Origin: a virus
Strand: one strand, 5' to 3'
Virus record (IMG/VR): IMGVR_UViG_3300050821_000465
Location: 1 to 51,530 of that record
DNA length: 51,530 nucleotides
The notes under the pieces are model-generated. The model saw nothing but the letters and a program-made list of their open reading frames with translations. It did no database searches and was not told the DNA's origin. Made by a program: the position numbers and the translations under genes. This document shows, one piece after another, positions 1 to 51,530 of the stretch (position 1 is the first letter of the stretch; each line of letters opens with the position of its first letter).

Positions 1-97
1 ATGAAGTCCCATCCGAAAAATGTCGCCGCCGCGATCTGGTGAAGGAGAACATCAAGCCAGAATCGCGACGGCGTTCGCTGTGAAACCCATTTAGAAA
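1..97. repeat. Contig-end overlap, left copy (circular genome)
   Basis: These 97 bases are identical to 51434-51530. A perfect short overlap at both ends is what an assembler leaves on a closed circular molecule, so the two copies most likely represent one locus and the genome unit is about 51,433 bp. A real short direct terminal repeat is less likely. Bases 2-124 hold no gene: they are the spacer between the zinc-ribbon gene ending at 125 and the replication gene that starts at the join and runs leftwards. Confidence 0.9.
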
Positions 98-124
98 CAC
101 AGCGAAATGTTCAGCGAGCGCAGA

Positions 125-400
125 TCACTCGTCACGCTCGCACTGGGGACAGTACTCTGTCGTGTCTGTCCCGCGCAAGGGAGTCCCGCACCGCCAGCAC
201 AAGCCAGCCGCGATGCGCGCGCCCTGCAATTTCTGCCGCTCGTGCCGGACGATCGCGGGGACGTTCGGGATGCCGATCTCGCCGGGGAGTTCTTCGGGAC
301 CGAATGCATCGATCTCGGTCCCGTCCTGATCCGTGAACTGGTCCTCGCCGTGGTGTCCGGTGATGTAGTTGTCCAGATCAACCTTGTCGAACAGCATCAA
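125..400 (-). CDS. Small zinc-ribbon protein
   Basis: A 91-residue acidic protein. The C-terminal third has two Cys-x2-Cys pairs (CWRC and CPQC) about 18 residues apart, a classic zinc ribbon, so nucleic-acid or protein binding is likely. The start overlaps the recT stop by ATGA, so it is translated with the recombination genes. The replication initiator follows in the same frame on the circular map, after a spacer of about 120 bases. It is not a family I recognise beyond the zinc ribbon. A role in replication or recombination is inferred from position only. Confidence 0.75.
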   Translation of the reverse strand: MMLFDKVDLDNYITGHHGEDQFTDQDGTEIDAFGPEELPGEIGIPNVPAIVRHERQKLQGARIAAGLCWRCGTPLRGTDTTEYCPQCERDE

Positions 401-1470
401 AACGTCCCCTCATCCTCGATTGAGCCGGAAGCGTTCCCGCGCAGACGCTTTCCAGAGTTCGTTGTAGTCGTAGTCGCCGCGCGTTTGGCTTCGACCTTCT
501 GCTGTGCCTGTTGTGCTTGCTGGGCCACTGACTGCGACTCTGGCGGCGGCTCCGCGTCGAGGTTTTCCTGCTGTAGTGGCTGTTGAGGGTTTTGAAACTT
601 CGCCTTGATCTCCTGCAGTGACTGCGCGCCCTTCTCGCTGACGCCATAGTCCTGCGTGTCCTGAAAGATCGGCTCGTCCAGATCGACCAGCTCCATTGCC
701 GTAGACACCGCGACTCCGGCATCAACGTGCTCATCGTGCGCCGCAGCCTTCATCAGTTCCGGCGACAGCGGCAGACGCTTCGCCAGTTTCCTGATCGGGC
801 ATTTGCGGTACATTTCCGCCGGAGCCGTGTTCCATGGACTGTCCGCGCGGTCGATCGACTTCGACGATGCACGGATGCGGTTCAGCTCGATGATCGGCAT
901 GTACTCAAAGTCGATCGCCGCGTCCTTGTACTTGACGACCGCGTACGCACCGCGCAAGCCGATCAGCTCGCCAGTGTCTGGATCGACTTCGCCGCGTGTC
1001 GGCTCGTCGTAGTTCGGCTCGTGGATCAGCCGCTTGTCGGTTCCCAGTTGCACGCGAAAGATGTCGCATTCATAGACCAGCTCTGGGTACACGTTCGAGA
1101 CTTCACCGCTGCGGCGAGCCAGTGTGATGAAGCCGCGATAACCGATCTGCAGCTGCGCTTCCAGCTGCTTCGTCTTGTAGTTGTTGTAGGGGACCATGTA
1201 GCACTGTCCCAGCACGCCGTCCGGCTCCAGCCCAAGCTGTGACGCCTGAACTACGCAGCCAACGATCGAGATCGGCGAGCACTGCTTCAGTCTGGGACTC
1301 TTCTGCACTGCCGTCAGCGCGACGCGCATCATGCGCTCCGCTGTCATGTGCTTCGGCAACGCCATGCCGATCTGTCCCTTCATCTTGTCCAGCAGAGTCT
1401 GCAGCGATTCCGGCTTGCGCTGTTGAATCGCTCGTGTCTCTGCTGGCGGTGGTTGTGTTGCGGTTGCCAT
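397..1470 (-). CDS. recT: RecT-family single-strand annealing protein
   Basis: A 357-residue RecT/Redbeta-type annealase that pairs complementary single strands during phage recombination. The family core is clear: the LDKMKGQIGMALPKHM segment near residue 30, the CVVQASQLGLEPDG block, the GYRGFITLARRSG block and the KCPIRKLAKRLPLSP block around residue 240. The C-terminal 90 residues are glutamine/alanine rich and probably disordered, with a short acidic end (EDEGTF) typical of tails that contact SSB or partners. The start at 1470 is chosen because AAGGAGAACAC lies directly upstream; a longer reading from 1500 lacks such a site. The partner exonuclease lies just upstream at 1493-2593. Confidence 0.95.
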   Translation of the reverse strand: MATATQPPPAETRAIQQRKPESLQTLLDKMKGQIGMALPKHMTAERMMRVALTAVQKSPRLKQCSPISIVGCVVQASQLGLEPDGVLGQCYMVPYNNYKTKQLEAQLQIGYRGFITLARRSGEVSNVYPELVYECDIFRVQLGTDKRLIHEPNYDEPTRGEVDPDTGELIGLRGAYAVVKYKDAAIDFEYMPIIELNRIRASSKSIDRADSPWNTAPAEMYRKCPIRKLAKRLPLSPELMKAAAHDEHVDAGVAVSTAMELVDLDEPIFQDTQDYGVSEKGAQSLQEIKAKFQNPQQPLQQENLDAEPPPESQSVAQQAQQAQQKVEAKRAATTTTTNSGKRLRGNASGSIEDEGTF

Positions 1471-1492
1471 GTGTTCTCCTTCTGGCTGGTAG

Positions 1493-2593
1493 TTATGCAA
1501 TCTTCTCTGGATACTGGCGAAGGTAGTGATTGCCAGTCTTCTTCGAGACGTAGTATTCGTTGTAGAGTTCCTCGTGCTCCGCTTTCAGTCGCGTTGCATC
1601 TAGGTAGTGGGCTTGCGATTCGAGCTTGTAGACCTTGCCGTAGCCGCGAACCAGTGCGGCGTTGGCATCGCCGATCAACTGCATCGCAGTCTCCTGCGCA
1701 TTCTTCAGTGACTCTTCCAGTTCCTTCTGCTCGCCCTTGATCATGTCGATCGCAGCCAGCGTTGAAGCCAGATCGTGGTTGTCGATCTGCACCAGCTCCT
1801 TCTTGCTCTTCGTGATCTCGCGCAGCATGGCGACTTCCGCCTTGTCGATCTGCTCGCCCCGGCACTGCATGCGGAACTGGCAGACCTTGCATCGCTGGTC
1901 GTTCTTGTCGAGCGTCGGTTCCGGTACGTGTCCCTTCCCCCAGACGACGTTCGCGAACTCGCCGCCTTCGCGCTTGAAGATTTCCTGCAGCTCCGTGTCA
2001 TACCTGACATCAAAGTGGACCAGCGGCAGATGACCGAAGACACCGAGTGTCGCCAGTGATCCCCACTTGTGACCAGTCACGAACAGGCTCCACTGCGGCT
2101 GCAGGATGTCGCCGGGGAATGGACCTGATCGCTTCACGCGCAGGAACGGTCCTTCAGAGCGGGTCTTGATTTCCAGATCGCCAGTCTCCTCGATGCCGCC
2201 TGATCCGGTGAGGATGATGCGATCGGTGTTGACTCCTGCCCATGGGTGCTCTGGATGAAACTTCGGCTTCGGCATGCCGTCGGCATCCATGGCAGGACGG
2301 CGGACCTTGCGACCAGTCTCCTGCTCGTAGAGCATCGCGACCAGCGGCTCCAGAATGTTGCCGCGCGCCAGCAGCAGGTCATCACGATCGGTGTCTGGAA
2401 AGTCCGGCTCGACTCCCAGCTTCTGGAATGCGAGTTCGGTCCGGCATCCAGTGCCGTACTGGGCGAGGTTCAGCAGCTTGTAGATTTCGGAGCCGCCGAT
2501 GTAGCGGCGATGTTCTTCGATCCACTTCGCGCGGCGGCGTTCGGCGCGATTCTCGACGATGGCTTCGGTTGTTTCAATCACGGCGGTCGCCAT
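1493..2593 (-). CDS. YqaJ-like phage recombination exonuclease
   Basis: A 366-residue PD-(D/E)xK exonuclease of the YqaJ/lambda-exo type, which resects double-strand ends for RecT. YIGGSE (residues 31-36) is the family N-terminal motif. Likely metal ligands are Glu82 (RGNILEP), Asp124 (NTDR) and Glu141-x-Lys143 (GDLEIKTR). Cys50 and Cys235-x2-Cys238-x5-Cys244 reproduce the iron-staple spacing of AddB/Cas4-type nucleases, so a 4Fe-4S cluster is likely. The C-terminal 120 residues are a helical extension. The start at 2593 overlaps the upstream stop as TGATG; upstream in-frame codons overlap the previous gene and are not needed. Confidence 0.92.
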   Translation of the reverse strand: MATAVIETTEAIVENRAERRRAKWIEEHRRYIGGSEIYKLLNLAQYGTGCRTELAFQKLGVEPDFPDTDRDDLLLARGNILEPLVAMLYEQETGRKVRRPAMDADGMPKPKFHPEHPWAGVNTDRIILTGSGGIEETGDLEIKTRSEGPFLRVKRSGPFPGDILQPQWSLFVTGHKWGSLATLGVFGHLPLVHFDVRYDTELQEIFKREGGEFANVVWGKGHVPEPTLDKNDQRCKVCQFRMQCRGEQIDKAEVAMLREITKSKKELVQIDNHDLASTLAAIDMIKGEQKELEESLKNAQETAMQLIGDANAALVRGYGKVYKLESQAHYLDATRLKAEHEELYNEYYVSKKTGNHYLRQYPEKIA

Positions 2594-2805
2594 CAGGATG
2601 CCTTCGCTTTCCGCCGCGCTTCCTGCTGGGCGAGCAGTGCGCGGCACTGGCACTGGCACTCTGTTCCGTCTTCCAGCCGCTGCAAGCAATTCGAGATTCG
2701 CTTCGAGGTGCGCTTCCCGGCTGCGGTTGTCTTGTAAGTGAAGTGCGCGCCGTTCCAGCACGGCGGACACAGCTTCTGTCCTTTGAAATCGATTAGTGTA
2801 GCCAT
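2593..2805 (-). CDS. Small cysteine-rich protein next to the exonuclease
   Basis: A 70-residue basic protein with CPPC near residue 13 and C-x8-C-x-C later (CLQRLEDGTECQCQC), consistent with a small zinc-binding fold. It ends in an arginine/lysine-rich helix (LLAQQEARRKAKAS). Its TGA overlaps the ATG of the exonuclease, so the two are translationally coupled. No named family recognised. Position suggests an accessory factor for the exonuclease/RecT pair, which is inference only. Confidence 0.7.
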   Translation of the reverse strand: MATLIDFKGQKLCPPCWNGAHFTYKTTAAGKRTSKRISNCLQRLEDGTECQCQCRALLAQQEARRKAKAS

Positions 2806-2812
2806 CCGTTTT

Positions 2813-2992
2813 TTATTGCACTCCTTGTGCGAGCGCGACCTTCGCGCGCTCGATTGCGTCGTGCAGACGTTCGCTCATGAACGGCAGGTCTTCGATCGCG
2901 TACTGAACGATGTCCTGCAGAATGGCGCGAAAGTCGGCGCGGCTCATGTTGGTTTCGATCCTGATTGACATGTCGGATCGCGGCGTCATCAT
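2813..2992 (-). CDS. Small helical protein (59 aa)
   Basis: A 59-residue ORF running from ATG at 2992 to TAA at 2813. The product starts MMTPRSDMSIRIETNMSRAD and ends in a predicted amphipathic helix (AIERAKVALAQGVQ). Its start shares bases with the stop of the LexA-like gene (TGATG), as at other junctions in this operon, and it fills a gap that would otherwise be empty. A 72-residue reading in another frame over the same DNA is arginine/histidine rich and looks like a shadow. Function unknown. Confidence 0.65.
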   Translation of the reverse strand: MMTPRSDMSIRIETNMSRADFRAILQDIVQYAIEDLPFMSERLHDAIERAKVALAQGVQ

Positions 2993-3267
2993 CAGCGGTA
3001 CTCCATGGCATGTGGCATCTCTGTCTTCTTCTGGCGTCGCGGCGCGAGACGGATCGAGCGAAACTTTCCCGGCTTCATCTCGATGTATCCCTTGACTGCG
3101 AGCCGCACCAGACAGCGATGCGTTGTGGAGCTGTAGAAGTTCGGTCCGGCGGCGGTTGCGATCTCCCGCACCGTCGGCGAACCATGTTCACGGATCGCGC
3201 GTCTCACGGCTGCAAGAACGTCGCGTTCCGCACGTGTTAGCGGTTCGACTGTGGCGTGACTATCCAT
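2992..3267 (-). CDS. LexA-like winged-helix regulator lacking a protease domain
   Basis: A 91-residue DNA-binding protein. Residues 9-75 follow the LexA N-terminal domain: LTRAERDVLAAVRRAIREHG, then SPTVREIATAAG (first helices of the HTH), STTHRCLVRLAVKGYIE (recognition helix) and a wing ending FRSIRL. The S24 self-cleavage domain of LexA/CI repressors is absent; a basic tail of about 17 residues follows instead. It sits at the divergent switch region and is the first gene of the leftward recombination operon, so it is the best candidate for a phage repressor or operon regulator. Without a cleavage domain, induction must work by another route. Confidence 0.8.
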   Translation of the reverse strand: MDSHATVEPLTRAERDVLAAVRRAIREHGSPTVREIATAAGPNFYSSTTHRCLVRLAVKGYIEMKPGKFRSIRLAPRRQKKTEMPHAMEYR

Positions 3268-3277
3268 GTGTCTCTAG

Positions 3278-3306
3278 TGATAACAACTGTCCCACCGCAC
3301 TGTCAA
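3278..3306 (-). promoter_or_regulatory. Leftward promoter for the LexA-like/recombination operon
   Basis: Read on the minus strand, TTGACA (complement of 3301-3306) is followed after exactly 17 bases by TTATCA (complement of 3278-3283). It lies 11 bases upstream of the LexA-like start codon. It is a near-consensus sigma70-type promoter, and its spacer contains one CTGT half-site. Confidence 0.75.
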
Positions 3307-3407
3307 TGCCCGATTCGTGGGCAATTTCATGATTGCTCTGGTTGCTTGAGAAATGCGCGAAGATGTGCTATACCGAAGCGGTCTGTACAGCACTGTAGTA
3401 CTGACAG
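3287..3407. promoter_or_regulatory. Operator-like region with CTGT/ACAG half-sites
   Basis: CTGT occurs at 3287, 3300, 3383 and 3393, and ACAG at 3387 and 3404. CTGTACAG at 3383-3390 is a perfect palindrome, and CTGT-N7-ACAG spans 3393-3407, close to the CTGT-N8-ACAG LexA box of gammaproteobacteria. The sites overlap the leftward promoter spacer and lie just downstream of the rightward -10 box, where a repressor would block transcription. Assigning them to the LexA-like protein is inference. Confidence 0.5.
3346..3374 (+). promoter_or_regulatory. Rightward promoter for the AlpA-like gene
   Basis: TTGAGA at 3346-3351 and TATACC at 3369-3374 are separated by 17 bases, about 50 bases upstream of the AlpA-like start. 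Operator-like half-sites follow within 35 bases of the -10 box. Confidence 0.6.
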
Positions 3408-3425
3408 AGTGAAGAGGTTTCAGCG

Positions 3426-3638
3426 ATGCCGAAAACATCGTCGTTCGTCTCCCGGCGTCTGCTGCGCATCAAAGCAGCCGCAGAATATATCGGACTGTCA
3501 CCGTTCGTTGTACGTCAGCTCGTGCAGCGCGGCGAACTGAAGGCGGTCGTGATGCAAGGTCACTCGCCATGGTTGATCGACCTGCGCGATCTCGACGACT
3601 GGATCGAGCGCAACAAGGTCAGCTACGCCGCTGGGTAA
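3426..3638 (+). CDS. AlpA/excisionase-like helix-turn-helix protein
   Basis: A 70-residue MerR-superfamily HTH protein (HTH_17/AlpA type): LLRIKAAAEYIGLSPFVVRQLVQRGEL is the helix-turn-helix, followed by a wing and WLIDLRDLDDWIERNK, the usual end of excisionase-type domains. Such proteins bind DNA next to integrases and act as recombination directionality factors or regulators. It lies directly before the integrase, which has its own promoter in between, so excisionase or integrase regulator are the two likely jobs. Confidence 0.85.
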   Translation: MPKTSSFVSRRLLRIKAAAEYIGLSPFVVRQLVQRGELKAVVMQGHSPWLIDLRDLDDWIERNKVSYAAG

Positions 3639-3661
3639 TGACCGTTACTCTGTGATAACTA

Positions 3662-3691
3662 TTGACACCACTCTGATGCGTCCTGCATTAT
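3662..3691 (+). promoter_or_regulatory. Integrase promoter
   Basis: TTGACA at 3662-3667 and CATTAT at 3686-3691 with an 18-base spacer, about 40 bases before the integrase ATG. A GTGATAAC sequence (3652-3659) abuts the -35 box; the same word occurs at other regulatory gaps in this genome. Confidence 0.6.
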
Positions 3692-3730
3692 TCTGCTAGG
3701 AGCTGTAAAGGCTCCAATCACAAAACAGAA

Positions 3731-4918
3731 ATGAGGACACGGATGGGTGTCTACGTAGCAGAGCACGGCACATTCCGCATCGAGTTCGTCCTGAAGGGCG
3801 AGCGATACACGAAGCGAATCAAGACAAACAAGAAGTGGCTGGCAGAGAAACGCGAGACCGAGTGGAAGAAGCTGCTCGCCGGGAACGTGGACGGCGACTG
3901 CTATGACTACACGGTCGCGCAGATATACGAGCGGCTGCTGAAGTCATACGGCAAGGGACTCCCGGTGGATCAGCAGAAGGCGAGTCTCGAAGGTGCGCAG
4001 CAACGCTGGGACAAACGGCTGCAGAAAAAATTCGGACACATGAAAGCGATGGACGTGACAGGGGATCACCTCGAAGCGTATCAGGACTGGTGTCAGCGCA
4101 ACGAGCAGGACATCTGGTCCACGGAGATCGAGAAGACGCTGTCCGCTGCGACCATCAATCGCGACCTGTCGGCACTGGGGCGCGCCTTCCAGCTCGCGGT
4201 CCAGAAGAAGAAGATTCCATCGGCTCCCTACTGGTCCAAGCTCGACGAGTCTGGACCGCGCAAGGGATTCGTCAACGAAGAGCAGTACGGCAATCTGGTT
4301 CAGCACGCACACGACCTCTGGCTCCGCGTCCTGCTCGCGCTGGGCTACACCTACGGATGCCGACGCGGCGAGCTGCTGGCGCTGCGTGTCTGGCAGATCG
4401 ACATGGACGATCGCGTCATCTCGATCGAAGCGGACCAGACCAAGAACGGCGAAGGCAGACAGGCAGTGATGACGCAGGAAGTCTACGACGTGCTGGTGCA
4501 TGCCGTCGCTGGCAAGGGACCGAACGACTTCCTGATCTCACGCGCGAACGCCAGCGAACCAGTGCTGGACTTTCGCGGAGCATGGGACACGCTGTGCAAC
4601 GCTGCCGGGATGCCGTGGCTGCTCTTCCATGATCTGCGCCGCAGCGCGATCCGCAACATGATGCGTCACGGCATTTCCCAGTCGGTCGCCATGGTGCTCT
4701 CCGGTCACAAGACGGTGTCGGTGTTTCAACGCTACAACATCGTTGACCTGTCCACGATCCGCGAAGCGGCCAAGCGCATCGAGCAGGGAGCAGAGCGCGA
4801 TCGCGAAGTCATCAGCAAGAAGGCGGCGCGCAAGGAGTCCCACCAAAAGTCCCACCAGTATGCACCAAAACTGGTGCAACAGGATGGTGCAGGAAAGAAG
4901 CAATCTGTTGTAAACTAA
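3731..4918 (+). CDS. int: Tyrosine site-specific integrase
   Basis: A 395-residue phage integrase with the full catalytic set: Arg211 (GCRRGELLALR), Lys238 (QTKNG), His300-x2-Arg303 (FHDLRR), His326 (SGHKT) and Tyr335 (FQRYNI), the nucleophile. An N-terminal arm-binding domain (residues 1-55) and a SAM-like core-binding domain (about 60-165) precede the catalytic half. The 3' end of the gene itself carries two AGTCCCACCA direct repeats and a GCACC hairpin that recur beyond the gene, so the coding sequence overlaps the P-arm of attP. Expected target: a tRNA-Leu gene (see 4926-4964). Confidence 0.95.
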   Translation: MRTRMGVYVAEHGTFRIEFVLKGERYTKRIKTNKKWLAEKRETEWKKLLAGNVDGDCYDYTVAQIYERLLKSYGKGLPVDQQKASLEGAQQRWDKRLQKKFGHMKAMDVTGDHLEAYQDWCQRNEQDIWSTEIEKTLSAATINRDLSALGRAFQLAVQKKKIPSAPYWSKLDESGPRKGFVNEEQYGNLVQHAHDLWLRVLLALGYTYGCRRGELLALRVWQIDMDDRVISIEADQTKNGEGRQAVMTQEVYDVLVHAVAGKGPNDFLISRANASEPVLDFRGAWDTLCNAAGMPWLLFHDLRRSAIRNMMRHGISQSVAMVLSGHKTVSVFQRYNIVDLSTIREAAKRIEQGAERDREVISKKAARKESHQKSHQYAPKLVQQDGAGKKQSVVN

Positions 4919-4925
4919 GGTAGTT

Positions 4926-4964
4926 GCGAAAGTGGCGGAATTGGCAGACGCACCAGACTTAGGA
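4926..4964 (+). other. attP core: 5' half of a tRNA-Leu(UAG) gene
   Basis: Eight bases after the integrase stop begins a sequence that reads as the acceptor strand, D arm and 5' anticodon stem of a bacterial tRNA-Leu, including AGTGGCGGAATTGGCAG and the anticodon loop CTTAGGA with TAG at 4960-4962. The match stops at the anticodon loop; what follows cannot close the anticodon stem, so it is not a working tRNA. A tRNA half beside an integrase is the standard signature of attP. Unusually, the shared half is the 5' part, so strand exchange probably falls in the anticodon loop. Confidence 0.75.
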
Positions 4965-4991
4965 ACCGAACCATGCCAATTTCGCCACTTT
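4929..4991. repeat. 18-bp inverted repeat around the attP core
   Basis: Bases 4929-4946 and 4974-4991 are inverted copies of each other over 18 bp with a single G-T mismatch, separated by 27 bases that include the anticodon-loop sequence. The right arm is thus an inverted copy of the tRNA D-arm region. It ends in TTTT, so as RNA it could also serve as an integrase terminator. The remaining gene-free DNA up to 5331 holds the arm repeats and the first early promoter. Confidence 0.75.
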
Positions 4992-5274
4992 TGATCCTCT
5001 TGATTCCATTGCCTATCCTGCTGACAGCGCGCTACTTACATCGAAAGTGACAGGTCGATCCTGTGCGGTCCTGCGAGCATCTGAGCGGTCCTGAGTCCCC
5101 CGAAAGTCCCACCAGAAAACGCACCAGACTATGCACCGAAAATGGTGCAACTCATTTCCCGAATCTGCACCGAAACTGGTGCAAAAAATCTGCACTGAAA
5201 CTGGTGCAGATTCGTCGAGTCCCACCAGAAGTCCCACCAGCCTTTGGACGCATCAGACCTTTTTCATTTTCCTG

Positions 5275-5303
5275 TTGACACCTTCCGAAATGAAGCGTAC
5301 GAT
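5275..5303 (+). promoter_or_regulatory. Early promoter module, copy 1
   Basis: TTGACA (5275-5280), a 17-base spacer CCTTCCGAAATGAAGCG, and TACGAT (5298-5303). A conserved leader ending GATCAGAAGGAGATC provides the ribosome-binding site for the gene at 5332. The spacer is nearly the same in the other five copies. Confidence 0.8.
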
Positions 5304-5331
5304 TGATGTAGATCAGAAGGAGATCAGAAAC

Positions 5332-6123
5332 ATGGCAAAGGAAACCAAGACCAAGATCAAGACCCGCAAGGTGCTCGACGTGACCAACAAGACAACAGGC
5401 GAAGTCACTCGCATGACCTACCAGAAGTTCTACAGCCACTTCGGCTACGGCGACCGCAACGCTCGTTACTTTAAGCATGTGCAGGACATCCTGCGCGGTC
5501 GTCATGAAACCTTCAACGCCGTCGAGGTTGAAGAAGTCGTACCTGTGATCGACAAGGTCGCGTTGAAGGCTGCGATCTTCCAGACGCCGATCGCACTGGC
5601 TGTCGAGCCGCTGCGTCAGCTTGCAATCGAACGCGCAGAGGAAGCAGCGCACAAGATGATCGAGCGTGCGACCGCCGAACTGGAAGCTGCTGGCAACGAC
5701 CTGAAGGTCGTCGCGCCTTACCCAAGCAGCAACCTGAGCACTGCGGAGTACCGGAAGCAGCTGGCGAAGTACCAGTTTTTTGTGTCGATCACTACCTCGC
5801 GTGATCCGATTGCGGCTTCGATGACTCGCTACTCGACGAACCTGATCGACATCAGCCCAGAGCTGGTTGAGCGGTTCATCCAGCGCAGCCGTGAGAATGC
5901 ATCGTTCGAGTACGAAGCGTTTGTGACGAAGCTGGTCGCGAAGGTTGGCGAAGTGAAGACCGCGAAGCTGGAAGGCGACTCGGTCTGGCAGTACAGCTAC
6001 CTGACCGTCACCAAGCAGGACGGCTCGAAGGAGTGCTGGAAGACGCAGATGATCCTGAACCAGTCAATCTACGGCAAGCTGTTCAACCAGTTTCCGACGC
6101 GCAAGATGAAGGCGGCGAAATGA
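5332..6123 (+). CDS. Early protein of unknown function (263 aa)
   Basis: A 263-residue mixed alpha/beta protein, lysine rich at the N-terminus (MAKETKTKIKTRK), with a central alanine/glutamate-rich helix (LAIERAEEAAHKMIERATAELEAA). I do not recognise a family. The ATG at 5332 follows AGGAGATC; an apparent upstream extension to 5131 reads through the attP repeats and promoter and is discarded. It is the first gene after attP and the first to use the repeated early promoter, so a role at the start of infection or induction is likely. Confidence 0.8.
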   Translation: MAKETKTKIKTRKVLDVTNKTTGEVTRMTYQKFYSHFGYGDRNARYFKHVQDILRGRHETFNAVEVEEVVPVIDKVALKAAIFQTPIALAVEPLRQLAIERAEEAAHKMIERATAELEAAGNDLKVVAPYPSSNLSTAEYRKQLAKYQFFVSITTSRDPIAASMTRYSTNLIDISPELVERFIQRSRENASFEYEAFVTKLVAKVGEVKTAKLEGDSVWQYSYLTVTKQDGSKECWKTQMILNQSIYGKLFNQFPTRKMKAAK

Positions 6124-6332
6124 GCCGCCTGACGCTTCGCACCATCAACGCCGAGATCGCCAGACGAGGGGGAAAGGAGACCCTCGTTCGGGGCGAAGGG
6201 TACTTCTACTTCGTCAACGTTGGCTGGCGTCAGGAGCCGTCCAGTGGCGTTTACGTGTACCGCCTGAATGAACTCACGCTGGACCAGTGGCTGGGCGAGC
6301 TGGGGGACAAGCGGATCGAGGCTGAAAAATAA
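6120..6332 (+). CDS. Small early protein (70 aa)
   Basis: A 70-residue protein beginning MSRLTLRTINAEIARRGGKE, a pattern seen in many small phage proteins of unknown role: a helix followed by a beta hairpin, here GEGYFYFVNVGW, and an acidic C-terminal helix. ATGA overlap with the preceding gene shows coupled translation. No function assigned. Confidence 0.8.
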   Translation: MSRLTLRTINAEIARRGGKETLVRGEGYFYFVNVGWRQEPSSGVYVYRLNELTLDQWLGELGDKRIEAEK

Positions 6333-6345
6333 TTTCCGATTTCTG

Positions 6346-6374
6346 TTGACACCTTCCGAAATCGAGCGTAGGAT
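6346..6374 (+). promoter_or_regulatory. Early promoter module, copy 2
   Basis: TTGACA (6346-6351), 17-base spacer CCTTCCGAAATCGAGCG, TAGGAT (6369-6374), then a leader with GATCAAAGGAGATC before the ATG at 6402. This is closest to the consensus of the six copies. Confidence 0.8.
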
Positions 6375-6401
6375 TGAAACAGATCAAAGGAGATCAAAAA
6401 A

Positions 6402-7139
6402 ATGACAACAGCAAACACCAACTTCGACGAGCGGATCGGGCAGGTCGTCCGCAACGGCAAGGCGATCTACTACGCGTACATCAACAACGTACTGGTCGAG
6501 CGTAATGGCTACTCTGAAGTACTCGACGCACTCAAGCTGGCGGCGAAGGAAGCAGCCGCGAAGGAAGCAGCCAGCAAGCGCCAGTACGAAGCTGGCGACA
6601 CCTTCACCGAACACATCAATCAGGGCGACCGCGATTGCACCGTGATTGCGGTGCTAGGCGACAAGTACCTCTTCGAGTACACCATGCCAGCCGGAACCAG
6701 CGCGATCAATAACGAGCGGCACAAGGCAGTCAGCTACAAGAGCCTCTCCGACAAGTGGCTGCTCGCGATCGAAGAGCAGTTCGGTCTGAGCAACTTGGTC
6801 GCATGGCCGCAAGGCGGCGGCATGGGCTGGAAGATGGAAATTCGCAAGCAGCTGGAGACGCGGCTGGCGGATGCCCAGCGCAAGGCGCAGCGCATGACGT
6901 CAGCCGATGTCGCGCGCGAGAAGGCACAGGAGCGGCTCAACGCCGTTCCTTTCGATCCGGCGTTGTCGCCAGTGATCAACGACTACCTACGGTACTGCTA
7001 CTGGTCCGTCAACGCCAAGAGCCACGACGTGCGCGAGAAGAACCGCAAGCAAGCGACCCTGACGCTGTCGAGCATGACGTCTGATGCGGCGCAGATCGCC
7101 GTCACCGAAGAAACCAAACGCAACCTGCTGAAGTGGTAA
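6402..7139 (+). CDS. Early protein of unknown function (245 aa)
   Basis: A 245-residue protein. The N-terminal 60 residues end in an alanine/lysine helical repeat (KLAAKEAAAKEAASKRQYEAGD). A beta-rich middle follows, then a long charged helix (MEIRKQLETRLADAQRKAQR). No family recognised and no membrane segment. It is the only gene between promoter copies 2 and 3. Confidence 0.8.
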   Translation: MTTANTNFDERIGQVVRNGKAIYYAYINNVLVERNGYSEVLDALKLAAKEAAAKEAASKRQYEAGDTFTEHINQGDRDCTVIAVLGDKYLFEYTMPAGTSAINNERHKAVSYKSLSDKWLLAIEEQFGLSNLVAWPQGGGMGWKMEIRKQLETRLADAQRKAQRMTSADVAREKAQERLNAVPFDPALSPVINDYLRYCYWSVNAKSHDVREKNRKQATLTLSSMTSDAAQIAVTEETKRNLLKW

Positions 7140-7140
7140 A

Positions 7141-7169
7141 TTGAATCTTTCCGAAATCGAACGCATCAT
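7141..7169 (+). promoter_or_regulatory. Early promoter module, copy 3 (diverged)
   Basis: TTGAAT (7141-7146), 17-base spacer CTTTCCGAAATCGAACG and CATCAT (7164-7169), then ACTGAAGGAGA before the ATG at 7185. The spacer is conserved better than the -35 and -10 boxes, which argues that the spacer itself is a protein-binding site. Confidence 0.65.
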
Positions 7170-7184
7170 ATCTACTGAAGGAGA

Positions 7185-7415
7185 ATGAAAGTGAAATACG
7201 ACCTGATCAACCTAGAGACCGCCCAGCCGCACGGCGACTTTGAAACTCTCGACGAAGCACGCGGCGCTGCCCAGTACGACCGCCTGACCGCATACGCGAT
7301 CTGGCACGGCTTCACCTGTGTCGTTGTCTGTGAACCAGACATCGACGACGACGACCAGCGCGGCGTTCCGGCGATCATGCCGGAGCCGCTCCGCAAGGTG
7401 CGAGGTGTCCAGTGA
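7185..7415 (+). CDS. Small early protein (76 aa)
   Basis: A 76-residue acidic protein (MKVKYDLINLETAQPHGDFE...) with a central helix containing DEARGAAQYDRLTAYAIW and an acidic stretch (EPDIDDDD). It opens a chain of seven genes, 7185-8996, in which each start overlaps the previous stop by four bases. No family recognised. Confidence 0.75.
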   Translation: MKVKYDLINLETAQPHGDFETLDEARGAAQYDRLTAYAIWHGFTCVVVCEPDIDDDDQRGVPAIMPEPLRKVRGVQ

Positions 7416-7612
7416 ACGAACGCGACACGCAGCCGTACAAGTTCGTTCTGTACATGAAGGACGGCAGCAGGATCACTGGCGGCGCAGAGTCGAAGGAACT
7501 CTGCATCGCCCACTTGCGACACTGTCTGCTGCCGCCAGACGGCAACGACATCGAGTCTGCGTGGTATCTGGGACGCTACGGCAACGGCATCCCCAAAGAG
7601 GTGACGCAATGA
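7412..7612 (+). CDS. Small early protein (66 aa)
   Basis: A 66-residue protein starting at GTG (GTGA overlap with the gene before). It contains the phrase KFVLYMKDGSRITGGAESKELCIAHLRH, a beta hairpin followed by a helix. Function unknown. Confidence 0.72.
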   Translation: MNERDTQPYKFVLYMKDGSRITGGAESKELCIAHLRHCLLPPDGNDIESAWYLGRYGNGIPKEVTQ

Positions 7613-7863
7613 AAACGAAACTGAGCCAAGCCCAGACCGACGTGATCTGGGCGATGCAGCACGGTCGCCAGCTACGCCAGACCGTCAGCTACGGAGTTGC
7701 CTCGACCTGCGGCTTATACGTGAACGACTGCGAGGAACGCCGCGTGGCACTCAGGACGGTCACCGCGCTGCGGCAGCGCGAGCTGATCCACTGGGTGACC
7801 GTGAAGGGCGCTGTCTACGTCTACAGGCTCACTGATGCTGGTCGTGCGGAGGTGGCGTTATGA
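7609..7863 (+). CDS. Winged-helix-like early protein (84 aa)
   Basis: An 84-residue protein starting MKTKLSQAQTDVIWAMQHGR. The second half (RRVALRTVTALRQRELIHWVTVKGAVYVYRLTDAGRAEV) reads as a recognition helix followed by a wing and the 'LT.AG' ending common in MarR/PadR-like winged helices. A DNA-binding role is plausible. ATGA overlaps at both ends. Confidence 0.75.
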   Translation: MKTKLSQAQTDVIWAMQHGRQLRQTVSYGVASTCGLYVNDCEERRVALRTVTALRQRELIHWVTVKGAVYVYRLTDAGRAEVAL

Positions 7864-8114
7864 CCGGATGCATCAAGGTCACTCACATGCGTGCGCCGAA
7901 CGACGTCGCGAAGCACGCGAGTAAACGCATGGTGTCGGCTGATGGCACACGCTGGGCGATCGGACGCAAACAGAAACGGCATCTGGCGAATCACATGTTC
8001 GACATCGTCGAGTGCTGGACGCTCAAGCAGCGGATCGACGGCAAGGTCGTCACCATGGACATGCACCGCGACGAAGCAGCTGCCATCGAGTTCATCAAGG
8101 CGGTGACGCTATGA
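7860..8114 (+). CDS. Small early protein (84 aa)
   Basis: An 84-residue basic protein (MTGCIKVTHMRAPNDVAKHA...) with a histidine/lysine-rich centre and a C-terminal helix (DEAAAIEFIKAV). ATGA overlap upstream and downstream. Unrecognised. Confidence 0.72.
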   Translation: MTGCIKVTHMRAPNDVAKHASKRMVSADGTRWAIGRKQKRHLANHMFDIVECWTLKQRIDGKVVTMDMHRDEAAAIEFIKAVTL

Positions 8115-8332
8115 ACACGACATCGCGATGGTATCCGGCGAAGGATCGCTGCGTGGGATCGTTCCGCACCTTGCGAAGCGGGAATCAGGAAGTCAGCGCA
8201 GATGGCAAGTGGCGCGTCCAGTGTCCATGGTGCAAGCGGTTCGTTGGCATACGGACACAGGGGCGGATGGCTGGCGTGGTACTGGCACAGCATCGCGCAC
8301 CAGCTCCTGAGAACAAAGAAGGTGTCCAGTGA
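8111..8332 (+). CDS. Small protein with a CPWC zinc-knuckle-like motif (73 aa)
   Basis: A 73-residue protein. WRVQCPWCKRFVGIRTQGRMAG has one Cys-x2-Cys pair; Cys16 (KDRC) and histidines near the C-terminus might complete a metal site. Start chosen at ATG 8111 by overlap with the previous stop. Function unknown. Confidence 0.72.
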   Translation: MNTTSRWYPAKDRCVGSFRTLRSGNQEVSADGKWRVQCPWCKRFVGIRTQGRMAGVVLAQHRAPAPENKEGVQ

Positions 8333-8511
8333 CGACCATCAGGAAGATCAGGAAGCAGAAGAAGGCGAGCGACCTGCTGCATCGCGCGTGGTGTCACCTC
8401 GCGCACCAGAGCGACCTGCTGCGCTCCAATCAGCAGTGGGACTCGAACATGGATGCGCGCCAGCTGCTCAGCATCCTGCGCTGGAAAGTCATCTCGGAGA
8501 TCGGGCAATGA
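8329..8511 (+). CDS. Small basic early protein (60 aa)
   Basis: A 60-residue lysine/arginine-rich protein with a GTG start (GTGA overlap). Two helices are likely (KASDLLHRAWCHLAHQSDLL and ARQLLSILRWKVISEI). Unrecognised. Confidence 0.68.
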   Translation: MTTIRKIRKQKKASDLLHRAWCHLAHQSDLLRSNQQWDSNMDARQLLSILRWKVISEIGQ

Positions 8512-8996
8512 ACGAGCACCAGCAGCAACTCGTCGAGTATCTCAAGCAGTGGGTCACGCTGCGGCGGCAGATGCACAACGGACACGACTGGGCCTACCTG
8601 TGTATGGAAGACTTCCTGATCCGTGAAGGACGATGGTACAAGCCGCAGCCACTGCCGGAGGTTTATCACTTCGGCAAGATCAAGCAGTGCTTCAACAACT
8701 CGTACGCGCTGGCGTGTGAGATGACACCTGATGTGCGCTACGTGGAAGGCATCGCAGCCAGCATCATCCCGGTCCACCATGCGTGGCTCACCGATCGGCA
8801 GGGCAACGTGATCGACGTGACGCTGCGCGAGCCAGCCAGTGCATACATCGGCATCGAAGTCCCGATCGCGAAGGCGCACGCAGCACTGGCGCGCGAGATG
8901 ACTGTGCTGGACGACTGGCGCAGTCACCAGCACATCTTCCACAAGCCGTTCCGGCAGTACTACCGCAACCTGTACGGTTCCGAAATCGACCGCTAA
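8508..8996 (+). CDS. Papain/transglutaminase-like putative cysteine hydrolase
   Basis: A 162-residue protein with an ordered Cys-His-Asp pattern of the papain/transglutaminase fold: Cys61 in KQCFNNSYALA at a helix start, then YVEGIA, His91 in PVHHAWLTD and Asp103 in GNVIDVTL. A similar plan appears in the unrelated minus-strand protein at 45502-46107. Known folds of this type include amidases, peptidases, deamidases and acetyltransferases, so the substrate cannot be told. No signal peptide. It ends the chain of seven coupled genes. Confidence 0.7.
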   Translation: MNEHQQQLVEYLKQWVTLRRQMHNGHDWAYLCMEDFLIREGRWYKPQPLPEVYHFGKIKQCFNNSYALACEMTPDVRYVEGIAASIIPVHHAWLTDRQGNVIDVTLREPASAYIGIEVPIAKAHAALAREMTVLDDWRSHQHIFHKPFRQYYRNLYGSEIDR

Positions 8997-9035
8997 ATTA
9001 CTGAAATAAAGGGGAATAAAAGTTCCCATATTTCC

Positions 9036-9064
9036 TTGTGCTCTTCTGCAATCGAGCGTATGAT
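9036..9064 (+). promoter_or_regulatory. Early promoter module, copy 4
   Basis: TTGTGC (9036-9041), 17-base spacer TCTTCTGCAATCGAGCG, TATGAT (9059-9064), then GATCGAAGGAGAGC before ATG 9091. A small hairpin GGGAA/TTCCC at 9012-9027 just upstream may stop transcription from copy 3. Confidence 0.75.
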
Positions 9065-9090
9065 TATCACAGATCGAAGGAGAGCAGGAA

Positions 9091-9969
9091 ATGGCAAAGA
9101 AAGCGAAGAAGGCGGCGGTGGTGATCAGCAAGCAGGAGATGATCGACAACGTACAGGCACTGGTCGCGGCGCATGGCAGCGAGCTGGCGTTCGTGGTGAA
9201 CATGAGCGGCGGCAAGGACAGCGTCAGGATGCTGGGCTACCTGCAGGAGAACTTCCCGAACGTGAAGCAGTATGTCGTGTACGCGGACACTGGGTTCGAG
9301 CACGTGAAGCCAGTCAGCGCCGAAGAGTTCGGTCGCCAGCGCAGCGCCACATATGGTCTGGACCTGCACGTGGTCCGCAACGCGAAGAAGACGTACCTGT
9401 CGATGGTCGAGAAGCGCCGCATGTTCCCCTCGCCGAAGTACAGGCAATGCACCAGCGACCTGAAGCGCGCGCCGATCCAGAAGTTCCTGCGCAACCTGCC
9501 GGAGACGGTGATCATCAACTGCACTGGCATCCGCGCTGGCGAGTCGGTCTCGCGCTCGAAGCAGAATCCGTGGAAGGCGAACAAGAGCCTCTCCAAGCAG
9601 GGCAAGGTCACCAAGAAGGGCAAGGTGATCAAGAGCCGCACGGTGTTCGAGTGGATGCCGATCTTCTCTGACAGCTTGCACGATGTCCTTGACTGGCACT
9701 CGACGACGAACACGCCGTTGCATCCGGTCTATGTCTGGGCTGGTGGATACCTGAAGCGTCTCAGCTGCCGCGTGTGCATCTTCTCGACGACCGCCGACAT
9801 TCACGCGATCTACAAGAACGATCGCGAAGCGTTCGATTTGGTCGCCAACCTCGAACAGCGCATGGGCTTCACGATGAAGGCGGAAGGTTCGCTCTTCCAG
9901 ATCATCGGGCAGGAAGTCGCCGCCGACGACCAGTACGGCAGCGAAGAAGAGATGCCCTGCGCGGCGTGA
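9091..9969 (+). CDS. DndC/PAPS-reductase-like ATP pyrophosphatase
   Basis: A 292-residue member of the adenine-nucleotide alpha-hydrolase superfamily. SGGKDS (residues 39-44) is the PP-loop that binds ATP or PAPS, and YADTGFEH follows at about 64-71. GIRAGESVSR (146-155) matches the G-x-R-x2-E-S-x2-R motif of DndC and CysD/CysH-type enzymes. Cys120, Cys226 and Cys229 (CRVC) could hold an iron-sulfur cluster. DndC works in DNA phosphorothioation with DndD/E and a cysteine desulfurase, but none of those is encoded nearby. Phage copies are common and their role is unproven. Alone on promoter copy 4. Confidence 0.85.
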   Translation: MAKKAKKAAVVISKQEMIDNVQALVAAHGSELAFVVNMSGGKDSVRMLGYLQENFPNVKQYVVYADTGFEHVKPVSAEEFGRQRSATYGLDLHVVRNAKKTYLSMVEKRRMFPSPKYRQCTSDLKRAPIQKFLRNLPETVIINCTGIRAGESVSRSKQNPWKANKSLSKQGKVTKKGKVIKSRTVFEWMPIFSDSLHDVLDWHSTTNTPLHPVYVWAGGYLKRLSCRVCIFSTTADIHAIYKNDREAFDLVANLEQRMGFTMKAEGSLFQIIGQEVAADDQYGSEEEMPCAA

Positions 9970-9978
9970 AAATAATCC

Positions 9979-10007
9979 TTGCGCTCTTCTCAAATCGGGC
10001 GTATGAT
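9979..10007 (+). promoter_or_regulatory. Early promoter module, copy 5
   Basis: TTGCGC (9979-9984), 17-base spacer TCTTCTCAAATCGGGCG, TATGAT (10002-10007), then a leader with GAAGGAGATTC before ATG 10042. Copies 4 and 5 share the TCTTCT spacer variant. Confidence 0.75.
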
Positions 10008-10041
10008 AATTACAGATTAGAAATTGAAGGAGATTCAAGCA

Positions 10042-11154
10042 ATGAGAACCGACACACACCGTCCATCAGCCATCAACCCAGAAGAGTACACGTACGTCGC
10101 CATGACTTGCATTAAGATCGAGTCCTTCGGTGACTGCCAAGTCGCCCTGATGCATCGTGAAACCATCAAGGCGCACATGGTGCACACTGGCGGCAACTAC
10201 AGCACGCACGAGCACGGCGGCAATTGCGCGATCTGCGGATCGGTGAATGCGATCTACACCGCACTGTTCTATCACCAGCTGACGAACACCTACATCCACG
10301 TCGGCACCGACTGCGCCCAGAAGCTGGACATGGGCAACGCGCGCGAGATGAACCTGTTTCGCAAGGCGATCGGCGATGCGCGCGAGGCACAGGCTGGCAA
10401 GCGCAAGGCGCAAGCGATCCTCGCCGACAACGGCTTGACTGCCGCGTGGGACGTCTACACGACCAGCGGCTTCGCGCCGGAGCACTTCACCGATCCCCTG
10501 CACGACTGCCATGACTTCGGCTGCAAGCGTCCCGGCTACGAAGAGACGACCATCACCGACATCGTCGGCAAGCTGGTGAAGTACGGCTCGATCTCAGAGA
10601 ACCAGATGAGCTTCGTCGGCAAGCTGCTGGCAAAGATTCCCCAGCGCGAGCAGATCGCCGCAGAGCGCGCTGCAGAACGCGAAGCCGCTGCGCCCTGCCC
10701 TACCGGACGCGTGACCGTCAGTGGCATCGTCCTGTCGATCAAGGAGCACGAAGGCAACTACGGCTTCACGACGAAGATGACGGTCAAGGCTAACGAAGGC
10801 TTCATCGTTTGGGTGACGATGCCCAGCGGAGCGGACGTCGAGCGCGGATCGGCGATCACCTTCACCGCGACCTTGACGCCCTCGAAGGACGATCCGAAGT
10901 TCGGGTTCGGCAAGCGCCCTGTGATGGGCGTATCGAAGGCGCGCAAGGCTCCAGTGCAGCCGGAGCAGCCAGTGCAGCAGGAGCAGCCGATCGCGGCTGA
11001 CTCCTCGCTCCTGAATGGCAAGCCAACCGCCCAGTACATGAGCGCGGTTGCAGCGCACATCATTGCCGCCGACAAGGCGGAAGGCGGCGACCTGTCCGGC
11101 GCAGCACTCGATGCAGTGATCGTCATAGCGAATGTGATGACGTCAGTGAAATAG
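10042..11154 (+). CDS. Zinc-finger plus OB-fold-like early protein (370 aa)
   Basis: A 370-residue protein. Residues 50-105 carry His/Cys pairs typical of a small zinc fold (HEHGGNCAICGSVNAIY, then THVGTDCAQKL-like text). A helical segment follows, with a second Cys/His cluster (HDCHDFGC). Residues about 225-300 (GRVTVSGIVLSIKEHEGNYG...MTVKANEGFIVWVTMPSGADVERGSAITFTATL) look like an OB-fold beta barrel. The rest is glutamine/proline linker and a C-terminal helix. Single-stranded nucleic acid binding is a fair guess. Start chosen at 10042 by GAAGGAGATTC. Confidence 0.75.
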   Translation: MRTDTHRPSAINPEEYTYVAMTCIKIESFGDCQVALMHRETIKAHMVHTGGNYSTHEHGGNCAICGSVNAIYTALFYHQLTNTYIHVGTDCAQKLDMGNAREMNLFRKAIGDAREAQAGKRKAQAILADNGLTAAWDVYTTSGFAPEHFTDPLHDCHDFGCKRPGYEETTITDIVGKLVKYGSISENQMSFVGKLLAKIPQREQIAAERAAEREAAAPCPTGRVTVSGIVLSIKEHEGNYGFTTKMTVKANEGFIVWVTMPSGADVERGSAITFTATLTPSKDDPKFGFGKRPVMGVSKARKAPVQPEQPVQQEQPIAADSSLLNGKPTAQYMSAVAAHIIAADKAEGGDLSGAALDAVIVIANVMTSVK

Positions 11155-11157
11155 TTG

Positions 11158-11186
11158 TTGACACCTTCCGAAATCAGGCGCATCAT
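11158..11186 (+). promoter_or_regulatory. Early promoter module, copy 6
   Basis: TTGACA (11158-11163), 17-base spacer CCTTCCGAAATCAGGCG, CATCAT (11181-11186), then GATCAAAGGAGATC before ATG 11215. It drives the last early unit, 11215-13450. Confidence 0.78.
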
Positions 11187-11214
11187 AGATACAGATCAAA
11201 GGAGATCGGCAATC

Positions 11215-11448
11215 ATGAGAACGACGAAAGCAGAACGGCAAGCGAGCAAGGCGCGGATCGAAGCGCAGTACGTGAAAGCGGAGCAGGTCGTCGCGACAGG
11301 CATCTGCCCTGACTGCGGTACTGGGCTGATCCGTAATCTGGCGCTGACTGGCTGGTGGCAGTGCGGTGGCTACGCGTCGGAAGGTTTCCGTCGCCCCGGC
11401 TTCGAGAACGCGCCGAAGTGCTCGTTCCAGATTTTCACGAGGAACTAA
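11215..11448 (+). CDS. Small zinc-ribbon protein (77 aa)
   Basis: A 77-residue protein: a lysine/arginine-rich helix, then CPDCGTGLIRN...WWQCGGYAS...KCSFQI, a four-cysteine zinc ribbon. Start at 11215 follows GGAGATCGGCAATC. Unknown role; coupled by TAATG to the next gene. Confidence 0.75.
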   Translation: MRTTKAERQASKARIEAQYVKAEQVVATGICPDCGTGLIRNLALTGWWQCGGYASEGFRRPGFENAPKCSFQIFTRN

Positions 11449-11735
11449 TGAATCCACTGAACACCAAAGTCGTGAAGGCACTGATTGCCCATGGACTCCG
11501 AGTCACGTCGGATCGGGTCCATCAGGGCAGCGGTTGGCTCACCATCGGCGACGACCAAGTACAGGATCAATGCACGGTCGTCTTCAAGGCTGGACGGTTC
11601 GATCACGTGACGATCCACAGCTACTTTCCGCAGACGTTCACCAGTGCGCGAGAGTTCATCGCGGAGCTGGATGAAAACTGGGACGAGAGCGTCCCTAACC
11701 AACAACACCTAACCAACAAAGGAGAACAGCAGTAA
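11448..11735 (+). CDS. Small early protein (95 aa)
   Basis: A 95-residue acidic protein with an alpha-beta layout (MNPLNTKVVKALIAHGLRVTS, then strands GSGWLTIGDDQ and CTVVFKAGRFDHVTIHSYF). No family recognised. TAATG joins on both sides tie it to the zinc-ribbon gene and to the secreted protein after it. Confidence 0.72.
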   Translation: MNPLNTKVVKALIAHGLRVTSDRVHQGSGWLTIGDDQVQDQCTVVFKAGRFDHVTIHSYFPQTFTSAREFIAELDENWDESVPNQQHLTNKGEQQ

Positions 11736-12190
11736 TGAAAGCACGCACCAACAATCTTCTGATCGGCATCGCGATCCTCGCGACACTGGTCAGCCCACTA
11801 TCACTCACCGCCCAGAGCAAGGGCATTCCACTGGGCGTCAACAGCAAGACCGACGATTCATTGGGACAAGCCTTTGCCTACGACCTCAAGAATGAGGTAG
11901 GTCGTTCCTCACTGTTCCAGTACACCAGTGATAAATACGGCTTTCATCTTTGCATTGTCTCGGTTCCAGTGGACACGCAGACTACCAAGAACATAGGTTC
12001 GGCTATAAGCGTCACACTGGTGATCAATTCAACGGATGCAGACTACTTCGTCGATCAGTGGGTACTCATCGTCAATGCAAACAGCGCAGACATGGCGAAA
12101 AAACTGATGATCTCTGTCAACGATGATATGGAACTGCTTAAAACTGCGGTAGCCAATCAGCCAACAGCAGGTCAAGTGAGGGAGAACTAA
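11735..12190 (+). CDS. Secreted protein with signal peptide (151 aa)
   Basis: A 151-residue protein with a textbook signal peptide: MKARTNN, a hydrophobic core LLIGIAILATLVSPLSL and a likely cleavage after TAQ or AQS near residue 27. The mature part has GQAFAYDLKNEVGRS and two or three long beta strands. I know no phage family of this type; the layout resembles periplasmic proteins of host genomes. An exported protein inside an early operon suggests a moron acting on the envelope, for example superinfection exclusion. That function is a guess. Confidence 0.75.
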   Translation: MKARTNNLLIGIAILATLVSPLSLTAQSKGIPLGVNSKTDDSLGQAFAYDLKNEVGRSSLFQYTSDKYGFHLCIVSVPVDTQTTKNIGSAISVTLVINSTDADYFVDQWVLIVNANSADMAKKLMISVNDDMELLKTAVANQPTAGQVREN

Positions 12191-12192
12191 TC

Positions 12193-12402
12193 ATGAACAA
12201 CACACCAGAGCAGCGCGCGGCACATACGTGTCCGCGCTGCAACGCAATCATGAAGACGCCGCTGGTGCGATACAACGGACGATCGCGCTGGGACAACCAG
12301 ACATACATCTGCTCGCGCTGCGAACAGCTGGAAGCGTTGGAAGACGCCAAGATGAAGGCAGCGTACACAGGCAAGCCGTACTGGAAGGAGCGTGTGCGAT
12401 GA
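12193..12402 (+). CDS. Small zinc-ribbon protein (69 aa)
   Basis: A 69-residue protein with CPRCNAIM...YICSRCEQLE, two Cys-x2-Cys knuckles about 25 residues apart, followed by a helix. Zinc-ribbon fold is likely; partner unknown. ATGA overlap with the next gene. Confidence 0.75.
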   Translation: MNNTPEQRAAHTCPRCNAIMKTPLVRYNGRSRWDNQTYICSRCEQLEALEDAKMKAAYTGKPYWKERVR

Positions 12403-12608
12403 AGTTCGTCTACACCGTCGAGCAATGCACTGGTGACGATCCCCGGCTGGACGAGCACCAGCAGACTTCAGTCGGTCACTTCAAGAAGTCATGGGTGATC
12501 TTCATCAACGGCAAGCCGCAGTGGACCTACGGGACGAAGAACGACGCTCTGGACTTCGTGGATCGTCTGGTCGCACGCGATCCCCTGAACCGCGAGGTGC
12601 AGCGATGA
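12399..12608 (+). CDS. Small early protein (69 aa)
   Basis: A 69-residue protein starting MKFVYTVEQCTGDDPRLDEH, with strands around KSWVIFINGKPQWTYGTK and a helix DALDFVDRLVARD. Unrecognised. ATGA overlaps at both ends. Confidence 0.72.
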   Translation: MKFVYTVEQCTGDDPRLDEHQQTSVGHFKKSWVIFINGKPQWTYGTKNDALDFVDRLVARDPLNREVQR

Positions 12609-12904
12609 AGAACTTCGTCACTACTTATGTCGAGACACCAGAGCAGCGCAAGCAGCGGCTGGATCAGGCGCGGCTGGCATACCGCAAGCAGATCGACGAC
12701 TGGGCGCGATCGGTCGAGGACGCCGCAGACGCACACGATCCCGGCTACGAGTTCGACGAGAGTCTCGATGAGGGAACGCGCAAGGGCTTCGACCGGGATG
12801 TACTGGCATGCCACATCGCAGCTGAACTGATGCGACTGGCGAAGCCAGCGCAGATCAAGCGCGCACACGCTGCAGTCAGGGCGAAGCGAAAGGCGGTGCG
12901 GTGA
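12605..12904 (+). CDS. Small helical early protein (99 aa)
   Basis: A 99-residue, strongly charged, all-helical protein (TPEQRKQRLDQARLAYRKQI ... KRAHAAVRAKRKAVR) with a basic tail. No family recognised. Coupled to its neighbours. Confidence 0.72.
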   Translation: MKNFVTTYVETPEQRKQRLDQARLAYRKQIDDWARSVEDAADAHDPGYEFDESLDEGTRKGFDRDVLACHIAAELMRLAKPAQIKRAHAAVRAKRKAVR

Positions 12905-13242
12905 TGGCATACCTGATCAAAGCGACTGGCGAGATCACTCAGGTCCGTCCGGCGAATGGTGAAGGTTTCACGCTGGATGAGCTGCAAGGCTTCGTCGGCG
13001 GCTACATCGAGGTGATCGACAGCTCGAAGCTGCGGCGCAGCCAGCTGGTGGAAGACCCGATCACCGACGAGTCAGAGCTGTGGCTGAACGAAAACGGCAA
13101 GCTCCAGAACCTGCCTATCAACCAGATCGCAACTATGCTGTACACATACGGCGATCACGATCCGATCGTCGGCGATGTCCTGCTGGCGAAAGTCGGCTGG
13201 CGAACGAACAAGGAAGGGGAGCGCAATGACTACCATTTCTAA
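12904..13242 (+). CDS. DUF3846-like protein (112 aa)
   Basis: A 112-residue protein. AYLIKATGEITQVRPANGEGFTLDELQGFVGGYIEVI, then a later WLNENGKLQNLPINQIATMLY...DPIVGDVLLAK resembles the DUF3846 family of small phage and plasmid proteins, whose function is unknown. ATG 12904 overlaps the previous stop as TGATG; GTG at 12901 is an equally close alternative. Confidence 0.7.
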   Translation: MAYLIKATGEITQVRPANGEGFTLDELQGFVGGYIEVIDSSKLRRSQLVEDPITDESELWLNENGKLQNLPINQIATMLYTYGDHDPIVGDVLLAKVGWRTNKEGERNDYHF

Positions 13243-13450
13243 GAGCAGGATGTCGGAAGCGGCATCGATGATGGGCAAGAAGCGGTGGAAGGGAATCTCG
13301 AAAGCGGAGCGCAGTCGGCTGGCTCCGCGCAACGGCGGACGACCAGCGAAGTACACGGTCAAGTGTACGCGCTATCCCGGTCACCACTTCTCGCCGAAGA
13401 CGCAGCGGTGTCCCTGCGGCTACGTGCGGGATGCTTCACTGGTTGAGTAG
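13226..13450 (+). CDS. Small basic protein (74 aa)
   Basis: A 74-residue basic protein (MTTISKSRMSEAASMMGKKRWKG...). The C-terminal CTRYPGHHF...RCPCGYV has Cys and His residues that may bind zinc. It starts inside the previous gene (17-base overlap) after GGAAGGGGAGCG. Last gene of the early rightward block. Confidence 0.7.
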   Translation: MTTISKSRMSEAASMMGKKRWKGISKAERSRLAPRNGGRPAKYTVKCTRYPGHHFSPKTQRCPCGYVRDASLVE

Positions 13451-13461
13451 GGAATGGCGGC

Positions 13462-13650
13462 TTACTCGCGTGTCTTTCGTTTCAGGCGCGCGAGTATGAG
13501 ATCGACAGCGTTCATCAGTATTTCCCGCGCAAATGTTGCGGTCCCAAGATTTAACTTGAACTTTGCTCGACCTGCTTCTTCAATCTTCCTCTTCTCAGTT
13601 GGAGTCAGGCGGATCGTGATCATTTCACTGCGCAGCTCTTGATCGTCCAT
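13462..13650 (-). CDS. Ribbon-helix-helix DNA-binding protein (62 aa)
   Basis: A 62-residue protein with the RHH pattern: strand EMITIRLTPTEKRKIEEAGR, then FKLNLGTATFAREILMNAVDLIL. It is similar in plan to MobC-like and Arc-like regulators. It is the only minus-strand gene between 3267 and 43412, set between the early and late blocks, so a transcriptional regulator of the late switch is a reasonable inference. GTTATCA (13656) and TGATAAC (13704) lie just upstream of its start and may be its own or the LexA-like protein's sites. Confidence 0.72.
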   Translation of the reverse strand: MDDQELRSEMITIRLTPTEKRKIEEAGRAKFKLNLGTATFAREILMNAVDLILARLKRKTRE

Positions 13651-13831
13651 GGTTCGTTATCAACAGCGTATCTTGACTTTCGCGCACACGTCCACGAAAT
13701 CATTGATAACTTCACCACTTTTGTCCCATTGCACTGCGCCACTTCTTCGGCGTAGCGTCTCACTTCAAGTGCCAGTTACTCTGTTGGTACTTTGGGCGAC
13801 TCTCCGGTTTAAAAGGTGGGCAACGGCGACC

Positions 13832-14338
13832 ATGAATCCTACGAACGAATTACTCCATTTGCATGATGATCTCGACCTGCTTGACGGTCTCAGGATAAAA
13901 CAGGATGGCGCAGCACATCACAGTATGTTACGCTTCAGGCTGCTCTTGTGGACCTGCCGCCATCTGGTTGACGAAGCGGCGGAACACATACCCAGCGATG
14001 AACCGAAGCTGTGGCAGAATGCGCGAGCGGACATCGACTGTGCTCTTGCGTTGACGCATCGACCGAACCACGTCACGCAGAAATTGATCGCGGCAACTGA
14101 GTCAGCGCGGGAAGAAACGCGGTACTTGCTGACTCGGATCGATTCGGAGCTGGGCAACGAGTTCGAGCGATCAACAAGGGAATGGATTCCAATCCACGCA
14201 GCGCCAAACGGGAACTCGACAAGGAAACCGTCGAACGGTACGAGCGCATTTATCAGGAACTCCTCGAAGAACTCCGCAGTGTTCAGGCGATTCTCGCCGC
14301 ATTCGGCAAGCGGAACGCAGCATCTGAAACGCGCCTGA
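13832..14338 (+). CDS. Hypothetical helical protein, C-terminal part doubtful
   Basis: An ORF of 168 residues starting MNPTNELLHLHDDLDLLDGL. The first 115 residues look like a real, mostly helical protein. From about 14180 the reading becomes serine/asparagine rich with no structure and overlaps the next gene in another frame for 157 bases. Either the true protein is frameshifted here or the two genes overlap. Function unknown. The DNA at 13651-13831 upstream holds no gene. Confidence 0.5.
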   Translation: MNPTNELLHLHDDLDLLDGLRIKQDGAAHHSMLRFRLLLWTCRHLVDEAAEHIPSDEPKLWQNARADIDCALALTHRPNHVTQKLIAATESAREETRYLLTRIDSELGNEFERSTREWIPIHAAPNGNSTRKPSNGTSAFIRNSSKNSAVFRRFSPHSASGTQHLKRA

Positions 14339-14700
14339 AGCCATCGGTCACTGCACCGATCATCTACGACCTGCGCGAATACCTGCGCGAGCGCGGCGAG
14401 CCATGTCACCAGTCGGAGATCATCAGGGCTGTCGGCGACCAGCGACACAAGAAATATCCCACGCTGCTGCGCCCATGGGGCGATGTCTGGAAGTCGCTCG
14501 AATATCACAACCGCAACAGGAACGAGATCGTGTGCGTCGAGTGGCAAGGCGAGAAGCTCCGGCTGGCGAAGCTGAAAGAGAAGCCGCGCCAGCCGCGCGT
14601 TGTCGGCGGCAAGGAAGACTCGCCGGAGTTCTACTCCAAGCCGGACAACCTCTTCTGGTTCAGCGAACAGATCGCCAAGATGACCAAACGACGCAAATAA
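14182..14700 (+). CDS. Helical protein with a winged-helix/HARE-like domain (172 aa)
   Basis: A 172-residue protein. Residues 1-45 form a charged coiled coil (KETVERYERIYQELLEELRSV). Residues about 58-115 (APIIYDLREYLRERGEP, CHQSEIIRAVGD, DVWKSLEYHNRN, EIVCVEW) read like a HARE-type winged helix, seen in regulators and restriction-linked proteins. The C-terminus is basic. SD-like AAGGGA precedes the ATG. Last gene before the late leader. Confidence 0.68.
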   Translation: MDSNPRSAKRELDKETVERYERIYQELLEELRSVQAILAAFGKRNAASETRLKPSVTAPIIYDLREYLRERGEPCHQSEIIRAVGDQRHKKYPTLLRPWGDVWKSLEYHNRNRNEIVCVEWQGEKLRLAKLKEKPRQPRVVGGKEDSPEFYSKPDNLFWFSEQIAKMTKRRK

Positions 14701-14928
14701 TGACAGAATCACGCCAATCGCGTCAGGTTTCGATCTAACGATTTCAAGGTGTAAGGGGTCCACCGGGGAGCCAAACGCCCCTCTCAGGGCAATTCTGAGC
14801 GATTCCCGGCTGGTTTAGAGGCGATAGACGTCACTATAGTCTTGACACCGTCGTGCTGGCGTATGTTATCGTCCCGGTTAACTTCCCCAGTCAGCCGCTT
14901 CCACGCCAGCGCGACGACGTGACCCTGA
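14701..14928 (+). promoter_or_regulatory. Noncoding leader with a late promoter
   Basis: These 228 bases hold no convincing ORF. TTGACA at 14842-14847 followed by TGTTAT at 14864-14869 (16-base spacer) is a good promoter ahead of the small gene at 14929. Upstream there are short dyads such as CTCAG/CTGAG near 14787-14803. The early promoter spacer is absent here, so this unit is controlled differently. The promoter would mainly serve 14929-15201, because a strong terminator follows. Confidence 0.5.
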
Positions 14929-15201
14929 GTGAATAAGCCGATCTACGTCTACGCGAGCGACGCGAACACCAGCGTCGATGCTCCCAGCTTCCGCATCTCG
15001 CGCACCGACGCTTCTCATCGTTTGCAGAAAGGCTACGTGCGGTATCTCTCCGAAGATGCCGTGCAGCTGATGCCGCCAGCCGGGATCGAGGGCGATCGCC
15101 GGGACCAGATCATCAGCGGTCTGTACGATCAGGCATGGATGCCACGATGGAGTGCATGCTATCTGGTCTGGCAGATGCGCACCGAAGCGCCCATGGACTA
15201 A
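14929..15201 (+). CDS. Small protein of unknown function (90 aa)
   Basis: A 90-residue protein with a GTG start, beginning MNKPIYVYASDANTSVDAPS, with a tryptophan-rich end (WMPRWSACYLVWQM). No family recognised. It has its own promoter and is followed by an intrinsic terminator, so it forms a single-gene unit between the early and late regions. Confidence 0.65.
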   Translation: MNKPIYVYASDANTSVDAPSFRISRTDASHRLQKGYVRYLSEDAVQLMPPAGIEGDRRDQIISGLYDQAWMPRWSACYLVWQMRTEAPMD

Positions 15202-15239
15202 TGTCTATTCTCCGTTGCCAACTGTTCTCCTTGGATCAC

Positions 15240-15277
15240 TCGCGGGACAGCCTCGATTCTGTCCCGCGATTTTTTTT
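15240..15277 (+). terminator. Strong rho-independent terminator
   Basis: An 11-bp perfect stem, TCGCGGGACAG (15240-15250) with CTGTCCCGCGA (15259-15269), an 8-base loop and eight T residues (15270-15277). It separates early transcription from the virion genes, so late genes need readthrough, antitermination or a promoter inside 15278-15286 or the terminase gene. Confidence 0.93.
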
Positions 15278-15286
15278 GCACCAGTG

Positions 15287-15835
15287 ATGCACAAGAATCC
15301 CCAGAACACGATCGACTGGACGGCAGCGAAGATCGACTACGTCAACAACGGCGGCATGACGTTCTCGAAGATCGCGGCGAAATACCGCACGTCAACGCCG
15401 ACGGTGCGCCAGCGCGCATCGCGCGATCACTGGACCGCAGCACGCAAGAAACGCAACGACGATCTGGTGCAGAATGTCACAGAGAAACGCACAGAGCGTC
15501 TGGCAGAGCGTCTGGCGCAGTGCAACGAACGCGATCTGGAACTGGCAGAGCGCATCCGCAGGACGGTGACCGCGTCGCTCGATCGATCAGAGAAGACACC
15601 ACCAGAGGCGAAGGACATCCGTGCTCTGGCCGGAGCCGTCGAATCCGCGCAGCGCGTGGCGCGTCTTGCACTGGGCGCATCCACCGAGAATCCCGGCGAG
15701 CCGAGTCTGGTGACGAACCTGTCGCCGGAAGACCTGACAGATGCCGAACTTGAACTTCTCGACCGAATACTTGACAAGGCTGGCGCGACTCCGCGACGAC
15801 GCGTACCGACACCGGGAAGCGCAGCAATACAGTGA
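15287..15835 (+). CDS. terS: Terminase small subunit
   Basis: A 182-residue protein. An N-terminal HTH (AAKIDYVNNGGMTFSKIAAKY followed by TSTPTVRQRA) binds the packaging site. A charged helical middle (VTEKRTERLAERLAQCNERDL) provides oligomerisation. It overlaps the large subunit by 95 bases in another frame, a common arrangement. It ends in a disordered proline/arginine tail. Position and fold together make the call firm. Confidence 0.82.
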   Translation: MHKNPQNTIDWTAAKIDYVNNGGMTFSKIAAKYRTSTPTVRQRASRDHWTAARKKRNDDLVQNVTEKRTERLAERLAQCNERDLELAERIRRTVTASLDRSEKTPPEAKDIRALAGAVESAQRVARLALGASTENPGEPSLVTNLSPEDLTDAELELLDRILDKAGATPRRRVPTPGSAAIQ

Positions 15836-17216
15836 CTCGTTCACGCTCTACGCACGCACTGCGTGGGCGCTGATCGAGCCGACAACGCCGCTGGTCAGCG
15901 GCAGACATTTCGACGCACTGTGCGAGTACCTGACTGCAGTATCGCTGGGCCAGATCAGGCGGCTGATCATCAACATCATGCCGCGCATCGGCAAGTCGTC
16001 ACTGGTCTCCGTCCTGTGGCCGACGTGGGAATGGGCGCGCGATCATGCAACCAGTCGCTGGATGTTTGCCAGCTACGCGGAAGCTCTATCGACGCGCGAC
16101 TCGGTGCGGCGTCGCAACATCATCAACACAGAGTGGTATCGGTTCCACTGGGGCGAACACGTGCAGCTCGCAGCTGACGTCAACCTGAAGGACGAGTACT
16201 CCTCGACGAACTCCGGCTCCATGTATTCGACATGGATCGGCGGCGGCACTGGTCGCGGCGGCAAGCGTCTGGTCATCGACGATCCGCACTCGCCGAAGAA
16301 GGCACTCAGCGATGCCGAACGCGAGACAGCCGTCGAGTACATCCGCAACGTGCTCATGTCCCGGCTGGACAATCCATCGACCGACTCGATCGTGATGATC
16401 ATGCAGCGGCTGCACGAGAACGATGCGGCTGGTGAGTTTCTCGCCGACGGCGGCTGGACGCATCTCGATCTTCAAGCCGAAGCCGAAGAGCGCACCATCA
16501 TCTCGATGCCGATCACGCACAACGACTGGATCAGGGAGAAGGGCGATCTGCTGGAGCCAGTACGCTTCAATCAGGAAGTACTCGACACGCTCAAGCGCGA
16601 AATGGGATCGGTCGCCTACTCAGGACAGTACCTGCAGCGCCCAGCACCGAAGACAGGGATCATGTTCAATCCTGACTGGTGGCAGTTCTATGACGTGCTG
16701 CCACAGTGCGAGCTGGTGATCATGTCGGTTGACTGCGCGTTCAAGGCATTGAAGACATCGGACTATGTCTCGCTGCACGTGTACGGATTCAACGGACCAC
16801 GCACGTACCTGCTGGATCGCGTGACCGATCATCTGGGATTCACTGCGACGAAGGCGGCGATCCGCTCGATGATGGCGCGCTGGCGGCTGTCGCACGTACT
16901 GATCGAGGACACGGCAAACGGACCAGCCGTGATCGAGGAGCTGTCGCGCGAGTTCGCTGGCATCATCGCGGTCAAGCCGGAAGGTGGCAAGATCGCGCGC
17001 GCACAGGCAGCAACCGCAGACGTCGAAGCCGGGAACGTGTACCTGCCACAAGGCGCGGAGTGGACGCTGTCGCTGATGCAGCTGTTCGCAAAGTTTCCGG
17101 CAGTGAAGAATGACGACGACGTGGACGCGTTCACGCAAGCAGTGAACTGGCGTCGCAGCCGCGTGGATTACTCGATGTTCACCAACAGCGTGCAGGTCTA
17201 CGTGCCGCATGCTTAA
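15741..17216 (+). CDS. terL: Terminase large subunit
   Basis: A 491-residue DNA-packaging motor. The ATPase has a deviant Walker A, PRIGKSS (residues 81-87), and a Walker B LVIDD (177-181) leading into DPHSP. The RNase-H-like nuclease has Asp331 (MSVDCAF), Glu389 (LIEDTANG) and the NDDDVDAFTQA motif near 457-467. It acts at the portal to cut and pump DNA. Start 15741 keeps the N-terminal helix; there is no clear SD because it lies within terS. Confidence 0.96.
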   Translation: MPNLNFSTEYLTRLARLRDDAYRHREAQQYSDSFTLYARTAWALIEPTTPLVSGRHFDALCEYLTAVSLGQIRRLIINIMPRIGKSSLVSVLWPTWEWARDHATSRWMFASYAEALSTRDSVRRRNIINTEWYRFHWGEHVQLAADVNLKDEYSSTNSGSMYSTWIGGGTGRGGKRLVIDDPHSPKKALSDAERETAVEYIRNVLMSRLDNPSTDSIVMIMQRLHENDAAGEFLADGGWTHLDLQAEAEERTIISMPITHNDWIREKGDLLEPVRFNQEVLDTLKREMGSVAYSGQYLQRPAPKTGIMFNPDWWQFYDVLPQCELVIMSVDCAFKALKTSDYVSLHVYGFNGPRTYLLDRVTDHLGFTATKAAIRSMMARWRLSHVLIEDTANGPAVIEELSREFAGIIAVKPEGGKIARAQAATADVEAGNVYLPQGAEWTLSLMQLFAKFPAVKNDDDVDAFTQAVNWRRSRVDYSMFTNSVQVYVPHA

Positions 17217-17397
17217 CCAGAGCATCATCGACTTCTGGTATCACGCACACCAAGACGCAAAGCAGGTACTGTTCATGACACGCAAACAGCGCGAACGCAA
17301 GCGCGAAGAAGAGAAGCAGACCAAAGCACGCGGTCCCTACAAAGTCGCCAAGCCAGTCAAGAAACAAACCAAACCATCAAATGAGGACGAACCATGA
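17209..17397 (+). CDS. Small lysine-rich protein (62 aa)
   Basis: A 62-residue protein starting inside the terL stop region. The second half is highly basic (RKQRERKREEEKQTKARG) and probably disordered. Its TGA overlaps the ATG of the next small ORF, which supports it as a real gene. Function unknown. Confidence 0.6.
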   Translation: MLNQSIIDFWYHAHQDAKQVLFMTRKQRERKREEEKQTKARGPYKVAKPVKKQTKPSNEDEP

Positions 17398-17474
17398 GCA
17401 CAGCAGACAAGCCGAAGCCGCCCACTCCACCACCGCCGCCACAACCCAAACCACCGGAGCCGCCCAAGAAGTGA
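17394..17474 (+). CDS. Proline-rich micro-protein (26 aa)
   Basis: A 26-residue ORF, MSTADKPKPPTPPPPPQPKP and on to a PPKK end. ATGA links it to the gene before, GTGA links it to the portal GTG at 17471, and GAGGA sits 6 bases before its ATG. It overlaps the first 30 residues of the longest portal reading in another frame, so only one of the two is likely real. I prefer this one. Confidence 0.5.
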   Translation: MSTADKPKPPTPPPPPQPKPPEPPKK

Positions 17475-19012
17475 GTCCCTTCCTCGACCGCGTCAAGCAG
17501 CTGTTCGTCAAGGACGACGCTGGCTGTCTCCCTGCGGTTCCCGGCTATCCTAGCGGCTTCTACTCCGGCGGCGGTCCCATGAACACCTACACCGGGATGG
17601 GAACGCCGCGCGATCAGAACGCGCAGGGCTTCTACGGCTTTCCGCGCATCTTCTCGAAGTGGGAACTGGAGAACGCATACCGATCGAGCTGGGTAGCGAA
17701 GCGGATCGTGAACCTGCCGCCGAACGACATGACGCGCGAGTGGCGGACATACTTCATCGACGACGATCCCGAAGGCGCAGACGTAGACCAGATCGAAGAA
17801 GCCGAGAAAGACTTGCAGGTCAAGAAACGCTGCAACACTGCGCTGAAGTGGGCGCGCCTGTACGGCGGCTCGCTGATGTTCATGGGGATCAAGAATCAAG
17901 ACCCAGCGGAGCCGCTCGATCCCACCAGTGTCGGCAAGGACGATCTCGAATGGCTGCTGGTGCTCGATCGCTGGCACGTGAATGCCAACCAGTGGCAGCT
18001 GGAACAGAAGGACGCGTTCATCTACGACGTCGCGAATCCGCTGTTCGGCACGCCCCAGTATTACTACATCCTCGGATCGTCGCAGCAATGGCATGCCAGC
18101 CGCGTGATCCGCTTCGATGGTGAAGAGCTGCCGATGGACGTCTGGCAAGCGAACGCGCGCTGGAATGACTCGACGCTGAATCACGTGCTGCAGTCTGTAC
18201 TGGGACTGGAGTCGGCGCAGCGTGCATGCTTGCTGGCAATGCAGCAGGGATCGCTCGATGTCGTCTCGCTTCCCGGCATGCGCCAGATGATCGGCATGAA
18301 CGCGAACGGCATGGAGCAGATATACAACCGCGTGCGTGTGTTCAGCGATCTGAAGTCGGTCTACCGCGTCGCGGTCAAGGATGCCGACGAGAAGATCGAT
18401 CGCATCGCTGCTGCATTAGGCGGATACGACACGCTGTTCGAGAAATATCAGGACGAGATGTGCGGTGCGGCGGAAATTCCGCACACGGTCCTGTATGGGC
18501 AGAGTCCTGCGGGACTCAGCTCCACAGGCGACTTCGACACACGCCAGTACTACGATTCGATCTCAACGAAGCAGGAGAATGATCTTAGACCGCAGCTTGA
18601 CTATCTCGATCAGGTGCTGATCCGCTCCGCACTGGGCAACTATCCCGATAACTACAGCTACGACTTCAAGTCGCTGTGGCAGATCGATGAAGACGCCCAG
18701 TCGCAGATCGAACTCCGCAAGGCGCAGCGCGATCACATCTACATGACCGATGGCGCACTCGAACCAGAGATGGTCACTAAGCAGCTGTTCGAGGATCAGA
18801 CCTACTCGACATTGACACAGGACGACGTCGATCTGATCGAGAGCTTCAATGAACCGATGGACGCCGGGACTTCAGCAACTGCCGGACCATCCGCTGGCGG
18901 GACTGAAGAGGTAGCACTTCCCGGCGTCCTGCCGTCAAAGGCACTCCCACAACGTGGCAAACAAACGATCCCGGTCAGCGTCAAGACGGGGACTGCACCC
19001 GTCGCGCCGTAA
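17471..19012 (+). CDS. Portal protein (DUF1073 family)
   Basis: A 513-residue head portal that forms the ring through which DNA passes. The family is shown by FPRIFSKWELENAYRSSWVAKRIVNLPPNDMTREWR-type text near the N-terminus, ALKWARLYGGSLMFMGI, and AEIPHTVLYGQSPAGLSSTGDFDTRQYYD near residue 365. GTG 17471 is chosen for its coupling to the proline-rich ORF; the longer reading from ATG 17381 adds 30 low-quality residues. The C-terminal 60 residues are disordered. Confidence 0.93.
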   Translation: MSPFLDRVKQLFVKDDAGCLPAVPGYPSGFYSGGGPMNTYTGMGTPRDQNAQGFYGFPRIFSKWELENAYRSSWVAKRIVNLPPNDMTREWRTYFIDDDPEGADVDQIEEAEKDLQVKKRCNTALKWARLYGGSLMFMGIKNQDPAEPLDPTSVGKDDLEWLLVLDRWHVNANQWQLEQKDAFIYDVANPLFGTPQYYYILGSSQQWHASRVIRFDGEELPMDVWQANARWNDSTLNHVLQSVLGLESAQRACLLAMQQGSLDVVSLPGMRQMIGMNANGMEQIYNRVRVFSDLKSVYRVAVKDADEKIDRIAAALGGYDTLFEKYQDEMCGAAEIPHTVLYGQSPAGLSSTGDFDTRQYYDSISTKQENDLRPQLDYLDQVLIRSALGNYPDNYSYDFKSLWQIDEDAQSQIELRKAQRDHIYMTDGALEPEMVTKQLFEDQTYSTLTQDDVDLIESFNEPMDAGTSATAGPSAGGTEEVALPGVLPSKALPQRGKQTIPVSVKTGTAPVAP

Positions 19013-19850
19013 CGAAATCTGGTACAGGGCGCGGCTGCTGAACGTCGTCAAGACAGCACGCGCTTCGATTGAACCGCAGCTGCGCACGTTCATCGATGCT
19101 GCGATCAAAACGGACAATCAAGACCTTGCGCAGCACATCGCGGTGACGGCGCGCCACATGGTGCAGAAGGCAGCGAACGAGTTCAAGATGCACGGCAAGG
19201 CAGTCGCGATCGCCAGTGCGACGGCGATGATGAACCTGAAGACAGTGGATGAACACCTGATCGCGCAGGTCAAGCGAGTTACTGATGTGCGCATCCAGCT
19301 GCCCAAGCCGTCGATCTCGCACGCTGACATCACGGACACGGTCCGGCTGGGTACAGGCGATGCGCAGATCATCCAGTTCCCGCCGACGCGCTACGGCTCG
19401 CAGCAGAAGACCCAGTCGATCGTCAAGCAGCAGATCGCCAACAACGTCCAGCTGATCCGCTCGATTCCAGACCAGTACTTCGATCGGCTGGCAGATGATG
19501 TGTACGAGAACATCACGCAAGCGCAACGCTGGGAGACGCTCGCCGACAAGCTCTACACCACCATGGACTACGACGCGCAGATCACGCGCAGCCGCGCGAA
19601 CCTGATCGCGCGCGACCAGACGGCGAAGATGAACTCCGCATTCAACGAGGACAGGCAGACGTCCGTCGGCATCACGCAGTACCAGTGGCAGACCGCTGGC
19701 GATGAACGCGTTCGTCCCACGCATGCCGACAACGATGGACAGATTTTCGACTGGGACTCGCCGCCGGAAGTGACTGGACATCCCGGTCATGACATCAACT
19801 GCCGCTGCGTCGCGCTGGCTATGTTCGGAGAGTTGGAGGAAGCAGCATGA
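18954..19850 (+). CDS. MuF-type head morphogenesis protein
   Basis: A 298-residue SPP1 gp7/Mu gpF-like minor head protein. The C-terminal MuF domain is clear: RANLIARDQTAKMNSAFN (about 214-231), RPTHADNDG (254-262) and HPGHDINCRC (276-285). It starts at GTG inside the portal gene (59-base overlap). MuF proteins are carried in the head and can enter the cell with DNA; no toxin domain is fused here. Confidence 0.9.
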   Translation: MANKRSRSASRRGLHPSRRNEIWYRARLLNVVKTARASIEPQLRTFIDAAIKTDNQDLAQHIAVTARHMVQKAANEFKMHGKAVAIASATAMMNLKTVDEHLIAQVKRVTDVRIQLPKPSISHADITDTVRLGTGDAQIIQFPPTRYGSQQKTQSIVKQQIANNVQLIRSIPDQYFDRLADDVYENITQAQRWETLADKLYTTMDYDAQITRSRANLIARDQTAKMNSAFNEDRQTSVGITQYQWQTAGDERVRPTHADNDGQIFDWDSPPEVTGHPGHDINCRCVALAMFGELEEAA

Positions 19851-20017
19851 TTATCTACCTTCCGCTACTGGTGGCATTGATCGGCGTGCTGATGTACGCG
19901 CTCTGCACGAATCCCAAGCTGGTTGAAATCGGTCGCATCCTCTTCTGGACAGGATGTCTCGCGTTCCTGCTCGATCTGGGCGGCGGCAGGATGATCGGCG
20001 TTCTGCCGGGAAGATAA
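19847..20017 (+). CDS. Small two-helix membrane protein (56 aa)
   Basis: A 56-residue ORF that starts by ATGA overlap on the MuF stop. Two hydrophobic helices (IIYLPLLVALIGVLMYAL and ILFWTGCLAFLLDLG) are joined by TNPKLVEIGR. Similar small membrane proteins sit among head genes of other phages, without a proven function. A holin role is possible but unsupported. Confidence 0.72.
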   Translation: MIIYLPLLVALIGVLMYALCTNPKLVEIGRILFWTGCLAFLLDLGGGRMIGVLPGR

Positions 20018-20020
20018 GTC

Positions 20021-21214
20021 ATGCCACAAGGTAACGACGCAATCAAGCTGAACGCGAAGCGCAGCTACACGCCGGAAGGCTATCTCGTCGCTCCGGCGAT
20101 CATTGCGCGCAGCGGCATCCTGCCGTACTACGCGCGCGAACTGGACCTGAAGGACCGCGCACCGAACTCGATCGTGCAGGTCTACCGCTCGCCGAACGAA
20201 CTGGCGAAGGCTGCGCCCACGTTCGAGCACAAGCCGATCACCATGGATCATCCGCCGGAAGGCGTCGATGCTTCGACGTGGCGCGAGCTGGCAGTCGGTG
20301 ACGTTCACGACGTGCTGGCGAACAGCGACAAGATGCTTGCGACAGTGATCGTGCGCGACAAGGCGGCGATCGAGGAGATCAACAAGGGACGCCGCCAGCT
20401 GTCGAATGGCTACACCTTCGAGCTGCATCCCGCAGCAGCTGGTACGCAGGGCTACGAGTTCGAGCAGGTTGATATTCAGGGCAATCACATCGCGATCGTG
20501 GATCGCGCGCGGTGCGGACCTTCGTGCGTAGTTGGGGATCGCGATCCGATCACATCACGAGAGGAGCACAAGCCAATGATCAAAGTAGCAATGGACGGCT
20601 ATCCCGGCGAAGTGGATGAAGTCACAGCAGGGATCATCATCCAGAAACTGCAGCACGAGAAGGCGGCGACGGAAGAGCGCGCTGCACATCCCAAGTTCAG
20701 GATCGGCGACAAGCTGTGCGACGAAGCGGAAGCGAACGCGATCGTCAACCAGCTGAACGTCGAGCTGGCGAGAGCGAAAGAGAACACGCCGGAGAAGTTC
20801 AAGCAGCAATACGCAGCGGAGCAGAAGGTCTACGCGTGCGTGAAGGACATGTGTCCCGGCATCGAGATTCCAGAGAATCCAGACGTCAACGCTGTCTGCA
20901 CCACGGCGCTGCACCAGCTCGAAGCGAATGCGGCGACCAAGTCGCAGATCGCGGCGATCCTCGACGGCGTCGCCATCGACAAGGCATCGACGCTCGATCT
21001 CCAGCGCGCGGTGCGCACCATCCACGCAGCAACCGCAAGCGACCGTGACACCAGCAACCAGCACCGCCGGAATGTGCAGCTGGGGCGCACCATTCTCGCC
21101 ACTGACAGCACGACCAGAGACGCACGCACGCTCGACGGACGCGATGCATGGGTTCATCGCATCACGCACATCATGGATGAGAAGACCGACGACAGGTCTC
21201 TCGAACAACTGTAA
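20021..21214 (+). CDS. DUF2213 head maturation protease / scaffold fusion
   Basis: A 397-residue protein. Residues 1-165 are the DUF2213 domain (SYTPEGYLVAPAIIARSG, FEHKPITMDHPP, LSNGYTFELHPAA, NHIAIVDRARCG), a prohead protease-like fold with candidate His and Ser residues in those blocks. The remaining 210 residues are charged and helical (FKQQYAAEQKVYACVKDM...), as in scaffolds. It is followed by the cement and capsid genes, as expected. Confidence 0.88.
   Translation: MPQGNDAIKLNAKRSYTPEGYLVAPAIIARSGILPYYARELDLKDRAPNSIVQVYRSPNELAKAAPTFEHKPITMDHPPEGVDASTWRELAVGDVHDVLANSDKMLATVIVRDKAAIEEINKGRRQLSNGYTFELHPAAAGTQGYEFEQVDIQGNHIAIVDRARCGPSCVVGDRDPITSREEHKPMIKVAMDGYPGEVDEVTAGIIIQKLQHEKAATEERAAHPKFRIGDKLCDEAEANAIVNQLNVELARAKENTPEKFKQQYAAEQKVYACVKDMCPGIEIPENPDVNAVCTTALHQLEANAATKSQIAAILDGVAIDKASTLDLQRAVRTIHAATASDRDTSNQHRRNVQLGRTILATDSTTRDARTLDGRDAWVHRITHIMDEKTDDRSLEQL
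20576..21214 (+). CDS. Nested scaffold protein (in-frame internal start)
   Basis: Within the DUF2213 gene, an ATG at 20576 in the same frame is preceded at ideal distance by GAGAGGAG. The product (212 residues, MIKVAMDGYPGEVDEVTAG...) is exactly the helical scaffold-like half. Many phages make the scaffold this way, as in lambda C/Nu3. Seen: the start, spacing and frame. Inferred: that it is used. Confidence 0.55.
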   Translation: MIKVAMDGYPGEVDEVTAGIIIQKLQHEKAATEERAAHPKFRIGDKLCDEAEANAIVNQLNVELARAKENTPEKFKQQYAAEQKVYACVKDMCPGIEIPENPDVNAVCTTALHQLEANAATKSQIAAILDGVAIDKASTLDLQRAVRTIHAATASDRDTSNQHRRNVQLGRTILATDSTTRDARTLDGRDAWVHRITHIMDEKTDDRSLEQL

Positions 21215-21269
21215 TCCTGCACGAGTCTGAACAGCTCGCACAGAAACCCTCAAGTAATCGGAGGACAGC

Positions 21270-21914
21270 ATGGTAGACGAGAAGCACAAAACATCGCAGC
21301 ACGAACCGAATGAGGTGAAGGCGCAGCACGAGGCGGTGGCAGTCCAGTCACGTCCGGCTGGCAGGGCTGGCAAGGCTGGCGTTGATACTCAGGTAGCACC
21401 GCCATTCCCTGCCACGAATGACATCTGGCCGCGCCCACCGCTCGACGTGACTGGGTTCGGTGACCTGAGTACCGGAGCTTGGGACTTTGCTCCCGGTCTT
21501 CCCGGCTTGATCGCTGATGCCGGGATCAAGGACGTGATCACGCGCATCCCCGAAACCGCGATCGCGTTCGGCGTCTTCGTGCAGGAAGGCACTACGCAGG
21601 GATTCTGCAAGGCAGCTGGTGCTGGTGCTGGGCGCGTTCTCGGCATCGCCCTGCGCGACATGACGGCTGGCTTCGTTGATCCAACTACCGGACTGCTTGG
21701 ATACACAGCGCACCGCTGGGCGACTGGCATTCTGCGCGTAGGTCGCGTCTGGTGTGTGCCGAGTACTGCGGTAACACGCGGAGAAGATGCGACGTATGAT
21801 ACGGCGGATGGCACTCCCAGTGCTGGCGGCGCAACTCCTATCGTCGGCGCGACGTGGTACACAGATGCTGCAGCCGGACAGCTTGCAGTCCTGCAACTGA
21901 ACCTGACGAACTAA
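21270..21914 (+). CDS. Capsid cement/decoration protein (DUF2190-like)
   Basis: A 214-residue protein. After a polar, glutamine-rich N-terminus, the segment AFGVFVQEGTTQGFCKAAGAGAGRVLGIALRD...GYTAHRWATGILRVGRVWCVP and the GATPIVGATWYTDAAAGQLAVLQL end match the structural cement family that stabilises the capsid. AGGACAGC precedes the ATG. It sits directly before the major capsid gene. Confidence 0.8.
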   Translation: MVDEKHKTSQHEPNEVKAQHEAVAVQSRPAGRAGKAGVDTQVAPPFPATNDIWPRPPLDVTGFGDLSTGAWDFAPGLPGLIADAGIKDVITRIPETAIAFGVFVQEGTTQGFCKAAGAGAGRVLGIALRDMTAGFVDPTTGLLGYTAHRWATGILRVGRVWCVPSTAVTRGEDATYDTADGTPSAGGATPIVGATWYTDAAAGQLAVLQLNLTN

Positions 21915-22008
21915 GTGTCAACCACAAACAATTCAACCGCGATCCTACCGCGTGGCGGCGTACCTCACCCGCTCCTGCGAACACGATCGTCTGAGGGAAG
22001 GAGTCACA

Positions 22009-22992
22009 ATGCTGAGCAAATATGTTGACATGCGGCAGCGGCAGCTGGAGCTGGCAGCACCCGCAATCTCTCATTTGATCGGAACCGATCAGGGCTTGGG
22101 TGGCATGTCGTTTCTGATCAACCAACTCGCGACCATTGAAGCTGGTGTCTTCGAGCGCAAGTATGCGCCGCTGCCGTACCAGAAGCTGATGACGATCTCG
22201 ACTGAAGGCGGACCGGGAGTGACATCGTTCATCTACCGGACACTGGACTACGTCGGACAGGCGAAGCGCGCCAGTAACAATGCCGACGATATTCCCTATG
22301 TCGATTTCTCGATGGCTGAGCACGTATCACCTGTCGTGCTTGGGCATGTCGGCTATCACTACTCAACAGAAGAGCTGCGCCAGTCGGCAGTCCTGAATGT
22401 CGCACTGCCAGCGACCAAAGCACGCGCTGCGCTGCGCGCCTACGAGAACCTGATGAACAAGGTTGCACTCGTCGGCGAGAACGGCGATCTCTTCGGGCTG
22501 TGCAACTATCCCGGCGTGCCAGTGGTTCCAGCGGCGCATGCGCCATGGACCAACGCTTCGACCTACAGCGACGTAATCGCCGACGTCAACACGTTGCTGG
22601 CTGCGGTCTACGACGCGACCGCGATGAATGACTACGCCGACACGCTGCTGGTTCCGCCGACGGTCTTCCAGACGTGGACCAACGTCTACATGCCCTACAC
22701 AGGCGAGATGCTGCTTGAGCTGATCAAGCAGAACAACTTCACGACTGTGTCAGGCGGCGGCGAGCTGCTCATCATTCAAGTCCCGCAACTGGAGAAGGCA
22801 TCGCCGACTGCCGGACGTCGTGTCGTTGCCTACAACCGCAGCGCCGATAATCTCGTCATGCACATCCCGATGCCGTTGACGTTCCTGCCGCCGCAGCCAG
22901 TCAACCTCGACCTGAAGATTCCCGGCGAGTTCAAGTATGGCGGCGTCGAGATTCGCTACCTGAACACGATCCGTTACATGGACAACGTGTGA
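22009..22992 (+). CDS. Major capsid protein (DUF2184 family)
   Basis: A 327-residue HK97-fold capsid subunit of the DUF2184 type found in myoviruses with DUF1073 portals. Recognisable parts: the N-terminal LEAGVFE-like stretch (LATIEAGVFERKYAPLPYQKLM), PYVDFSMAEHVSPVVLGHVGYHYSTEELRQS, ALVGENGDLFGLCNYPGVP and the C-terminal MPLTFLPPQPVNLDLKIPGEFKYGGVEIRYLNTIRYMD. The start at 22009 follows GGGAAGGAGTCACA; a longer reading from 21952 is not needed. No delta-domain cleavage signal is obvious. Confidence 0.93.
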   Translation: MLSKYVDMRQRQLELAAPAISHLIGTDQGLGGMSFLINQLATIEAGVFERKYAPLPYQKLMTISTEGGPGVTSFIYRTLDYVGQAKRASNNADDIPYVDFSMAEHVSPVVLGHVGYHYSTEELRQSAVLNVALPATKARAALRAYENLMNKVALVGENGDLFGLCNYPGVPVVPAAHAPWTNASTYSDVIADVNTLLAAVYDATAMNDYADTLLVPPTVFQTWTNVYMPYTGEMLLELIKQNNFTTVSGGGELLIIQVPQLEKASPTAGRRVVAYNRSADNLVMHIPMPLTFLPPQPVNLDLKIPGEFKYGGVEIRYLNTIRYMDNV

Positions 22993-23001
22993 AGGTGGGC
23001 G

Positions 23002-23379
23002 ATGGACAACATCACCGTCGATCGGTTCCGTGAGCTGGTCCCGAAATTCTCTGATCCGACGAAGTACCCAGACGAAGACATCCAGACTGCGATCGATCTG
23101 GCAGTTCTGAACTTCAACAGCTGCGTCTGGGGCGACAAGCTGCAAGCCGGACAGGCACTCTGGGTTGCGCACTGGCTGATGTTCTATGGGACATCAACCA
23201 TTCCTGCGATGACTCGTCCGTCGTTTGCAACCTCAAAGAAAGTCGGCGACACCGCGATCACCTACAGCGACGCCGTCGCCGGAGAGATGCTCAAGAATCC
23301 CTACATGTGGACGCCGTATGGACAGCAGTACTGGTTCATGTTGCAGACGCTTCCCACTACAGGGCTGATGATCGTGTGA
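23002..23379 (+). CDS. Head-tail connector (DUF4054 family)
   Basis: A 125-residue protein: FRELVPKFSDPTKYPDEDIQTAIDLAVLNFN...GQALWVAHWLMFYG is typical of DUF4054 head-completion proteins, helical adaptors under the portal. SD-like AAGGTGGG precedes the ATG. Confidence 0.85.
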   Translation: MDNITVDRFRELVPKFSDPTKYPDEDIQTAIDLAVLNFNSCVWGDKLQAGQALWVAHWLMFYGTSTIPAMTRPSFATSKKVGDTAITYSDAVAGEMLKNPYMWTPYGQQYWFMLQTLPTTGLMIV

Positions 23380-23383
23380 GTCG

Positions 23384-23872
23384 ATGGCATCGAAGGTCAC
23401 ACTAACAACCGTCGTGACTCCCGGCAAGGTGTCGATCCGCCAGCTCTACGATGCGGTGACAGTGAAGCCGGACTATGTGCGCGTTGGATTGCCGGACACG
23501 CCGCACGAAGGCGCGAAGCTGACGATCGCACAGATCGGCGCGATCCACGAGTACGGCGCACCAGCCGCCAACATTCCACAACGTCCATTCCTTCATCCGG
23601 CGCTGCGCGAAGGCGCGCCGCAGCTGGAACGGTTGAGCAAGGCACTGCTGTTTCAGGTACAGAACAACCAGATCACGAAGGAGTATGCGCTGGAGCGGCT
23701 TGGACTGCTGGGACAGGGACTGGTGCAGAAGAAGATCAGGCACGGCGACTTTGTCGAATTGAAACCTGCCACGATCGCAGCAAGGAAGAAGAAGTTTGGC
23801 AGGGCAAGCACTGCGCCACTGCGCGCCAGCGGCCAGATGATGCAGAGCGTGACCTTTGCAGTTGAGAAATGA
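23384..23872 (+). CDS. Neck/virion morphogenesis protein
   Basis: A 162-residue protein with VRVGLPDTPHEGAKLTIAQIGAIHEYGAP and IPQRPFLHPALREG, the signature of the HK97 gp10/Mu virion-morphogenesis family that helps join heads and tails. A basic helix ends the protein. Coupled by ATGA to the next gene. Confidence 0.82.
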   Translation: MASKVTLTTVVTPGKVSIRQLYDAVTVKPDYVRVGLPDTPHEGAKLTIAQIGAIHEYGAPAANIPQRPFLHPALREGAPQLERLSKALLFQVQNNQITKEYALERLGLLGQGLVQKKIRHGDFVELKPATIAARKKKFGRASTAPLRASGQMMQSVTFAVEK

Positions 23873-24159
23873 AGGAACTGCTTCTCAAGCTGTCAACCGC
23901 AACGCAGGAGACGCACGATCCGCTGTGGCGCATCACCGTCTACTGGCTGGTCATCGTCATGTTCTTCGCGCTGCCTGTACTGGTCTTCGCTCTGCATGCT
24001 CTTGCCTTCATCTCGGCGAAATTTCCCGGCGAGTTCGGATACCTGACAGAGTTTCATCGCATCCTAGCCGCGCTGCTGTTCGCAATGCTGGGCTTCAACA
24101 GTTATGACAAACGGCTGATTAACGGTCACGGCATAGCAAAGATTGCAAGCAAGAAGTGA
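23869..24159 (+). CDS. Two-helix membrane protein (96 aa)
   Basis: A 96-residue protein with two transmembrane helices (WLVIVMFFALPVLVFALHALAFI and a shorter FHRILAALLFAMLGF) and a basic C-terminus. Its place between neck genes is unusual for a structural protein. A holin-like role is possible since no lysis cassette was found elsewhere; nothing in the sequence proves it. Confidence 0.72.
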   Translation: MKELLLKLSTATQETHDPLWRITVYWLVIVMFFALPVLVFALHALAFISAKFPGEFGYLTEFHRILAALLFAMLGFNSYDKRLINGHGIAKIASKK

Positions 24160-24210
24160 CGAAGTGCAGAAAAACGTGGCGACGGCTTTCAGCTACAGGG
24201 ACGAAACGCA

Positions 24211-24621
24211 ATGATCGACATGTCTGAGCTGATGAGCGATCCAGACTTTGTGCAACCTGAACCTGTGTCGGTGTTGCGGACTGAGGGCTGGTTCGACGGC
24301 TCCGGCTTGTACGACACTGCACTGCCGTCTGGGACTATCGCGTTCATGATGATCGTCCAGCAGTCAACTCCGGCGCAGCTGATGGCGCTGCCAGAAGGCG
24401 AGCGCGACGGCGACTTCATCACGTGCTGGGCGCACGATCAGCTGATCGTCGCCGACGGCGTCACGTACCAGCAGAGCGATGTCGTCCTGTGGCGCGAGAA
24501 GCAGTATCGCGTCGTGCGCTGTGCCGATCGCAGCGACAACGGATTCTGGGAAGCGATCGCGCAATATGCTCCGGCGACTGGCGGCACAGGCACGCTGCCT
24601 ACACAGTGGAACAGTCAGTAG
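24211..24621 (+). CDS. Head-tail joining protein (136 aa)
   Basis: A 136-residue beta-rich protein in the connector block (GWFDGSGLYDTALPSGTIAFMMIVQQST...QQSDVVLWREKQYRVVRCADRS). Position between the morphogenesis protein and the neck terminator, and its size, fit a head-closure or stopper protein. AGGGACG precedes the ATG. The family name is uncertain. Confidence 0.7.
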   Translation: MIDMSELMSDPDFVQPEPVSVLRTEGWFDGSGLYDTALPSGTIAFMMIVQQSTPAQLMALPEGERDGDFITCWAHDQLIVADGVTYQQSDVVLWREKQYRVVRCADRSDNGFWEAIAQYAPATGGTGTLPTQWNSQ

Positions 24622-25142
24622 TCAACGCGACCTTTCGCGAGACCATCCGCGAAATCCTGCAGCTTCCGCCAGACTACGTCCGTCCGGCAAACCAGAACGC
24701 TCCGGCTGGCGGACTCGAAGCGCAGTTCATGACGGTGCTGATCACCAACGTCACAGGCGAGCGCGGAACCGGAACGCACACGGAAGTTCCGAACTCGCAC
24801 GATCTGCTTTACACCATCGACGGACAGCGCAAGGCAACAGCAAATGTTCAGGCATTCGGCGACGGAGCATTCGATCTGATGCTGAGACTGAATGCACTGC
24901 TCGACTCGGAGTGGGGAACATGGCAGTTCCAGCAAGCAAACTTCGGACTCGTCGAGCGACGCGGTCCGACTGATCTTTCAACTCTCGTCCCGGCGCAGCT
25001 CTGGCAGAGACGCGCACTGATGGAGATCGACTTCTATTTCGTCGTCCATGCCGAAGTTCTCGTGCCGTACTTCTCCAGCTTCGACGTGACTGTCTACATA
25101 GATCAAGACGGCTCCGCACACTACGAGGTGATAGTTCCATGA
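24606..25142 (+). CDS. Neck/tail terminator protein (gp12-like)
   Basis: A 178-residue protein resembling the phage neck terminator (LIC_12616-like) domain: FMTVLITNVTGERGTGTHTEV, then ANVQAFGDGAFDLMLRLNALLDSEWG and LWQRRALMEIDFYFVVHAEV. It caps the tail tube at the neck. GTG 24606 is the likely start; longer readings are arginine-rich shadow. The end overlaps the sheath start by ATGA. Confidence 0.8.
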   Translation: MEQSVVNATFRETIREILQLPPDYVRPANQNAPAGGLEAQFMTVLITNVTGERGTGTHTEVPNSHDLLYTIDGQRKATANVQAFGDGAFDLMLRLNALLDSEWGTWQFQQANFGLVERRGPTDLSTLVPAQLWQRRALMEIDFYFVVHAEVLVPYFSSFDVTVYIDQDGSAHYEVIVP

Positions 25143-26827
25143 GCATACCGATTTCAACGATCGTCAACGTGACCGTGTCGATGCCGCCAGCGTATCCCAG
25201 CGGTACTGGCTTCACAACGCTGCTGGTACTTGGGCAGAGTCCGAACTTGCCACTCGGCGTGCGCGCCAGAGCGTTCTCATCGGTGCAAGCCGTGGGACAG
25301 CAGTTCTCCTCGACTTCAGAGGAGTACAAGGCATCGCTGTCATTCTTCTCGCAGAATCCGCGACCGACTGCCATGGTCATCGGGCGGCGTGTCAGTGCTC
25401 CGGCTGGCGGCGAGCTGCTTGGCTCCGGCAACTACGAGCCGGACATCAAGAAATGGCAAGCTATGCCGCTGGTCTCAATCCTGAACCTGACAGTCGATGG
25501 CACACCGCTGAGCGTCACCAACATGGACTTCTCTCAGTGCGCCAACCTGAACGCTGTCGCTGCCGTCGCCGAAGAAGCCCTGCTGAATCCAGTTCGCGGC
25601 GTAGCTACACTGGCAATGCCGATGGATGCCGGAACCGACACCACCGTCGCGCTGAACAACGCCAAACCCGCACAGGCTGGCGACACTCTGAAGATCGACG
25701 ACGAGCTGATGACGGTGATGGATGCGACCGATCCGAACAATCTGATCGTGACTCGCGCTGCCATGGGTTCGACTGCGGCGGCGCACGTTGTCAACACTCC
25801 GGTTTATATCGGCGTCTCCGGCGTAATGAGTCCGTCGTTCGTTTTCACTGGCAATGCTTTCTACTGCCAGAGCAGCTCGACTGGTCCAAGCTCCGGCGTG
25901 TTTGTCACGTCGCCGACAACCTTGTCAGCAATGTTCGGTTTCGAGGAAGGCGCGATCTCGTCACCGGGGATCGCTGCCGAAGAATCCGTCGATGCAGCAC
26001 TCGATGCATGCTCTGCCGCCATTTCGTTCTATGGCGTCGTACTGACGCGGGACTTCACCGACACTGAAGCCATGGAAGCGGCGGAATGGGTAGAAGCGAA
26101 CACCAAGCTGTTCGGCCATGCTTCCGGCGATCAGAACATGCGCTCGCCTACGGCGACGACCGACTTTGCCAGCGTCGCAAAGGGCAAGGCATATTCGCGC
26201 ACCTGTGACGCGTACAACGATCCGCAGGGACTGGGTGACTACCTGATGGTCTCCGCGCTGGCGCGCGAGCTGGCGGTCGATTTCTCGCAGCCAGACTCGA
26301 CCATCACGATGTGCTTCAAGACCTGTCCCGGCGTGACACCGTCGAACCTGAACACCAACGACAAAACGGTGCTGGACTCAAAGAACGCGAACTACTATGC
26401 GTTCTTTGGAGCTGCGCCGATGTTTGCGACCGGGATCACGGCGAACGGCGGCTGGGTAGACCAGCGTCACGGTCTCGACTATCTCGGACAGCATCTGGCG
26501 GACGCGGCGTTCTCAGGACTCTATGCTGCGCCGAAGATTCCCCAGACTGAGCGCGGCATGGCATACCTGACCGGACTGCTCGATGTCGCCATGCAGGACA
26601 TGGTGAACTGCGGTCTGATCGCGCCGGGGACTTGGAAGGGAACAGGCATTGCTGGCGTCGTCAACACAGGCGACTTCCTGTCGAAAGGTTACAAGATCGT
26701 TGCTGGCAAGATTGCCGATCAGTCCGAAGCCGATCGCGTAGCTCGCAAAGCGCCGCCGATCACGATCGCATGCAAGGGAGCTGGCGCGATCCAGCACGTT
26801 GACATCTACGTTCAATTTGAACAGTAA
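25139..26827 (+). CDS. Contractile tail sheath protein (DUF3383 family)
   Basis: A 562-residue sheath subunit, which fixes the phage as a myovirus. DUF3383 features: IVNVTVSMPPAYPSGTGFTTLLVLG at the N-terminus, SFFSQNPRPTAMVIGRR, EAAEWVEANTKLFGHASGDQN and TERGMAYLTGLLDVAMQDMVNCGLIAPG near the end. A central region (ATLAMPMDAGTDTTVALNNA to VNTPVYIGVSG) is an inserted beta domain. Confidence 0.93.
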   Translation: MSIPISTIVNVTVSMPPAYPSGTGFTTLLVLGQSPNLPLGVRARAFSSVQAVGQQFSSTSEEYKASLSFFSQNPRPTAMVIGRRVSAPAGGELLGSGNYEPDIKKWQAMPLVSILNLTVDGTPLSVTNMDFSQCANLNAVAAVAEEALLNPVRGVATLAMPMDAGTDTTVALNNAKPAQAGDTLKIDDELMTVMDATDPNNLIVTRAAMGSTAAAHVVNTPVYIGVSGVMSPSFVFTGNAFYCQSSSTGPSSGVFVTSPTTLSAMFGFEEGAISSPGIAAEESVDAALDACSAAISFYGVVLTRDFTDTEAMEAAEWVEANTKLFGHASGDQNMRSPTATTDFASVAKGKAYSRTCDAYNDPQGLGDYLMVSALARELAVDFSQPDSTITMCFKTCPGVTPSNLNTNDKTVLDSKNANYYAFFGAAPMFATGITANGGWVDQRHGLDYLGQHLADAAFSGLYAAPKIPQTERGMAYLTGLLDVAMQDMVNCGLIAPGTWKGTGIAGVVNTGDFLSKGYKIVAGKIADQSEADRVARKAPPITIACKGAGAIQHVDIYVQFEQ

Positions 26828-26845
26828 GCACAAAGGAGCAACTCG

Positions 26846-27343
26846 ATGTACGCCTATTCTTTCGCCAGCATTGTTGTGTCCGTGAACGGTGTCCCGATCG
26901 ACAACTTCGCCGAAGGCGACGATGACATCAAGGTCGAGCCGATGGCTGACGCTGCCACGACGAAAGTCGGCGCGGACGGTCACATGGTTGCGTCCATCTC
27001 GGCGAATCGCGGCTGCACTGTCACGCTCAAGCTGCAGCAGACCTCGCCGGGGAATCAGGTCATGCAGAACTTCTACAACCAGCAGGTCGTACAGGGCGCG
27101 CTGTTCGTTCCCTTGTCGATGAGCTGCAAGGACTCGATGAAGCAGGACGCGATCACTGCGACTGGCGGCATCATCACGAAGCAGTCAGTCTGGCAGCGCG
27201 GCGCGAACGCAAACGACTGCGAGTGGACCATGCAGTTCGAGCGTCACGTCGTTGATGTCGGCGTCATCGGAGAACTCTCGTCGGCGATCTCGGTGGCGCG
27301 ATCGGCGGGATCGGTGTTCGGCGCGGCGATCCCCGGCTTCTAA
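26846..27343 (+). CDS. Tail tube protein (DUF3277 family)
   Basis: A 165-residue tube subunit: FASIVVSVNGVPIDNFAEGDDDIKVEPM, GADGHMVASISANRGCTVTLKLQQTSPGNQVMQNFYNQQ and WTMQFERHVVDVGVIGEL are the DUF3277 hallmarks. It follows the sheath with its own site (AAAGGAGCAACTCG). It forms the inner tube driven into the host on contraction. Confidence 0.92.
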   Translation: MYAYSFASIVVSVNGVPIDNFAEGDDDIKVEPMADAATTKVGADGHMVASISANRGCTVTLKLQQTSPGNQVMQNFYNQQVVQGALFVPLSMSCKDSMKQDAITATGGIITKQSVWQRGANANDCEWTMQFERHVVDVGVIGELSSAISVARSAGSVFGAAIPGF

Positions 27344-27356
27344 GGACGGTTAACGG

Positions 27357-27815
27357 ATGGAAGATCACGAAGGAATCAAGCACTTTGAACTAAACGGTCG
27401 CGAGTACGTCTTTCACAAGATGCCATCGACGAAAGCCGTGCGCCTGATAACGCGGCTGGGCAAGCTCTTCGGCGATCCGCTGCTGCGTCTGCTTCTGGGA
27501 GCTGGCGGCAAGATGGTGAAGATCGAGGAAGTGAGTCCGGTCGAACTTGATACGCTCGCAACCAAGCTGCAATTCTTCGAGCGGCTCAACGATGATGACC
27601 TCGTTGAACTCGAACGCATGGTCTTCCCCTATGTCTGGCTGAACAAGCAGCGCATCTTCGCGGGAATGGATACCGATCTGGACACGAAGTTCGACGGCTA
27701 TGAACTCGACAGTCTCACGGTGCTATGGGAGGCGGTCAAGTTCAATCTCTCCCCTTTTTTCAGCGCAATCAGCTCACGTTCCCCCGCCGCGTTCACAATG
27801 ACGGAATCGTCATAG
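27357..27815 (+). CDS. Tail assembly chaperone, short form (G-like)
   Basis: A 152-residue protein between tube and tape measure, where tail chaperones lie. It contains FELNGREYVFHKMPSTKAVRLITRLGKLFG and a helical middle. At 27755-27761 the codons run T TTT TTC, a classic -1 slippery heptamer, 18 codons before the stop. A slip there joins it to the ORF ending at 28015, giving a fusion of about 219 residues. Confidence 0.85.
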   Translation: MEDHEGIKHFELNGREYVFHKMPSTKAVRLITRLGKLFGDPLLRLLLGAGGKMVKIEEVSPVELDTLATKLQFFERLNDDDLVELERMVFPYVWLNKQRIFAGMDTDLDTKFDGYELDSLTVLWEAVKFNLSPFFSAISSRSPAAFTMTESS

Positions 27816-28015
27816 AAAGCGCGAACATCGACTGGTACGTCATGCGACCAGTCATGCGCAACCCGCCGCTCTGCACTCTGCACGAACTCTCCAATGGAAC
27901 CTATTCACTCGACGACCTTGCAGACTTTCATGAAGCCATGGATGAAGAAGAGGAATACCTTCGTCGCTTCCATGAACGCGAAGAAGCAAAGATGAGAAGG
28001 GCGACCCGTGGCTGA
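27725..28015 (+). CDS. Tail assembly chaperone extension (T-like, -1 frame)
   Basis: The -1 frame ORF over the end of the chaperone gene. After the slip the protein continues QRNQLTFPRRVHNDGIVIES...WYVMRPVMRNPPLCTLHELSNGTYSLDDLADFHEAMDEEEEYLRRF, a helical, acidic domain as in lambda GT or its myophage equivalents. It has a possible ATG at 27725, but that start lies upstream of the slip site and has no clear SD, so expression as the frameshifted fusion is preferred. Confidence 0.8.
   Translation: MGGGQVQSLPFFQRNQLTFPRRVHNDGIVIESANIDWYVMRPVMRNPPLCTLHELSNGTYSLDDLADFHEAMDEEEEYLRRFHEREEAKMRRATRG
27755..27761 (+). other. Programmed -1 frameshift site T TTT TTC
   Basis: In the zero frame the codons are TTT TTC preceded by T, giving the X XXY YYZ form. 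The -1 frame is open across and beyond it to 28015, and the zero frame stops at 27817. The location matches conserved tail-chaperone frameshifts. A downstream structure was not modelled. Confidence 0.7.
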
Positions 28016-30224
28016 AGGCACGCTGCTGCAGACCTTCTTCTCGCGCCTCGGCTTCGAGGTGGACGCGAAGGGACTGAATGAGTATCAGGACAAGCTCGTC
28101 GATCTGTCGAAGAAGATGCTGGAGTTCTCCGGCATCACGGCATTGTCAGTCGGCGGCTTGTTCGCGCTGACCAAGGAAGCGACTCGTCCGCTCGCAGAAA
28201 TTCAGCGCATCTCCGAGACCTATGGCATCGCCACGGAAGCGATCGCGACTTACAACCGCATGGGCATCGAGTTCGGCATCACCACGGAAAGCATGACGAA
28301 CTCGCTGGTGACACTGCAGAAGGTTGTGCAAGCGGTCGCGATCGGACAGGGACGCTTTGCGACCAAAGCTCTCCAGCAGTACGGCATCACCGTGAAGGAC
28401 GCGACTGGCAAGGTGAAAGACCTGCGGGAGTTCCTCGGCGACGTAGCGGAACGCATGACGACGATGACGGCTGGTGAGCGCAACCTGCTCGCTACTCGTC
28501 TGGGCATCGATCCCAGCATGATCAGAATGCTTCGTAATGGGCGCGCAGAGTTCGAGAAGCTCTACGACGAAGCCAAGAAGGGACTGCCGTTCAAGGCTGA
28601 AGACTACAAGAAGGCAGAAGACTTCGAGGTTGCATTCAACAAGGCGAAGCGCGCGCTGGGCGTGATCACGGCGACGATCGGCTTGTCGCTGATGCCCATG
28701 TTCCAGAAGGCGATGACCAGCTTCCTGACGTGGTGGCATCAGAACGGCGAAGCCGTCATGCAGCGCATTCATTACTGGGTTGGACTCTTCGCTTCGTCAG
28801 CCGAGAACATACTCACCTTCATCGGCGAGCTGACCGGAAAGACGAACGTGCTCTCGACGGCGATGAAGCTGCTGGGCGCTGCGGTTGGAGTTCTAGTCGC
28901 GACGCAGCTGGCTTCATGGGTGCAAAGTGGAATCTCTGCCATCGGTGGGCTTGTCGGCAGCATAGGTTTGCTCACCAAGTACTACAAGGGTCTCGCTACT
29001 GCCCAAGAAGAGGAAGAAGCCGCTGCATTGATAACAAACCTGTGGATACTCGCCATCGTCGCCGCGATCGCGCTGCTGGCGGCAGCGATCTATCTGATCA
29101 TCGATGACTACGAAGCATGGAAGAAGGGCGGCGACTCGGTCATCGGCGCGATCCTGAAGAAGTTTCAAGGTGCGAGCGAAGCCACGAAACGTTTCTGGCT
29201 GGCGGTGAAGGATACAGCACTCACCGTCTGGAATTTTCTCAAGTCGCTGTGGGGATACGCGGCTGATGCATTCGGCGAAGCGTTGCGGGATGTGGGCAAT
29301 GCATGGGTTGCATTGTGGCCCATCATCAAGCCTGTCCTGATCGCGATCGGCGTCGCGATCGCTGTAGTCATCGCGATCATCATCGGGCTGGCGGCGGTTA
29401 TAGTCTGGGTTGCGGCGAAGGTCATCAGTCTGGCTGCGAAGATCACCGAAGTCCTGTACAAGATGATCTATTCGCCGCTCGACGCGCTGAACACAGCGTG
29501 GGAAGCGTTGAAGCACTGGTGGGATGAAGCTGTCGCCTTCTTCCTCGACGTAGTTCCGCAACTGGCTCACGCTGTCTCTGATGTCTTCCTGAACATCTTC
29601 AACGTTATCGGTCAGCTGTGGATCGACAGCATCGGTCACTGGATACTGAAAGCCGTCGGCTTCATCGGCGGCATCGCCGGGAAGGTCAAGGCATTCTTTG
29701 GATTCGGCAAGGAAGGCGAGAAGCTGGACGCCGACAAGATAGCAGAAGAGGCGAAGAAGGATTGGGACAAGCAGACGCGCGGCGCTGCCAAGGAAGGGAA
29801 GGAATCGAAGGCAGCTAGGGAACGCACGGAAGCACCGCCACTGACAGCAGGTACAAGCGGCGTAGGCGGTCCGCCGCCGGGAACGATCCCAGAGCTTCCT
29901 GCGCCGGGAGCAAAGGTCGCAGCCGGAGTCCAGACCATCGCAGCGCGCGGGATCGCCCAGCAGCGCAGCGAGCGCGGTGTGCAGGTAGCTCCTGTTCCTA
30001 CTCGCGCTAACGTGGTTGCGATGCCGACAGCAGCGCAAGCGATGACAACCAGCCACATCGATGCATCACAGCTGAACTCGAATAATACAGAAGTCAAGGC
30101 GACGATCAACGTGGCAACGCCGGAGGAAGCTGGCAGGGCTTCGGTCGCACTCACCAAAGAAGGCGACAACAAGAAACGTCATCAGCAGTCGGCACGCATC
30201 CTGCAGCCGATCGCTTCGCACTGA
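28008..30224 (+). CDS. Tape measure protein
   Basis: A 738-residue tail-length protein. The N-terminal LFFSRLGFEVDAKGLNEYQDKLVDLSKKMLEF motif and AERNLLATRLGIDPSM segment match myophage tape measures. Two hydrophobic blocks (ITNLWILAIVAAIALLAAAIYLII; VLIAIGVAIAVVIAIIIGLAAVIVWVA) are the membrane-spanning parts that may form a DNA channel. A proline/alanine-rich stretch and a mixed tail end it. GTG start at 28008 overlaps the chaperone stop. Confidence 0.93.
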   Translation: MAEGTLLQTFFSRLGFEVDAKGLNEYQDKLVDLSKKMLEFSGITALSVGGLFALTKEATRPLAEIQRISETYGIATEAIATYNRMGIEFGITTESMTNSLVTLQKVVQAVAIGQGRFATKALQQYGITVKDATGKVKDLREFLGDVAERMTTMTAGERNLLATRLGIDPSMIRMLRNGRAEFEKLYDEAKKGLPFKAEDYKKAEDFEVAFNKAKRALGVITATIGLSLMPMFQKAMTSFLTWWHQNGEAVMQRIHYWVGLFASSAENILTFIGELTGKTNVLSTAMKLLGAAVGVLVATQLASWVQSGISAIGGLVGSIGLLTKYYKGLATAQEEEEAAALITNLWILAIVAAIALLAAAIYLIIDDYEAWKKGGDSVIGAILKKFQGASEATKRFWLAVKDTALTVWNFLKSLWGYAADAFGEALRDVGNAWVALWPIIKPVLIAIGVAIAVVIAIIIGLAAVIVWVAAKVISLAAKITEVLYKMIYSPLDALNTAWEALKHWWDEAVAFFLDVVPQLAHAVSDVFLNIFNVIGQLWIDSIGHWILKAVGFIGGIAGKVKAFFGFGKEGEKLDADKIAEEAKKDWDKQTRGAAKEGKESKAARERTEAPPLTAGTSGVGGPPPGTIPELPAPGAKVAAGVQTIAARGIAQQRSERGVQVAPVPTRANVVAMPTAAQAMTTSHIDASQLNSNNTEVKATINVATPEEAGRASVALTKEGDNKKRHQQSARILQPIASH

Positions 30225-30225
30225 T

Positions 30226-30834
30226 ATGGGCGCACTGGGTCTCGCAGATTTCGCGGCTCCGCAAGTCACGATCATCCACTCGATCGAGAGGCTCACCTTC
30301 GATGCAGTGCTAACCGAGAGCCATCAGTCACAGCTGCAGGTCACGAGCAATCCGGTCGAGACTGGCGTGATGATTTCTGATCACTCCTTCATGCAACCAT
30401 TGAAGGTGACGATCACCGCTGCAGTCAGCGATCTGAAGATGCCGAGTGGCAGCGCAGACTATGACGACGCATCCAGCGGTCGCGCTCGTCGCGCCTTCCA
30501 GCTGCTGCAGGAGCTGCAAGCGAACACTGCGAAGGGCATCGTCGATCCGTTCAGTGTTTCGACCGGACTGCGGCTCTACCAGAAGATGGTCTGCGTCGGC
30601 ATCACGGCGCGACAGGATGCCGATACTGCTTCATTGCTGAGCTTCGATGCAGACTTGCAGGAGATCATTACCGTATCAACGCAAGCCGTCACCTATACCG
30701 CGCCCAAGCCGATGCCGGGGAAACCCAAGCTACAGGCGAAGCCAGTTGTTGAGAAGGGACCGGAACAGCCGAAGCCGCCGCCCAGTCCCGGCTTGGTGAA
30801 AGGTGCGTGGAACTACGTGACCGGGAAACACTAG
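30226..30834 (+). CDS. Dit-like distal tail/baseplate protein
   Basis: A 202-residue protein after the tape measure. IERLTFDAVLTESHQSQLQVTSNPVETGVMISDHSFMQPLKVTITAAVSD is typical of the Dit-like N-terminal domain. RRAFQLLQELQANTAKGIVDPFSVSTGLRLYQKMVC and LSFDADLQEI follow as in this family. The end is a proline/lysine linker. It forms the baseplate hub base. Confidence 0.85.
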   Translation: MGALGLADFAAPQVTIIHSIERLTFDAVLTESHQSQLQVTSNPVETGVMISDHSFMQPLKVTITAAVSDLKMPSGSADYDDASSGRARRAFQLLQELQANTAKGIVDPFSVSTGLRLYQKMVCVGITARQDADTASLLSFDADLQEIITVSTQAVTYTAPKPMPGKPKLQAKPVVEKGPEQPKPPPSPGLVKGAWNYVTGKH

Positions 30835-31155
30835 ATGCCTGTCCTGCTTCCAGTGGCGAGCGAGAAGGAACGATTCACTACCCAGCTGGGCGTCTGGTCG
30901 CTGACGTTCTACCTGTACTTCAACGTGCGATCGCAGCTCTGGATGTTCGACATGACCGATGCGCTGACTGGCGAGCCGCTGCTGCTTGGTCATCCTGTCG
31001 TACTGGGGCAGGACTTTCTGGAGCCGTACATCATGGGCATCGGCGCGATCTTTGCCTACGACACGACTGGGCAGCATGCCGAAGCCACGCCGGACGATCT
31101 CGGCGATCGCGTGCTGCTGCCGTACCTGACGCCGGATGAAATGGCAGCGCCATGA
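30835..31155 (+). CDS. Small baseplate protein / cognate plug (106 aa)
   Basis: A 106-residue beta-rich protein (FTTQLGVWSLTFYLYFNVRSQLWMFDMTDALTGEPLLLGHPVVLGQDFLEPY). This size and position, between Dit-like and hub proteins, is the DUF6983 'plug' family of myophages. Coupled to the next gene by ATGA. Confidence 0.8.
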   Translation: MPVLLPVASEKERFTTQLGVWSLTFYLYFNVRSQLWMFDMTDALTGEPLLLGHPVVLGQDFLEPYIMGIGAIFAYDTTGQHAEATPDDLGDRVLLPYLTPDEMAAP

Positions 31156-32105
31156 GCGTCAACTGGCTGCGCGTCTGCAAGCTGGTTGTCGGAGCTGGCG
31201 GCACTGGTCTGGACTTGAGCGAGCTGCGCATCTCGTTCGAGATCATCAAGACCATCGAAGCCCAGCCGAACACCGCCACCATCAAGGTCTACAACCTGAC
31301 GCGCGAGCATAACGACACCATCAACGAAGTCTATACAGACGTATTCCTGACGGCTGGCTATCGCGACAATGCGGCACAGATTTTCGCTGGCAACATCCAG
31401 TTCGTCTCACACTACCGCGACCAGACCGACTACATCACCGAGATCACGGCTGGCGACGGCGATCGCGATTATCGGCTCGCCTACGTCAACGAAACTCTGG
31501 CAGCTGGCGGAACCGACATGCAAGCGGTTGACATCTGCTGCAAGGGCATGACGACAACGAAGGGAGTGATCCAGTTGAACGGCGGCGCGCGGTTGCGAGG
31601 AAAGCCACTCTGCGGACACGCGCGCGACGTGCTGACGCAGATCGCGCGGACGAATGGATGCAACTGGTCGATTCAGGATGGCGTTCTGCAGATGATTCAT
31701 TCCAATTCGATGCTGCCGAACGAAGCGATCGTGATCTCTGCCGACACCGGATTACTTGAAGCCGCAGAACGAAACGACAAGGGCATAGCCGCGAAGACCT
31801 TGCTGAATCCGCAGATCGCCATCAATGGCGCAATTCATCTCGACAACTCGGCGATCGTGCTGAAGATGCAGAAGCAGAAGACACTGGGCGCGCAGAAGCC
31901 AAAGACGACGCCTGTCCAGACCAACAAGGACGGCATCTACAAGGTGATTAAATTGACTCATCGCGGCGACAACCGCGACAACGAATGGTGTACGGAAGTC
32001 GAGTGCATCGGTCTCGGACAACCTATTCCGGCGTCGCGCACCGCAGCGCAGCCGGGAGGTGTGCCGAACGAAGGTCTCGCGCCGGAAGATATGCTGCCGC
32101 AATAA
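31152..32105 (+). CDS. Baseplate hub protein
   Basis: A 317-residue hub subunit. LDLSELRISFEIIKTIEAQPNTATIKVYNLTREH is the common opening of myophage hub proteins (T4 gp27/Mu gp44 functional class). FAGNIQFVSHYRDQTDYITEITAGDGDRDYR follows. The C-terminus is a glycine/proline tail. It binds the spike that follows at 32105. Confidence 0.85.
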   Translation: MSVNWLRVCKLVVGAGGTGLDLSELRISFEIIKTIEAQPNTATIKVYNLTREHNDTINEVYTDVFLTAGYRDNAAQIFAGNIQFVSHYRDQTDYITEITAGDGDRDYRLAYVNETLAAGGTDMQAVDICCKGMTTTKGVIQLNGGARLRGKPLCGHARDVLTQIARTNGCNWSIQDGVLQMIHSNSMLPNEAIVISADTGLLEAAERNDKGIAAKTLLNPQIAINGAIHLDNSAIVLKMQKQKTLGAQKPKTTPVQTNKDGIYKVIKLTHRGDNRDNEWCTEVECIGLGQPIPASRTAAQPGGVPNEGLAPEDMLPQ

Positions 32106-32806
32106 TGGCGATCGACATAAAGGCAATCAAGCAGCGTCTGAAGGAAGAGCAGACGACCAGTGTCTTCGAGCAGATACTGGAGACGCACACGCACGCGAAG
32201 CTGCTCGATGTTCATACCGCGATCCCCGGCATCATCGACTCCTTCGATCCACAGAAACAAACGGCGAAGATCAAGCCAGCCGTCAAGCAGTTCTATGCGC
32301 CTGACAACGCCGATCCTGTATGGCAGGAGCGAGCCGTGTGCGAAGACGTGCCTGTGATCTTCCCCGGCTCCGGCGACTACGCGCTGACCTTCCCGGTCAA
32401 GCAGGGCGATGAGTGTCTGCTGATCTTCTGCGAGCGGTCGATCGACAACTGGAACGAGAAAGGCGATGTGCAGGAGCAGTCAGACTATCGCCAGCACCAT
32501 GCTGCCGACGCGATCGCGATCGTCGGTCTGCGCTCGCAGCCGAACGTGTTCGACAACTTCGACAACAGTCACGCGCAGCTGCGCTCGAAGGATGGCTCGA
32601 CGCTGATCACGCTGGACAAGGGCGGCATCGTCACTGTCAAGGCTGACACTATCAAGCTCGACGGCGATGTTGAAATCAGCGGGAACGTCAGGGCTGATAA
32701 GGGAGCAGTGTTTCACGATGATGTCACGGCGCAGAACACTTCCGTGCATACGCACGTACATAGTGGCGTCCAGTCAGGCGGCGCTACGTCAGGACCACCG
32801 CAATGA
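32105..32806 (+). CDS. Baseplate spike (Gp138 N-domain type)
   Basis: A 233-residue spike/puncturing protein. The Gp138 OB-fold lies at about 30-130 (VHTAIPGIIDSFDPQKQTAKIKPAVKQF, CEDVPVIFPGSGDYALTFPVKQGDECLLIFCERSIDNW). It is followed by LRSKDGSTLITLDKGGIVTVKADTIKLDGDVEISGNV, a beta-helix stem, and a histidine-rich tip (THVHSGVQSGGATSGPP). Start at ATG 32105 overlaps the hub stop. Confidence 0.88.
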   Translation: MAIDIKAIKQRLKEEQTTSVFEQILETHTHAKLLDVHTAIPGIIDSFDPQKQTAKIKPAVKQFYAPDNADPVWQERAVCEDVPVIFPGSGDYALTFPVKQGDECLLIFCERSIDNWNEKGDVQEQSDYRQHHAADAIAIVGLRSQPNVFDNFDNSHAQLRSKDGSTLITLDKGGIVTVKADTIKLDGDVEISGNVRADKGAVFHDDVTAQNTSVHTHVHSGVQSGGATSGPPQ

Positions 32807-33387
32807 GTTTATTTAGTAATGCGCACGAGTTGGCAGTGTCCTTCAAGACACCGCTCAGAGTCGAACTGGAGCTAATCAACCCTGTTCAGCCACCGAAAAC
32901 AATCTGGGAGCTGGCGGCTGGCGGCATGACCATCAAAGGAGAAAACATGAGCAGCACAATGCAAGCTGGGAGTCTAGCTGTTGTATCGGTAGCGTGGAAG
33001 GATGAAGCCGGGAATGCGGCGAAAGTTGACGGCGCTACAACATGGAAGTCAAGCGACGAATCTGTCGTGAAGGCAACCGTCTCGACTGGAAATTCGCTGA
33101 TCTGCAATCTCGAATCGCCGGGAAAGATCGGTAATGCATCCGTACAGGCGACCGCCGATGCCGACTTGGGCGACGGCGTGAAGACCGTCACGTCAGTGCT
33201 TGAAATCACCGTCATCGGCGGCGAAGCAGTGGGCGGCGAGATCACGTTCAAGGAAGGCGGATCGGGACCGAGTTCACCGGGAGGCGGCGGCGGCGGATCG
33301 AAGCCACCGACTGGCGGATCGAAACCGGGAGAAGGTACGGGACCAGCGCATCCGATACAACCCACTGTTCCGACACCGAAGCGGTAA
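32803..33387 (+). CDS. Ig-like domain protein in the baseplate operon (194 aa)
   Basis: A 194-residue protein. Residues about 45-145 (MQAGSLAVVSVAWKDEAGNAAKVDGATTWKSSDESVVKATVS...VTSVLEITVIGG) have the Big/BACON-like immunoglobulin pattern. The end is a glycine/proline linker (GGGGGGSKPPTGGSKPGEG). Ig domains on virions usually aid weak surface adhesion. It has an internal M at SD-like GGAGAAAAC, so a shorter form from about 32947 is possible. Confidence 0.72.
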   Translation: MSLFSNAHELAVSFKTPLRVELELINPVQPPKTIWELAAGGMTIKGENMSSTMQAGSLAVVSVAWKDEAGNAAKVDGATTWKSSDESVVKATVSTGNSLICNLESPGKIGNASVQATADADLGDGVKTVTSVLEITVIGGEAVGGEITFKEGGSGPSSPGGGGGGSKPPTGGSKPGEGTGPAHPIQPTVPTPKR

Positions 33388-33403
33388 GGCTGGATAAGAG
33401 TCC

Positions 33404-33757
33404 ATGATCACGCGGCGTCTCGATGAGAGCTTCGACATGACGTTCGGCCATGGACTCACCGATTTCCTGACCGAGACCGATGCGATCGGGCAGAACATCA
33501 AGACGCGACTCCTGCTGATTCTGCCTGAGTGGTTTCTCGACATCACCGAAGGGACGCCGTGGCGATCAATCCTCGGCGTTCGCTTCGATCGCAACTACAG
33601 CGAAGCCGCACTGCGCCAGCGCATCCTCGAAACGGATGGCGTGACAGAGATCACCGCGTTCTGGCTGACCGCCGACTCGTCTACTCGCAAGGCAATTCTG
33701 AGCGTGACCGTCAAGACAATCTATTCGACTCTCGTCAGCGTACAGGTGGGCGTATGA
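33404..33757 (+). CDS. Baseplate wedge protein (gp25-like)
   Basis: A 117-residue protein: DESFDMTFGHGLTDFLTETDAIGQNIKTRLLLILPEWFLDITEGTPWRSILG is the myophage baseplate wedge signature (gp25/DUF2634-type). It precedes the J protein as in P2- and Mu-like baseplates. ATGA overlap with J. Confidence 0.82.
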   Translation: MITRRLDESFDMTFGHGLTDFLTETDAIGQNIKTRLLLILPEWFLDITEGTPWRSILGVRFDRNYSEAALRQRILETDGVTEITAFWLTADSSTRKAILSVTVKTIYSTLVSVQVGV

Positions 33758-34911
33758 GCAACGTCACTGACAACGGTTTCCAATGCGATGACCTTGCAAC
33801 CATCTTCGCCAATCTCCAGACAGCAATGCGCACCATCTTTGGGCAGGACATCGATCTCGATCCTGACACGGTTGACGGACAAACACTCGGCATCTATGCG
33901 GAGAGCAAGGCAGACTCTGACCAGCTCGCGCAGGACGTCTACAACTCATGGAACCCGCAGACGGCGACTGGCGTCGCCCTGTCGCGCGTCGTCGAATATA
34001 ACGGCATCCTGCGCATACCGGGAGAGCCATCACAGGGAACTGTGACCTGCACTGGCAGCGCAGGAACGCACATCCCGATCAACTCACTGGTTCAATGCAC
34101 AGCCAACAGCGAGAACTTCATCACGATTCAGGATGGCTACATCGGCACGTCAGGCACGATCGATCTGTCGGTGCTCAGTGTCAACGTGGGCGCGATTCAA
34201 GCGCCAGCCGGGACACTGACGAAGATCATGTCGCCTGTCTTCGGCTGGCAGACGGTGACCAACGTACAGCCAGCCATCACCGGACGCGATGAAGAGACCG
34301 ACGAAGAGCTGCGCATCCGGCGAGCTGCATCGACCGCGACGCCAGCGCAGAGTGTGCCTGACAGCGTGTATGGCGCGATCGCGAACATCCCGCAGGTCAC
34401 ACAGGTGCGGCTGTATGAGAACTACAACAACGCAACCGACTCGAACGGCTTGCCGCCGCACTCGTTCTCGTGTGTCGTTCAGGGCGGCGCTGATGCCGAC
34501 ATCGCTGCAGCGATCTGGAACCGTGCTTCGATCGGCGCGACTCAAGTCGGCACGACGCACATAGTCATCAGCGACGTACAGGGCTTTCCGCACGACATTT
34601 ATTTCCAGCGACCGACTGCGGTCCGCATCTACCTCGCGATCTCCCTGCATCCGCTTTCCGGCTGGGGCGACTCGCTCATCAACGAGATGCAGATCAATAT
34701 CGCGAACTGGACGATTGAGAACTGGACGATCGGAACCTCGATCATCTACAGTCGCCTCTACGAGCCGATCAACCAGATGCCGAACGTCTTCTCGGTCACA
34801 TCTCTGAAGGTCGATAAAATCACACCACCTGTCGGCACTATCGACATCCCGATCGGCTTCTCGTCGATCGCAACACTCGCACCGACTGATGTAGTAATCA
34901 CGAAGGTCTAA
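33754..34911 (+). CDS. Baseplate J protein
   Basis: A 385-residue baseplate_J family wedge. Hallmarks: QDIDLDPDTVDGQTLGIYAESKADSDQLAQDVYNSWNPQTATGVALSRVVEYNGI at the N-terminus, RDEETDEELRIRRAAS in the middle and VVQGGADADIAAAIW near residue 245. It anchors the tail fibres and triggers sheath contraction. The start at 33754 (ATGA overlap) is preferred over a longer arginine-rich reading. Confidence 0.93.
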   Translation: MSNVTDNGFQCDDLATIFANLQTAMRTIFGQDIDLDPDTVDGQTLGIYAESKADSDQLAQDVYNSWNPQTATGVALSRVVEYNGILRIPGEPSQGTVTCTGSAGTHIPINSLVQCTANSENFITIQDGYIGTSGTIDLSVLSVNVGAIQAPAGTLTKIMSPVFGWQTVTNVQPAITGRDEETDEELRIRRAASTATPAQSVPDSVYGAIANIPQVTQVRLYENYNNATDSNGLPPHSFSCVVQGGADADIAAAIWNRASIGATQVGTTHIVISDVQGFPHDIYFQRPTAVRIYLAISLHPLSGWGDSLINEMQINIANWTIENWTIGTSIIYSRLYEPINQMPNVFSVTSLKVDKITPPVGTIDIPIGFSSIATLAPTDVVITKV

Positions 34912-35127
34912 ATGCGACTCGAAGATTTAATCGAACAGTTCGTTGCGCGCGCGCCGGGGGAAAGTCCGCCCAGCCAGATCGCGCGGCGACCGCCATCAGA
35001 GCGACCGACTGTCGTCAATGGCATGGTCGAGCTGCTCGCGCATCTCTCCAAGCAGGAACAGCGCATTCAAGCATTAGAGAAGCAGGTCGAGGAACTGAAG
35101 GCGAAGCGTGGCGGCGACGTATCTTGA
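34912..35127 (+). CDS. Small coiled-coil protein (71 aa)
   Basis: A 71-residue protein: a proline-rich stretch (PGESPPSQIARRPPSERP), then a heptad coiled coil (VELLAHLSKQEQRIQALEKQ and on). It lies between J and the DUF2612 protein. Probably a baseplate accessory; not recognised further. Confidence 0.72.
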   Translation: MRLEDLIEQFVARAPGESPPSQIARRPPSERPTVVNGMVELLAHLSKQEQRIQALEKQVEELKAKRGGDVS

Positions 35128-35860
35128 CCGCGTCGAACAGGGACTCTCGCGTACTGCGAACATGTACGCGGAAAGCAGCCGCTTCCGTGACTGGCTCTCC
35201 GTGCTGCTCGAACTCCAGCAGGACTCGGAAGACTGCTTGCAGACGATGGCGCTGCAGACGGACATCGATCAGGCGACTGGCGTCAACCTGTACACGATCG
35301 CAACCATCGTCGGCGCGCCGATCGTCTACACCAGCAAGCTGCTCAGTCCGTTTATCGCGTTCAGCGATCAGAGTGCTGGGTTTCCATTCTGGGATGAAGG
35401 CGATCCGGCTATCATCGGCGGCGAATGGCGCGAAGATGGCGAGGATGAAGTCACGCTCGAAGACTTGTGGGAAGCGCAGCGGCTGGTGATCCGCTGCGAG
35501 ATCGTGAAGAATCACAGCGACGGCTCCGGCGATGCGATCCAGCGCGGTCTCATGTTCCTGTTCCCGAACATCCAGTGCATCGTCTATGACAACCAGAACA
35601 TGTCCTTCTCGATCGGGATCGGACGCGAGCTGTCGCCGATCGAGAAGGAACTGATCCTCACTTATGACATCCTGCCGCGCCCAGTTGGCGTCCTGCTCGA
35701 CCAAGTGACGGCGTACGACCAGCCGTTCTTTGGCTTCGCTGACCAGACTGGCGCATCGGGATTCGACATCGGTCACTGGGCAAACTTGGAATACCTGCAG
35801 CAACGAGAGGAGCGGCAGGGACGAGTGATGGATATCTCGTTGATACCGACAAAGCGATGA
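35108..35860 (+). CDS. Baseplate/tail-fibre adaptor (DUF2612 family)
   Basis: A 250-residue protein of the DUF2612 family: SRFRDWLSVLLELQQDSEDCLQTMALQTDIDQATGVNLYTIATIVGAPI then LRILLRCEIVKNHSDGSGDAIQ-like text and SPIEKELILTYDILPRPVGV. The family joins J to tail fibres (functional analogue of Mu gp48/P2 I). GTG start at 35108 overlaps the gene before; the stop overlaps the first fibre. Confidence 0.85.
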   Translation: MAATYLDRVEQGLSRTANMYAESSRFRDWLSVLLELQQDSEDCLQTMALQTDIDQATGVNLYTIATIVGAPIVYTSKLLSPFIAFSDQSAGFPFWDEGDPAIIGGEWREDGEDEVTLEDLWEAQRLVIRCEIVKNHSDGSGDAIQRGLMFLFPNIQCIVYDNQNMSFSIGIGRELSPIEKELILTYDILPRPVGVLLDQVTAYDQPFFGFADQTGASGFDIGHWANLEYLQQREERQGRVMDISLIPTKR

Positions 35861-38412
35861 TCACGAAACCTGTAGTGGGAACGTTGCCGCCGTGGGCTGA
35901 CACCGGAGATAAAACTCAGCCCTCGAATGCTGACATCTCGATCGGGTTTCCGCACACCGATGACAAGCCCACTCGGCAGGTCATGAACTGGGCGCTGAAC
36001 TATACCACCAACGGCGTGCTCTACCTGACGCGGCGCGGGATTCCTGACTGGGGAAACCAGACTAGCTACATCACTGGCGATGTTTGCCGTGCTCCGAACA
36101 ATAAGTTCTATTCAGCTATCAGCTCGAACATGAACATGGAGCCGAGTGCGAATCCTGCAGCGTGGCAGCTGCTCTACATGTTCCCGTCCGACTTGGACTC
36201 GGTGTACCAGACGGATGCGGAAGCCAAGGTCGCCCACGACCACTTGCAAGCTCAGATCGATGGCATCACTGCGATCACTGGTGCTGGCTATACGGCTGGG
36301 GCTGGTATCTCGATCGACACCAGCAACGTCATCACGAACACGCTGCCGCATGTGCAGCCAGACTGGAACGCAGCCAGCGGCGATCCGGCTCACATCCTGA
36401 ACCAGCCGCCGATCACGGTGTCGGCTGGCACGATGTACATGGGTGCAGGGATGACTTCCATCAACGTGCAGGGACCAGCCTTGTATGTTGTTTCGCCGGA
36501 TGGTTCGCGCTGGCTGGCTATGTCCACAGCCAACGGCCAGAATCCTGTGCTGGCAAGTTCAACAGGCATAATCTACAACACCGCAACTAATTACTTCGCC
36601 GCAGCGGGAGGCATTTTCGTCACTTCGGCAGACCAGACTAGGTCGTTGCAAATCAGCATGACCAACACTGGCAACCCAACACTAGCCAGCTCCACGAATC
36701 TAATCGTCATTACTTCCGGCGTGCAGGTCAATGCTACCTTCAGCGCGTACTCGTTCGGTTGCAGGGCAGGATATGGCGGCGCATTGAGTGGAAATGGCTT
36801 CAACATCAACTGGACTGGTGCTCAAGCAGACTTCTGGATAGACAGCGCGAAGCAAGGTGCTCTCGTTCTTCAACGAGTCAGCGACAGCGCGGTCGTTGTT
36901 CCATCCTCGATAGACTGCAAGAGCCTGAACATCAGCGCGAGCGCGAGCGGCGCAGGTTACATGCAGCTCTGCAACAACGGTCAGTTCGGCGATGGTCATC
37001 CGTGGATATACTCCAGCACTGGCTACGTGATCTGTCAGTCCAGCATCTTCTACGTGCGCGGAGCTGGCTTCCAGACTAACGGCGGCGCGCTGTTCTATTC
37101 GCCAGACGTCTCGCGTTCAATGAGCATCAGCGTGGCGAACGGCGCTGATCCAGTTCTTGCTAGTACGACTGGCGTCATCAGGTGCAATTCAGTCTTTAAT
37201 CTCTTTGCGACTAGTCTGTCAGTTGTCGGCACTGGTGGCCTTTATGTATGGTCACCAGACCAGTCTTCACAGCTACGAATTTATGCTGCGAACGGTGCAG
37301 ACCCACATATTGCTACCGCGACTCCTAATATCTACATGGATACCGTGGGCGGTGTGTACGTATCGGGTCAGGTACTTCAGCTGAAATCAACCGCAGCCAG
37401 CAATCCAGCGACCATCATGTTTCAAATAGCCGGAGGAGCGGCGGCAGGGGCGGTGTACCTACGCGCTCCCGGCAGCACGATCTACATCGATCAAGGTGCA
37501 GGACTTAATGTCGCAATGGGTCTTACTGTTTCAAATGGCAACCTTAGCGCGACTAATTTCCAAGTACCCGCTACACTTACTGGTTCTGGCTATCTTCAAA
37601 TCTGCAACAACGGCCAGACGAGCCGTTCCAATCCGTGGCTTTACTCCAGCACTGGTATCATCGAAACCTATCCCGGCGTTTTCCTTAATGTTTATGGCAG
37701 CTTGTCGGCTGTTGACAATGCTTCTGGAGGTGCGCTGACCATATCGAATCCCAGTGGGATTTCGCAAATTAACACCACGAATGGGGCGCTTAATATAGTC
37801 AACACGTCGATCAGACTGATCAGTGGAGCTAACTCGGAGATTCGCATCTACTCCTCCGACAATTCGCAATACATACGCTTCTACCTCAATGGAGCGCAGC
37901 CTGTAATTACTCTTGGCAACACGGCGGGGCTTATCGAACACTGGGTGCAGAACGACTGTATCACCGCGCAGTATGGCTGGGTCGTTCGTCCTTCCAGCCG
38001 TGCGTGGTTTGCCAGCTATGGTCAGGCGCAGGGCGGCGGCGGAACTATCTTCGGGTCGAACAGTCTGCTCTACTCTAATGTCGGCATCACGGTCTACTCT
38101 GACTATAGACTGAAAACGAATGTCGAGACATTCGAGGGCGCACTTCCATTAATTATGAAGCTGCGACCCGTTGCCTTTGAGTACGCGGAGTACAAAGACT
38201 GTACTTCCGATGGAAGGCAGCACGTAGGATTCCTTGCCCATGAGATGCAGGAAGTACTACCCTGCGCTGTGGTTGGCGACAAGGATGCGCTTACCAAAGA
38301 TGGCGAGGTTCAGGCGCAGGGCGTGAACATCTGGGACTTGGTCGCAGTGCTGACCAGAGCAGTGCAGGAGCTATCGGATAAACTGAACGAAATTCATCCA
38401 GCATTTAACTAA
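35857..38412 (+). CDS. Tail fibre 1 with S74 intramolecular chaperone
   Basis: An 851-residue fibre. The N-terminus (VVGTLPPWADTGDKTQPSNADISIGFPH, then KPTRQVMNWALNYTTNGVLYL) is shared with fibre 2 and attaches to the baseplate. The middle contains four diverged repeats of the form SPDxSxxLxISxANGxDPxLASxT and two copies of SGxGYxQLCNNGQ...PWxYSSTG. The C-terminal 104 residues are a peptidase S74 chaperone with Ser748-Asp and Lys753 (SDYRLK), which trimerises the fibre then cuts itself off. DNA at about 37240-37950 is richer in A and T than its surroundings. Confidence 0.9.
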   Translation: MITKPVVGTLPPWADTGDKTQPSNADISIGFPHTDDKPTRQVMNWALNYTTNGVLYLTRRGIPDWGNQTSYITGDVCRAPNNKFYSAISSNMNMEPSANPAAWQLLYMFPSDLDSVYQTDAEAKVAHDHLQAQIDGITAITGAGYTAGAGISIDTSNVITNTLPHVQPDWNAASGDPAHILNQPPITVSAGTMYMGAGMTSINVQGPALYVVSPDGSRWLAMSTANGQNPVLASSTGIIYNTATNYFAAAGGIFVTSADQTRSLQISMTNTGNPTLASSTNLIVITSGVQVNATFSAYSFGCRAGYGGALSGNGFNINWTGAQADFWIDSAKQGALVLQRVSDSAVVVPSSIDCKSLNISASASGAGYMQLCNNGQFGDGHPWIYSSTGYVICQSSIFYVRGAGFQTNGGALFYSPDVSRSMSISVANGADPVLASTTGVIRCNSVFNLFATSLSVVGTGGLYVWSPDQSSQLRIYAANGADPHIATATPNIYMDTVGGVYVSGQVLQLKSTAASNPATIMFQIAGGAAAGAVYLRAPGSTIYIDQGAGLNVAMGLTVSNGNLSATNFQVPATLTGSGYLQICNNGQTSRSNPWLYSSTGIIETYPGVFLNVYGSLSAVDNASGGALTISNPSGISQINTTNGALNIVNTSIRLISGANSEIRIYSSDNSQYIRFYLNGAQPVITLGNTAGLIEHWVQNDCITAQYGWVVRPSSRAWFASYGQAQGGGGTIFGSNSLLYSNVGITVYSDYRLKTNVETFEGALPLIMKLRPVAFEYAEYKDCTSDGRQHVGFLAHEMQEVLPCAVVGDKDALTKDGEVQAQGVNIWDLVAVLTRAVQELSDKLNEIHPAFN

Positions 38413-38427
38413 GAGGAGCAACTGAAC

Positions 38428-38658
38428 ATGGACAACGGAACGCAACTCGCATCCGCAGCCAGCAAGGAACCAGCAACCTACTCGCGCCACGCGCTATCGC
38501 CCAAGCAGCAGGAATTTTTCAGGCAGAACAAAATGGCGATGCAGCAGATCGAGACCGCGATGAAAGGCGCGCTGCAGCTGGTCATGGTCGAGAACGAGCT
38601 GCGCGGCAAGCTCACGCTGGCGGACGATTGCACTGAACTGATCATCGAAGCAGAGTAG
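38428..38658 (+). CDS. Small protein between fibres (76 aa)
   Basis: A 76-residue protein: HALSPKQQEFFRQNKMAMQQIETAMKGALQLVMVENELRGKLTLADDCTELIIEAE, a helix pair with an acidic end. GAGGAGCAACTG precedes the ATG. Possibly a fibre assembly factor because of its location; not recognised. Confidence 0.75.
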   Translation: MDNGTQLASAASKEPATYSRHALSPKQQEFFRQNKMAMQQIETAMKGALQLVMVENELRGKLTLADDCTELIIEAE

Positions 38659-38665
38659 ATCGGCA

Positions 38666-38827
38666 ATGTGGCATGAGTTCCAGCTTGTCGCAAGCGACAG
38701 GCGATGTCCGATATGTGGAAGCCAGATTCTAGTCGGTGAAATCGCTTACATAAATTGGAGGGATGCGGCTTCGACGGGAGAGGTACGCTGCAAGCAATGC
38801 TACGAGAAGAGAGAACACGATGATTAG
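38666..38827 (+). CDS. Zinc-ribbon micro-protein (53 aa)
   Basis: A 53-residue ORF from ATG 38666 to TAG 38825-38827: MWHEFQLVASDRRCPICGSQ and on to VRCKQCYEKREHDD, with CPIC and CKQC forming a zinc ribbon. Its stop overlaps the start of fibre 2 (ATGATTAG), and it fills the gap between fibres. Confidence 0.68.
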   Translation: MWHEFQLVASDRRCPICGSQILVGEIAYINWRDAASTGEVRCKQCYEKREHDD

Positions 38828-41342
38828 CAGACCAGTGGTAGGAACGATCCCGCCATGGGCGGATGCTGGCGACAAGACCCAGCCGCCTGACAGCGACATC
38901 TCGATCGGCTTTCCCCACTCGAACGACAAGCCAACGCGCCAAGTGATGAACTGGGCGCTGAACTACACGACGAATGGTGTCCTGTATCTGGTGAGTCGCG
39001 GTCTGCCTGACTGGGCAGCGCCAACGAACTACATCACTGGTGACGTGTGCCGATCGAAGGGAAAATTCTATTGTGCAAAGACGGCGACGATCGGTGCGGA
39101 ACCTAGCGTCTCGCCGACACAATGGGAACTGCTCTATGTCTTCGCTTCCGATCTGAACACGCTCTACCTGACGCAAGCGGCTGGCGATGCACGCTACCTG
39201 AAGCAGAGCGATGCGGTGACGACCTATGAATCGATAGCTTCGGCGACGGCGGCGCACAACAACCTGCAAACGCAGATCGATGGCATCCCTGCCGCCGCCG
39301 ACTCGAAGTATCTCAGCATAACCGATGCGGCGGCGACCTACGAGACCATCACGGCAGCGAACACCGCGCACAGCAACTTGCAGAGCCAGATCGACAGCAT
39401 CTCGCTGTCTCCGGCTGGAGGGTACGACGCTGGCGCGGGTATCAGCATCTCGAATGGCATCATCTCCAACACTGCTCCGAACCTGACGCCCAACTGGCTC
39501 GGCGTTGCTGGCTCAGGCTCGGAGATTCAGAACCGACCGCCGATCACGGTGGCCTCTGGAGTGCTGCAAATAAGCGACACGACAGGGAACCTGCTGGAAG
39601 GTATCTCGCCACTTCCCGGCGTCATAGCAAATCATGTTTTCTATAGCAGCGGTCTACCTTTACATTCGATAGTCGGCAGAGGCGGCGAGCTGGCGCTTGT
39701 TGGAATGGGAACCTTTGACGGTACGAACTGGACAGCTCAGTCGAATGTGTCGTCAAGGCTGGCTGTTTGCCCTGCTAATATCAACCCGAATGGTGGCTTT
39801 GCATTCTATGGCAACGCTGGCTTGACGGTGGGTACTACGTTCACGCCGACTGTATTGGAGACCATCGCGCCTCTGGTTAGCGGAATGGAACACCATACGC
39901 TATATTTCAATGGCAATTCACAGCATGACATCCTATCGGGCAGCGGTTTAATCATAGGTGCTGGTCAGACCTTTGATGGAACAAACTGGACAGCACGGTT
40001 GGCTGCTCCTTCAGAGCTTGTATTCGTTAATGGTGGCTTTCAGTTCGGCGGCAACACTGGCTTGACGGTTGGCGCTGTGTTCACTCCTACCATTATTGCT
40101 ACACTGTCCGTTCCAGCCGCTGGTAACAGCCAGTTTCAGCTTGCTGGTGCTGGCACGATTTGTTGCACGGGTAGTGCCAACTTTGCCGCCGGAGGACATC
40201 TGGGAGCAGGACCAGCATGGATTGCGGACGCAACAGGCTTTGCCGACATAGTTCCGAACATCAGTGGGGCGATCAATTTCTTCGCCAATACTGGCCTTAC
40301 TGTAGGAAGCACTTTCTCGGCGGCTCTGATCGCGGCTGTCTCGAATCCATCCAGCGGAATTAACCAATTCCAGCTTAAGGGTACTGGCGTGTTTTGTTCT
40401 CCATTATCCAATAACCTCGTTGCTGGCGCTCATTTCATTGGTGGTGGCTGGGTCGCAGATGCTACTGGGTTCGCCAACTTTGCAGCTAGTCCAGCAGGTC
40501 AAATAGTGTTCCAAGTAAACACTGGCCTCACCGCAGGTAATGCCTTTGCGGCTACGACGATTCGCAGCCATTATGGTTCCGGCGCAGCGTCCATCGACGT
40601 GTACTACTACAACGGCGTAGCTAACAGCCAGATATTCACGGGTGGTGGTCTCTACCTAGGCGGACAGGTCACATGGAATGGTGCGAACTGGATAGCTCAG
40701 GCTGCATCAGGATCAGCATTAGGGATTAACTCGCCGGGGTATAGCTCACCGGGAGGGTTCGCCTTTCTGACCTTCGGTGGCAGTGGACTTACAGTTGGAG
40801 CTACTATCAATCCCACCGTTGTAGCAACTCTAGACAGTGCAGGTAATTTTAGTTGCAACGCAGCTCTGGCTTCCACAACAGGCAATCGCTGCCGTTCAGG
40901 TGCAGGTGGTGCGTTGAAAGGCAACTCGTTCAACATCGACTACACGACTGGCGCGCAGCTGTGGATCGATGTATCGAACTTGGGAACCATTTCCGTCGCT
41001 TCAGACTATCGGGTGAAGAAGAACATCCAGCCGCTCAAGTCCGCACTCGCGCAGGTTCTTCAACTGCGCCCAGTGAGCTTCGAGTATGCGGACATAGACG
41101 GCGACATCTTCAGGTCTGACAATGTGATACACGCCGGATTCATCGCTCACGAAGTGCAAGCACTCTTTCCCGGCGCGGTCTTCGGCAAGAAGGACGAGCT
41201 GACCAGCGACGGCAGGATTCAGCCGCAGACTCTGAACTGGTCCGATCTCATGGCGGTACTGACCAAGTCAGTTCAAGAGCTGGCGTTCCGGCTGACCATC
41301 ATCGAAACCGTTTTAACTAACATGGCTCCCAAAGAGGCATAG
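38820..41342 (+). CDS. Tail fibre 2 with S74 intramolecular chaperone
   Basis: An 840-residue fibre paralogous to fibre 1 in its first 100 residues (PVVGTIPPWADAGDKTQPPDSDISIG). A tandem SITD/YETI-type helical repeat follows near 130-180. Then come five beta repeats carrying GLTVGTTFTPT or near forms (residues about 340-680), each about 70-80 residues. It ends in an S74 chaperone with Ser728 and Lys733 (SDYRVK). Start at 38820, where the frame first meets a fibre-like start, not at 38763. Confidence 0.9.
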   Translation: MISRPVVGTIPPWADAGDKTQPPDSDISIGFPHSNDKPTRQVMNWALNYTTNGVLYLVSRGLPDWAAPTNYITGDVCRSKGKFYCAKTATIGAEPSVSPTQWELLYVFASDLNTLYLTQAAGDARYLKQSDAVTTYESIASATAAHNNLQTQIDGIPAAADSKYLSITDAAATYETITAANTAHSNLQSQIDSISLSPAGGYDAGAGISISNGIISNTAPNLTPNWLGVAGSGSEIQNRPPITVASGVLQISDTTGNLLEGISPLPGVIANHVFYSSGLPLHSIVGRGGELALVGMGTFDGTNWTAQSNVSSRLAVCPANINPNGGFAFYGNAGLTVGTTFTPTVLETIAPLVSGMEHHTLYFNGNSQHDILSGSGLIIGAGQTFDGTNWTARLAAPSELVFVNGGFQFGGNTGLTVGAVFTPTIIATLSVPAAGNSQFQLAGAGTICCTGSANFAAGGHLGAGPAWIADATGFADIVPNISGAINFFANTGLTVGSTFSAALIAAVSNPSSGINQFQLKGTGVFCSPLSNNLVAGAHFIGGGWVADATGFANFAASPAGQIVFQVNTGLTAGNAFAATTIRSHYGSGAASIDVYYYNGVANSQIFTGGGLYLGGQVTWNGANWIAQAASGSALGINSPGYSSPGGFAFLTFGGSGLTVGATINPTVVATLDSAGNFSCNAALASTTGNRCRSGAGGALKGNSFNIDYTTGAQLWIDVSNLGTISVASDYRVKKNIQPLKSALAQVLQLRPVSFEYADIDGDIFRSDNVIHAGFIAHEVQALFPGAVFGKKDELTSDGRIQPQTLNWSDLMAVLTKSVQELAFRLTIIETVLTNMAPKEA

Positions 41343-41344
41343 GC

Positions 41345-42631
41345 ATGGCGAACTACATCCGCCCTGATCCACTACAGCCGGGATGGTGCGACACTGGCGA
41401 AGCTGTCAAGCCGCAGGACACCGACATCGCGACGGGTTGGCCCCCTGACCAGATACCGCCGTCACGTCAGGAGTTCAACTGGCTCGACAAGCAGCAGGAT
41501 GCTGGCATCAAGTACCTGTGCCGCGTCGGCATCTCCGAGTATGCGAACGCGGAAGAGTATCAGGGACTGGGACTGGTCATCGGCTCGAACGGTTCGGTGT
41601 ACTGGAACCTGCGCGCGTGTTCAGGCATCGATCCCGTCTACGACAACGCGGGATACTGGGAACTGACGCCGATCCGGCTCAGCGACGCCGATGCACGCTA
41701 CCTGACCATCATCAACGCAGCCGGACTGTACCTCACCGAAGCGCAGGGCGATGCGCGCTATGCCTTCAAGACCGATCTGGCAGCGTTCATCACGTACCCA
41801 GCTGGCGACGCGCGCTATGCGCTGAAGGGCGATCTGCTCGCGTTCTTCACGAAGGCTGAGAGCGACGCGCGCTACTTGTTCAAGGGCGACCTCGCCAACT
41901 ACGTGACGTATCCGAACGGCGACATTCGCTACATGATGCGAACTGAGATGGGCGCATACGTCACCTATAGCGTGGGCGATGCGCGGTATGCGCTAAAGAC
42001 AGAACTGACGCCCTACGAAACGATCGCGCATGCTGCGGCGACCTATCTCAAGATCATCGATGCGGCGAATACCTATCTCAGCCAGAGCGCCGCTGCGCAG
42101 ATGTACCTGACGGTCGCGGACGCCAACAACCGCTTCGCAGCGACGACCGCAGACGCGCATGCCTACACTGACACGTCAGTCGCGAACGCCAGCGCAGCAC
42201 AGAAGATCTACACCGACAGCTCTGTCAATAACGCGATCGCAGCTCAGCGCAACTGGACGATCGCAATGCTGCCGGGACTGAAGTTCAGGCGTGAGGACTA
42301 TTCAGGCGGCGGCGGATCGATGACGGCAGAGTGGATGATCCTGACAGCGCAGCCAAACAACGGCGCAGGATTCGAGCTGGCATGGGGATCGGGAACCTGT
42401 CAGGAAGGTGATACGATCACGCTGCCGACAAACTTCCCAGTCGGCAACATGATGCTGCAAGGCTACGTGGAGAGTGCGCTTGGTTATAACCTGCCGAATG
42501 ACCTGAAAGAGTTTGCCTTGAATTTCTCCGGCGCACGTGTGCAGAACTGCTATCTCCGCATCTCAGGGAGTGGGCAACGCTATGCGCGCGGCTATGCCTT
42601 CGGTCGCTGGACTAGCTTCGGTTACCACTGA
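41345..42631 (+). CDS. Tail fibre 3 (no self-cleaving chaperone)
   Basis: A 428-residue fibre. The N-terminal 110 residues are a distant relative of fibres 1 and 2 (DTGEAVKPQDTDIATGWPPDQIPPSRQEFNWLDK). Tandem repeats of GDARYALKxDL...T/Y (about 20-25 residues, five or six copies, residues 118-225) form a trimeric rod. The C-terminal 130 residues (FRREDYSGGGGSMTAEWMILTAQPNNG...) are a compact receptor-binding-like domain. It closes the virion operon. No dedicated fibre chaperone follows. Confidence 0.87.
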   Translation: MANYIRPDPLQPGWCDTGEAVKPQDTDIATGWPPDQIPPSRQEFNWLDKQQDAGIKYLCRVGISEYANAEEYQGLGLVIGSNGSVYWNLRACSGIDPVYDNAGYWELTPIRLSDADARYLTIINAAGLYLTEAQGDARYAFKTDLAAFITYPAGDARYALKGDLLAFFTKAESDARYLFKGDLANYVTYPNGDIRYMMRTEMGAYVTYSVGDARYALKTELTPYETIAHAAATYLKIIDAANTYLSQSAAAQMYLTVADANNRFAATTADAHAYTDTSVANASAAQKIYTDSSVNNAIAAQRNWTIAMLPGLKFRREDYSGGGGSMTAEWMILTAQPNNGAGFELAWGSGTCQEGDTITLPTNFPVGNMMLQGYVESALGYNLPNDLKEFALNFSGARVQNCYLRISGSGQRYARGYAFGRWTSFGYH

Positions 42632-42636
42632 CAACA

Positions 42637-42671
42637 ACGGCTCCGCAGATTCTTCCGGTCGTTGGAGCCGT
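42637..42671 (+). other. Weak hairpin after the tail operon
   Basis: ACGGCTCC (42637-42644) pairs with GGAGCCGT (42664-42671) over a 19-base loop, six bases after the last tail gene. There is no T run, so termination would be inefficient or factor-dependent. Bases 42672-42779 hold no gene. Confidence 0.3.
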
Positions 42672-42779
42672 GTGACATCCGGCGAGAGATGAAAAGGCAA
42701 AGACTCCCGCCGCACGTCGTCGATATTTTACCAGCCGTTCAAGCTGCTGCTGTACCATTCAGGTTCGAGAGGATACCCA

Positions 42780-43415
42780 ATGAAAAAACTTTGGCTGTTG
42801 CTCATCCTGTGCGCCGCTCTTGCGGCGTGCGCCTTCGCCGACGAGATCACCTTCAGCTTCATCAACGGTGCTCCCGGCTCGCTCACTGCCAGCGCGGCTG
42901 GTCTGACGGCTGGCGTGGCGATGAACATCGTCGTCAGTGATGCGACGACTGGTGCTGAGTTCCCATTGCTTGGCACGTTCACCGCATCGACCGGACCTTC
43001 GTCGTCATTCACGGTCACGCCGCCGCTGGTTCAAGCTGAGTACACCGCTGGTGGATTGAAGAGCGTGCTCATCGTTGACCAGTTCAACAACCTGCTGGTC
43101 GCTGGTCGCATGGATGATCACGGCGCATTCTTGACTGGCTTTCCTGATGGACGCGGCGCGTTCCTTGGAGCGTTCGATGTCAGCTTTGTGAGTCCTGCAG
43201 TACTGGGACTCTTCGGACTTGGACCACAAGTCCTGCCGACTGGATCAGTCAGCGCGACGTTCGCGAACGATAACTTCGATGGCACAACCGTCACTGGTGA
43301 ACTGGGCGGCGGCACGGTGACTGTCGAGACTCCGGTCGCAGAAGGCTCGACGTGGATGCTGATGCTGACTGGCGTTACGCTGGCTGGCGTAGCTCGCACG
43401 CGCTGCTTTTCTTAG
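42780..43415 (+). CDS. Secreted PEP-CTERM-like protein (211 aa)
   Basis: A 211-residue protein with signal peptide MKKLWLLLILCAALAACAFA (cleavage likely after FA) and a beta-rich body (ITFSFINGAPGSLTASAAGL...GELGGGTVTVETP). The end, VAEGSTW + MLMLTGVTLAGVA + RTRCFS, has the layout of a PEP-CTERM sorting signal: a VPEPSTW-like motif, a membrane helix and a basic tail, with PEP replaced by AEG. Such proteins are anchored and processed by exosortase/archaeosortase systems. GAGAGGATACCCA precedes the ATG. On a phage this is most likely a moron affecting the host envelope. Confidence 0.8.
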   Translation: MKKLWLLLILCAALAACAFADEITFSFINGAPGSLTASAAGLTAGVAMNIVVSDATTGAEFPLLGTFTASTGPSSSFTVTPPLVQAEYTAGGLKSVLIVDQFNNLLVAGRMDDHGAFLTGFPDGRGAFLGAFDVSFVSPAVLGLFGLGPQVLPTGSVSATFANDNFDGTTVTGELGGGTVTVETPVAEGSTWMLMLTGVTLAGVARTRCFS

Positions 43416-43600
43416 GCGCGCTTCAGCTCGTCCGGCTCGCGCGTCTGCTTGGCTGACCAGTCCATCAGTTCCATGACTGTCGTCTTCGACGGCAGTGAGT
43501 CCGTGTGCCTGATGAAGTCCGCGACCAGTTCGTCCAGTGCCTGATGCAGCAGCATGTGGCGCGTGCGGTGTTCGGCTGGTGACAGGTTTGCTCTACCCAT
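43412..43600 (-). CDS. Small helical protein (62 aa)
   Basis: A 62-residue protein: LSPAEHRTRHMLLHQALDELVADFIRHTDSLPSKTTVMELMDWSAKQTREPDEL. Helical and acidic. Last gene of the long leftward operon; converges with the PEP-CTERM gene with a 4-base overlap. Function unknown. Confidence 0.72.
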   Translation of the reverse strand: MGRANLSPAEHRTRHMLLHQALDELVADFIRHTDSLPSKTTVMELMDWSAKQTREPDELKRA

Positions 43601-43612
43601 GATGTTTAGCCT

Positions 43613-43795
43613 CTATGGTTCCCAGCAGGACATCTCTTCCTGCGCTGCACCTTCAGGATCATCTTCGTAGCCATCCATGGCCGAAGGAAAGTCGGCGGCA
43701 TCGACGCACTTCTGCGCCTGTTCGGGTGAGAGTTTCGCAGCTCGAATAAACTCCTGCTTGTAACGCGCCTTCCATTCTTCGCTAGTCATTGTCAT
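43613..43795 (-). CDS. Small acidic protein (60 aa)
   Basis: A 60-residue protein starting MTMTSEEWKARYKQEFIRAA, with an acidic C-terminus (GYEDDPEGAAQEEMSCWEP). The start at 43795 overlaps the previous stop by ATGA and follows GGAGCG; a longer reading to 43846 is not needed. Unknown. Confidence 0.7.
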   Translation of the reverse strand: MTMTSEEWKARYKQEFIRAAKLSPEQAQKCVDAADFPSAMDGYEDDPEGAAQEEMSCWEP

Positions 43796-43953
43796 TTCGC
43801 CGCTCGCTCCAGTTCCTTCACTTGGAACGCGACGAACGCATGCCACATTTTCACATCGTCGTTGAATGTCTCCGGTGGATGCTCTTTTAGAAAGTCATAG
43901 ATGGTGTGATTCATGTGCGTGACCAGATTTCGCTGAGCAGTTAGTTCATCCAT
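43792..43953 (-). CDS. Small helical protein (53 aa)
   Basis: A 53-residue ORF from ATG 43953 to TGA 43792: MDELTAQRNLVTHMNHTIYD then FLKEHPPETFNDDVKMW and a charged end. TAATG coupling to the gene before, ATGA to the gene after, and GGAGAGAGTA right before the start make it a good gene. Unknown function. Confidence 0.72.
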   Translation of the reverse strand: MDELTAQRNLVTHMNHTIYDFLKEHPPETFNDDVKMWHAFVAFQVKELERAAK

Positions 43954-44297
43954 TACTCTCTCCAGAACGGCTCGATCTTACGATTTCGGTAGAAGTAATC
44001 AACCGCAGCATCCGCAGCTTGACGGCGAGTGAGACTGTGTTGATCCTTTGCGCTGCCGCCGTAGCATGAGCATAGCTTCATCTGGTGAGCCACAGAACCT
44101 ACGATGCCACGCAGATGACAGTTCAGGTGAGACGGTTCTATGGTTACCGTCTCAGCAATAGTCGGAATTAGTACTCCATCATCCTCTTCTGCGATAGGCT
44201 CTCCGCAGTCCAGACAGAGTCGCCCCACTGGAGTTGCGACGTGTTCGGTCTCATCACAGAGGGGAGCGCCCCAATGCTTTCCAAACCATTGCGTCAT
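43953..44297 (-). CDS. Conserved phage zinc-binding protein ending in IEPFWR (114 aa)
   Basis: A 114-residue protein. MTQWFGKHWGAPLCDETEHVATPVGRLCLDCGEPIAEEDDGVLIP...HLNCHLRGIVGSVAHQMKLCSCYGG is a family I have met in other phages and mobile elements, with four to six Cys and His ligands for zinc. The last nine residues, RKIEPFWRE, resemble the end of its upstream neighbour, and the underlying 20-bp DNA (43958-43977) is identical to 44311-44330. Likely regulatory or nucleic-acid linked; not proven. Confidence 0.75.
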   Translation of the reverse strand: MTQWFGKHWGAPLCDETEHVATPVGRLCLDCGEPIAEEDDGVLIPTIAETVTIEPSHLNCHLRGIVGSVAHQMKLCSCYGGSAKDQHSLTRRQAADAAVDYFYRNRKIEPFWRE

Positions 44298-44330
44298 TGT
44301 TACTCTCCACCTCTCCAGAACGGCTCGATC
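43958..44330. repeat. 20-bp direct repeat under two gene ends
   Basis: CTCTCCAGAACGGCTCGATC occurs at 43958-43977 and 44311-44330. It lies at the 3' ends of two adjacent minus-strand genes in the same reading frame, so both proteins finish with an IEPFWR-type tail. Copying of one end onto the other is the simplest explanation. Confidence 0.75.
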
Positions 44331-45286
44331 CAGACTTCCTTCCGTAGTCCTTCCACTCGCGGTCCGTACGGCTGCTCGCGATAGAATCCCCGAACCCAGT
44401 GACCACGCGGCGATGCGTGCGTCCCACCTTGTGGCACATACTCCCGGCGCAGCTTGTAGTGTTCGCCAATGATGCGCGGCGACCAGAACTCGCGCGGTCG
44501 ATCGCTCTTGCGCTGGACGCGCTTCTGCAGCTCGCCGCCAGTCACCAGATCAGGGCGGCGCACAATCAACGCCAGCGCGCCCATGATCAGGTGCAGCACA
44601 CGCGCCATCAGGCGATTGTCCGCGTCGTCCATCTCATGCCGGAACTCGTCTGGGAACTCTGTGCCATGTCCCTGCCACTCGCCGCCGAACTTCTGGATGA
44701 TGTCGTCGAGCTTGCCCAGATCGAGCGGCTTGTCGTCTGGCAAGGTCCAGTGCATGAGGTGCTCGATGGTCGTGTGCGCGAAGACGTTCAACGCACCACG
44801 CACGCCGACGTGCCATCCCTTCGGACTCGCGATGCGTGCCAGTGATGGGATGTCCATCCCCGGTCTGGTCCGGCAGTAGGACACGAAGCGCGCTTCACCT
44901 TCCTCGCCTTCGTGCGGCAGCGTTCCTTCCGGCAGCATGATCACCGCCGCTTCGAAAGGGAAGTGCGCGGTTCTCAGATCGACGATACTGGGCGGCGTCG
45001 TCTGCTTCAGTGCTTCCGCCATGTCGCGCGTCAGCCAGTAGATCGGGACGCCGTACATCACCAGCATGGATGCGAGCACGATCCCCACCTTCTCGTTCTC
45101 GCCCATGAAGCCATCCTCGATGTTGACGGCGGCGCTGAGCAGGTCGCCAGCGACTTCGCGCACCGATGGATAGCGTCCGGCTGGTACTTCGTTGTAGATG
45201 CGCGGATAGCACTTCGCCCACAGCTGGGGATTCTCGGCTGCGAGTTCCTCGATGATCCGCCACTTCACCTGTGGCGAGATTTTCAT
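44300..45286 (-). CDS. AcrVA2-like protein (putative anti-CRISPR/counter-defence)
   Basis: A 328-residue protein. The order of features follows AcrVA2: a helical N-terminal half, YWLTRDMAEALKQTTPPSIVDLRTAHFPFEAAVIMLP (compare DDTPTSIFLNLPDWCVYVD in AcrVA2), LHLIMGALALIVRRPDLV, GEHYKLRREYV, then RGHW at 294-297 and VWIEPFWRG at the end (AcrVA2: RRGHWHGYW...VRWQPAVFV). AcrVA2 lowers Cas12a levels by acting on its nascent chain; relatives are common in mobile elements of hosts with no Cas12a, so the target here is open. Start at 45286 is by TGATG overlap. Confidence 0.68.
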   Translation of the reverse strand: MKISPQVKWRIIEELAAENPQLWAKCYPRIYNEVPAGRYPSVREVAGDLLSAAVNIEDGFMGENEKVGIVLASMLVMYGVPIYWLTRDMAEALKQTTPPSIVDLRTAHFPFEAAVIMLPEGTLPHEGEEGEARFVSYCRTRPGMDIPSLARIASPKGWHVGVRGALNVFAHTTIEHLMHWTLPDDKPLDLGKLDDIIQKFGGEWQGHGTEFPDEFRHEMDDADNRLMARVLHLIMGALALIVRRPDLVTGGELQKRVQRKSDRPREFWSPRIIGEHYKLRREYVPQGGTHASPRGHWVRGFYREQPYGPRVEGLRKEVWIEPFWRGGE

Positions 45287-45477
45287 CACTGCTTCCTGAC
45301 GAAGTCGCGCACCATCTCGATGCGCAGGTCCGCGATCTCCTTGCGGACGTCGATCAGCTCCTTGCGCAGCTCGCGGAAGTCGGAGCGGTTGAAGAGAATC
45401 CCTGCGAGGATCAGGGCGATCGTGACGGTGAAGCCGATATAATTCCACATGCGTTGTTCTGTGTTCTCCTGCGTCAT
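45286..45477 (-). CDS. Single-pass membrane protein with coiled coil (63 aa)
   Basis: A 63-residue protein with one membrane helix (MWNYIGFTVTIALILAGILF) and a charged coiled-coil tail (FRELRKELIDVRKEIADLRI...). It is like many small phage membrane proteins near lysis or exclusion genes, but no such gene is certain here. Coupled to the AcrVA2-like gene. Confidence 0.75.
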   Translation of the reverse strand: MTQENTEQRMWNYIGFTVTIALILAGILFNRSDFRELRKELIDVRKEIADLRIEMVRDFVRKQ

Positions 45478-45501
45478 TCTGTGAGATCGCGGCGCGTCGT
45501 G

Positions 45502-46107
45502 TCAAGCCAGCAAGTCAATGTGCCGGATGATGGCTTTCATGGCGCGCTTCGTTCGCGTCTTGTCCTTCCAGTCCGGCGACGACCGGAAGCTCTCATTCAC
45601 GATCCGCTCGTAGACCAGCAACATCCCGGTGTCGTGGCGGAACACGAGCTGCTCGCCGGGAGTGATCAGGAACTCCCTAGTGACCGGGATGAAGATCGAC
45701 TCCGGCAGCACGATGCCTTTCGCCGGACGGCTGGCTTGATCGAGTGATGCGTCGATGAAGAACACGGAACTGGTTGACACGAGCGCGACCAGATGACCGC
45801 CGAATCCCGGCGTGCCGTCTGGGTAGCCCACTCCAACGCTCCACGCACCGACGCTGTCCATCCACTCCTTCCAGTCAGCGTCGTCTTGCGTCCGCGCCGT
45901 GCCGTTGTCGAAGGCGGCAGCGTAGATCGGATTGAAGATCATCGCGCGCACCGCGAGCGGCTGGGCGTCGAAGCCGTAGTACCGCAGCACGCGGATGACG
46001 GTGCGTGCCGTGGCGATGCAGCAGTCAGGGCGGAAGTCCTTCAACAGTTCACGACGAGCGACCTCCCCGATCGCCGTCGTGACTGCTTGGATCGAGCGCG
46101 CCTTCAC
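45502..46107 (-). CDS. Putative cysteine-hydrolase-fold protein (201 aa)
   Basis: A 201-residue protein with Cys29/Cys30 (RPDCCIATARTVIRVL) at a helix start, His105 (GFGGHLVALV) and Asp119 (FFIDASLDQASRP), the Cys-His-Asp order of papain-like, NlpC/P60-like and transglutaminase folds. No signal peptide. It could be an amidase, including an unrecognised lysis enzyme, or an effector-type hydrolase. The fold assignment is by pattern only. ATGA coupling with the gene upstream. Confidence 0.65.
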   Translation of the reverse strand: MKARSIQAVTTAIGEVARRELLKDFRPDCCIATARTVIRVLRYYGFDAQPLAVRAMIFNPIYAAAFDNGTARTQDDADWKEWMDSVGAWSVGVGYPDGTPGFGGHLVALVSTSSVFFIDASLDQASRPAKGIVLPESIFIPVTREFLITPGEQLVFRHDTGMLLVYERIVNESFRSSPDWKDKTRTKRAMKAIIRHIDLLA

Positions 46108-46493
46108 AGCGCGCTCTTCTTTCGCTTCTGGAATCCCAGTACCTCGCCGCTGGCGATTCGCGCCTTCATCGCCGCCTTGCTGGAGATCGAGCGTCTCCGC
46201 TTGGTCAGCGAGTCCTTCTGCGATGCGATCGCAGTCGATACCTTCGGGTGCAGCACCATGCGCACCACGCCGCCGTCATCCATGCGCTCAACGAACACGT
46301 AGTCCCCGGCAGTGCCGTCCGCGCCCACGTGGCGAAACGTTTGGACTACGAAGGTCTCCGTCTTGCCTGTCACTGGTTCGACTACCTTGATGGTGGTGGG
46401 CTTGGTGTGCAGCGCCACGTTGTGGAGTGAGCCGTAGATGCGATCGTACTTGGTGATGGTCTCGTACTGGTTGGTGTTGTTGTTGTCCTGCAT
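46104..46493 (-). CDS. Small basic protein (129 aa)
   Basis: A 129-residue protein: polar N-terminus rich in Asn/Gln (MQDNNNTNQYETITKYDRIY), beta strands in the middle and a lysine/arginine-rich end (SKAAMKARIASGEVLGFQKRKKSAL). Start at 46493 is chosen because GGAGAACACA precedes it; a reading from 46505 overlaps that site. First gene of its transcription unit. Unknown. Confidence 0.72.
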   Translation of the reverse strand: MQDNNNTNQYETITKYDRIYGSLHNVALHTKPTTIKVVEPVTGKTETFVVQTFRHVGADGTAGDYVFVERMDDGGVVRMVLHPKVSTAIASQKDSLTKRRRSISSKAAMKARIASGEVLGFQKRKKSAL

Positions 46494-46657
46494 TGTGTTC
46501 TCCATTCAAATGATGATTGCCAGTTGTTTGACTGACAATACTATTTTCTCATGGGCGAACACACACATCCCCAGTATCCATGCGGTTTCGGTGATTGTCT
46601 TCTGATAACGTGCGCATTATCAACACGAAAATAAATCGCTTGACAAAAATTTCCGAC
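46494..46657 (-). promoter_or_regulatory. Intergenic regulatory gap with TGATAA/TTATCA dyad
   Basis: About 160 bases without a gene. TGATAAC (46603-46609) and ATTATCA (46616-46622) form an inverted pair around GTGCGC. On the minus strand TAGTAT (complement near 46538-46543) could serve as a -10 box for the gene below. This is the main internal gap of the leftward operon, so a promoter for 46104 and downstream genes is likely here. Confidence 0.45.
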
Positions 46658-47425
46658 TCACTGCTTGTAGTTGTTCGCGACGATGGAGCGCGCCCGATCC
46701 ATGGCTAGTCTGAACGCGGCTCCCTTGTTCCAGCACTTGTCGGCATTCAGCGGCTGCATCGCGATGTCGAGCTTGGCGGCGTAGTTCTCCGTCTGGATCG
46801 CCATGCGTTCCGCCTCTTCGCTGTTGCGCGCCGTGGTGGTGATCGCAGCCAGAATCATCAGCACCGCTTTCGTCTTCTTGGTGCGGTGAGTTTTTTCGAG
46901 CAGGGCTTGCGTCTTCGCAGTGTTGGCGACGATGGTTACGGCGATGATGTCCGGTGATGGCTTCAACTCACCGTTCAGGGCGCAGATGGCGCGAGCGATG
47001 GATGCTTCGGCTGGAGAGTGCGACTGTTCAGTCTTGCGAGTGGCAAGGTCGCGTGCCGACTGCGGACGTCCGCGATCGATGAAGTTGGCGACTTCCTTCG
47101 GATTGCCGCGACTGATTCGCAACCAAGCTCCTTTATCGGCAAGGATGATCGCCATCAGGCGAGTCTGTCCGGTGAGCAGGTTCCCTTCGCTGTCGAAGAT
47201 GATGCCCTGTGAATGCAGCTTCCACTGGTCTGCACCGATAATCCTCGCATACTCCCGCGCCTTGCGATAATTCGGCGGACGGTTGAATCGGTTGTGCTTC
47301 AGGAACTCATGTGCTTTTTCAGGATCGACCAACATCGTCTCGTCGGTCAGCAGCGGGACGTTCGATCCGATCCGGTAGGCATCCTTGCTCTCAAGTGCGC
47401 GTCGCATAGCTTTATTTCCTGACAT
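46658..47425 (-). CDS. ParB-like domain protein (255 aa)
   Basis: A 255-residue protein. IIFDSEGNLLTGQTRLMAIILADKGAWLRISRG (residues about 75-107) matches the ParB/sulfiredoxin-like nucleotide-binding core, in which G-Q-x-R-L is the signature (86-90). Helices follow, without an obvious HTH. Related phage proteins are widespread and of unclear role; DNA modification, CTP/ATP-dependent switching and nuclease activity have all been proposed for this superfamily. The start overlaps the gene before it by 14 bases. Confidence 0.75.
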   Translation of the reverse strand: MSGNKAMRRALESKDAYRIGSNVPLLTDETMLVDPEKAHEFLKHNRFNRPPNYRKAREYARIIGADQWKLHSQGIIFDSEGNLLTGQTRLMAIILADKGAWLRISRGNPKEVANFIDRGRPQSARDLATRKTEQSHSPAEASIARAICALNGELKPSPDIIAVTIVANTAKTQALLEKTHRTKKTKAVLMILAAITTTARNSEEAERMAIQTENYAAKLDIAMQPLNADKCWNKGAAFRLAMDRARSIVANNYKQ

Positions 47426-47969
47426 CTGGTTCTCCTTCCGTTGCGAGTTTCAACATGACGTCGGCGATCAGGTCCAGCGTGCCGTCCTTCTGCAGCTGCT
47501 TGATCCGCGCAAACAGTTCAAGAAATTCGTTGAGCCGATCGATCTCGGTCTTGTAATCCGACTCCAGAAAAAACTTCCGCACATCGCGCAGCGCGGTCAG
47601 GCACTGGCGGCATTCGTTCTCGACTGACATTCTGGTGGAGCGGATATTCTGCAGGTTGGTGTGTAGTAGCGGGAGAACAACGTCGGTCAGAGTGGAGACT
47701 TCCTTGCACGTTCGGTCCATCTCCGATCGAGCTTTCTTCAAGTCCTCGCTGACCAGTCTCATCATTTCGGCAGTGTCTTCCATGCGTCCCCCGGCGTTGA
47801 TCACATAGCACATGTTCTCGATCTTGATTTTCGATCCCACCCAGTGTCCGTTCCTCTCGTCCACGTACGATCTCATCCATTGATTGCAGGGACCGCGCCG
47901 CTCCAGCAGCTTGTCCAGCTGGTGCAGTTCAGCGTCGCTCATCAGGCTGTTGATCAGATCGGTGATCAT
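47412..47969 (-). CDS. Helical protein with a cysteine pair (185 aa)
   Basis: A 185-residue, nearly all-helical protein (EDLKKARSEMDRTCKEVSTLTDVVLPLLHTNLQNIRS...), with a CRQC pair near residue 122. A long coiled coil is likely. No family recognised. ATGA coupling with the winged-helix gene before it. Confidence 0.75.
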   Translation of the reverse strand: MITDLINSLMSDAELHQLDKLLERRGPCNQWMRSYVDERNGHWVGSKIKIENMCYVINAGGRMEDTAEMMRLVSEDLKKARSEMDRTCKEVSTLTDVVLPLLHTNLQNIRSTRMSVENECRQCLTALRDVRKFFLESDYKTEIDRLNEFLELFARIKQLQKDGTLDLIADVMLKLATEGEPDVRK

Positions 47970-48352
47970 GCGGTCGTCAACTTTCTGCGTGGATCGGTGG
48001 ATGTAACCATCTGTTCAAACACTCGTCTGGTAACCAGTACGGCTGCTGGCGAGCTGGTGCGTGTCAGCCTTCTCTTGCCAGACCGAACCAAGCGACCGTC
48101 CATCAAAAGCTCCGACATTCTGGGCGCGACATGGTTGTGACTGCATCTCCATGCTGCTGCGATCTCGTCCGCCGTGGCTCCCCACGTTCCGCGCTGGTCA
48201 ATGAACGCGAGAATCTTTAGTCGCGTTTCTTCCTTGTTCGGCTGAAGACGCTGGTTGGCAGCTTCGCTCTCTGGGTTGCCGTGGTGATGACTACGCGTAA
48301 TATCGAAGTCATCGGGACCGAACAGGTCGCCCTGCGATTTGTCGTCAGTCAC
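47966..48352 (-). CDS. Winged-helix DNA-binding protein (128 aa)
   Basis: A 128-residue protein. After a disordered start (MTDDKSQGDLFGPDDFDITRSHHHG), residues 40-110 form a winged helix: EETRLKILAFIDQRGTWGATADEIAAAWRCSHNHVAPRMSELLMDGRLVRSGKRRLTRT. Such MarR/Rrf2-size domains in replication operons regulate transcription or load replication factors. Confidence 0.8.
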   Translation of the reverse strand: MTDDKSQGDLFGPDDFDITRSHHHGNPESEAANQRLQPNKEETRLKILAFIDQRGTWGATADEIAAAWRCSHNHVAPRMSELLMDGRLVRSGKRRLTRTSSPAAVLVTRRVFEQMVTSTDPRRKLTTA

Positions 48353-48361
48353 GGTGTCACC

Positions 48362-48562
48362 TCAGAATCTTGGGGCGACTTCCTTCCAACTTTGCATCAC
48401 GCTCATGAAGTCGCCCTTGAGTTCCACGGCGCGATCGCCATCCATTGCGCAGTGCTTGCAACTCCAGCCGACACAAGCATGCGCGGACGCGGTTTGTTCC
48501 ATGTAGGTGCGCACCGCCGCTACCAACTCCTCGGCGCGTTCTTCCAATTCGCTGCCTTGCAT
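48362..48562 (-). CDS. Small cysteine-containing protein (66 aa)
   Basis: A 66-residue protein: MQGSELEERAEELVAAVRTY then a centre with CVGWSCKHC that may bind a metal, and a short helical end. GAGGTGACGG lies before the ATG. An overlapping longer reading in another frame is arginine rich and rejected. Confidence 0.65.
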   Translation of the reverse strand: MQGSELEERAEELVAAVRTYMEQTASAHACVGWSCKHCAMDGDRAVELKGDFMSVMQSWKEVAPRF

Positions 48563-48602
48563 CCGTCACCTCGATTCTGCGTGACATCCAGCCACGCATT
48601 TT

Positions 48603-48884
48603 TTACTGCACGGCGAGCTTCTTTAGCCGTGCCATCTCCCGGTGAAATTCTTCCTCGCCCATGGACTGGGTCAGCTTGTCGTGCATCAGCTTCATGAGCA
48701 CGACCTGTTCGCCGTTCAGCTCGTGGATCGCTTCATGGATCGCGAGCCGGATCGCGTGGCTGAAGAGGACGAACATTTCCGTCGGCTCCCAGTCTTCCGC
48801 CTTCCGCAGTGCGTCCAGTATCTGCAGCGCGGTCTCACAAGCGATGCGTTCATCTGGACCCATGTGACCGTGATTGCAGTTCAT
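48603..48884 (-). CDS. Small helical protein (93 aa)
   Basis: A 93-residue protein starting MNCNHGHMGPDERIACETAL, followed by paired helices (LFSHAIRLAIHEAIHELNGE; VVLMKLMHDKLTQSMGEEEF). The N-terminal His/Cys cluster may bind a metal. Start 48884 overlaps the previous stop by ATGA. Unknown. Confidence 0.7.
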   Translation of the reverse strand: MNCNHGHMGPDERIACETALQILDALRKAEDWEPTEMFVLFSHAIRLAIHEAIHELNGEQVVLMKLMHDKLTQSMGEEEFHREMARLKKLAVQ

Positions 48885-49132
48885 CGCTTCGCCTTCTTCT
48901 TCGCGCTTTTCTTGGGCGGCGGCTTGACGCCCAGAGTCTGGCGCATCCATGAGACAGTCGAGCGCAGCTCGCGCAGCTCTGTGAGCACGTGACCTACGTT
49001 GTCGTTCATTTCCTGCAGCGCGGTGTAGACCAAAGTCATCCACTCGTTCTGATCGATGCTGCGAGGTTCTGTTGTGTCGGTAGACTCGTCCCCAGTCGCG
49101 ACATAGTCGTCATTGACATCTGGCATGGTCAT
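48881..49132 (-). CDS. Small protein with acidic start and lysine tail (83 aa)
   Basis: An 83-residue protein: acidic disordered N-terminus, coiled-coil-like middle (WMTLVYTALQEMNDNVGHVL) and a PPKKSAKKKAKR tail. Unknown. The 98 bases upstream (49133-49230) hold an imperfect hairpin (GCCCTGT/ACAGGGC) but no gene. Confidence 0.7.
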   Translation of the reverse strand: MTMPDVNDDYVATGDESTDTTEPRSIDQNEWMTLVYTALQEMNDNVGHVLTELRELRSTVSWMRQTLGVKPPPKKSAKKKAKR

Positions 49133-49230
49133 CCCCCTCTAAAACGGTCGAAAATCGCTCCCATTTGACCCCAGAGCGACGTTAGCGCCCTGTCTGGTGC
49201 CCTAGCACGTCGAAACCGCCACAGGGCAAG

Positions 49231-49818
49231 CTAGCGCGTCGGCTGGGCATTTCGTTCCCATTCCTGCGCTTCCTGCTCCCGGCGGACGGCGGCGTCAACC
49301 TTCTGGCGTTTCTGGCTCTTGATCGTCAGCCGCAGACACCGTTGCAGCCGTCCCAGCAGGTCCGTGCGATCGATGTCGGTGAAGTTCAGGACCGGGATGT
49401 CCCGATCCTCATCGTCGCGCGTCAGGATGTCGTCAACCGTCAGGCGGTTCGTGATCAGCTTGCGCAGAACGATAAACGCCGTGTCCGACATCTCGCCTTT
49501 CTGCTGGTTGCACTGGTCGCATGCGGCGCACAGGTTGCTAAGGTCCATTGATCCGCCTTGCACTGGCGGCAGTCGATGCTCCGTTTGCATCGCGTACATG
49601 TGCAGGTTCGCGCCGCAGTACTCGCACTCCGCTGTGCCGTTCAGGTTGCCGTGCAGCTTGTGGCGATACCATGCGCGATACTCGGCAAGATTGAACGGGA
49701 CGGTGTAGCCGAGTTTCGCCAGCCGTCCAAGTTTGTCGTACTGCGGCGCGAAGCGAGTGACCATTGCGCTGTAGCGTTGTCTGGTAATCCGAGTGAACTC
49801 ATGTTCTATGTCTGTCAT
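49231..49818 (-). CDS. HNH endonuclease
   Basis: A 195-residue HNH nuclease. Zinc: Cys65-x2-Cys68 and Cys97/Cys100/Cys103. Active site: Glu80-His81 (TEHRLPPVQGG), Asn95 (DLSNL) and Asn104 (CNQQKG). Flanking helices are long, and the C-terminus is basic. It might be a homing-type, packaging-accessory or host-degrading nuclease; location in the replication operon favours a DNA-metabolism role. Confidence 0.88.
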   Translation of the reverse strand: MTDIEHEFTRITRQRYSAMVTRFAPQYDKLGRLAKLGYTVPFNLAEYRAWYRHKLHGNLNGTAECEYCGANLHMYAMQTEHRLPPVQGGSMDLSNLCAACDQCNQQKGEMSDTAFIVLRKLITNRLTVDDILTRDDEDRDIPVLNFTDIDRTDLLGRLQRCLRLTIKSQKRQKVDAAVRREQEAQEWERNAQPTR

Positions 49819-49827
49819 GGCATCACC

Positions 49828-50172
49828 TCACGCGTTCGCGCCTGTTGGACCAGATTCGGGACGGAACTTCAGGTCGTCCTGCCGCTGGTCGCTGTCGAAG
49901 AGACAGAGCTGGCGATTGCCGTCCATTGCCAGCCACGCGATGACAGCTCCCGGCATGGGTCCGGCGAGATCGCTCTTGATCTGGTAGTTGATCGCGGCAG
50001 TCTGTCCCTTCGTGTCCGGCGCGATCTTGATGGTGATGGTGATCTTTCGCTCGATGTCGGTCGCGGTGTTCGGATCGGCTATGTTCTCGCAGACCTGCCA
50101 GAAGACACGATCGACATCCCGCATCAATCCGCCGCCGCCGAGATTGGCTAGCGTGATCTTGTTGTTCTTCAT
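49828..50172 (-). CDS. Beta-rich phage protein (114 aa)
   Basis: A 114-residue protein: MKNNKITLANLGGGGLMRDV, then VFWQVCENIADPNTATDIERKITITIKIAPDTKGQTAAINYQIKSDLAGPMPGAVIAW. This fits a family of small phage proteins seen in replication modules, role unknown. GGGAGACAGGTGTC precedes the start, and it overlaps the upstream stop by ATGA; longer readings run into that gene. Confidence 0.78.
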   Translation of the reverse strand: MKNNKITLANLGGGGLMRDVDRVFWQVCENIADPNTATDIERKITITIKIAPDTKGQTAAINYQIKSDLAGPMPGAVIAWLAMDGNRQLCLFDSDQRQDDLKFRPESGPTGANA

Positions 50173-50660
50173 GACACCTGTCTCCCTTTTGCAACGATGA
50201 CTGGTTGTGATTGTGGCTGCTTGCGCGATTCGCCCACGTGCAAGCATTCCGGTTCGCGACAGCGCAGCACTGCCTGATGTCCGTCGCGCTTGTAGAGATT
50301 GTCGGCTTCGTAGTCGCGCACGTAGAACCAGCCGCTGCCATGGCAACGCGCACAGTTCGGATCGCGCCAGAAGCCACGATCGTCGTCGCTCATGGTCACG
50401 CGGCTGACGACGCAGTTGCGGAAGAAGCCGATCGGCGGACAGAAGTCGCCGTGATGAGTTTCGATGGCACGCTGGATGGCGTGCTTGAATCGCACCGTGC
50501 CTACTTCACGCAGCAGGATCAGCAGCTGCTCGCGCTTGCCAGCCAGTTTGGTCTGCTCGATCGTCCACTGGCTGGTGATGCGGTACAGCGCATCATCCAA
50601 AGTCCGGCATTGTTCGGTGGTTTCTGATCTGGTCGATGACGTCCTTGCCTGTTCTGCCAT
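50169..50660 (-). CDS. Zinc-binding replication-associated protein (163 aa)
   Basis: A 163-residue protein. A helical N-terminal half (TIEQTKLAGKREQLLILLREVG...FKHAIQRAIETHHG) is followed by CARCHGSGWFYV and CREPEC, a small zinc knuckle. Similar proteins follow replication initiators and may help load the host helicase. AGGAGTAGGGGCA lies upstream; it overlaps the initiator by 68 bases. Confidence 0.72.
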   Translation of the reverse strand: MAEQARTSSTRSETTEQCRTLDDALYRITSQWTIEQTKLAGKREQLLILLREVGTVRFKHAIQRAIETHHGDFCPPIGFFRNCVVSRVTMSDDDRGFWRDPNCARCHGSGWFYVRDYEADNLYKRDGHQAVLRCREPECLHVGESRKQPQSQPVIVAKGRQVS

Positions 50661-51435
50661 TGCCCCTACTCCTGTTCTGTTCCTTCGAGAGCCAGCTGGT
50701 GATGTGGGCGTTGATCCCGCCGCGTGTCTTCCGGCGCGCTGGGTGTGACAGGTTCCATGCGACGCAGTTGCGGAGTTCCTGATGCACGTCGATCGCAGGG
50801 AACAACTCCTGCCACTTGGCGATCTCCGGCTCGTAGACGGGAAATTCAGACTTGTCGTTCAATGGGATCGAAACGAAGGGCGATTCCGGCGGCGGCGCGG
50901 ATGCCGATTCGGCTTTCGGCTCCGCGCAGTAATCTTCATCAGCGAAGAATGTATGTGTAGCAATACTGTTCGTACTATCAAGAGAGTGTATGTCTGCTTC
51001 TGCTTCTGCTTTGTCGTCACATTTGTCACCGTGACGCTTGGTGACATTGTGTGACACGCGTGACGCGTGACGCTTCTTCTCGCGCCATCTCTGGGTGCGG
51101 ATGCGACCGCGCTCGCGCACATCTTCCGGCGATCTGGTCTGTCGGTACTTGTCGTAGTTCAGGATCAGCCAGCCGCCGTCGATCGGCTCGATGCGGCGTC
51201 CTTCGTGCTCTGACGAGCGGCTGAAGGCATCTGGTGCTTGGAACTTGTCGATCGCGGCTTGTGCTTCCTCGGTTGTGACTCCGGCGAAGTGCGCCAGTCC
51301 CGGCAGCGAGATATTCGCCAGTCCGTCCCGGTCCGCCAGTGCGAGCAGTGTGATCCAGACGATTTTTGTTGCGTGGCTTTCCTGCCAGATGGTCGAACCG
51401 ATGATCGAAGAGAAGAGCTTCGTGAATCCGGTCAT
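50593..51435 (-). CDS. Replication initiator (O/DnaD-like)
   Basis: A 280-residue protein. The N-terminal winged helix (FTKLFSSIIGSTIWQESHATKIVWITLLALADRDGLANISLPGLAHFAGVTTEEAQAAIDKF) and WLILNYDKYR segment are typical of phage replisome organisers. The basic, low-complexity middle is encoded by the iteron cluster, and the C-terminal third is a DnaD-like part (WQELFPAIDVHQELRNCVAWNLSHPARRKTRGGINAHITSWLSKEQNR). The start codon straddles the contig join. In-frame ATG further upstream (near base 50 of the left end) has no good SD. Confidence 0.85.
   Translation of the reverse strand: MTGFTKLFSSIIGSTIWQESHATKIVWITLLALADRDGLANISLPGLAHFAGVTTEEAQAAIDKFQAPDAFSRSSEHEGRRIEPIDGGWLILNYDKYRQTRSPEDVRERGRIRTQRWREKKRHASRVSHNVTKRHGDKCDDKAEAEADIHSLDSTNSIATHTFFADEDYCAEPKAESASAPPPESPFVSIPLNDKSEFPVYEPEIAKWQELFPAIDVHQELRNCVAWNLSHPARRKTRGGINAHITSWLSKEQNRSRGNGRTGKDVIDQIRNHRTMPDFG
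51016..51071. other. Iteron cluster, putative replication origin
   Basis: Seven GTGAC or GTCAC units start at 51016, 51025, 51031, 51041, 51051, 51060 and 51067, mostly one helical turn apart. They lie in the middle of the initiator gene next to an A/T-richer block (about 50945-51000). Lambda O has the same plan: iterons plus AT-rich DNA inside the initiator gene. Confidence 0.6.
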
Positions 51436-51530
51436 GAAGTCCCATCCGAAAAATGTCGCCGCCGCGATCTGGTGAAGGAGAACATCAAGCCAGAATCGCG
51501 ACGGCGTTCGCTGTGAAACCCATTTAGAAA
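51434..51530. repeat. Contig-end overlap, right copy
   Basis: Identical to bases 1-97. The replication initiator starts at its left boundary, so on the circle the gene, its spacer and the zinc-ribbon gene at 125-400 are contiguous. It should be counted once. Confidence 0.9.

Follow-up and report, generated by a model that had tools for sequence, protein, structure and literature searches.

Six predicted promoter and leader modules with a conserved 17-base spacer in the genome of a temperate phage

In bacterial promoters, the bases between the -35 and -10 boxes do not normally need to be conserved, so the repetition of nearly the same 17-base spacer in six promoter-like modules of one phage raises the question of what keeps this spacer alike. 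The window analyzed here is the whole phage record (51,530 bases), which carries a 97-base terminal direct repeat that makes a complete circular genome probable. Its structural genes include those for a portal, a head protease, a major head protein, a tail sheath, a tape measure and a baseplate. Together with the genes for an integrase and for an HTH protein resembling excisionases, this set identifies a temperate, contractile-tailed phage. RecE-like and RecT-like proteins and a replication initiator are encoded on the strand opposite to the six modules. Beside int lies a tRNA-Leu-like 5' half, which suggests the position of attP; a search for a complete tRNA at this half found none, and an Rfam search of the first 16 kb of the record gave no match. 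The host is possibly an acidobacterium. The best single hint, which is weak evidence, comes from one gene, encoding a PAPS-reductase-like protein with 62.5% identity to a protein of Tunturiibacter phage Tunturi_5, whose host is an acidobacterium.

An earlier note had placed six modules in this region and had ascribed to them a spacer of constant length, and both observations were borne out, with modules at all six coordinates (Table 1) and a spacer of exactly 17 bases in 6/6. A motif search of this genome with a degenerate form of the module likewise recovered 6 forward matches, 0 reverse matches and 0 reversed-control matches in 51,530 bases. In leave-one-out tests with a position weight matrix, the copies scored 26.8-40.2 bits, as compared to at most 13.9 bits anywhere else on either strand, and each copy ranked first in the genome when the spacer alone was used. 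With the -35 box omitted, the spacer plus the -10 box scored at least 32 in 6/6, while the best score among 200 dinucleotide-shuffled genomes was 23.1. The presence of six such modules in this genome is therefore confirmed to exceed chance.

Table 1. Promoter modules, related sites and neighboring features in the 51,530-base phage genome. Promoter and operator assignments are predictions.
Feature	Position	Strand	-35, spacer and -10	Leader or following bases	Context
Module 1	5275..5303	+	TTGACA-CCTTCCGAAATGAAGCG-TACGAT	AGATCAGAAGGAGATC	gene starts at ATG 5332
Module 2	6346..6374	+	TTGACA-CCTTCCGAAATCGAGCG-TAGGAT	AGATCAAAGGAGATC	gene starts at ATG 6402
Module 3	7141..7169	+	TTGAAT-CTTTCCGAAATCGAACG-CATCAT	TGAAGGAGAATGAAA	series of small overlapping genes, GTG 7191 to 8996
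Module 4	9036..9064	+	TTGTGC-TCTTCTGCAATCGAGCG-TATGAT	AGATCGAAGGAGAGC	PAPS-reductase-like gene, ATG 9091
Module 5	9979..10007	+	TTGCGC-TCTTCTCAAATCGGGCG-TATGAT	with insertion AGATTAGAAATTGAAGGAGATT	gene starts at ATG 10042
Module 6	11158..11186	+	TTGACA-CCTTCCGAAATCAGGCG-CATCAT	AGATCAAAGGAGATC	gene starts at ATG 11215
Decayed seventh copy	8970..8998	+	CTGTAC-GGTTCCGAAATCGACCG-CTAAAT	TACTGAAATAAAGGGGAATAAAAG, like module 3 tail	end of ORF 8508-8996
Control site	3662..3691	+	TTGACA-18-CATTAT		5' of integrase gene; spacer motif absent
Control site	46510..46538	-	TTGTCA-17-CATCAT, spacer GTCAAACAACTGGCAAT		leftward operon; before Shine-Dalgarno and ATG; spacer motif absent
Spacer-plus-(-10) match	46598..46620	+	TCTTCTGATAACGTGCGCATTAT		no -35 on + strand
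Candidate minus-strand promoter	TTGTCA 46646-46641, GATAAT 46621-46616	-			overlaps the 46598 match
tRNA-Leu-like 5' half	about 4925-4990				adjoins int; read from sequence

The finer description in the earlier note held less exactly. The proposed spacer consensus, yCTTCyGAAATCGAGCG, is matched exactly at 6346 only, with the other copies differing by 1-3 bases, and exact copies of the proposed common leader, GATCAAAGGAGATC, occur at 6346 and 11158 only; this leader is nearly matched at 5275 and 9036, carries an insertion at 9979 and lacks GATC at 7141, where only GAAGGAGA is kept. The division into two variants is also approximate, as the spacer begins with CCTTCC in three copies, with TCTTCT in two and with CTTTCC at 7141. 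The TCTTCT pair (9036 and 9979) combines poor -35 boxes (TTGTGC and TTGCGC) with a better -10 box (TATGAT).

All six modules are intergenic, lie on the + strand and are found immediately 5' of a ribosome site and start codon; from -35 through -10 they span 29 bases, in the order -35 box, 17-base spacer, -10 box and a purine leader with a Shine-Dalgarno site. The units behind them adjoin int and attP and consist mostly of accessory-like genes without assigned function, small ORFs and the one PAPS-reductase-like gene, while the replication and recombination genes are transcribed from the opposite strand by different promoters. AlphaFold gave a poor model for the product of 6402-7139 (pLDDT 52). 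Assignment of the PAPS-reductase gene to a defence system was rejected, as the similarity to DndC/SspD/BrxP models was only partial.

Several features indicate sigma-70-type promoters, including 17 bp spacing in 6/6 with 8-10 of 12 consensus bases and box strengths that compensate one another, in that TTGACA is paired with -10 boxes that match only 4/6 and TTGTGC/TTGCGC with TATGAT. Mean AT content over the 25 bases upstream is raised (0.57 vs 0.42 genome-wide, P about 5e-5; the genome is 58% GC), and the purine leader, AGATCAAAGGAGATC in modules 2 and 6, starts at the expected transcription start and includes the ribosome site. Prediction of the six modules as promoters is thus well supported by sequence. 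By comparison, the two control sites at 3662 and 46538(-), which are promoter-like by sequence only, do not carry the spacer motif, and the host polymerase therefore seems not to require it.

The view of the earlier note that the spacer is kept beyond the needs of a core promoter agrees with these control sites and with the distribution of identity along the module. Mean pairwise identity was 0.78 in the spacer, 0.72 in the -10 box, 0.66 in the -35 box, 0.52 in the leader when aligned without gaps, 0.44 over the six bases past the -10 box and 0.31 in the 20 bases upstream; the outer half of the -35 box was more variable than the spacer, at 0.27-0.40 per column. Since the stretch past the -10 box is inside the same cassette, it provides a reasonable internal measure of how far the copies have drifted since they were made. 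The spacer exceeded this interval with p = 0.003 and the upstream flank with p = 1e-6, values that are indicative because columns from related copies were treated as independent and because the test covers few columns in six sites of one genome. Taken together, the identity of the spacer above both flanks and internal intervals and the control sites without the motif suggest that the spacer is maintained by something beyond the needs of a core promoter and simple duplication. A palindromic operator was rejected, as the best dyad in the module, compared to shuffled columns, was not significant (p = 0.09).

Two further sites resemble parts of the module. A decayed seventh copy at 8970, overlooked in the earlier note, reads TTCCGAAATCGACCG at the end of an ORF, about 65 bases upstream of the intact module at 9036, and has neither a -35 box nor a gene of its own; it resembles the remnant of an earlier cassette that gave way to a more recent one. 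With the -35 left out, the highest score outside the six modules is reached at 46598 (17.4 bits); shuffled genomes contained a mean of 0.07 sites of at least 17 bits. This match falls within a gap of 152 bases in the leftward operon, where it overlaps the -10 box of a candidate minus-strand promoter, and is suggestive of a free-standing operator.

Taking into consideration that the spacer is conserved in excess, binding of a regulator is proposed. The reading preferred here, to which about an even chance is given, is that a host-polymerase promoter and leader cassette was copied before six units and that its spacer serves as the asymmetric site of one regulator, providing a common switch. Host RNA polymerase would read each module as a compact sigma-70-type promoter, with a transcript that would begin at the A of AGATC and whose 5' leader, some 20-30 bases long, would present a strong ribosome-binding site. 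Copies of the cassette would have been placed ahead of the six units in an accessory or early region beside int/attP, and the regulator, most likely a phage repressor, would silence these units in the lysogen. The interpretation in the earlier note, that a regulator binds the spacers and fires six early units together, is thus upheld as to promoter-like sites and excess conservation of the spacer, but neither a regulator gene with the motif nor a significant dyad was found. The genes encoding a LexA-like protein (2992-3267), which consists of a LexA DNA-binding domain alone, an HTH_17 excisionase (3426-3638) and a MarR/HTH-like protein (47966-48352) had no module of their own, and the motif was absent from the LexA-like/excisionase and integrase control regions. 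A test for an operator set in guessed repressor or immunity regions (3200-3800 and 13440-13720) gave no match, and a weak match was found only at 46598. A wider form of the proposal, in which one regulator at the spacer sites governs the six accessory units and, through 46598, the opposite operon, linking both arms of a temperate myovirus, is considered doubtful; if true, the spacer site would make each gene with its promoter a self-contained, mobile member of the regulon.

The main rival to a promoter with an operator is copying of the cassette without a regulator, either as recent duplicates or as RecE/RecT-type homology handles for inserting genes behind a ready promoter and leader; the likeness of the spacers would then reflect shared ancestry or upkeep by recombination. 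This account, which may act alongside an operator, is rated as rather unlikely on its own. It is consistent with the RecE-like and RecT-like proteins of the phage, with the likeness of neighboring modules (5275/6346, 9036/9979 and 7141/8970) and with the decayed copy just upstream of an intact module and the PAPS-reductase gene, as if displaced. The downstream proteins are not credible paralogues, their self-matches being only short or weak, and therefore cassettes rather than whole genes would have been copied. Plain copying leaves unexplained, however, that the bases past the -10 box and the outer -35 are far more diverged than the spacer. Certain spacer bases affect sigma-70 promoters, and a spacer that tunes strength or shape for a host sigma or accessory factor, with no dedicated regulator, would fit this knowledge as well as the linked variants of boxes and spacer seen here. 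Such an optimum intrinsic to the polymerase is nevertheless improbable, as almost the entire spacer is conserved rather than 1-2 positions, the promoter-like sites at 3662 and 46538 (minus strand) are without the motif, and the motif was no common element in exact pattern scans (84,980 genomes, IMG/VR), where the matches correspond to chance.

Control could also act on RNA. In some T4 genes, the ribosome site is hidden in read-through mRNA and only locally started transcripts are translated, and the spacer CUUCC/UCUUCU could similarly hide the purine-rich ribosome site in read-through mRNA here. At 9036, the predicted probability that the ribosome site is unpaired was 0.01 in read-through RNA, as compared to 0.89 when transcription starts locally and 0.33 when the spacer is shuffled (z = -2.1), but in the other five modules accessibility was as with shuffled spacers (z -0.2 to 1.3) and cognate spacer-leader pairs were no better than swapped ones (P = 0.19). 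Occlusion of the ribosome site by an mRNA hairpin is thus unsupported overall, except perhaps at 9036, and the chance that it explains the modules is considered very slight. A further account concerns timing and overlaps the other explanations: the modules may be constitutive or lysogeny promoters that express accessory cargo from the prophage, with a spacer that tunes them, which is possible, if on the unlikely side. The modules start about 300 bases past the tRNA-Leu-like half beside int and would, after integration, sit at a prophage end; accessory genes expressed from prophages are also common beside attP, and the placement of replication and recombination genes under other promoters is consistent with this account. 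In the mycobacteriophage Adephagia, some genes just 3' of a comparable repeated element, the ESAS, are expressed in lysogeny (PMC11373665). The numerous tiny overlapping ORFs behind the modules, by comparison, are like early host-takeover regions, which argues against this account.

IMG/VR, GTDB and the GenBank phages yielded no relative that carries the module, so that every conclusion drawn here depends on a single genome; the pattern scans required exact agreement, and close copies of the record may be missing. Pattern scans of IMG/VR returned 0, 0 and 65 single matches, with about 56 estimated by chance; among the 65, no stretch had two matches and the best-scoring ones were unlike the module outside the pattern. 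The GTDB scan returned 3 matches, 0 with cassette context, and two that resemble coding sequence are probably prfB. With blastn, module 2 (6340-6402) gave six weak partial matches (E 0.5-6), none to a mycobacteriophage, among 50,697 phage records, and Tunturi_5 contained matches to the module only with 3 mismatches. A protein search of IMG/VR with the 5332-6123 product, the PAPS reductase, the 10042 protein and the integrase did not reveal a relative encoding them. The terminase has relatives at 76-78% identity, but ten contigs that were searched contained no module match, and the one relative compared whole closely shared only the terminase, plus an integrase at about 29%.

Repeated elements of this kind have been described in cluster K mycobacteriophages (Adephagia, TM4, Pixie and Anaya), in which SAS are found at start codons and ESAS upstream; ESAS are conserved intergenic sequences of 46-47 bp, given as about 50 bp in PMC3203893, with an imperfect 15-17 bp inverted repeat, and both elements precede non-structural genes of temperate phage and have been proposed to bind protein (PMC3203893, PMC11373665). 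Adephagia has 7 ESAS of as yet unproven function, each with a SigA-like promoter in which the boxes are 17-18 bp apart (PMC11373665). These promoter modules are the closest precedent for the modules reported here, which are unrelated to them in sequence. Both systems have several intergenic copies, here six and one decayed, that join a promoter to a conserved ribosome-site element. Unlike ESAS, the present modules have no significant dyad, and their conserved element is asymmetric and fills the spacer; furthermore, they have no sequence match to cluster K, and they belong to a sheath-tailed temperate phage of a possibly acidobacterial host. Asymmetric sites oriented with transcription are also known from temperate phage L5 and cluster A, where many operators and stoperators spread over the genome are bound by one monomeric repressor (PMC9283540). 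L5 stoperators are 13 bp long and often located away from promoters, whereas the six clear sites here are all inside promoters, and no homologous repressor was identified. In phage P22, operators of the Arc/Mnt type lie between the -10 and -35 boxes. The putative regulator site in the present modules is likewise within the promoter spacer, but Arc/Mnt operators are palindromic and few.

Repeated modules that combine a promoter and a leader recur in temperate phage genomes and are poorly explained. The unrelated example reported here, in which the conserved element lies squarely in the spacer and drift has an internal control, represents a testable case of how genes are added to one regulon. 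If the host is acidobacterial, the module may moreover become a ready promoter set for a group of soil-phage hosts with few genetic tools.

TGATAAC occurs seven times in the window and, by a plain count, five of the seven occurrences lie at presumed control regions, namely those of the LexA-like/excisionase genes, the integrase, 13.65 kb and 46.6 kb. This motif is a candidate for the real phage operator or else for a DnaA-box-like site. Ahead of the gene at 14929, a stretch at 14842-14872 (TTGACACC...GCGTATGTTAT) resembles the ends of the promoter-like modules, with a shorter middle, and is possibly a late promoter.

In the region 4836-5249, where int ends and the putative attP lies, CACCAG/TGCACC...GGTGCA stretches recur, which are possibly integrase arm sites. 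A 97-base direct repeat at both ends makes it probable that the record represents a complete circular genome.

Coordinates of features in the window
Feature	Position
TGATAAC sites at presumed control regions	3278, 3653, 13656(-), 13704, 46603
PAPS-reductase-like protein	9091-9969
CACCAG/TGCACC...GGTGCA stretches, examples	4853, 5124, 5158, 5183
Terminal direct repeat, 97 bases	1-97 and 51434-51530

The PAPS-reductase-like protein shows partial similarity to the defence proteins BrxP, SspD and DndC and shares 62.5% identity with a protein of a Tunturiibacter phage.

A CRISPR-like array was observed in phage contigs that encode a terminase with 76% identity to that of the window (L008:4394-5528, also L010 and L012, and partly L009:6-716). 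Its 37-base repeat, GTCTCAGTTCTTTTCCCACTGAGCAGGGCTTTGCAAC, is present in about 15-16 copies with a period of 72-75 bases. As the L009 array holds spacers absent from those of the other contigs, array content appears to vary from contig to contig.
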